Virus record (IMG/VR): IMGVR_UViG_3300025585_000137
Location: 1-28,252 of that record
From: a virus
Direction: 5' to 3' (one strand)
Length of the DNA: 28,252 nucleotides
The position numbers and the translations under genes were made by a program. Numbering within the stretch: position 1 is the stretch's first letter; each line of letters starts with the position of its first letter. The notes beneath the pieces are model-generated. The model worked only from the letters and a program-made list of their open reading frames with translations. It did not search any database and was not told the DNA's origin. Below, one piece after another: positions 1 to 28,252 of the stretch.

Positions 1-1297
1 CATCCAGTCCGGCACCAACTCCGCCTTCATACCCCTCTCCTCCTGTAGCCGCAGCCACATTCTGTGTGGCTTGCGCAAGAAGCTCTTCTCCACGCTCCGC
101 TACTGCCGCAGTTGCAGCATTCTGGTCCATGTCGGGATTGGCCGACATGATAGTAGCTATCTCCTGAGAAGCCAGACGCTGAAATTCTTGACGCACTGCG
201 GGAGGCGTGGCCGTGGAAAGTTGGTCGGCTACTTGCTTAGCTGCGCGGTCTTGAAGCTTTTCTTTTACTGCGGAAACCGCTTTACCCGCAACTTCACCAG
301 TACCACGCAAGCCGCCGCCCAGACCGCCGCCAGCAACAAACGCTGCCATGGCTTGGTCAAATGCTTCTTTCGCATCCGCACCTTTAACGGTGCCTACGCG
401 ACTACCCAAATACTCAAGCGTATTCTGGATTGTTTCTGTGCTACCTTCGGCTCCCGCAGCTTTTAGCGTACGGACAACAGCATTTTTACCTGCCGTGCCA
501 AGGATTTCTCCCAAACCAAACTGGTCGAGAAGCGTCGAGATCACACCAACAGGCGCACCGATAGCGATATCCGTACCGCTTACATCTTGGCGCTCGTCAG
601 CTTCCGCGCGTCCACGCCCGACTTGGCCCGCAACACCCGCAGCGTTTACTGCCATGCCAAGAGGGGACATACGTCCGACAATCATCTGTGGGATGCTCTG
701 GGCACCCTGTTCGAGGATATACGGAAGTACCTTAAGAGGGTGCTTCTTAACTTCTTCCCACGTAACTTCACCAGCAATAGGCGTAGATGCGTCTTCAGCA
801 AACCGACGCGCTTCTGCCTGATACTGCTTTTTCAGCGTCGGGTCGCTCTCGATAGCGGCTTCTACGTCTTTGATACCAGAAGTGACGCTGAGTTCGCCGC
901 GCTGGAACAAGTCACCAAGGCGATCAAAGAAGCCCGTCTGGGTCTTAATGTCCTTCGTAAGTTCCTGCTGCTGGCGCTCTTGGAGATAAGCCCGGTATTC
1001 GCGGTCACGCTTAATAGCTTCTTCGCGGTTAAGCAGATAATCCCACGGCATAGGAGCGCCGCCCTCTGGCTCTTTTAGCGTAGGACGCGGCTCAGGAGCA
1101 CGCGCAGCAGGAGCTTCAGCTTCAACAGGAGCCCAGCTTTTCTGTGCGTTTGGGTCACCGCCGAGGAAGCGATAGCCACCCATTTCCGTGCCTACAGGAG
1201 GGCCAACCTTTACAGGCTCCCAGCTTGCCTTGTCGTTTGGGTTACCCCCTTTGAAGCGATATCCACCAACGACTGCGCCAACCTGCGGCGCGGGCAT
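1..1297 (-). CDS. Large virion protein, N-terminal 432 residues (possible internal/ejection or polyvalent protein; runs off left edge)
   Basis: The gene starts at ATG 1297, inside the stop of the gene before it (TAATG junction), and stays open to the window edge, so only the N-terminal 432 residues are seen. It begins with two copies of a 19-20 residue unit with a 29-residue period (GGYRFKGGNP near residue 11, GGYRFLGGDP near residue 40, each ending in SWxPV). A Pro/Ala/Glu linker and a charged helical stretch (about 85-130) follow. Next is a hydrophobic Gly/Ala-rich part with QFGLGEILGTAG and AEGSTETIQNTLEYLG, which resembles segments of very large phage virion proteins. It is third after the GNAT-like gene, the place of the gp16 ejection protein in T7-like phages. 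The ejection role is inferred from position and size only; a polyvalent protein with enzymatic domains further left is equally possible. Confidence 0.6.
   Translation of the reverse strand, partial: MPAPQVGAVVGGYRFKGGNPNDKASWEPVKVGPPVGTEMGGYRFLGGDPNAQKSWAPVEAEAPAARAPEPRPTLKEPEGGAPMPWDYLLNREEAIKRDREYRAYLQERQQQELTKDIKTQTGFFDRLGDLFQRGELSVTSGIKDVEAAIESDPTLKKQYQAEARRFAEDASTPIAGEVTWEEVKKHPLKVLPYILEQGAQSIPQMIVGRMSPLGMAVNAAGVAGQVGRGRAEADERQDVSGTDIAIGAPVGVISTLLDQFGLGEILGTAGKNAVVRTLKAAGAEGSTETIQNTLEYLGSRVGTVKGADAKEAFDQAMAAFVAGGGLGGGLRGTGEVAGKAVSAVKEKLQDRAAKQVADQLSTATPPAVRQEFQRLASQEIATIMSANPDMDQNAATAAVAERGEELLAQATQNVAAATGGEGYEGGVGAGLD
1124..1270 (-). repeat. Tandem coding repeat, 29-residue period, two copies
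   Basis: Residues 11-29 and 40-58 of the large left-edge protein repeat the pattern GGYRFxGGxPNxxxSWxPV. The spacers differ, so this is a diverged protein-level duplication and not a recent DNA duplication. Confidence 0.7.
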
Positions 1298-2643
1298 TAT
1301 TTCTTACCTCCCCAGTTCTGCTCCCACGGATTGCCGCCAGTGAGGTCCGGGTTGTTCATAAATGCGCCGCTTACACGGTTGATAGCCGAGTTCACATGGC
1401 TGACCTTGGCATTTTCCAGTGCAGCCGCTGCCTTAGCAGTAACCGGAGAATTAGCGCCGTATTGCTTAAGCGCCATCTGGAGTGCGTTGTTAGCCTTACC
1501 AACTGGGGTGGTTACGTCTTTCATAAGCTGCGGGAGTTGCGCTTCGGCAGCGGCACCTACTTGCTTACGCAGCAACGCGTCCTGCTTCTCAAGATATGCT
1601 GTCTGGCCTGCGGCACCAATCTGAGCCGACCGGATTTGGGCACCTGCGGAAAGTTGCGCTGCGGCCATGCGGACCTTGTTATCCGCATCATTCATTTCCT
1701 TCGTGAGCTTACGCTGAGCTTCAGCGTCCATGAAGCCGCCATATGCCTTCTGCAAGTCGCCTGCGAGACGGAACGACTCCATCGCCTGCTTGTTGGTCAT
1801 GTCTTCCTTAGCAGCCAGCGTCTTGATCGCGTCACGCTGTTCTTCGCGGCGTTCCTTGCCACGCGCAGCCATACCGGGTGCAGCCTTCATACCAGCTTCA
1901 CCGATAGCGCCGAACAGCGTGGGCGACTTAGAAGCCGCCATACCGAAACCAAGTTCGGCCAGCGACGTCCACAGGTCTTCCTTCTTGCGCTTTTTCTGCG
2001 CTTCCGGCGACATAACTTCTTCGTAGAACGATGTCAGCTTATCGCCATATTTGGACTGCTGCGGAGCATATTTGCTGATGAGGTCCATGTTCTGCCCGAA
2101 GGTAGCCCCAAAGCCGTAACGACCCATGGGTGCGGTAACGACGGTTTCTTCAGTTTCTTCGACTTCGTCGCCCTTAGCAAACGCAACGATACCGCCGCCA
2201 GCGTAAGAGCCGTCGCGGTTTTCGTCGAACATGGTGTCAGGAAGCGGGATTTCGCTGAGACCACCAGCCTTCATGTAAGGAGCTTCGTACAAGCCACCCG
2301 CTGCCATACCGGGCATTTCACCTTGCGGCATAGCCGGAGGGGGCGCCATACCACCTTGAGGTGCCATGGGAGGCTGGGCTGGCTGCATCATGCCAAGCCC
2401 ACCTGACGAAGGGGGAGTCATTGCTTGCGGAGCACCTCCCATGACCTGCTGGGCGACCGTGGGCTTAGGTGCCATCTCTTGCGCCTGTGCAGAGCGCATC
2501 CGGTCAATAAACATGCCAGCAAGTACGCCAGCAGTGGGATCAACAATACCCATCTGCATCGCCTGAGCGATCTTTTGTTTGTTGCCAGCGTATTCCTTGG
2601 CGATAGCTTCGGGAGACTGGAGGTTATACGGTTTCGTTTCCAT
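1297..2643 (-). CDS. Putative internal virion protein with GG-motif cluster (448 aa)
   Basis: The N-terminal 55 residues form a conserved-looking helical segment (YAGNKQKIAQAMQMGIVDPT, then FIDRMRSAQ) that I associate with structural proteins of uncultured aquatic phages. Residues 57-112 are Met/Pro/Gln/Gly-rich linker. Residues 113-155 carry repeated short glycine motifs (MAAGGL, MKAGGL, YAGGGIVAFAKGDE), followed by an acidic patch (EVEETEE). The C-terminal half (about 190-430) is Ala/Lys/Glu/Gln-rich and predicted helical or coiled. There is no signal peptide or transmembrane helix. It is second after the GNAT-like gene, the position of T7 gp15, hence the suggestion of an internal protein ejected with the DNA. 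The length does not match gp15, and homology was not tested. Confidence 0.6.
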   Translation of the reverse strand: METKPYNLQSPEAIAKEYAGNKQKIAQAMQMGIVDPTAGVLAGMFIDRMRSAQAQEMAPKPTVAQQVMGGAPQAMTPPSSGGLGMMQPAQPPMAPQGGMAPPPAMPQGEMPGMAAGGLYEAPYMKAGGLSEIPLPDTMFDENRDGSYAGGGIVAFAKGDEVEETEETVVTAPMGRYGFGATFGQNMDLISKYAPQQSKYGDKLTSFYEEVMSPEAQKKRKKEDLWTSLAELGFGMAASKSPTLFGAIGEAGMKAAPGMAARGKERREEQRDAIKTLAAKEDMTNKQAMESFRLAGDLQKAYGGFMDAEAQRKLTKEMNDADNKVRMAAAQLSAGAQIRSAQIGAAGQTAYLEKQDALLRKQVGAAAEAQLPQLMKDVTTPVGKANNALQMALKQYGANSPVTAKAAAALENAKVSHVNSAINRVSGAFMNNPDLTGGNPWEQNWGGKK

Positions 2644-2650
2644 CTAATCC

Positions 2651-4003
2651 TTACCCCCGACCCATGTTGTAAAGGCTCAAGCCGCCAAGGCCCACGCCTG
2701 CAAGCTGAGAAAGCGCCGACGGAGACTGACCATAAGCGGTCTGAGTGGTCGCAAGACCAACCGGAAGACCGCGCAAGATGTTGCTGAAGTAGCCAAGCTG
2801 TTCCATCGGATAGTCGCGCTGACGCAGGAAGTCGGCATACATCTGGTCGAGGCGCTGTTGTTCCAGAGCCTGAGGCATCGCCGCCACCGCCTGCTGGGCT
2901 TGAAGCCGCGAGAGGTCCGACTGCTGCTGGAGTTGACCCAGATTGCCGAGGGTCTGACCAAACTGACCCGCCTGCGCAAGAGCCGCAAGACCCTGTTGCG
3001 CACCAAACTGACGTGACTGTTCGCCAAGACGCTGCGCTTCGAGACCAAGCTGCTGCGTCTGCATCGCACCCTGAAGGTTTTGCGCACGTATAGCGGTATC
3101 TGCTTGCTGGTTAGCGAGAGCCGCACGAAGGGCCTGCTCAGCGTTCATACCGCGCATCTGGTTCTCAGCGGCCATATTCTGGACGCGAGCCTGCTGGTCG
3201 TTGCTGAGGTTAGCCATCGCAACCTGCAAGTCAGTCGTTGTGCGCAACTGCTGCGTGGAAATCTGCGAAGCGAGGTTCTGGCGCTGCGCTTCCATCTGCG
3301 CTGCACGATCACGCTCAAACTGAGTACCAGCTTGTTCAAACGCAGCCTGCAAGCCCTTGGCTTGGATATCACCGAGTTGCTGGCCGAGATTACGCTCACG
3401 CCCCATGGTCGCCAGAAGCTGACGCGAACCGCCATAAGTACCCTGACGGGCTGCACCCAAGTCCTGAGCAAGCTGCGCCTGCCTTGCGTCACGGAGAGCT
3501 TCGCGCTTCTGCACATCCACCACATTCTGAATGTACGGCGACATATACTGGGTAAGCTGCTCCTGACCAAACTTGTCGGGGGCTGCCATCTGGAAAGTTG
3601 TAAGGTCTGGACGATAGCCGCTTTGCGCCGCTTGCATCTGTGCAGCCTGTACGGGCGTAACATTTACATCGCGGATGCGCCCGAGATTACCAAGGCCCGG
3701 TACAGTAAATTCACCCGGCGTGTAGCTCGGCGTATTAAGCGACTTAAGACCAGCGGCAGTTGTAAGCCCAGAGCCAACGGCAAACTGGTTAGGGGCCTGA
3801 AGACCAAGGACGTTCTGCTGAACCTGCTCTTGAGCCGGAGTGAAGCCTGCAATCCGCTCGTTACCGTAAGGCTGGTACTCTTGATACGACTGGGCCATCG
3901 CCCGGTTGACGACGTTCTCGAAGTACGGACGAGCGTATTCTGGCAGGTTGGAAGTAGTAGTTGTTACTTCCTGTTGTGTCGGTGCGCTTGCGCCTTTAGC
4001 CAT
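2651..4003 (-). CDS. Gln/Ala-rich coiled-coil virion protein, putative internal (ejection) protein (450 aa)
   Basis: The start is ATG 4003 with a clear AGGAG six bases upstream, overlapping the end of the GNAT-like gene by eight bases. Residues 1-60 contain LPEYARPYFENVVNRAMAQS and then FTPAQEQVQQNV, a signature I recall from aquatic phage structural proteins. From about residue 100 to 400 the protein is a long Gln/Ala/Arg-rich helical stretch with heptad-like LAQAGQFGQTLGNLGQLQQQ segments. The tail is Gly/Leu-rich (SQLAGVGLGGLSLYN). It is first after the GNAT-like protein, the place of T7 gp14. A long amphipathic helical protein there fits a component of the internal core or the DNA-ejection conduit. 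That role is inferred from synteny and composition only. Confidence 0.6.
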   Translation of the reverse strand: MAKGASAPTQQEVTTTTSNLPEYARPYFENVVNRAMAQSYQEYQPYGNERIAGFTPAQEQVQQNVLGLQAPNQFAVGSGLTTAAGLKSLNTPSYTPGEFTVPGLGNLGRIRDVNVTPVQAAQMQAAQSGYRPDLTTFQMAAPDKFGQEQLTQYMSPYIQNVVDVQKREALRDARQAQLAQDLGAARQGTYGGSRQLLATMGRERNLGQQLGDIQAKGLQAAFEQAGTQFERDRAAQMEAQRQNLASQISTQQLRTTTDLQVAMANLSNDQQARVQNMAAENQMRGMNAEQALRAALANQQADTAIRAQNLQGAMQTQQLGLEAQRLGEQSRQFGAQQGLAALAQAGQFGQTLGNLGQLQQQSDLSRLQAQQAVAAMPQALEQQRLDQMYADFLRQRDYPMEQLGYFSNILRGLPVGLATTQTAYGQSPSALSQLAGVGLGGLSLYNMGRG

Positions 4004-4442
4004 TATTAGCTCCTAACCCCGCCTCGGCCACGGGAAGTTCAAATACTTGCCACATTGGCTTGAAGCCGTCATGCTTAAAAATCTTAGACCAACCAAAACG
4101 CCCAGTAGCTTCAACCCCATCGCAGTTGTTGTCTGTGGCCCATTTCTGGAGGATTACCATCATGTCATCCTTCCAGCTAAAACCATCATCTCCACCGCAG
4201 AACATAAGGTTCAAGTACTTTTTGTGCGGATACTGGTTAAAACCGCTAACTACGGCTCCTTTGATACCCGCCTCATCAAACGCGATCCACAAAACATACC
4301 CGTAATCAAGCACTAAGTCGAGTATGTCCTGCGCTTCGTAGCGTCCATTGGTCTCTAGCGCCGCTGCCTGCATGTAGCCTTCTACGTCAGGCCACACCTG
4401 CATCACATAATCTTGCGGAACAAGAGAGACTTGGAAAGCCAT
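3996..4442 (-). CDS. GNAT-fold-like virion protein, T7 gp13-type (148 aa)
   Basis: The layout fits a GNAT acetyltransferase fold: an N-terminal helix, the strand YVLWIAFDEAGIKGAVVSGF, the strand YLNLMFCGG, a helix (MMVILQKWATDNN), then CDGVEATGRFGWSKIFKHDG and the C-terminal strand MWQVFEL. This matches the small GNAT-like protein (gp13) of T7-like phages, which lies just before the internal core proteins and is needed for virion morphogenesis. The canonical acetyl-CoA loop (R/Q-x-x-G-x-G/A) is not evident; GRFGWSK stands roughly in its place, so a structural use of the fold is more likely than catalysis. The gene starts at ATG 4442 inside the stop of the preceding gene (TAATG) and overlaps the next by eight bases. 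An active acetyltransferase cannot be excluded. Confidence 0.68.
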   Translation of the reverse strand: MAFQVSLVPQDYVMQVWPDVEGYMQAAALETNGRYEAQDILDLVLDYGYVLWIAFDEAGIKGAVVSGFNQYPHKKYLNLMFCGGDDGFSWKDDMMVILQKWATDNNCDGVEATGRFGWSKIFKHDGFKPMWQVFELPVAEAGLGANNG

Positions 4443-6193
4443 TACAATGCGCCCAGACCCTTACGTAGTTTAGTGTCGGTACCCCGGCCAGCTTTCTTAC
4501 GTGCCTTATGGGCTTTATCCATAAGAGCGTAGAGTTTCTTGGCTCCGCCAACTTTTTTGACTGCGTCTGCCGAGAAAATAACCTCGTCGCGGGCTACGCG
4601 AGCCTCTTGGGTCCCGCCAATCTTAGCTGGGATGGAGTCGCTGACGCCGTCACCCGGCCCCTTAACCGGTCGCCCACCCATGCGAGCCAGCAACTCCTGC
4701 CCTGCGGAACTGCTCCCGTTGCCTAGTTCGGAAACAGTGCGAGCATCTACGACGAATGCTCCATCATCCATATGGATATCGCCGCCCTTAGCGCGCTCCA
4801 TCACGGGGCCTGAAATGTCTGAGGGCTGCCCAGAAAACCCGTACCTTGTGATGTAGCTGTTAATCACCTCGGGGCTAAGGGTCGAATAGTCAAAGCCGGG
4901 CATATACGGCGACATGGCAAAGGTGGACCCCGTGGGATTACCAGCCGACTTAGCAAAGCCATAGTCAATTTCGGCAGTTGGTTTAGCGGCTGCCGGAACA
5001 TTTGCCATGGCCGCAGCGCGAATGCGCTCAGATGGAGAACCGCCTTCATAGGTGCGCGAGGCAGTAATTGGCCCCGGCGACGTTTGGTACATCTTCGTGA
5101 ACTGGGAGATTTCTTCCAAACCAGCGGGAGCAGCGGCTGGGGTAGCGGTTTTAGTATCACCACCTTCAGCAAACCCACGTGAGGCGGGTAGATAGCCCGG
5201 ATACGGGTTAGACTGCTCAAAGAACATAATCTCGCCCTTACCCTCGGGGCCAGTGGCGCGAGGATTGTAGCGACGTGGCATGGGGAGGTACGGGCCTTCG
5301 TACTTCCACTTATCTTCTTCCTTCTCGTAGGTAGGAAGCGGTGGTTGAAGTGCCTCAGACACAGGCCCAATAACACCTAGACCAGCAGCATACGGAGCAA
5401 ACTTATACGGCAATGTGCCAGCTTTAAGGCCCTCGCGCGAAGCAGTGGCAAACTTGCTACCAAAATCGCCAAGGATACCTGAGGAAGGAGCGCCAGCGCC
5501 AACGCCGGGAGCAAGCAACGTCTTTGGTGCCTGCGAAGCAATCGTCCCCGCCAGACTGGGAGCCGTCGTCTGAAGAGCGGTAGTAGCAGCCGTAGGAGCC
5601 GCAGCGCCGGAAGCAGTAGCCAGAATATCCGCAGGAACTGTGAGACCAGAGGTAGCCGCCGTGCGGGCCGCACCCGCAGTTAAGTCAACGCCGGGGGTGA
5701 CAGGGGGAGCGGTAGGGGCAGCCGACAAAGCACCACCCAAGGAAGCGCCGCCATACGCGCCGAGGCCAGCCATCAAGCCCTTCTGGAGATCACCGGTTAC
5801 AGCCGTAGTGCCAGCGCCGACGATACCGGCAGCAGCAAGCGGACCAACGCCCGGGATAAACGAAAGGCCGACACCAAGGAGCGTCGGAAGAATTTTACCT
5901 AGGAAGCCAGCTTCAGGAAGACCTGTGTTGGGGTTGACGCTGAGATCGCCGCCAAACTTCTGAGCCAGACCACGAAGGCTATTCACCTCGTTCGGTGTCA
6001 TATGGACGAGAACAGAGTCTTCACCACGACCTTGGCTTTGAAGCTCGCTGGCAAGGGGGTTCATACGGCTATTTAGACCGCTCAATGACGGCAACCCACC
6101 GGCACCGGGGACCGGGTTGTTATTATACGTACCACCCGCAGGAGTATACGGTGTGGGGTTGGTGGGCTGAACGTTCAGTTCTTGCATAGCCAT
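4442..6193 (-). CDS. Gly/Ala-rich virion protein with membrane-like segment and GG motifs (583 aa)
   Basis: Residues 1-45 are a Pro/Gly/Asn-rich leader. Residues 55-100 hold a conserved-looking block (GRGEDSVLVHMTPNEVNSL, then GLPEAGFLGK). Residues 101-165 are a Gly/Ala-rich hydrophobic stretch with glycine-zipper character (FIPGVGPLAAAGIVGAGTT, MAGLGAYGGASLGG) that could insert into a membrane. The middle is low-complexity Ala/Pro/Thr. Short motifs FAEGGD (341), TYEGG (381) and RAKGGD (467) follow, and a C-terminal domain from about 470 has HMDDGAFVVDARTVSELGNG, SDSIPAKIGG and DEVIFSADAVKKVGG. I recall these blocks from aquatic phage virion genes, but no function is established. It precedes the GNAT-like gene with a TAATG junction, so it may belong to the internal or ejection set. 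ATG 6187 is an alternative start. Confidence 0.6.
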   Translation of the reverse strand: MAMQELNVQPTNPTPYTPAGGTYNNNPVPGAGGLPSLSGLNSRMNPLASELQSQGRGEDSVLVHMTPNEVNSLRGLAQKFGGDLSVNPNTGLPEAGFLGKILPTLLGVGLSFIPGVGPLAAAGIVGAGTTAVTGDLQKGLMAGLGAYGGASLGGALSAAPTAPPVTPGVDLTAGAARTAATSGLTVPADILATASGAAAPTAATTALQTTAPSLAGTIASQAPKTLLAPGVGAGAPSSGILGDFGSKFATASREGLKAGTLPYKFAPYAAGLGVIGPVSEALQPPLPTYEKEEDKWKYEGPYLPMPRRYNPRATGPEGKGEIMFFEQSNPYPGYLPASRGFAEGGDTKTATPAAAPAGLEEISQFTKMYQTSPGPITASRTYEGGSPSERIRAAAMANVPAAAKPTAEIDYGFAKSAGNPTGSTFAMSPYMPGFDYSTLSPEVINSYITRYGFSGQPSDISGPVMERAKGGDIHMDDGAFVVDARTVSELGNGSSSAGQELLARMGGRPVKGPGDGVSDSIPAKIGGTQEARVARDEVIFSADAVKKVGGAKKLYALMDKAHKARKKAGRGTDTKLRKGLGAL

Positions 6194-6205
6194 GATCCTT
6201 GCGCG

Positions 6206-7150
6206 CTATCGTATACTTACACTGACATTACCCATTTGTCCAAATCCAATTACTGGAAGAGGAGCAACACGCGTTGTGGGCGGGAACTGGGCGGAAACGT
6301 GGGTAACACCCACAATAACAGAAGGCGTAGCCGGAATAGCTGGGGTGACGCCCGGAGAAGCCGTAACAGCAGGGAGCGCCTCAATGGAAACCCCCGTATT
6401 GCTGACACGCCACATGATTTCAATGTACTGGTTGTCTGCCGTGAGATCGACCATAATCGGAGTCACAGCAATTAGGTAAGACGGAGAACCAGTTGATTTA
6501 CGCGCTGGAATAGCAAAGCGACTGTTCGAGTTGGCAATGTCCGTGCCGTTCTTACGTATCCAGATGTCAATCGTTTCGACGTCATTGACCGTGTTTTTGA
6601 ACTGGATGCTGTAGGCGACGTTATAAATACCCTTCTTAGCGAAGGTAATCCGAGAGTTGCTTACAACGCTGATCCCGTCAGGGAACTCGTTGGTATCGAG
6701 TGTAAGCGCATAGGCTACTGCTACGCTTGCAGCAGTTTGGTTCTGAGTGCTTGATAGCTGGTTGTACGGAAGCTGGAGCCAGCGTCCGTCGCCGTAGTAA
6801 GTGCCGCCATAGACGTTAGCTACCGTCATATCTTGGATCAGCGCAGTGCGCGTGCTGAACGCATCGGTGTCCGTGTAGACGGTGTTCGAGCGGTTTGCGC
6901 TAAACAGATCAATGACGCCGTTAACGGCCTCTAGGTTCGTAGCAGTAAGATTAGTTGCGGTAAAATTGGTCCCAGTAAAATTACCGCCATAAAAATTAGC
7001 AGCCCGATAAGAAGCCGCTTGGTTGGGGGTGATGGAATCCAACTGCGAGAAATAAAGCTCGATGACGCGGATAAGCTGCCGCACGTACTGCGGATCGTAT
7101 TGCGCAGGCGGGTTAGGAAGTGGGGCAGCTTTGAACCGTTCGAGTGCCAT
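6206..7150 (-). CDS. Tail-associated protein: pentapeptide-like segment plus C1q/TNF-like domain (314 aa)
   Basis: ATG 7150 lies inside the stop of the nozzle gene (TAATG) and is preferred to a longer open frame from 7201. The N-terminus (MALERFKAAPLPNPP, then a helix ending ELYFSQLDSITPNQA) looks like an anchoring module of aquatic phage tail proteins. Just after it a five-residue rhythm is visible (NFYGG-NFTGT-NFTAT-NLTAT-NLEAV), typical of a short pentapeptide-repeat helix. After a linker with a GDGRWLQLP element, the C-terminal part alternates strands (ITFAKKGIYNVAYSIQFKN, DIWIRKNGTDI, YIEIMWRVSN) like a C1q/TNF jelly roll, a fold common at phage receptor-binding tips. It is directly downstream of the nozzle gene. 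A fibre or receptor-binding role is inferred. Confidence 0.65.
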   Translation of the reverse strand: MALERFKAAPLPNPPAQYDPQYVRQLIRVIELYFSQLDSITPNQAASYRAANFYGGNFTGTNFTATNLTATNLEAVNGVIDLFSANRSNTVYTDTDAFSTRTALIQDMTVANVYGGTYYGDGRWLQLPYNQLSSTQNQTAASVAVAYALTLDTNEFPDGISVVSNSRITFAKKGIYNVAYSIQFKNTVNDVETIDIWIRKNGTDIANSNSRFAIPARKSTGSPSYLIAVTPIMVDLTADNQYIEIMWRVSNTGVSIEALPAVTASPGVTPAIPATPSVIVGVTHVSAQFPPTTRVAPLPVIGFGQMGNVSVSIR

Positions 7151-9072
7151 TAGCGCCGTCCGTCCTCTCGTGCGTCTAAACGCGGCGCACCCAATTGCCA
7201 CTGGACGCCGAGAGTTTCGGACTGGATTTTAAGCGCCATCTGGCGTGCACGGGCACGGATGAACACCTGATCGGTGTACTGGTTTACCGACGTCTCGACT
7301 ACAAGTTTGCTATCGCTGGGGTTATTCGACAGCGAAGAACCGGGGAAACTACGCGCCCTGATCTGCATAGTGACTTCAGGTTCCAAAGCGGTCGAGCCAC
7401 TAAACCCAACGTCTGGGATTACGCGGCGGCTAAGCATGAACGTGTCGCCGTCACCCAAGTCGAAGTCCGACGACTGAATATACGCCACCATCGGGTCGTT
7501 ATCTGCGTCGATACCTTCCTCATGGTTATAGGCTTGACCTGTTGCAAAGTCCGAAAGTGGCGTGTTTGCGCCCTGTGGGTAGCGGCGCAGCGGTGTGTCC
7601 AACCAAGCAGTGCGCTCGATTGTTCCGTAATACCAAATCTTTTCGAGGTGGTTATAAACCACGTAGGAGTCGTTGAAGTCCGAAGTGCCAGACGGATAGA
7701 ACCACCAGACCTCGTTCCACTGCTCGTTTGTGCCGCAGATAACCTGATCGGACTGCGCCATGTTTAGGTTTTGGAAAACATGGTTACGCAGCGTGCAAGG
7801 CAGCGTCTCAACACGACCCGTATAGGCGTAGAACTTATCTTGGCCCATCCAGTAGGTAATATTAGCCGCCGTCGCCATTGCGCGTGAGGACATGACCGAT
7901 ACGTTATCGGCATATTCCTGCAAGCCAAACACATCGGTCGTGCCGAGGAACTGGAGCGTATAGAGGTGGCTATCGGTCCAAACCAAGATTTCCTGACGTG
8001 ACGGCAAAGCGCGCACAATGCGCGAGCCACGTGATACCCGGATGTCACCAGCGGTGTTAAATTCTGTTGGTGTCCAATCGCCCGGCGTGTCTTGGTCTGC
8101 CCAACGAATGAGCATGGGGTCAAAATCATCGGGGTTAGTAGACCCAAACGGGACTGCGCCAAAAGCGATCAAGTGCCGGTCTTGCTGCGACACCAGCAAC
8201 TGCATAACTTTGACAGGCACAGCGTTAGGATCAAAGCTATTGGCCGTCGCATACGCTTGTAGCGTAATTGCTCGCTGGCTGAGCGCCGTACCCGGATCGG
8301 GCAAAGTACCACGATACCACCAGTAAGGCGCACCATTGCGGATATTCATGACAAGGTCGTTGTCGAAGTTATCAAACCACCAGTCGCGCTGCTGGAAGAA
8401 AATCGGCTCAGTCGAACCAAGACCCCATGCGCCGCGTGACCACGTGCCTGTACCCCAGCCGTAACCAGCGGTTGTAATTGGGAAGCCGGGACGGATTTCA
8501 AAGTCAATTGTAATCGCCGTACCGCCAGCGCCCGTGATTTCATTCGATGTAACTTCGGTCGTCACAGGGATGGTAAACGTAAGTCCGTTAACCACAGTAA
8601 TTTCGTGGTTCCCGTTAATCTCATCCTCAGGAACACCGCCAATAGGACCAACTACGCCTGAAATTTGTACGAAGTCACCCGTTTCTGCTTCATGTGCAAC
8701 GGGTAGCTGGATGCTCACTACATAGGGCGTGGTAGTGTCCGTATAAACGCAGTTATCCGTCGTGGGGCTAGTCAACGTCGGGTTAACGAGCCGGAGCGGA
8801 GTGATGTTGTTGTAGTAGCCACCGTTCTCGATATAGACCTTCTGGTGTGTACCGAGCGCCATGAGGTTATCGGCATAGGTCGTGACCCAGTTCCACATCT
8901 GGCGGCATACACCTTGGAACTGCACGGAAGTAGCTTTCTGCCAGCCGCCGATTTTCTCAGGGTAACCAGAGCGGAAGCGAATTTTGTCGCACTCCCACCA
9001 GCCGCCCTCGTTCGAGTAATCGGTCTGATCTCGGTTTACACCCGGCTTAAACTGGAGCTTGATGAACGGCAT
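7150..9072 (-). CDS. Tail nozzle-like protein, T7 gp12 / tail tubular protein B type (640 aa)
   Basis: A clear AGGAG precedes ATG 9072 and overlaps the upstream stop codon. The N-terminus (KLQFKPGVNRDQTDYSNEGG, then WWECDKIRFRSGYPEKIGGW) is the hallmark opening of nozzle proteins in many uncultured podoviruses. Further on, RIVRALPSRQEILVWTDSHL and the following YTLQFLG strand belong to the beta-propeller core seen in podoviral nozzles, and YWMGQDKFYAYTGRVETLPC is another family-typical block. Nozzle proteins form the hexameric distal end of the short tail and close the DNA channel. The length is in the expected range. Neighbours are a GTG-started tail protein upstream and the pentapeptide/TNF-like protein downstream. 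I am confident of the family class and less so of the exact orthologue. Confidence 0.8.
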   Translation of the reverse strand: MPFIKLQFKPGVNRDQTDYSNEGGWWECDKIRFRSGYPEKIGGWQKATSVQFQGVCRQMWNWVTTYADNLMALGTHQKVYIENGGYYNNITPLRLVNPTLTSPTTDNCVYTDTTTPYVVSIQLPVAHEAETGDFVQISGVVGPIGGVPEDEINGNHEITVVNGLTFTIPVTTEVTSNEITGAGGTAITIDFEIRPGFPITTAGYGWGTGTWSRGAWGLGSTEPIFFQQRDWWFDNFDNDLVMNIRNGAPYWWYRGTLPDPGTALSQRAITLQAYATANSFDPNAVPVKVMQLLVSQQDRHLIAFGAVPFGSTNPDDFDPMLIRWADQDTPGDWTPTEFNTAGDIRVSRGSRIVRALPSRQEILVWTDSHLYTLQFLGTTDVFGLQEYADNVSVMSSRAMATAANITYWMGQDKFYAYTGRVETLPCTLRNHVFQNLNMAQSDQVICGTNEQWNEVWWFYPSGTSDFNDSYVVYNHLEKIWYYGTIERTAWLDTPLRRYPQGANTPLSDFATGQAYNHEEGIDADNDPMVAYIQSSDFDLGDGDTFMLSRRVIPDVGFSGSTALEPEVTMQIRARSFPGSSLSNNPSDSKLVVETSVNQYTDQVFIRARARQMALKIQSETLGVQWQLGAPRLDAREDGRR

Positions 9073-9082
9073 CTCTTAGCTC

Positions 9083-9859
9083 CTACGGCTGTACATACTG
9101 AAGGGTAACGGAACCATCCGTAGCTCCAACGTCGATGTAATATTGCTGCCCCGGTGTAACTGAAACGTAGCTCGCGGTAGTTACGAACTGCTGACCCGGA
9201 CTAGTACCTCCCGCTGCGGTATAACCAAAAGCAGAAGAGGGCGCACCGTTAGACGACGAACCCGGATAAAAAACTTCAACGCCGATATACCAGCCGTTAC
9301 CGATACCACGTACTGGGTCACCACTGCGGTTATCCCAAGGACCAGAGGCACGCGAAGCTACGCCGCGAATACGGTACGACTGGAAATCACTGAAATTGTA
9401 ATACCCGTTCGTGTTCGTATTGTAGTAGCTGGTATTCGGAGCAATCGTTACAGTGCGGTCCCCGGTCCCTCCAGAGTTCATCTGTGACAAGATCGAGTCC
9501 GCCGCCGCACCGGCTTGGTAATACGCGTAGAATGCCGAAGGGCTACCCGCCTCGGCATATCCTGTTTGGGAATAAAACCCATAAATATTGGTCGTGTAAA
9601 TCCATTGATCCGGTGTGGTGGAGTACATCCCACCGTAAACCGTGAGGTTCACAAGGTAATACACACCCGCAGGGCACGTCCAATAGTTAGAACCAAAGAA
9701 CGTAGCCGTCTGGTAGACAGGTCCCGGAGGCGGCGGAGGTGGCGGTCCGGGAGGAGGTGGAGGAGGAGGCGGTACCGGTGGAACCGGCGCAGGCGGGATG
9801 TAGGCAAAAGTCCCAGCCCCTCGTGCGCTTATTCCTCCTCGTGAGATAATGACCGGCAC
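9083..9859 (-). CDS. Proline-rich linker protein with fibre-tip-like domain (258 aa)
   Basis: The start is GTG 9859 behind an A-G6 Shine-Dalgarno-like run. Residues 1-20 are Gly/Ser/Arg-rich (ISRGGISARGAG). Residues 22-48 are a near-continuous polyproline stretch with a few Gly/Val/Ala, expected to form a stiff or extended spacer. The rest is Tyr/Gly/Ser/Asn-rich and strand-rich. FFGSNYWTCPAGVYYLVNLT opens it in the style of fibre-tip domains that read TxPAGVxxVxVxVxGGGG, and the end (VSVTPGQQYYIDVGA) repeats the beta pattern. It sits among tail-surface genes, just upstream of the nozzle gene. A role as a surface spike or receptor-contact protein is inferred; the polyproline arm followed by a beta domain is the firm observation. 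Confidence 0.6.
   Translation of the reverse strand: MPVIISRGGISARGAGTFAYIPPAPVPPVPPPPPPPPGPPPPPPPGPVYQTATFFGSNYWTCPAGVYYLVNLTVYGGMYSTTPDQWIYTTNIYGFYSQTGYAEAGSPSAFYAYYQAGAAADSILSQMNSGGTGDRTVTIAPNTSYYNTNTNGYYNFSDFQSYRIRGVASRASGPWDNRSGDPVRGIGNGWYIGVEVFYPGSSSNGAPSSAFGYTAAGGTSPGQQFVTTASYVSVTPGQQYYIDVGATDGSVTLQYVQP
9716..9796 (-). repeat. Low-complexity polyproline coding tract
   Basis: About 80 bases of CCN codons (CCT/CCG/CCA, interrupted by GGA/GTC) encode residues 22-48 of the 258-residue tail protein. On the plus strand it reads as gga/ggc/ggt triplets. Such tracts are prone to replication slippage in multiples of three. Confidence 0.8.
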
Positions 9860-9871
9860 TATGCGCCCCCC

Positions 9872-10795
9872 TTAGACAAACTTGGTTTGCGAGGCGAATA
9901 CCGTGTAGGTCGCGCTTCCAGTCTTCAACACCGTATAAGTATAAGCGTCGATACTCGACGTGTTGCCGACAGTAGGGGTAGTGCCCTGCCACTTAGGCGT
10001 AATATTCACACCATCGACTTGGACGATATTATTGTAGTACCCAGTGGTACCGATGGTCGCAAAGATAGCAACCGTAATCGCCTGTCCCGTAGATAGCAGC
10101 GAGTCCAGCGTAGTTCCGCTATTACCACGGATATTAAGCGTCCAGTTAGCGGTGGCGCTGGAGGTATAGTAGAGCACCGATTGCGTAATCGTATCGACGT
10201 TAATGGTGCCGGAAGCCCCACCCGCCACAATAGTCGCCGTCTCAATCGCATAAGCAAGAGGCTGAAGCGACGTGATATCTGTATTAGTCCCCGACTTGGC
10301 TGCGCTTAGTGAGGTGCGTGCGGCGGCGGCTGTATTGCCGCCTGTACCGCCAGAAGCGACCGAAAGGGGCGAACCGAGAGTAAGCGATGTGAGATGCGTT
10401 GTGGCATCCACCACATCTGTACCATTGTTGTAAACCCACATCGTGCGGCCCGCAGGGACGGTGATACCTGTACCCGCAGCCGTCTTGACCTGTACCGGGT
10501 CGGCACAAGTGTTGTTGATGATGTAGACCTTCTCGATGCTGGGGACCACGAGGTTGCGGGTCGAGCCACCAGTCGTGCCGATCAAGTTCAAACGCAGATT
10601 GCGTGCGGTCTGCGTCGTGTTGGTATTGGACAAAGTGAGCGTGACATTACCACTAGCAAACGTGACGTCGGCAGAACCAACAACAGCTTCCTCAATAGCA
10701 GTGCCAAGGTTGACGTTCGTGACGTTACCCCACGTGGCGAGGTTCTCGCCCGTCGCCATAAGCTGGAGTTTGAGATTGCTATATGTGCTCGACAT
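9872..10795 (-). CDS. Tail fibre-like/tail-surface protein (307 aa)
   Basis: The N-terminus (SSTYSNLKLQLMATGENLAT, then WGNVTNVNLGTAIEEAVVGS) is a strong signature of a virion protein family very common in aquatic phage genomes. It is followed by a strand-rich stretch (VTFASGNVTLTLSNTNTTQT and RNLVVPSIEKVYIINN). Residues 90-130 resemble a small beta domain that ends VPAGRTMWVYNNGTDVVD. A typical fibre linker follows (LSVASGGTGGNTAAAARTSL, where tail fibres often carry GGTGxxxxxxAR). The C-terminal 140 residues are Thr/Ser/Asn-rich beta. The start at ATG 10795 has AAGGA upstream, and nine bases separate it from the previous stop. Tail fibre or fibre-adaptor function is inferred from the GGTG linker and the neighbourhood. 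Confidence 0.65.
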   Translation of the reverse strand: MSSTYSNLKLQLMATGENLATWGNVTNVNLGTAIEEAVVGSADVTFASGNVTLTLSNTNTTQTARNLRLNLIGTTGGSTRNLVVPSIEKVYIINNTCADPVQVKTAAGTGITVPAGRTMWVYNNGTDVVDATTHLTSLTLGSPLSVASGGTGGNTAAAARTSLSAAKSGTNTDITSLQPLAYAIETATIVAGGASGTINVDTITQSVLYYTSSATANWTLNIRGNSGTTLDSLLSTGQAITVAIFATIGTTGYYNNIVQVDGVNITPKWQGTTPTVGNTSSIDAYTYTVLKTGSATYTVFASQTKFV

Positions 10796-10804
10796 CTTCA
10801 GTCC

Positions 10805-11548
10805 TTACGTCGGTATTTCTGTCCAGTTGGGGTTCTGTGCGTCGTTGATATTACCCCAAACAAGAACAGAAGTAATTGCGCCGTTACCTTGTACTCCGGT
10901 TGGGTATACACGCATATTGATTGCAACAAAAGGTGTCCCAAGCTGGCCGGTTGCCTGTACCCCTGTGGGTCGTACACCGCTCTGGTATCGAATAGTCCCA
11001 ACCTGCCCAGTACCGCTTACACCCGTGATTTCAAACGGCGCTGCGCCGCTAACTTGCACAGTGCCCACTTGACCAAAGCCGGTGACCCCATCTTCGATGA
11101 TGGTGCCGTAAGCAATGACGTTAGCTTGGCCGATTTGGCCCTCTGCCTGCGCCCCTTGGAGGATAACGTCAGAGTTTGCTTTGACGACTACAGAACCAAC
11201 TGCACCTGTACCAACCACGCTGTCTTCAATGACAATTGCGTCAGCATCAACGCTAACTATAGCAGCGTAACCAGTGGCAGAGACACCCGTAACCGCAACA
11301 GAATTAACTGGTTGGACGGTGCCAATCTGCCCTGTACCTACAACGCCAGATACAGCGGCTCCAGCACCTGCTGTAACTGCAACGCTACCTAGCCGTCCTG
11401 TGCCTTGGACACCAGTAACGCGATACCCAGCTTTTGCTTCGATATCCCCCACAGCACCTATGGCTTGGACACCAGTAACATAAACAAGCGCATCGACGGT
11501 GCCAATGGCACCGAAAGGGGCAGCAGCAAATGGAGAAAGGCCAAACAC
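10805..11548 (-). CDS. VTGVxxTGxxG beta-repeat protein, putative tail-surface protein (247 aa)
   Basis: The start is GTG 11548 with AGGGGG upstream. After a short leader (FGLSPFAAAPFGAIG) the protein consists of ten copies of a 20-23 residue unit, consensus VTGVxxTGQxGTVxVxxxxx, covering about residues 24-232. It ends with NPNWTEIPT. The alternation of beta-branched residues and glycines suggests a regular beta-helix or solenoid. Similar repeat proteins occur beside tail genes of uncultured aquatic phages, but no function is known to me. It lies between the lysis cassette and tail-surface genes. A fibre shaft, or a surface protein variable in repeat number, is a reasonable inference. Repeats five and six are the most diverged (DSVVGTGAVGS, LQGAQAEGQIG). 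Confidence 0.6.
   Translation of the reverse strand: MFGLSPFAAAPFGAIGTVDALVYVTGVQAIGAVGDIEAKAGYRVTGVQGTGRLGSVAVTAGAGAAVSGVVGTGQIGTVQPVNSVAVTGVSATGYAAIVSVDADAIVIEDSVVGTGAVGSVVVKANSDVILQGAQAEGQIGQANVIAYGTIIEDGVTGFGQVGTVQVSGAAPFEITGVSGTGQVGTIRYQSGVRPTGVQATGQLGTPFVAINMRVYPTGVQGNGAITSVLVWGNINDAQNPNWTEIPT
10853..11479 (-). repeat. Ten-copy coding repeat (about 60-69 bases each)
   Basis: The VTGVxxTGxxG units of the 247-residue protein are visible in DNA as recurring gg-caca-cc-type blocks on the plus strand (for example accagtaac around 11410 and 11471). Copies have diverged at synonymous sites, so the array looks old. Confidence 0.65.
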
Positions 11549-11567
11549 GTCTACTGCCCCCTAAGGC

Positions 11568-11747
11568 TTAGCCGCCGAGAAATTCAGAGCCCGCAGCGGC
11601 AATCGCTGCGATGGTGGCGAGAATGCCAGCCAGCTTAGCTTTCCATCCGAGCTTGGGTTTATCGCCGTCCATCGGCAAAATCTTGTTAGTGGCTTCCTTG
11701 ACGACCGCCTTCTTCACGGCCTTCTCTGCCAGTTTCTTCAGGTCCAT
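11568..11747 (-). CDS. Small membrane protein in lysis cassette, holin-like candidate (59 aa)
   Basis: ATG 11747 has the best Shine-Dalgarno seen in the window (AGGAGG, five bases before the start). The product begins with a Lys-rich amphipathic helix (MDLKKLAEKAVKKAVVKEAT), has a charged middle (DGDKPKLGWKAK), and ends in one Ala/Ile-rich hydrophobic helix (about residues 38-54, LAGILATIAAIAAAG). It follows the GH19 endolysin gene by ten bases, which fits a holin, a pinholin-type protein or another small membrane partner of the lysis system. One short transmembrane segment and position are the only evidence. It could also be a minor virion protein. Confidence 0.55.
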   Translation of the reverse strand: MDLKKLAEKAVKKAVVKEATNKILPMDGDKPKLGWKAKLAGILATIAAIAAAGSEFLGG

Positions 11748-11752
11748 ATTGG

Positions 11753-11758
11753 CCTCCT
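11753..11758 (-). promoter_or_regulatory. Consensus Shine-Dalgarno (AGGAGG) for the 59-residue protein
   Basis: AGGAGG begins on the last base of the endolysin TAA stop and lies five bases before ATG 11747. It is the strongest ribosome binding site noticed in the window, suggesting high expression of the small membrane protein. Confidence 0.75.
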
Positions 11759-12369
11759 TACAACCAAGAAGCGAACTTCTTGGTCTTCATTTTACGGTCG
11801 TCGAGACCGTGGGTTCCGCCATTAATGCGCTTTGTGAGTTGCAAAATGGCAGCGTCAGTGATGCCTTGGTCGCAGATTGCCCAGAGTTTGTTCTTGTCGA
11901 AGAACCACAAGGCGCTCTCAAATGCCAGTTCGGTAGCCACCAGATCGGGGTTCGTCATGACATCGGGGCGACCAATATAGTCCGCAAACGCTTGGTAATT
12001 CGAACGCCCAGTGAGTTGGAGGGCACCCCTGCCGCGAAAAGCGAAACCGTCGCCCGAAGCCTCGTCCCCATTACCCATGCGGTTGCCATAGACGCGGTTA
12101 GCAATCTTGGCAGGCTGGCGGGCGTAAGCAGCAGCCAGAGCCTCATTCGGGAAATACTTCCCAAAGATATTGCGCAAGCCTTGCGCCGAGTAGTTCAGGT
12201 TCTCCGAGAACGCCTTGAAGCCGCCACTCTCGTGCGCCGTCTGGGCAAAGAAGTGGGCACCCCGATTGCGGTTGAGCTTGTAGTAGTTGCAAGCGGCCTT
12301 AAGCGTGCCGGGGCCAAAAGCCCCGTCAGCCGTCACACCGATCTTTTGCTGGAGATTTACGAGGCTCAT
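11758..12369 (-). CDS. Endolysin, glycoside hydrolase family 19 (203 aa)
   Basis: ATG 12369 forms an ATGA overlap with the preceding stop, so MSLVNLQQ is taken as the start and not the longer frame from 12387. The first 30 residues (LQQKIGVTADGAFGPGTLKA) look like a short peptidoglycan-binding-type repeat. The catalytic domain follows: HFFAQTAHESGGF, with the likely acid Glu at residue 47, then FSENLNYSAQGLRNIFGKYF, YGNRMGNGDEASGDGF, and the GH19 signature FRGRGALQLTGRSNY. GH19 phage enzymes cleave the glycan backbone of peptidoglycan. No signal peptide is seen, so it needs a holin to reach the wall. It lies between a two-helix membrane protein and a small one-helix membrane protein, a classical lysis cassette. 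Confidence 0.9.
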   Translation of the reverse strand: MSLVNLQQKIGVTADGAFGPGTLKAACNYYKLNRNRGAHFFAQTAHESGGFKAFSENLNYSAQGLRNIFGKYFPNEALAAAYARQPAKIANRVYGNRMGNGDEASGDGFAFRGRGALQLTGRSNYQAFADYIGRPDVMTNPDLVATELAFESALWFFDKNKLWAICDQGITDAAILQLTKRINGGTHGLDDRKMKTKKFASWL

Positions 12370-12863
12370 TTGTTCGGGTTCCTCCAATCGGGGAAGTCAT
12401 TCTCGTCAACCACGCCGTCACCGTTGGCATCGTAGCGCAGGTCGTGCCGATGGATTTCCCAAGGCTGCAACTCACCGTCGCCATCAAGATCAAGCGGTTC
12501 TTCCAGTTCCATAGCAGGTTCTTCCTTCTTTTCGAAGAAAGTTTCCTTGGGCTCGTTATTACCCGTATCGACATCGTTTGTGACCGATACATTGACCGGC
12601 GCATCAACCGAAGCTGCCATGTCCGGCGCTTCCTGCTTGTCGGCTTTAAAACCCATCATAGCTGCGTAACCGCCAGTGATTGCGCCAGCCACAGCCGTCA
12701 CAATGTAGCTCAGAAGGGTGAAGACCTTCTCGTTATCAACCAGATCATTCGGGGTGAACATGCCCGCGATAAGCGCCAACACGACAGCACCGAATGTGCC
12801 GCACAGGGTATAGGCTGCAATCAGAAGAACCCTGATCCGCGCTTCGAGGAGTTTTTCTTCCAT
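12366..12863 (-). CDS. Two-helix membrane protein with C-terminal EF-hand pair, holin candidate (165 aa)
   Basis: A short charged N-terminus precedes two hydrophobic helices (about residues 12-36 and 47-71) with a short polar loop (TPNDLVDNEKV) between them, as in class II holins. Residues 72-120 are an acidic linker. Residues 125-156 hold two EF-hand/dockerin-type loops: DLDGDGELQPWE (Asp 125, 127, 129, Glu 136) and DANGDGVVDEND (Asp 145, Asn 147, Asp 149, Asp 156). Each has the DxDxDG spacing and a 12th-position acid for calcium. The gene is tightly coupled, with TGATG to the upstream gene and ATGA to the endolysin. Holin function is inferred from topology and position. The calcium-binding tail is unusual for a holin and may tune triggering, or the protein may be a virion or membrane factor instead. 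Confidence 0.65.
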   Translation of the reverse strand: MEEKLLEARIRVLLIAAYTLCGTFGAVVLALIAGMFTPNDLVDNEKVFTLLSYIVTAVAGAITGGYAAMMGFKADKQEAPDMAASVDAPVNVSVTNDVDTGNNEPKETFFEKKEEPAMELEEPLDLDGDGELQPWEIHRHDLRYDANGDGVVDENDFPDWRNPNK

Positions 12864-13387
12864 CAGTCGTCCCTCTTGTTTAACGGGTTCTCAAGCGTCT
12901 TGGTGATTTTGTCATCAAGCTGCTTTTCAAGCTCTTTTACGCGGCGCTGCTGCTCAACGTCCTGAGCGCGTAGCTCTTGTATAATAGCACGCTGAGATTG
13001 CAATGTCTCCCTCTCAGATACTTGCGTACGCGCAGTAACTGCATCGACGCTTTGGCGTGCGCTCATGACGCTGCTGCCGATGCTTGCGGAAAGCGAAGCG
13101 AGGTTATCCGAGAGGTACTTGGTGGTCTCCAAGTTCATCTTAATCATGCGCTCGTTGCTGTCCTGCCGCTCCTTCATTTTGGTGAACTCGTCACCCATAG
13201 CCGCGTAGGTAGCCGTCACTTCCTGCATGGTCAGGAATTGCTGATAGACTTGAAATCCACCCCATAGCGCGCCGCCAGCGGTAGAGAGAGCAGTAATAAC
13301 AGCAAATAGCTTGCCACCTGCAAACTTGATGCCACCGATTTCAATGGAAGTACCTTCAGGTTTTTCTTCATCGCTCATACTGCTCAT
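12863..13387 (-). CDS. Membrane-anchored coiled-coil protein, lysis region (174 aa)
   Basis: An acidic N-terminal tail leads into IEIGGIKFAGGKL and one transmembrane helix (about residues 27-48, VITALSTAGGALWGGFQVYQ). A long helical part follows, whose end (about 125-168, with QRRVKELEKQLDDKITKTLE) has clear coiled-coil heptads. There is no Cys-based lipobox or cleavable signal. It overlaps the end of the secreted 486-residue protein gene by 20 bases and shares a TGATG junction with the EF-hand membrane protein, so it belongs to the lysis-type cassette. An inner-membrane spanin-like or holin-accessory role is possible, but no outer-membrane partner is recognised. ATG 13378 (MSDEEK) is an equally good start. 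Confidence 0.6.
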   Translation of the reverse strand: MSSMSDEEKPEGTSIEIGGIKFAGGKLFAVITALSTAGGALWGGFQVYQQFLTMQEVTATYAAMGDEFTKMKERQDSNERMIKMNLETTKYLSDNLASLSASIGSSVMSARQSVDAVTARTQVSERETLQSQRAIIQELRAQDVEQQRRVKELEKQLDDKITKTLENPLNKRDD

Positions 13388-14828
13388 CCGTCATCTGCTG
13401 CCAGCGAGCGTCTTGTCCACTCAATAACCTGTATAATGCCATATTTTGGTCCGGAATGCGACGCCCTTTATAGATATCGCGTGGTTGGTAAAAGGGCAGA
13501 TCGGGGATGCGCGCCTGTGTATAAGCGCCATAGCCTTCCGGAACCGCAGCTAACTGCGCCATCGCTTCCTTGTCGCTGGTATTAACGTCGCCAATATCCT
13601 TAGGTTCGCCAGCAGCCATGTCACCCTGCATACCCATACCGAGCAACTCCATCTGCTGCGTTTGGCCTACGGGCGTCGAGAAGTCTCCCATGCCAGTTTG
13701 TGGTGCAGGTGCGAACGTCGGCCCTTCGATAGGCCCGAGATTGTAGGTTACACCACTAGTTTCCGTCGTAGTCTGCTCACCGAACTGCTGGGCGTATTGC
13801 GCATCGGCTTGGGCTACAAACGCTACGTTTTGCGCCGTTGCTTGGATCACTGTCTCACGTGGGAAGTAAGCTGCATCTTCAACCGCTTCATTCTGGAAGA
13901 ACTCCACGTTCTTGTCTTTGCGCGTCACCACCACGGTATTTTCTGTAGATGCAAAAATTCCCGGAGCCCCGGGGATCAAGCCGGGCGGAGGCGGAGGGTC
14001 GTTGGCATCCTCGGGCTGGTTTTCATCAGCCACTTCGGTCGCGGTTTCCTCTGTAAGTTCCGCACTAGCCTGCGCTTCCATTGCGCTTTGCGCCTCCACG
14101 GCTACCGCTTCGACCTGCGCGGTTTCTTCCGGGGTCATGACAACAGGCTCAACCGGATCGGGTGCAGCTAACGGATTAACCACAGGGGTAGGTGTTGGCG
14201 TGGGAGCCACAGAAACCGGAGAAAAGATAGGTTCCGGCGCAACAGGACTTAGCAACCCAGACTGATACGATAATGCCTGCACGTTGCTACCGTAGAACAA
14301 CTGGATGTTATCTGAGGACGTAGGGCCAGTCAGCCCCGCCGAAACCGTGTGCCATGTGTTCGCAACTGCACCATAATTGATCTGAATACTGCCAGTGGCC
14401 GAGAGGTTGATCTCAAACGTGTTCTTGTTCTGCGTGCCGTACTCATTCGTGCCATACCAGCCGAAGAGCACTGAGGTTTCCGTGGTTTTGTAGTAAGGGT
14501 TTGGGTTCCCGATCAGGTCAGTCCAGTAAGCGTAGATCGTGTTGCGCTGAGCGTACTCCATCGGAACCCCATCGCAGCATAGGTTCGCAGGGCCATAGAA
14601 GGACACAAACCCATTGGATGAAACCCATGCGGACGTGAAGGTCTGACCGTAATACGTGAATGGGAAGCCAAGCTGCACGAGGCGCGTGCTATCGTCACCG
14701 CCATACAGCGGCGTCATGGTTTGCGGAGAACCGAGGATTTGCGGCGGGATCAGCGTTGGGTCGTAGTCTTGCGCCCAGACGGGCCATGCGATCAGCGCCG
14801 CGAGGAGGACTTTGCTTTTTCTTCCCAT
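13368..14828 (-). CDS. Secreted protein with NIDO-like beta domain and acidic tail (486 aa)
   Basis: Residues 1-19 are a good Sec signal peptide (GRKSK, a hydrophobic core, then VWA before QD). The mature N-terminal domain (about 35-190) is strand-rich, with LVQLGFPFTYYGQTFTSAWV and then SSNGFVSFYG, the opening pattern of NIDO-type and similar extracellular beta domains. Later strands (FEINLSATGSIQINYGAV) fit that fold. Residues 200-290 are Pro/Thr/Glu/Ala-rich linker ending in a proline run (DPPPPPGLIPGAPG). The C-terminal 190 residues are acidic and Gln/Met-rich without a clear domain (IPDLPFYQPRDIYKGRRIP near the end). It overlaps the preceding secreted-protein gene by 37 bases. An exported phage protein beside the lysis genes is unusual. 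Adsorption, host-surface modification or a virion surface role are all possible. Confidence 0.6.
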   Translation of the reverse strand: MGRKSKVLLAALIAWPVWAQDYDPTLIPPQILGSPQTMTPLYGGDDSTRLVQLGFPFTYYGQTFTSAWVSSNGFVSFYGPANLCCDGVPMEYAQRNTIYAYWTDLIGNPNPYYKTTETSVLFGWYGTNEYGTQNKNTFEINLSATGSIQINYGAVANTWHTVSAGLTGPTSSDNIQLFYGSNVQALSYQSGLLSPVAPEPIFSPVSVAPTPTPTPVVNPLAAPDPVEPVVMTPEETAQVEAVAVEAQSAMEAQASAELTEETATEVADENQPEDANDPPPPPGLIPGAPGIFASTENTVVVTRKDKNVEFFQNEAVEDAAYFPRETVIQATAQNVAFVAQADAQYAQQFGEQTTTETSGVTYNLGPIEGPTFAPAPQTGMGDFSTPVGQTQQMELLGMGMQGDMAAGEPKDIGDVNTSDKEAMAQLAAVPEGYGAYTQARIPDLPFYQPRDIYKGRRIPDQNMALYRLLSGQDARWQQMTDEQYER

Positions 14829-15661
14829 GCCGCAGCGGCCTCCTTACCGATTTTACCTTCGTACGGGCAGGGGGTCCCGGCCATCTTCATGGCGTCGAAT
14901 ACACGTTGATCCTGACAGAGTAGCGACACAGCCGCTACGCGCATACCCATATCATACAGGGTTTTGCTGAGCTTTAGCGCCTCGCAGTTCTTGTCGCGAA
15001 TAGTTTTGCCGCCAGAAATACCAAGGATTTGCGTCTGCACAGCGCCAGATACGCCAGTGGTGCAGAGGTCTTGGCTGTAGCTCATCATACTTGGTGCAAT
15101 GGCTGAAGGCGGCGGAGAGGTGATCTTTTGCGTCACGTTTTGCGATGATTTGCTATCGCTGAAGCTCGTCGAAGTGCTGTCGCTGGTAGATACGTTCTGG
15201 TTGACGTTCTTGTTTTCCGACGTGCTGACAGACGTGTTCTGGTTCACATTTGTGCTAACCATACGGCTGTCGTTGATATTCGTGTTCACGCTCGTCGAAG
15301 TGCTATCGCTCGTCGATACGTTGGTGTTGAGGTTAGTGGACGTGCTCGTCGATGTGGACGTGCTGTCGTTGAAATTCCGGTTCGTATTCAGGTTCGTCGA
15401 GGTGGACGTGCTGTCGTTATAGTTCCGGTTCGTATTGAGATTAGTGCTATTAACGGTGCTATTCGTTGTGCTGTTAACAGTCTGATTGATGGTGCTATTC
15501 GAGGTATCGGTATTGACGTTGATATTCGTCGCCGTCCCCGATTGGATGTTATTGTTGGTGTTCGTCGATGTCGTGGTCGTGTTGTAGTTAGTGGTCGTCT
15601 GGGCAAGCGCCATGCTCGCCCAGCCAGTTGCTACCAGTACGAGAAACCGACGGTTAATCAC
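14792..15661 (-). CDS. Secreted Asn/Thr/Ser-repeat protein with four-cysteine C-terminal domain (289 aa)
   Basis: GTG 15661 makes a GTGA overlap with the preceding gene. Residues 1-20 form a signal peptide (INRRF, a hydrophobic core, then ALA before QTT). Residues 21-185 are almost wholly Asn, Thr and Ser, with units such as NLNTNRNYNDSTSTST and the related NLNTNRNFNDSTSTST. Such polar low-complexity regions resemble flexible stalks. The C-terminal part (about 190-275) is a compact-looking domain with Cys 200, 226, 249 and 265 (MMSYSQDLCTTGVSG, GGKTIRDKNCEALKLSKTLY, VAAVSLLCQD, AGTPCPYEGKIG). I recall this block from many aquatic phages, function unknown. Four cysteines in an exported protein suggest disulfides. 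The end is Lys/Glu/Ala-rich. Confidence 0.62.
   Translation of the reverse strand: MINRRFLVLVATGWASMALAQTTTNYNTTTTSTNTNNNIQSGTATNINVNTDTSNSTINQTVNSTTNSTVNSTNLNTNRNYNDSTSTSTNLNTNRNFNDSTSTSTSTSTNLNTNVSTSDSTSTSVNTNINDSRMVSTNVNQNTSVSTSENKNVNQNVSTSDSTSTSFSDSKSSQNVTQKITSPPPSAIAPSMMSYSQDLCTTGVSGAVQTQILGISGGKTIRDKNCEALKLSKTLYDMGMRVAAVSLLCQDQRVFDAMKMAGTPCPYEGKIGKEAAAAWEEKAKSSSRR
15290..15442 (-). repeat. Imperfect tandem coding repeats (NLNTN[RV] units)
   Basis: Residues 74-89, 90-109 and 110-124 of the secreted 289-residue protein repeat NLNTNRNxNDSTSTST or a variant. In DNA, the plus-strand strings ttccggttcgtatt and gtggacgtgctgtcgtt each recur, so this is a fairly recent expansion by duplication or slippage (unit about 48-60 bases). 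Confidence 0.7.
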
Positions 15662-15927
15662 TCCGGAAGATCAGGCCAGACGATATCGTTAGGGAAGCCA
15701 TCCTGCGCCGGGACATCACGCAGTGCTTGGCGGTAGTCCTTATACGCATTTTGGATCGCTTCAGGGACATCGGGAAGCTGGGTCCAGTCAGTCTCTTTCA
15801 ACTTGTCGTCGCGTTCACGTCGTACAGCAGCGGGCTTCTGTGCTGCAACTTCAGCCTGCGTAGCTTCGTATTGAGCGATATCATCTTCGTCCATGTCCAT
15901 CAGGACGCCATCAACCATCTTTTTCAT
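15658..15927 (-). CDS. Tail fibre assembly chaperone-like protein (89 aa)
   Basis: ATG 15927 lies one base after the fibre stop (TAATATG) and is chosen over a longer frame from 15975. The product has an acidic N-terminus (VDGVLMDMDEDDIAQYEA), a charged helix (RRERDDKLKETDW), and a C-terminal motif (AYKDYRQALRDVPAQDGFP then DIVWPDLP). W-x-x-YRxxLRxVxxxxGxPxxIxWPxxP is typical of phage tail assembly and tail-fibre assembly chaperones. Being directly behind the 1302-residue fibre supports a fibre chaperone that helps folding or trimerisation and is probably absent from the virion. Confidence 0.72.
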   Translation of the reverse strand: MKKMVDGVLMDMDEDDIAQYEATQAEVAAQKPAAVRRERDDKLKETDWTQLPDVPEAIQNAYKDYRQALRDVPAQDGFPNDIVWPDLPE

Positions 15928-15928
15928 A

Positions 15929-18900
15929 TTAGCCGATCCCGTAGAGAGTGATGACACCACCGTTGAAAGTACCAAAGCCAGAAATAGTTAACGACGTCGG
16001 CGTGTTGTCAGAATAGCCTGTCCCGCTAAAATATGAGTCGCCACTGTTATAGAAGCTCGTCATCATTTGATAATTCCAGTAGGAAGCATTTGATGAGGAT
16101 TGGAGAAGAAGGCTGCCCCCAAACGGTGATCCTGTGCCATGACTTAGGTTACCTGTCAGATAGAGCGATGCGCTACTCTGTGTGACTTGGTTATAACTTG
16201 AGCCTGCGTAAATATACCAGCCACGCCCGTAAAAGTTGACGGAACTACCATCCGAAGTAGTGGCTGTAATATTCGGGGTGGCTGTAGTACCGCGTACATA
16301 CTGGAATGTAAGCTCAAATTGGCTAAACCCTGAGGGTAACGTAATCGTAATCGACGCTGGGCTTCCAGAAATCACTGTCTGGGAAATGAGCTTTTTAAAC
16401 GCGCCGCCGGTAGTAACCTGCGCTGAAGTCGCGCTCAACGCTTTAGCGACAATCCCATAAGCTGACGGCGTTGTGGATATTGAACCATTTAACTGTAGGT
16501 AATAGTTACTACCCGTAGTGAGGCCGCTCTGGCTAGTGTTTGTGCCGCCCAGAACCGTCACTGTAACCGACTGGCCTGTGGACACGGTCTGTGTCGAGAA
16601 ACCTACAAACTTATCAGCGGTAGTGCTGAACACAGCGGGTAGATAACCGACTACATACTGATACCCCGTACTGGACTGGTATACTACAATCGCCGCACGT
16701 GAAAGAGTAGGGTCGTACGTGTACGAAGTCCCGTAACTGAGGCTAGAGCCAAGGAGGGACGACCCATTTACATACGTCGGAGTGCTGTTTGCAGTAAGCG
16801 TATAAGACCATGTATATATTGCTGTATTGCTGTAGTTCGCACCCGCATTGTACACTACGTTGTTTACTGTATCGTACGAATTGGAAAACCCGTAGTTAGC
16901 CCAGTTGTAGTAGAGGTTACTGGTGGGCACCGTACTTGTTAGGGCTACGTATGCACCTGAGGCATTCAGTAGCATCGTAGAGCAATAACCTGTACTAGTA
17001 GCGTGCTGCAAAATATACCGGTCAATGCTCGGAAAATACGCGGCGTGGGCAAAGTTATAGAACCCATAACCGTTAGTAAGAACTAATTCGGAGCCAAGCG
17101 TTATGCTGTTACCGGCAGCATTAAGCGTAACGGTTCGGTTTGCCGTATAGGCAGTAGAAGAACTCGAATAAAAGACCATGCCCGAGTTCGTGTTTGAATT
17201 GAACGCAGCAGCAAATGCCCCGGTGTTACTATTGTTTACTGTAAAGCTAGTAGCTGCTGTTTGGTTAAATCCGATATTAGTTACGTATTGATAAGCGTAT
17301 ACGTTCGCGGTACCCGAACCGCTATATTTGATAATAACAGTACGATTAGCATAGCTATCAAAATACGCGTCAAAACCACCCGCGTTATAGCTGGTATCAA
17401 ACGGAGCGGTGCCCCCTGCAACGGTCATAGCACCCGTAATGGTGTTGACTGAAAAAGCGTTTATTTGCATGGTTGTGGGGCCAGCACCCCCGAGAATATA
17501 AATTATCCGGTTGGCGGTGGTATCCCTGAATATAATGCCACGTTTGTAGGTGCTGCTGCTGCCACTACCAACATAAACAGTATTGACGTTCGTGATAGCG
17601 CCAGCCGAGCTAACTTTATACGACATTAGGTAGTAGTCGCTGTTCAGCCCAAGTCCCGCAAAATGCCATCCTGTAGTCGTATCGTAGTACGAGCCTAAGC
17701 TCGCATAAACACCGGAAGCCCAATAATAGTCGGTGTTAAACGTCGCACTCTGGTTAACGCCAGTCGTCGCAGACACGGTACCGTTCGAGTTGATCGAAAC
17801 AGCTTGCCCTGCCGTGATCGAGCCGGATGAGGTGAATGTCTGGGTGCCACTGGAGGCCGTAGCGAACGAAAGTTGACCTGAGCCATTGGTCTGGAGGACC
17901 TGCCCCGAAGTGCCGTCTGCCGTAGGCAATGTGAACGTGAGATCGGCTGCGAGGCTATCCGGAGCCTTAAGGGCTACATAATTTGAACCGTTATCCGTGT
18001 CTTCCGGCAAGCGGATTTCAGCACCGGCTGTGGAGTTACCGACAACCGCAAGCGGCGACGTAAGGGTCGAAAGGTTACCCGAACCAAGGATGCTGCTGCC
18101 GTTAATCGTCTTGATGTTAGTGCCAGAGACAAGCGCCGTCTGCTTAGCATTAAACGTGCTCCAGTCAGTGCTGCTCAGCGCACCACGAGCCGAAGCCGAC
18201 GCGGTCGGGATGCTGATTGTAATCGCCGGAGTAGTCGTGGAGTCAGCAACTGATACGGCAACATCTGTACCGGTCGTGTTGGCCGAAGCCGACACACTAG
18301 TGACCGTACCCACATACTGGTCAGCCGAGGAAATGCTGAAGTTAGGATAGCTACCGCCAACTGTTGTCGTGCCGCCACCTGTGATGGAAACCACTTGGTT
18401 AGGTGAGCTATTGGTAATTGTGATTGCGCCAGAACCGTTGGTGATCGAAATGCCCGTACCGGCAGTCAGCGTAGCCTTTTCAAGCGAACCATCTGAAGAG
18501 CGACCGATTAGGACTTGGCCGTCAGTGTATGTCGTATGTCCCGTACCGCCAGCAGCCGTGGGGAGCGTACCGGCAGTCAGGGTAGTCGTACCCGACGAGT
18601 AAATAGCACGATTAGCAGCCCCAAAGGTCGTGAGGCCCGTACCGCCGAGCGTTGTAGCCACAGGTGTGGTGAGGCTGAACTCAGTGCCGCTCAGCGTGAG
18701 GCCAGTGCCCGCGCTATAGACCGTAACGTCTGAAATCTGAGCAAACGTGATCGCCGTAGTGCCGAAGGTGATCGTGCCCGCTGTATTGCAGATATACGTT
18801 TCGCCCGCACCCGTATTACCGTTTGTAACAAAGAAAGCAGAGCCTTGGCCGAGCTTATTGGGATTAGCGATGCCGTAGCTGTTTGCGTCCGTAGCACGCG

Positions 18901-19837
18901 TAAGAACCCATGCAACGGAGCCGCTACCAACTGTGGTGACCGTGTAGACGCCGTTCTGTGCCGGAGCCGCCTGATTATAGACGAGGATGCGGTCACCAAC
19001 CGAGGTCACAAAGCCATCAGGCGCAAACGCAGCCAACGTGCCAGCATTGGTCAGAGTAGCACCAACACCTGCCGTACCGTTATTGTAAGTAGCGTTGAGC
19101 GCGGTCGGAGCCTCATACTTAACTGGCTCGTGGTAGGTGATACCCGAAGCCGCCAGAGTATCAACGTACTGCTTGGTCGCTACTTCCAAAGCCGTAGTGG
19201 GGTCTTGGGTCAGCGTAACCGAGGTCAGGCCAGCAAGGGTCGTAGCCGTAGCGCCAAGAGACACCACAGTCGAACCAATGGTAACTGAGTTATTGCTCAG
19301 GGCAGAATTCGGAATAGCCGAGAAGTTCGTGCCGGTAAGCGTCGGCGTCGTTGAAAACTGCGGCGGATTGCCCCCAACCAACACGCCAGAGGCCGAGGAC
19401 AAGAACGTCGTGGTGTTGGCGGCAGTCTGGTAAGGGATAGCGCCAGCAGTGCCATCGTACAGGTTTGTAGCCCGTGTAGCGGTTGCTGCGTTGCCAGTGA
19501 TGTTGATGTTGACGTTGCCAGCCGCATCGTAGTTGACCGACTTCTCAGCCGGATAGGTTACGAAAACGGTTTTTTCGCCCGCGCCAAAATTGACGAGGTT
19601 GCCGCTGTTGCTAGAGGAAAGCACCGTATCGCGGGTAAGGGTCGTTCCTACTGCCGTGTAAGTACCGATCCCGACTTCCCAGTCGTTACCGCCATAAATG
19701 GTATAGTAGGTCGTATTGCCATTGCCGATAGCGGCAAAAGATTGAAATCCTGTGGGGGGTGTATTGGCAAGCGTAATCGTCCCCGTACCAGTCGTGGTCG
19801 TTACGTCTTGTACGCGATCAGCAAGGACAAGTGCCAT
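15929..19837 (-). CDS. Large tail fibre, modular, with propeller-like repeats and receptor-binding tip (1302 aa)
   Basis: Residues 1-105 form an anchoring module (MALVLADRVQDVTTTTGTGT, FQSFAAIGNGNTTYYTIYGG, TLTRDTVLSSSNSGNLVNFG) known from aquatic phage fibres. Residues 105-690 are Thr/Ser/Gly-rich shaft with recurring fibre elements (LEVATKQYVDTLAASGITYH, AAGGTGHTTYTDGQVLIGRS, LTAGTGISITNGSGAITITN). Residues about 700-1070 carry several diverged repeats of the type FxxxYDTxxNRxVxxYxxSG, compatible with a beta-propeller or similar repeat fold. Residues 1074-1148 are a small module (DKFVGFSTQTVSTGQSVTVT, then TTGSNYYLQLNG). Residues 1149-1302 end as a jelly-roll-like tip closing with GGVITLYGIG. 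Fibres mediate host recognition. The next gene is a likely chaperone. Codons in the 700-1148 part look AT-richer than in the shaft, suggesting mosaic exchange. Confidence 0.8.
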   Translation of the reverse strand: MALVLADRVQDVTTTTGTGTITLANTPPTGFQSFAAIGNGNTTYYTIYGGNDWEVGIGTYTAVGTTLTRDTVLSSSNSGNLVNFGAGEKTVFVTYPAEKSVNYDAAGNVNINITGNAATATRATNLYDGTAGAIPYQTAANTTTFLSSASGVLVGGNPPQFSTTPTLTGTNFSAIPNSALSNNSVTIGSTVVSLGATATTLAGLTSVTLTQDPTTALEVATKQYVDTLAASGITYHEPVKYEAPTALNATYNNGTAGVGATLTNAGTLAAFAPDGFVTSVGDRILVYNQAAPAQNGVYTVTTVGSGSVAWVLTRATDANSYGIANPNKLGQGSAFFVTNGNTGAGETYICNTAGTITFGTTAITFAQISDVTVYSAGTGLTLSGTEFSLTTPVATTLGGTGLTTFGAANRAIYSSGTTTLTAGTLPTAAGGTGHTTYTDGQVLIGRSSDGSLEKATLTAGTGISITNGSGAITITNSSPNQVVSITGGGTTTVGGSYPNFSISSADQYVGTVTSVSASANTTGTDVAVSVADSTTTPAITISIPTASASARGALSSTDWSTFNAKQTALVSGTNIKTINGSSILGSGNLSTLTSPLAVVGNSTAGAEIRLPEDTDNGSNYVALKAPDSLAADLTFTLPTADGTSGQVLQTNGSGQLSFATASSGTQTFTSSGSITAGQAVSINSNGTVSATTGVNQSATFNTDYYWASGVYASLGSYYDTTTGWHFAGLGLNSDYYLMSYKVSSAGAITNVNTVYVGSGSSSTYKRGIIFRDTTANRIIYILGGAGPTTMQINAFSVNTITGAMTVAGGTAPFDTSYNAGGFDAYFDSYANRTVIIKYSGSGTANVYAYQYVTNIGFNQTAATSFTVNNSNTGAFAAAFNSNTNSGMVFYSSSSTAYTANRTVTLNAAGNSITLGSELVLTNGYGFYNFAHAAYFPSIDRYILQHATSTGYCSTMLLNASGAYVALTSTVPTSNLYYNWANYGFSNSYDTVNNVVYNAGANYSNTAIYTWSYTLTANSTPTYVNGSSLLGSSLSYGTSYTYDPTLSRAAIVVYQSSTGYQYVVGYLPAVFSTTADKFVGFSTQTVSTGQSVTVTVLGGTNTSQSGLTTGSNYYLQLNGSISTTPSAYGIVAKALSATSAQVTTGGAFKKLISQTVISGSPASITITLPSGFSQFELTFQYVRGTTATPNITATTSDGSSVNFYGRGWYIYAGSSYNQVTQSSASLYLTGNLSHGTGSPFGGSLLLQSSSNASYWNYQMMTSFYNSGDSYFSGTGYSDNTPTSLTISGFGTFNGGVITLYGIG

Positions 19838-19845
19838 CTATTACC

Positions 19846-20208
19846 TCACATCAGGTTACGAAGCTTATAGATCGTCGTGAGATAAACCTCAGTCACTCCG
19901 TCAAGGAGGTTGGCTACCGCTTGGTTACCCTTGCAAATAGCCTCGTGGTTTTTCTCGATCCACTCAGCGTCTTCAATCAAAATAAGCAGGATGTCATCCG
20001 CCTTGGTTTTGGGGGCCTTGATAGCCCCCACCAGTTCAAACGCACCCTGATACGCCTCGACCAGTCGGTCGATAGCGTCGATCACATCTTCGTAGAACTT
20101 ACCGAGTGCTTTATGCCGCGCATACGCACCGACCCCATTGGCAGTCCAATGTTCGAAATGCGCTACATTCCGGGCGTAAAACACTCGGCTGATAAGTTCT
20201 TCGATCAT
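19846..20208 (-). CDS. Ferritin-like/Dps-like four-helix protein (120 aa)
   Basis: The protein is all-helical. FYARNVAHFEHWTANGVGAY is reminiscent of the Dps first helix with its HW pair, and RHKALGKFYEDVIDAIDRLV matches the Dps second helix (H-x-x-L-x-x-x-Y-E-x-x-x-D). A further helix (ADDILLILIEDAEWIEKNHE) and a last one (NLLDGVTEVYLTTIYKLRNL) complete a possible four-helix bundle. It is shorter than Dps (about 160-180 residues) and the ferroxidase set (His, Asp, Glu) is only partly evident, so iron or DNA binding is uncertain. Related small proteins are frequent in aquatic phage virion clusters. It has a TAATG junction with the upstream repeat-type protein and sits just before the tail fibre. 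The function is unknown. Confidence 0.6.
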   Translation of the reverse strand: MIEELISRVFYARNVAHFEHWTANGVGAYARHKALGKFYEDVIDAIDRLVEAYQGAFELVGAIKAPKTKADDILLILIEDAEWIEKNHEAICKGNQAVANLLDGVTEVYLTTIYKLRNLM

Positions 20209-20696
20209 TATGCGATCCGGATAATGGCCGTGGTATTCGTGGCGGTCGGGAAGATGATGGTGAAGTCACCTGCCGTAGCCGTCTTGTCCGAGCCAAAATC
20301 CAACACGCAGACCGCAGCGTTCGTCAAAGCCGTGTTAGCGTTCGAGTTAGCTGAAGGCGTGGTGTTATAGATCAGAGCACCGCGAGCCGTGATGGTCGCG
20401 TTAGCAAAGGTCAAGTCGCCAAAATCGGTGAAGCCGACGCCGGTTTCCGCGTTCGTGTTTGTCGCAGTCACACCGAGGTTGGTCAGCGCGCCGCCGCCAG
20501 CCGAGTAGTTAGTGCCCGACGACGAAACTTCGTTCGACGAGGTATACGCCGTGGTGTTCGCATCAAGCGAAGCCGACGAAGTGTAAAGCGCGAGCTTAAA
20601 AGTATCCGCGCCCGTGTCGCCCGAAGGGCGGAAATCGTGTACACCGAGCAGAAGCTGAGCTTTGAAGCTGGTGCACATTGCCTGTGTAATACTCAT
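20208..20696 (-). CDS. Beta-rich virion protein (162 aa)
   Basis: The sequence (SFKAQLLLGVHDFRPSGDTG, FKLALYTSSASLDANTTAYT, ATITARGALIYNTTPSANSN, VCVLDFGSDKTATAGDFTII) is a family I recognise from many phages and prophages, always near capsid or tail genes. It is Thr/Ser/Asn/Ala-rich with alternating strands and has no transmembrane segment. There is an ATGA overlap with the endonuclease gene upstream and a TAATG junction downstream. Its exact place in the virion is unknown to me; a head or tail surface component is likely. I know of no enzymatic role. Confidence 0.65.
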   Translation of the reverse strand: MSITQAMCTSFKAQLLLGVHDFRPSGDTGADTFKLALYTSSASLDANTTAYTSSNEVSSSGTNYSAGGGALTNLGVTATNTNAETGVGFTDFGDLTFANATITARGALIYNTTPSANSNANTALTNAAVCVLDFGSDKTATAGDFTIIFPTATNTTAIIRIA

Positions 20697-21124
20697 TTCG
20701 TAGTCCTTTCCAAGTAGTTAGCCGCAGCTAACAGCCTAGCCGTATCATCATTAAACAACCCGAGACCCCGATTACACTTAGTGCATAGCAGCCCCCGGAC
20801 CTTACCGGTTCCATGGCAGTGATCTACAGCAAAATACTTAGTTCTACCACCCGGTTCTTTAACGCCACATATGGCACAGCCTCCGTTCTGGGCTTCCAAC
20901 ATGCGGTCATAGTCTTCTACGGTTATGCCGTACTGCCGCTTAAACTTACTGCGACGTTCCATCTCGTAGTAATGCGTTGGGTTTTCCGCCCTACGCCGAC
21001 GATTATATGTAGTTTTGCAGGGGTTGCAGACAGACACGAGCTTGCCGGGGCGGAAAGTGCGCCGCCGCGTAAAAGCCTCTATAGGCTTCACTTCCTTACA
21101 GGTAGAACAAGCGCGCGCTTCCAT
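20693..21124 (-). CDS. Endonuclease VII-type HNH endonuclease, second copy (143 aa)
   Basis: An N-terminal zinc knuckle (Cys 6, 9, 33, 36) is followed by a basic helix (TYNRRRRAENP) and the endonuclease VII core. Core features are GGCAICG with Cys 83 and 86, VDHCHGTGKVRGLLCTKCNR with the Asp-His-Cys-His catalytic cluster at 101-104, Cys 114 and 117, and Asn 118, then GLGLFNDD. T4 endonuclease VII (gp49) resolves branched DNA during packaging, but many short phage homologues like this behave as free-standing HNH nucleases. It shares its full architecture with the gene at 21411-21929, separated only by a 95-residue gene. All metal-binding residues are present, so it is probably active. Resolvase versus homing-type role cannot be decided here. 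Confidence 0.85.
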   Translation of the reverse strand: MEARACSTCKEVKPIEAFTRRRTFRPGKLVSVCNPCKTTYNRRRRAENPTHYYEMERRSKFKRQYGITVEDYDRMLEAQNGGCAICGVKEPGGRTKYFAVDHCHGTGKVRGLLCTKCNRGLGLFNDDTARLLAAANYLERTTK

Positions 21125-21126
21125 AC

Positions 21127-21414
21127 CTACGAGTCCAAAATGGGGATAAACTCTGGATGCCCGGCCTTGTGAAATTTGTTCACCAGAGTCACGTTATGGG
21201 ACCGGACAGCTTCGTGCATATAGTGAACGAGCACCTGACGGATGCTGTCCTTAAATGCTTCTGCTTGGTCCCGGATGGCCGGATGTGCGTTGCTGCCCAC
21301 GTGGATAATCTTGTCCAAAGCGCGCTCAGCAATTTCTTCGGGGGTGAAGCCACGACCCTGCGTGGTCACTACCATCACATCCCCACCTAGCATTGTTCCT
21401 ACGGAATCAATCAT
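21127..21414 (-). CDS. Conserved phage protein of unknown function (95 aa)
   Basis: The product is a soluble helical protein: GTMLGGDVMVVTTQGRGFTP, then EEIAERALDKIIHVGSNAHP, RDQAEAFKDSIRQVLVHYMH, and VRSHNVTLVNKFHKAGHPEF. I have seen this arrangement (GGDV, TTQGRGFTPEEIAERA, HPAIRDQA) as a small conserved gene in many tailed phages, but no role is known to me. Here it lies between two endonuclease VII-type genes, with ATGA overlap upstream and two bases to the next start. The nucleases may have inserted around an old structural-region gene. Confidence 0.62.
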   Translation of the reverse strand: MIDSVGTMLGGDVMVVTTQGRGFTPEEIAERALDKIIHVGSNAHPAIRDQAEAFKDSIRQVLVHYMHEAVRSHNVTLVNKFHKAGHPEFIPILDS

Positions 21415-21929
21415 TTGTGTCCCTTTAGATATTCCGCCGCTTTCTCCAGCAGGGATATATCATCTTTAAAGTACCCAAGTCCAGAATTACAGCTTACGCA
21501 TAGCAAGCTACGGATAGCCCCTGTATCATGGCAGTGGTCTATACAAAAGCGTTCCCTTTTGCCACCGGGGTTTTCGCTGGTACAAATAGCGCATTTACCC
21601 CCCTGAAGCAGATAAAGGCTTTGATACTGCTCTTCCGTAACTCCCAAAGTTTTACGGATATGCACCCGCCATTTAGCTAATTTGCGTTTGGCTGGCGCTT
21701 CGTCCTTGCGGCGTTGGATACGTGCTTCCCGTTCCTCTACCGTTTCACCCCGTGCCCGAGCCTTATACGCCTTAAATTTATCCGGATGCGCTTTGTAATA
21801 TTCGCGGTGGTCTTCGGCCCTACATGGCTTACACCTCGGATTACGCCTACCGTTTTTATGGGTGTGAAACTCCAACACCGACTTAACGGTTTTACATTTA
21901 GCGCAAGTCTTTGTCGGGACATCCAACAT
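21411..21929 (-). CDS. Endonuclease VII-type HNH endonuclease, first copy (172 aa)
   Basis: Cys 9, 12, 33 and 36 form an N-terminal zinc knuckle. A long basic helical linker (about 40-95, including EEREARIQRRKDEAPAKRKL) separates it from the core. The core has GGKCAICT with Cys 113 and 116, FCIDHCHDTGAIRSLLCVSC with Asp-His-Cys-His at 131-134 and Cys 144 and 147, then Asn 148 and GLGYFKDD. This is the recombination endonuclease VII pattern. The linker is about 30 residues longer than in the neighbouring copy. It starts one base after the adaptor gene's stop and overlaps the following gene by ATGA. Debranching of replicating DNA before packaging, or spread as a mobile HNH gene, are both plausible. 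Confidence 0.85.
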   Translation of the reverse strand: MLDVPTKTCAKCKTVKSVLEFHTHKNGRRNPRCKPCRAEDHREYYKAHPDKFKAYKARARGETVEEREARIQRRKDEAPAKRKLAKWRVHIRKTLGVTEEQYQSLYLLQGGKCAICTSENPGGKRERFCIDHCHDTGAIRSLLCVSCNSGLGYFKDDISLLEKAAEYLKGHK

Positions 21930-21930
21930 A

Positions 21931-22593
21931 TTACCTCACCGGATAACGCACTTGAGGTGTTCGATACATGTCCTGACGGTTCTTGCCTTCGCCCAGTTGC
22001 TTGAGCATCGCTAATGCTTCGTCGTACCGTTTTTGGTACTCGGCAATAACGTCGGCTTCGCCCTTCATGAACGTATACGCTTCCAACAGCGAGCCGTAAA
22101 GAAGAACACTTTCAAAGTTATCGCCCAGCCATGACGTACCCGCAACGGTAATCGACTGCGGGTAATAGAAATAGTGGAGTTCTACGCCGTAGCTCTGGTC
22201 TGGCGTCGGGCCCAAAATAAACGAGTCCACGTCGAAAAAGGCATAGTGCGTGGGCGGCCCAGTCACGTTCGGGTTAGGGAATGCAGCACGGATAAAGCTG
22301 ACATCCTTGTTTAGCAGGTAAGTATAGGCCCCTGTGTTAGGGTCAATCAGAGCCAGCGAAAACGTAGCAAGCCAATCCGACGGGACTGACAAATACTTGT
22401 TGTTCGCCGTCATGTTGCCGGTCACGTTCTTGCGCAGGTCCAAAAGCTGGACCGAGTTGAAGACGCGCTCCTCGGCGTTGACGATGAAAATATTGATCTG
22501 CTCAGTCGAAGTAAGCCCACCCGACCCCGCCGTATCCGGGAAGTCGTTTTCGGTGTAACCCTTAATTGCTTCGACGAGTTGATCGTAGTTCAT
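21931..22593 (-). CDS. Head-tail adaptor protein, T7 gp11 / phage SU10-adaptor type (220 aa)
   Basis: Helix-rich N-terminus (MNYDQLVEAIKGYTENDFPD, INIFIVNAEERVFNSVQLLD) leads into a strand pair with LSVPSDWLATFSLAL. Typical closing segments follow: SFILGPTPDQSYGVELHYFY, WLGDNFESVLLYGSLLEAYT and MKGEADVIAEYQKRYDEALA. This layout (helical bundle with a beta insertion, a YPxSI strand, then a repeated helix pair) is that of podoviral adaptors, which form a dodecameric ring under the portal and hold the nozzle. The length is in range. TAATG junction upstream. Confidence in the adaptor class is good; the specific subfamily name is from memory. Confidence 0.75.
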   Translation of the reverse strand: MNYDQLVEAIKGYTENDFPDTAGSGGLTSTEQINIFIVNAEERVFNSVQLLDLRKNVTGNMTANNKYLSVPSDWLATFSLALIDPNTGAYTYLLNKDVSFIRAAFPNPNVTGPPTHYAFFDVDSFILGPTPDQSYGVELHYFYYPQSITVAGTSWLGDNFESVLLYGSLLEAYTFMKGEADVIAEYQKRYDEALAMLKQLGEGKNRQDMYRTPQVRYPVR

Positions 22594-22739
22594 TAGCCAA
22601 GCTTCTTGCTGCTATGCGTACCCTTCGTAGCTGCACCAGTACCGCGAGTTTTCACGGTCTGCGTGTTTGCCACGTTATTCGGGTAGCCGTTATTGCCCAG
22701 CGGGTTATGCGCTGGCTTAGGTTGGTTATACTCAGCCAT
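22593..22739 (-). CDS. Tiny conserved phage protein (48 aa)
   Basis: The start is ATG 22739, which overlaps the end of the 42-residue gene. A longer frame from 22799 would overrun that gene and is rejected. The sequence is Asn/Gly/Thr/Lys-rich, with NPLGNNGYPNNVA and TRGTGAATKGTHSSKKLG. I recall the LGNNGYP...TRGTGAATKGT pattern as a small conserved gene at this same place, just before the adaptor, in aquatic phages. It is probably disordered. The function is unknown; a small neck or DNA-contact peptide is possible. Confidence 0.6.
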   Translation of the reverse strand: MAEYNQPKPAHNPLGNNGYPNNVANTQTVKTRGTGAATKGTHSSKKLG

Positions 22740-22860
22740 TCTTGTTAACCTTTCCCATGTCCTTCTGGACCTTGCGCACTTCGCGCTTCTGGTTCGCAAC
22801 CTTGGCGAGGTTACGTCCGAGCTTCAGCATCTGCTCGTTAGTCTTACCACCCTTAGCCAT
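22732..22860 (-). CDS. Tiny basic conserved protein (42 aa)
   Basis: The product MAKGGKTNEQMLKLGRNLAK followed by VANQKREVRKVQKDMGKVNK is a short, strongly basic helix. It starts one base after the stop of the zinc-ribbon gene and overlaps the next start by eight bases, so it sits in a coupled chain. A GGKTNEQMLKxGRNxA opening recurs in small genes of aquatic phages near the adaptor, as far as I remember. No domain is known to me. Nucleic-acid or virion contact is a guess from charge. Confidence 0.55.
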   Translation of the reverse strand: MAKGGKTNEQMLKLGRNLAKVANQKREVRKVQKDMGKVNKNG

Positions 22861-22861
22861 G

Positions 22862-23302
22862 TCAATTCTCCGTCGTCTGAATAGTTACCGTACCTACCTG
22901 ACCATTAGCTACTAATGTATCAGGAAGCCCCCATAAACCCAAGGGATTTTGAAAGCCCACTGGGTCCCAACCCCAATGAATGACGCGGCTACCACCTGAA
23001 GGCGTACCAAAAGCGTCAATATCCTCGGTTGGAAGCGTGTTTGGTTGAGTGCGAATACCCGTCAAACCTGCCTGCCAGTAGGTCGTATCAGGGCGCGGAT
23101 TGCGGATCGCCTGTGGGTCATCAACCGGGTACATGCCAAGCTGAAGCTGCGGCTGATCCGGTTCCCAGCAAGTTGGGCACACAAGGATGTTGATGTTTTT
23201 CGTCTTAATGACGAGAGACTTCAGTTCCTTGAGCTTATAGCGAAAGCCGCAGCGGTCACACTGCGAAATCGCATACTTACCAGAGGCGAACCTATTAGGC
23301 AC
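22862..23302 (-). CDS. Zinc-ribbon virion-region protein (146 aa)
   Basis: The start is GTG 23302. Residues 9-50 form a zinc ribbon: GKYAISQCDRCGFRYKLKEL with Cys 15 and 18, and NILVCPTCWEPDQPQ with Cys 42 and 45. The rest is Pro/Asp/Gly-rich (MYPVDDPQAIRNPRPDTTYW) with WGWDPVGFQNPLGLWGLPDT before a short C-terminal strand (GQVGTVTIQTTEN), which recalls the TGQVGTV unit of the repeat protein at 10805-11548. It is eleven bases or fewer from both neighbours. The position between two adaptor-like genes suggests a neck or head-completion role. The ribbon is clear; the role is inferred. Confidence 0.65.
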   Translation of the reverse strand: MPNRFASGKYAISQCDRCGFRYKLKELKSLVIKTKNINILVCPTCWEPDQPQLQLGMYPVDDPQAIRNPRPDTTYWQAGLTGIRTQPNTLPTEDIDAFGTPSGGSRVIHWGWDPVGFQNPLGLWGLPDTLVANGQVGTVTIQTTEN

Positions 23303-23311
23303 GGCACCCCC

Positions 23312-24019
23312 TTAGAAGAACATCTGGCGAGGCGCGAGGCGCAGTGGTGCCTTCTCGCGGTCCTCATCAGCAGCCTGATCCCAAGCCTCATCGTACATCT
23401 GCTTCAGCATAGCTGTACGCTCGATAGCGCCGGGAAGCTTAAGCGAGAGATGGTATGCAAGGCCAGCGACCATAGCGGGCAGCATACGGAACGGGATATC
23501 CTGCTCGGTAATACCCTCACCCGCATTCTGAATACGGCGCAAACGGTAATACACGAACGTATAGTAGTTATTCTGGTCCGGCGCAGGCCACACATTGATG
23601 TTTGGATACTGGATGCCGGTTGGGGTCTGCGCGCCCGATTGGCGGTTAATCCAGACTTGGATCGGGCGACCCTGAGCGTTTTTGTTCGGGATCGTCAGGT
23701 AAGTATCGGCGCTAATGCGGTTGATATTGATATCCGTCTGCGCCTGACCCGTCTGGGTGCGGATCACGTGGTCGAACAAGTCGATGGTATCTACCGGCAG
23801 GTTATACGTGATCTGCCCTTGCACCATCTCGATCTGCCCCTGTTCAATAGTCCAGAGGTTGATGCCCTTGTTCGCCCACTCAATGGTAAGTAGGTTCAGA
23901 CTGCGTCGCGCCGTGCGGAGGTCATAGCCCGTACGCAACTCAGCGCCGCAACGCTCAAAAGCCTCCTCAATGAGAAGGTTGAGATCAAGATTAAAGTCTG
24001 CGACGCCTGAAGTGGGCAT
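23312..24019 (-). CDS. Neck/adaptor-related virion protein (235 aa)
   Basis: The N-terminal helix pair (DFNLDLNLLIEEAFERCGAE, DLRTARRSLNLLTIEWANKG) is followed by a beta part (GQIEMVQGQITYNLPVDTID, SADTYLTIPNKNAQGRPIQV, PTGIQYPNINVWPAPDQNNY). It ends with YYTFVYYRLRRIQN, then PFRMLPAMVAGLAYHLSLKL and a helical tail. This resembles adaptor/neck proteins of aquatic podoviruses and shares its general plan (helices, strands, Y-x-Y strand, closing helices) with the 220-residue adaptor downstream. Two such proteins may stack in the neck, or one may be the true adaptor and the other a decoration. Arg/Leu-rich end (REKAPLRLAPRQMFF). Confidence 0.68.
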   Translation of the reverse strand: MPTSGVADFNLDLNLLIEEAFERCGAELRTGYDLRTARRSLNLLTIEWANKGINLWTIEQGQIEMVQGQITYNLPVDTIDLFDHVIRTQTGQAQTDININRISADTYLTIPNKNAQGRPIQVWINRQSGAQTPTGIQYPNINVWPAPDQNNYYTFVYYRLRRIQNAGEGITEQDIPFRMLPAMVAGLAYHLSLKLPGAIERTAMLKQMYDEAWDQAADEDREKAPLRLAPRQMFF

Positions 24020-24030
24020 TTATTTCTTCC

Positions 24031-24426
24031 TTACCTAAACCGTGCTGTCTTCTTGGCAATCGTTTTAGGCTGCTTGACGAACTGCTTGCCCGCCTTTGTG
24101 CCTTCTCGCTTAGCCTTAGTTGTAGCAGCATATTCGGAAGATGTCAGCGACTGACGTGCCTTTTTGGGTAAATAACGCTCGCCAGTGGCTTTTGGGCCCT
24201 GAGTGGACGGCTTGCCCGATTTAGTCCCCCAGTCTTCCTTGGTCCATTTAGACAAGGATTTCTGCGCTTCCGTCTTCGGGCCTTTATAGCCGCCACCAGA
24301 TTTCTTATACCTCTGGGTCGCAAGCTGGGCTTTGCGGGCGGACCATTGGCCGGGCTTACCGCCTTTATCGCCAGCTTTTACGCTAGCGACGATGCGTTTC
24401 CACTTGCCCTCGTCCGTCCGCGCCAC
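24031..24426 (-). CDS. Basic protein, DUF5872-like (131 aa)
   Basis: The start is GTG 24426, one base after the preceding stop. The protein is rich in Lys/Arg. The N-terminal half has KWKRIVASVKAGDKGGKPGQ and WSARKAQLATQRYKKSGGGY. The C-terminal half (KSLSKWTKEDWGTKSGKPST, GERYLPKKARQSLTSSEYAA) fits a small domain I remember as DUF5872 (KW..EDW, then RYLPxxA...L...E). That family occurs in phages and large viruses and has no assigned function. Strong positive charge among virion genes suggests packaged-DNA or RNA contact, which is inference. The family name should be checked. Confidence 0.6.
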   Translation of the reverse strand: MARTDEGKWKRIVASVKAGDKGGKPGQWSARKAQLATQRYKKSGGGYKGPKTEAQKSLSKWTKEDWGTKSGKPSTQGPKATGERYLPKKARQSLTSSEYAATTKAKREGTKAGKQFVKQPKTIAKKTARFR

Positions 24427-24427
24427 C

Positions 24428-24727
24428 CTACTTCCCCTTTTTAAAGCCCTTCAGCAACTGCGCAAAGCGCGCACGTTGGCCGAGTTTACCGGGCTTTTTG
24501 GCTGCTGCCGCAAGCTTTTTGGCGGGGATTTTCTCGCCCTTCTTGACACCCATTTCAGCCCGGAGAGCACCGGGCTTCTTGATTGCCTTCTGGATGAACT
24601 TTCCGCCTTTGGCTTCGCCGCCTTTGGCATAAACCGTTACTTCGTCGGGGTTATCCTTCCGACGAATGGTTTTCGCCTTAGGCATTTTGGACGCTTTCAT
24701 GTCGCCCATACCCCGAGACGGGCGCAT
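24428..24727 (-). CDS. Small Lys-rich protein (99 aa)
   Basis: ATG 24727 makes a TAATG junction with the previous gene and is chosen over GTG 24733. The sequence starts MRPSRGMGDMKASKMPKAKT, has a short DNPDEVTVYAKGGEAKGGK stretch with the aromatic-Ala-x-Gly-Gly motif (residues 33-37), then KKPGALRAEMGVKKGEKIPA and a basic end (GKLGQRARFAQLLKGFKKGK). It is probably a partly disordered, strongly cationic protein. I recall the LRAxxGVKKGEKIPAKKLAxAA block from other phages. The function is unknown; virion DNA condensation is a possibility. Confidence 0.58.
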   Translation of the reverse strand: MRPSRGMGDMKASKMPKAKTIRRKDNPDEVTVYAKGGEAKGGKFIQKAIKKPGALRAEMGVKKGEKIPAKKLAAAAKKPGKLGQRARFAQLLKGFKKGK

Positions 24728-25242
24728 TAGCACATCTTCCCACGGGTCTTGCCCTTCTTGGCAATCCCATCAGCCGACTTGTGCCCAGCGACGAGACCGC
24801 CGCCTGCGTAGCACTTGCCGCCCTTGTTCATCTTCATTGCGCGGCCCATAGTGTCAGCCGACTTCTTGGTCATCGCGCGGCCAGCTTTATCGGCCATCTT
24901 TGCACCCATTTTCATAGCACTGCCTCCTTTTTTCATGCCGACGCCCAACAGCTTATCGGCTTTTGCACGCTTTGCAGCATCGGCCTTAGCCTTTGCCGCC
25001 TCATCACGCTTTTGAGCGTCCATGACGTCTTTACCGCGCTTCGTCATCATAAGCGCGTCACCCATCTTCTTTTCGGCATCAGTCAGCTTAATAGCCGCGC
25101 CGTCACCAAACTTCTTCATCTTCTTATCTGCCATCGAAAAGTCCTTCCCAACGCTCTGCGGCACACCAACCTTCTTTGCGAACCCCGGGCTGTGTGCCAC
25201 CGCCCGCATGAACTTAGCCTGTTTTGCGCTCGTGCTAGGCAT
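24727..25242 (-). CDS. Lys/Ala/Met-rich basic protein (171 aa)
   Basis: The N-terminal 40 residues (PSTSAKQAKFMRAVAHSPGF, then AKKVGVPQSVGKDFSMADKK) form a conserved small-protein module of aquatic phages. Residues 45-140 are Lys/Ala/Met/Asp-rich and helical. The C-terminus, YAGGGLVAGHKSADGIAKKG followed by KTRGKMC, is a second recurrent phage motif ending in Cys. It looks like a fusion of two motifs usually seen in separate small genes, which I infer from memory. TAATG junctions on both sides. The strong positive charge suggests nucleic-acid contact in the head. The function is unknown. Confidence 0.58.
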   Translation of the reverse strand: MPSTSAKQAKFMRAVAHSPGFAKKVGVPQSVGKDFSMADKKMKKFGDGAAIKLTDAEKKMGDALMMTKRGKDVMDAQKRDEAAKAKADAAKRAKADKLLGVGMKKGGSAMKMGAKMADKAGRAMTKKSADTMGRAMKMNKGGKCYAGGGLVAGHKSADGIAKKGKTRGKMC

Positions 25243-25484
25243 TATTTCGTCCTCATATCATCCAGCTTGGCTTCCAAGCGTTGGATGCTTTTGTCGATTC
25301 GCTCTGCGAGTTTATCGAGCGTTTGATTGACTTCCGCACGCGTGACGTGGTCGCGCGCAACCTCTTCCCGGGTTTTGTTGAGCAAGATGCCAAGACGGTC
25401 GAGTTCATCAAACTTGCCCTTCACCATGAAGCCAAGCACCGCGACAATCCCGCTGAGGACGATGTTCCATACGAGCATTTCCAT
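25242..25484 (-). CDS. Membrane-anchored coiled-coil small protein (80 aa)
   Basis: One N-terminal hydrophobic helix (about residues 2-21, MLVWNIVLSGIVAVLGFMVK) is followed by a heptad-rich helix (FDELDRLGILLNKTREEVAR, then LDKLAERIDKSIQRLEAKLD). It starts one base after the stop of its neighbour. Its topology recalls small phage membrane proteins with a cytoplasmic or periplasmic coiled coil, but it is far from the lysis cassette. It could be a minor membrane factor or a virion peptide. The function is unknown. Confidence 0.55.
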   Translation of the reverse strand: MEMLVWNIVLSGIVAVLGFMVKGKFDELDRLGILLNKTREEVARDHVTRAEVNQTLDKLAERIDKSIQRLEAKLDDMRTK

Positions 25485-25485
25485 C

Positions 25486-25743
25486 TTAGCACTTCCACGC
25501 CCGGAGGGACTTGTTAATGCGGGAGTTCGGGTCTTTGGCAGTTTTGGCTGACGTCAGCTTCTTCTTCATGCCCTGCATACGGGCACAAAATGACTTCTTA
25601 CGCGGGCCGCCTTCCGGCTGCGGAGCCTTGAGCCCCGGCTTCCCCGGATTAGCTTTGTTGTAGGACGCACGACCCTTAGCGTTCAAGCCGCCCTTGGGGT
25701 TCTTACCTTCCTTACGTTGCCATGCCGGGGTTTTAGCCATCAT
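25486..25743 (-). CDS. Small basic protein, possibly DUF6321 family (85 aa)
   Basis: ATG 25743 overlaps the end of the glycosyltransferase gene (ATGA; a second ATG follows directly). The sequence KTPAWQRKEGKNPKGGLNAK, with GGLNAKGRASYNKANPG next and CARMQGMKKK further on, is a pattern I associate with a short phage protein family (DUF6321, from memory). It ends RINKSLRAWKC. It is very basic, with no membrane segment. It sits in the run of cationic small proteins between capsid and neck genes. No function is established. Confidence 0.62.
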   Translation of the reverse strand: MMAKTPAWQRKEGKNPKGGLNAKGRASYNKANPGKPGLKAPQPEGGPRKKSFCARMQGMKKKLTSAKTAKDPNSRINKSLRAWKC

Positions 25744-26474
25744 GCCACCTTCTGGTTAGGCACAACCATCGGATACAGGATATCCTGCCCATAGTTGCCC
25801 ATGTATTCCTGTACGCCCATGTGACCTAGCGAGATTGTCGGGTCGATCCAGACGTCGAAACCGAGTTCACGTGCACGGTCACAGAAGAGGAAGTCTTCCC
25901 CCATGTAACCTTCTTCCGTAACTTGGAAATCGAACATCGCAGTGAGCGTGCGATCCGTGCGAGTATCATAATATTGCCACTCCGGATGGGCTGCTGCCAT
26001 CTGCTCAAAGACTTCACGACGAACCAGCATAAAGGCAGTTGCCACGCGCTTTGCGCGTACAAGGCCCATACCGTTCATGGTAAGCTGACCATTATCGTCG
26101 TAGTCGAGCGTAGCGATGTAAACTTTGCTCTCGTTGCGGGTGCGCGGCACGCCAGCAACAATGCCCTTCTTGGGGTCTGTGCCCCACGCCATAAGGCGGA
26201 AAATATCGTCTGGCTCGAAGTTAATATCCGAGTCGATGAACATGAGGTAATCGCAGTCTGACTCCAGCAAGTCTTGCGCCAGCAGATTGCGAGCACGGGA
26301 AACTACAGAGCAGCCGCAAATGCTACCAATCTGTATGTTAATCCCGTGCTGCGCAGCCTGTTGCGCAAAGCGAGCCAGCGAAACCGCCAGCTTCAAGGAT
26401 ACCTTAAAGTCATAGGCAGGCAGAGCAATGAAGATGCTCTTACCTGCTAAATCGTAGCTCTTTTGCGCGTGCAT
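25740..26474 (-). CDS. Glycosyltransferase-like protein, GT-A fold (244 aa)
   Basis: The first strand and loop (KSIFIALPAYDFKVSLKLAV) and the Arg-rich helix (SVVSRARNLLAQDLLESDCD) lead to YLMFIDSDINFEPDDIFRLM. Its Asp-Ser-Asp (81-83) is the metal/nucleotide-sugar DxD of GT-A enzymes. Later RAKRVATAFMLVRREVFEQM and GYMGEDFLFCDRARELGFDV carry the Glu-Asp typical of the catalytic region, and TISLGHMG gives the usual late His. The domain is compact, soluble and complete. It lies inside the virion cluster, with an ATGA overlap to the next gene. It may glycosylate a virion protein or a host/phage surface. The sugar and target are unknown. Confidence 0.78.
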   Translation of the reverse strand: MHAQKSYDLAGKSIFIALPAYDFKVSLKLAVSLARFAQQAAQHGINIQIGSICGCSVVSRARNLLAQDLLESDCDYLMFIDSDINFEPDDIFRLMAWGTDPKKGIVAGVPRTRNESKVYIATLDYDDNGQLTMNGMGLVRAKRVATAFMLVRREVFEQMAAAHPEWQYYDTRTDRTLTAMFDFQVTEEGYMGEDFLFCDRARELGFDVWIDPTISLGHMGVQEYMGNYGQDILYPMVVPNQKVA

Positions 26475-26477
26475 ATA

Positions 26478-26786
26478 TCACCCATAGAAAATGGTTACGG
26501 AAGCAGTGTTAGTCACCGTACCATACAAACCAGTTTCTGCAAGGATGCCCTGATCTGGGAGCAGGATATATACAGAGCCAGTGCTGGCTGCCGTTGGGGT
26601 CGCCATCGTAAACAGCGTGCTGCCGCTTTGACCATCAGTGATAACGACCGAGCCCGCCGACGTACCGCAAGCCGCATAAATGGCTTTGATACGGGTACGG
26701 AACCCAATGTCGTTGTCCGCCTGCGTCTTAAACGGTCCCGTAGCCGCCAGCGGCTTAGTGGATTTGACGTCAGTTTGCATCGCCAT
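26478..26786 (-). CDS. Small beta-rich capsid-associated protein (102 aa)
   Basis: AGGAG lies eight bases before ATG 26786, and the gene overlaps the 58-residue gene by 17 bases. The sequence (FRTRIKAIYAACGTSAGSVV, then ITDGQSGSTLFTMATPTAAS and VYILLPDQGILAETGLYGTV) is a compact beta pattern closing with VTNTASVTIFYG. I recall this small protein from the capsid region of aquatic phages. A head-decoration or cement role is inferred from size, position and strand content only. Confidence 0.62.
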   Translation of the reverse strand: MAMQTDVKSTKPLAATGPFKTQADNDIGFRTRIKAIYAACGTSAGSVVITDGQSGSTLFTMATPTAASTGSVYILLPDQGILAETGLYGTVTNTASVTIFYG

Positions 26787-26946
26787 CAGCGTTCTCCTCT
26801 ACTTCTTCTGGTGTCCGAAGACGTTGAAGAAGGATATTATATGCAGATACGGTGGCTTGGGCTTTGATAATGAAGGTATTCGCCTTCTCTATCTCCGTCT
26901 CCAAGTCACCGATCTCCGAAAGCAAAAACTCTTCGGTAATCTGCAT
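26770..26946 (-). CDS. Small acidic helical protein (58 aa)
   Basis: ATG 26946 is one base after the stop of the previous gene (TAATATG); a longer frame from TTG 26967 is rejected. MQITEEFLLSEIGDLETEIE and then KANTFIIKAQATVSAYNILL predict one long amphipathic or coiled-coil helix, with an acidic tail (EEVEENADGDAN). No Cys and no membrane segment. It lies between two small capsid-region genes. The function is unknown; an assembly helper or scaffold-like peptide is possible. Confidence 0.55.
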   Translation of the reverse strand: MQITEEFLLSEIGDLETEIEKANTFIIKAQATVSAYNILLQRLRTPEEVEENADGDAN

Positions 26947-26947
26947 A

Positions 26948-27541
26948 TTAGCTGACTGCGCTTGCAACTACCAAGAAGTAGTCCGAGCCAGCGATGCGAA
27001 CCTTGATACCACCAGCAAGCGTGCTGCTGCTCGTGGCAGCCGTGAAGACGCCTGTGCCCGACTCAATGTTCATGAGGCGGGTCAGCTTGCCTGCACCAGC
27101 GCCGCTGTCCGAAACACGGATAAACGCACTTGCTGCACTAACCGACGTGCCCGAAGCGAAGTTGGTGTCCAACTGGAGAGCAGCAAGAGTGCCGCCCGGC
27201 GAGTTAACCGAAGCACCAATGGTAGCGCGGATAGCGTTAGCAGCGCCCGAAATCGTGCCGCCAGTCGTAACTTCCGTCGAAGCGTGGATGCCGTTGATCG
27301 TGCCAGCCGCCGCAGCGCCTGCGCCAGAAACAACCGAGAAAGCGCGGATGGTTTCGCCCGAACCGGTCGAAGTAAAGGTCAGCTTATCATAGACAAGGCG
27401 GGTGTCACCCGTGGTAGCCGAAGTCGAACCATAAGAGGCCGAGATGTTACCAGCAGTGGTGACGGTGATGGGGTCAGTCGGAGTGCCGCCAATGAAACCA
27501 TTTTGCGACGCTACGGGACCCGAAAAAGTAGTCAAACCCAT
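26948..27541 (-). CDS. Beta-rich capsid-associated protein following MCP (197 aa)
   Basis: GGAG lies seven bases before ATG 27541, and a structured leader lies upstream. The start (GLTTFSGPVASQNGFIGG) and the beta pattern (PITVTTAGNISASYGSTSAT, GTINGIHASTEVTTGGTISG, AIRATIGASVNSPGGTLAAL, AASAFIRVSDSGAGAGKLTR) end with AGGIKVRIAGSDYFLVVAS. It is Ser/Thr/Ala/Gly-rich, soluble, and has no Cys. Its place directly behind the capsid gene suggests a head decoration or head fibre protein made in large amounts. No homology was tested. Confidence 0.62.
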   Translation of the reverse strand: MGLTTFSGPVASQNGFIGGTPTDPITVTTAGNISASYGSTSATTGDTRLVYDKLTFTSTGSGETIRAFSVVSGAGAAAAGTINGIHASTEVTTGGTISGAANAIRATIGASVNSPGGTLAALQLDTNFASGTSVSAASAFIRVSDSGAGAGKLTRLMNIESGTGVFTAATSSSTLAGGIKVRIAGSDYFLVVASAVS

Positions 27542-27548
27542 TGATTTT

Positions 27549-27552
27549 CTCC
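27549..27552 (-). promoter_or_regulatory. Shine-Dalgarno (GGAG) next to structured leader
   Basis: GGAG lies seven bases before ATG 27541 and only two bases after the end of the CTACTAC repeat arm. Its access could depend on how the upstream inverted repeats fold. Confidence 0.6.
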
Positions 27553-27554
27553 GT

Positions 27555-27612
27555 GTAGTAGCACTTGCCTCGTACCGTCTCTACTACGTCTGCTAGGGCA
27601 GTCGGTACGAGA
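27555..27612 (-). promoter_or_regulatory. Structured RNA leader: interleaved inverted repeats, possible H-type pseudoknot
   Basis: In transcript sense, CTCGTACCG (27611-27603) pairs perfectly with CGGTACGAG (27577-27569), plus one G-U pair (27612/27568). GTAGTAG (27587-27581), which lies in the loop, pairs perfectly with CTACTAC (27561-27555) beyond the stem. A small CTGC/GCAG hairpin (27601-27598/27593-27590) fills the rest of the loop. The two main stems interleave and form either a pseudoknot or, if the seven-base connecting loop is too short, two competing hairpins. The fold ends directly before the Shine-Dalgarno of the 197-residue gene. Pairing is seen in the sequence; function is inferred. 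Confidence 0.6.
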
Positions 27613-27641
27613 ATTTCACCTAGTTACGCAGATATACCACT

Positions 27642-27672
27642 AAAAAGAAAAGAGGGGAAGAAGTTTCCCTCT
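27642..27672 (-). terminator. Rho-independent terminator-like hairpin after the capsid gene
   Basis: In transcript sense, AGAGGG-AA (27672-27665) pairs with TT-C-CCCTCT (27659-27651) with one bulged C and a five-base loop. It is followed by TTTCTTTTT (27650-27642). A purine run (GGGGGAGGGGGAGAGGG) precedes the stem. It lies 19 bases after the capsid stop. It could terminate or attenuate transcription so that capsid mRNA exceeds the downstream genes. Confidence 0.55.
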
Positions 27673-27690
27673 CCCCCTCCCCCTGCTTCC

Positions 27691-28252
27691 TTAGGCAGCG
27701 CCTACGGAACCGTACATGCCCAGCGGGTCAGACCAGCCGAACGAATAACGCTCGCGGGCCTTGTAGCGGACGTTGCCGGTGTCGAAGTCGCCGTCCATGC
27801 TCTGAGCGAGCGGGGTACGGACGAAGTGCTTCAGACCATTTGGCACATCCGTCGTCAAGAACCAAGCATCGGTGTCGGTCAGGAAGTGGTTAACGGTGTA
27901 ACCTTCCGGGATCGAGCCGTTGCTCTTGATGGCGTTGATGTCGTTATCAGCCGTAGCAACGCGAAGCTCGGTTTCGAGCAAGCGGGTCGCAACGAACTGG
28001 AGTGACGGCGGAATAACCAACTTGCGCGGCTTAGCTGCGATCAGCAGGCCACGTTCGTCCGTCCACGCAGCGATCTGAATAACAGCGTTTTCAAGCGCCG
28101 TTTCGTTCAGGTCGGTAGCGACCGACGGAATGTTCGAGTTGGTACCACCGGAGACCAGCGGGTGAGCATCCGAGAAGAGCGGCTGACCGTCACCACCGGG
28201 GTAGTCCGTGTCAAAACCGTTGTTCAGGATAGCAGCAGCCTTGGTCTGCTTG
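27691..28252 (-). CDS. Major capsid protein, C-terminal 187 residues (HK97-type candidate; runs off right edge)
   Basis: The frame is open from the right window edge to TAA at 27691, so only the C-terminal part is seen. It contains NNGFDTDYPGGDGQPLFSDA followed by HPLVSGGTNSN, a hallmark of a capsid group with DG-x-x-LFSxxHP. It continues with ENAVIQIAAWTDERGLLIAA, KPRKLVIPPSLQFVATRLLE, and TADNDINAIKSNG. The ending, TDTDAWFLTTDVPNGLKHFV, then DTGNVRYKARERYSFGWSDP and LGMYGS, closes the axial/peripheral part as in HK97-fold coat proteins of many uncultured phages. Mu gpT-like capsid proteins share the LFSxxHx motif. It sets the structural direction of the cluster. The GC-rich gene is followed by the terminator-like hairpin. 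Confidence 0.85.
   Translation of the reverse strand, partial: KQTKAAAILNNGFDTDYPGGDGQPLFSDAHPLVSGGTNSNIPSVATDLNETALENAVIQIAAWTDERGLLIAAKPRKLVIPPSLQFVATRLLETELRVATADNDINAIKSNGSIPEGYTVNHFLTDTDAWFLTTDVPNGLKHFVRTPLAQSMDGDFDTGNVRYKARERYSFGWSDPLGMYGSVGAA

Follow-up and report, generated by a model that had tools for sequence, protein, structure and literature searches.

A leader RNA with interleaved pairings, built of five helices (A-A', B, C, D-D', and E), is conserved, as judged from comparison with related phages, immediately before a cement-type virion gene in IMG/VR record IMGVR_UViG_3300025585_000137 (hereafter the window, meaning the whole 28,252-nt stretch that was analysed). The RNA is best read as the leader of that downstream gene, normally situated behind a promoter-like box and the terminator that closes the gene for the major capsid protein (MCP), and it probably controls initiation of cement-gene translation through occlusion of the Shine-Dalgarno (SD) sequence, an inference drawn from sequence in the absence of transcript, probing, or expression data.

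Organization of the window locus

The window's genes lie on the minus strand, as do all of the features described in this section. Upstream is the 3' part of an MCP gene (27691..28252, cut at the window end), whose product matches Pfam Mu-like_gpT (PF10124) with 35.4 bits against a cut-off of 20.1 and also matches phrog_371, major head protein. Downstream is a gene (26948..27541) whose product begins MGLTTFSGPV; its function name is inferred, the TTFSGPV N-terminus recurring in a relative from phage DSL-LC04 that carries the annotation 'cement protein', and the protein is 52-54% identical to those encoded behind the same leader in loci L020 and L035. A first-pass annotation had proposed a pseudoknot at 27555-27612 between a capsid gene and the next virion gene; the location is borne out by these neighbors, and the site is right, while the extent falls slightly short, given that the first base of helix A is 27623 and that the leader continues to the start codon at 27541. 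The same annotation had singled out this stretch as the sole long intergenic gap in a densely packed window, which also holds, because the one further stretch that looks empty (11549-11757) is occupied by a 59-codon ORF (MDLKKLAEKAVKK..., 11568-11747) preceded by its own SD. Elsewhere in the window, two ORFs at 20693-21124 and 21411-21929 (DHCHGTGKVRGLLCTKCN and DHCHDTGAIRSLLCVSCN, respectively) look HNH/endonuclease VII-like by eye and may be homing endonucleases that lie among the clustered virion genes.

The leader RNA lies 68-150 nt behind the MCP stop codon (MCP end, 27691; next start codon, 27541). Between the MCP gene and the RNA are an intrinsic terminator (27648..27683), which consists of a 16-pair hairpin and a T tract, and a promoter-like -10 box, TATATC (27631..27636), which is weak (4/6 matches) and is positioned 7 nt before helix A; a -35 element was looked for and none was found. 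The fold itself opens with the 5' strand of helix A (CUAGG, 27619..27623), which forms a 5-bp pairing between the 5' end of the RNA and the loop of the small hairpin C (CUG/CAG, 27590..27601), wherein the complementary A' strand (CCUAG) occupies 27597-27593. The strands of helix B (27603..27612 and 27568..27577) enclose hairpin C and a linker, and B' ends 15 nt before the SD. Within the linker lies the 5' strand of helix D (GUAGUAG, 27581..27587), the partner of which (27561-27555) largely coincides with the loop of a mini-hairpin, E (GUG-CUACUA-CAC, 27553..27564). The SD, GGAG (27549..27552), directly follows hairpin E and is itself unpaired.

The elements from which the original proposal was built are all present, namely the 9-bp inverted repeat CTCGTACCG/CGGTACGAG (27611-27603 with 27577-27569, extended by a closing U.G), the 7-bp repeat GTAGTAG/CTACTAC (27587-27581 with 27561-27555) that interleaves with it, the small third hairpin CTG..CAG in the loop (27601-27590), and the termination of the fold just before the SD, the downstream arm ending 2 bases from GGAG (27552-27549) and 3 from GAG. 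It had been objected that one connecting loop of only 7 bases must cross a stem of 9-10 bp; this difficulty is less pressing because hairpin E presents the D' arm in its loop, which turns D from a classical H-type stem into a pairing between loop and strand. Helix A-A', mini-hairpin E, the MCP terminator, the promoter-like box, and the relation to Mu-gpT-DE (discussed below) had all been absent from that proposal.

Comparison of the window sequence with chance

In a plain fold, the 74-nt element by itself does not stand out from shuffled sequences (z -1.6), and single-sequence folding could thus prove nothing; the leader taken whole (155 nt) outperforms its shuffles (z -3.3), with a contribution from the terminator. 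A long-range pairing of UAGUGGUAU with GUGCUACUA in the minimum-energy fold was set aside because these bases lie upstream of the inferred transcript start, and its conservation was not assessed. A loose structure descriptor applied over whole loci gave many false matches and was replaced by a tight descriptor with a reversed-sequence control, under which the window site scored 19.3, compared with 13.9 for the next independent site on the same strand, 15.6 for the best site on the opposite strand, and a maximum of 18.0 in 80 reversed loci.

Comparative evidence for the helices

Relatives of the window MCP are numerous (at least 600 in IMG/VR and 21 among phage records), and the same arrangement is found downstream of the MCP gene in many of them. 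IMG/VR was scanned with two loop patterns, each taken from a different subtype and free of any stem requirement, and each scan gave at least 120 stretches; with the second loop pattern, helix A was found upstream in all 116 usable matches, and B and D met set thresholds in 104 of the 116. Two pattern matches (L083 and L191) were treated as chance and removed. Among the matches listed, the pooled set comprises at least 283 leaders from IMG/VR contigs and phage records, 152 of which share less than 85% mutual identity. Two classes recur below: the class of the window, with a 12-nt linker, and a marine class, with an 11-nt linker.

The strongest support comes from the B and C core, in which 94.2% of cells are paired (58.1% when shuffled, at most 47% when slid), both-side changes occur in 13/13 pairs (including all ten pairs of B), and 183 double changes are counted against 53.5 in shuffles. 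These counts were made on a gap-free 45-nt core, as the full-leader MAFFT alignment had shifted the register of B, and the set employed (A2) omits leaders with fewer than 7/9 B pairs or a broken C stem, so that the figure of 94% is somewhat generous. In the unfiltered 152 leaders, B nonetheless retains a mean of 8.3/9 pairs (best of four linker lengths), versus 5.7 for a control under the same rule. A core model, R1, matches the window element with 55.1 bits, although the window sequence is itself among the 37 sequences from which R1 was built.

Helices A, D, and E were counted by script on anchored leaders. The complement of a leader's own A' is found upstream in 146/152 leaders, compared with 1.5% when the A' of another class is used, and nine different pairings are represented; in 3 of the 6 exceptions, a longer C stem moves the loop out of the fixed search frame. 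For D-D', leaders of the window class average 6.2 Watson-Crick pairs, as opposed to 3.6 with swapped partners, whereas the marine class has no excess over swapped partners. Hairpin E has at least 3 Watson-Crick pairs in 87/96 leaders and appears in compensatory versions (GTG/CAC, GAG/CTC, GCG/CGC, CTC/GAG, and CTT/AAG), with the caveat that it is short and that its control rate with shuffled flanks is high (39%). The covariation in both stems that the first-pass annotation had proposed as its check is found for B in the window and marine classes and for the 7-bp stem D in the window's own class; the comparative evidence for a conserved pseudoknot is decisive and far above chance.

Assignment of the leader to the downstream gene

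The elements flanking the window leader recur across the set. Of 170 non-redundant gaps between the MCP gene and the RNA, 151 contain an intrinsic terminator (shuffles, 0.4). A TATAAT-like box (at least 5/6 matches) is present in 91 of 142 window-class leaders (shuffles, 30%), and in 56 of those 91 its end is precisely 9 nt upstream of helix A. The combination of terminator and promoter-like box suggests the 5' leader of a separate mRNA, the transcript of which is inferred, without transcript data, to start within a few bases of helix A. On the other side, the start codon falls 41-66 nt from hairpin C in every leader for which one was found, and the downstream genes mostly start with MAxTTFSGPV or a close variant.

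That the RNA belongs to the cement-type gene is indicated by its staying with that gene when other genes intervene or when the MCP gene lies elsewhere. Fifty loci have additional sequence between the MCP gene and the RNA, with the RNA still placed at the start codon of the next gene; a simple motif search gives HNH- or GIY-like signatures for 22 of them. In seven marine contigs, a homologous MCP was not found directly upstream of the RNA; the large upstream protein belongs to a portal family (phrog_1216) in 4 of these, and in L093 and L183 the MCP gene lies ~4 kb downstream.

Rearranged orders were observed in the marine contigs L105, L118, L131, L137, and L151, where a portal or small gene is followed by the leader RNA and the cement-type gene. 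In L151, the order by eye is a large portal-like protein, a small gene, the RNA, the cement-type gene, and a GroES-like gene; in L105 and L131, the RNA begins right at the portal stop codon, leaving no space for a terminator or promoter.

Distribution among phages

The leader is abundant in freshwater and marine phages, is present in cultured isolates, and occurs as a single copy in nearly all of the long contigs searched. Phage records with the element include the isolate Pelagibacter phage HTVC023P, phage DSL-LC04, and the Manatee Spring genome MW202675, the last of which was found by the descriptor and missed by model R1. No copy was found in three phages that have a homologous MCP, namely Caulobacter phage RW, Alcaligenes phage vB_Af_QDWS535, and Pelagibacter phage HTVC027P. 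Four contigs (L464-L467) from metagenome-assembled genomes binned as Chitinophagales, Dehalococcoidia, Alphaproteobacteria, and Chloroflexi carry a window-type element alongside the same MCP; they probably represent phage DNA that was either binned together with these hosts or integrated into them. A further pair (L462 and L463) constitutes the two ends of a single 65,464-base contig, with an MCP gene, an inserted gene, and a leader RNA at each end and different genes behind the leader (MSRTTFSGPV and MALSTTQSIW, respectively); this arrangement could reflect duplication of the module or the joining of two strains at the ends of the contig.

Relation to Mu-gpT-DE and other known RNAs

No gathering match to Rfam 15 covariance models was obtained in the window or in 15 loci, and no credible weak match fell on the element; sub-threshold matches to microRNA and molybdenum-riboswitch models fall on the terminator and were taken as chance. 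A search for tRNA and tmRNA found none.

The closest known family is Mu-gpT-DE (Rfam RF03012), of which the window RNA is not filed as a member by the model test: the RF03012 covariance model gives no match to the window record up to E 10 and none at the gathering score. That score was passed by one of 25 records, Roseobacter phage CRP-902, in which the match (72.3 bits) lies at exactly the same site. The two RNAs share this site behind a gpT-like MCP gene and directly before a MAxTTFSGPV-type gene, the order of the core (B, one A, hairpin C, linker, B'), and an SD in or near a helix, and when contigs were scanned by pattern for elements resembling RF03012, 116 matches came up, with an MCP gene upstream and mostly the same type of gene downstream. 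They differ in that stem B of Mu-gpT-DE is short and contains the SD (UCCUG/CAGGA), whereas that of the window is longer and leaves the SD outside, and in that A-A', D-D', and E are not in the RF03012 model. RF03012 is, moreover, filed as an sRNA and named after the upstream gene, while the present evidence points to a leader of the downstream gene. A literature search yielded no paper on the function of Mu-gpT-DE, and its original description is probably outside the literature covered.

The marine class appears to link the window RNA to Mu-gpT-DE stepwise. Its A, B, and C are as in the window, and its linker, ACAAGCCAAGA, resembles the RF03012 linker, ACACUAGCCACGA; the linker is strongly conserved in both Mu-gpT-DE (partly by pattern selection) and the marine class. 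Model R1, built for the window class, detects the marine class (E 1e-9 to 2e-3) and reaches no Mu-gpT-DE site below E 0.2 (one match, L366, has E 0.22 and an unchecked position), whereas a marine model, R2, finds four Mu-gpT-DE sites (E 0.01-0.09) and the RF03012 model finds five marine sites (E 0.005-0.23), all weak and exactly placed. On these comparisons, the window RNA is probably a larger, divergent relative of Mu-gpT-DE by descent, which is not proven. The SD adjoins or lies inside hairpin E in the window class, is enclosed in a separate hairpin in most marine-class leaders, and is part of stem B in Mu-gpT-DE. Some marine leaders (e.g., L103, L109, and L126) place the SD in a near-perfect hairpin, ATTAAG-GAGA-CTTAAT, partly in a GNRA-like tetraloop; other marine members have TTTCC..GGAAA around GGAGG.

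Beyond Rfam, the two interleaved conserved stems (B and D) upstream of the start codon in the window class satisfy the structural criterion for an operator of the T4 gene 32 type. That pseudoknot, which likewise lies in a phage leader and controls translation, is located 67 nt upstream of the start codon, nucleates cooperative gp32 binding, and was described in a 2010 review as possibly the only viral example for translation autoregulation (PMC3014915); it differs from the window RNA in fold and position and has a known regulator, while the window fold abuts the SD and its regulator is unknown. The leaders of rpsO (ribosomal protein S15) likewise have different RNA structures in different lineages, with a pseudoknot operator in E. 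coli (PMC4684408, PMC3014915), although those structures appear to be independently derived and their binding protein is known, whereas the phage subclasses share a core and have no known binder.

Proposed function and alternative explanations

Control of translation initiation at the cement gene is the best supported of the functions originally offered and remains the likelier account, if an inferred one, because a helix contains or adjoins the SD in every subclass, the RNA stands at a near-fixed distance from the start codon, and a single type of gene is targeted. Sequence comparison shows that the MCP gene ends at its terminator and that the RNA beyond it folds into A-A', B, C, D-D', and E, up to the SD and start codon with which the cement-type gene opens. 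In the proposed mechanism, the cement transcript would start at the promoter-like box a few bases before helix A, and the fold would occlude the SD or its ribosome footprint, which would set, and probably regulate, cement translation relative to that of the separately expressed MCP. The regulator is undetermined: a virion protein acting autogenously is the first guess, a small molecule or no ligand at all being the other options. In phage GP4, the cement protein and the MCP are each present in 540 copies (PMC9698820), and a cement copy number that can equal that of the MCP would supply a reason for separate tuning.

The main rival, regarded as unlikely, is that the fold merely stabilizes the message by tying up its 5' terminus and blocking 5'-dependent decay, with no control of initiation; the fixed-distance promoter-like box speaks for such a role, as only a few bases then separate helix A from the inferred 5' end, but in several marine contigs the RNA directly follows a portal or small gene without space for a terminator or promoter, and the helix at or beside the SD, a feature of every subclass, is left unexplained. 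A riboswitch in which a metabolite or ion acts on the SD seems a distant prospect. Its appeal rests on the compact pseudoknotted fold ending at the SD and on the linker conservation in Mu-gpT-DE and the marine class, against which must be set the restriction to one virion protein gene and the lack of any Rfam riboswitch match; in the window class, furthermore, most linker bases belong to a covarying helix and few conserved bases are unpaired, such that a specific ligand is not obvious.

Very little weight is given to an mRNA processing element (a self-cleaving ribozyme or an RNase site) that separates the MCP and cement messages, an idea suggested by the position between two virion genes and by double pseudoknots, which are common in small ribozymes. 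In most of the phages a terminator already separates the two messages, the structure is anchored to the SD rather than to the MCP stop codon, and no known ribozyme family is matched. An operator (the first-pass annotation had listed a protein-binding one) or other binding site at the DNA level can scarcely be maintained: inverted repeats near a promoter-like box would fit it, but it is already contradicted by the covariation pattern, as the arms vary freely while pairing is kept, G.U pairs are included (86/1368 B cells), the pairings interleave, and the orientation and the distance to the start codon are fixed. Occlusion of the SD within a leader RNA accordingly remains the preferred reading.

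Outlook

The abundance of the leader, its presence in isolates, its very strong covariation, and its one target gene render its function directly testable. RF03012, hitherto an orphan, may be recast as one branch of a family of downstream-gene leader RNAs, with the addition of helices that its model is without. More speculatively, and with doubt outweighing confidence, Mu-gpT-DE could be a small branch of a large unannotated leader-RNA superfamily whose members detect free capsid or cement protein and, through an SD that is opened or closed, adjust cement synthesis to capsid assembly. Structured, conserved RNAs controlling the virion genes of tailed phages are little documented, and such a superfamily, if real, would represent RNA-based stoichiometry control of virion assembly in tailed DNA phages.
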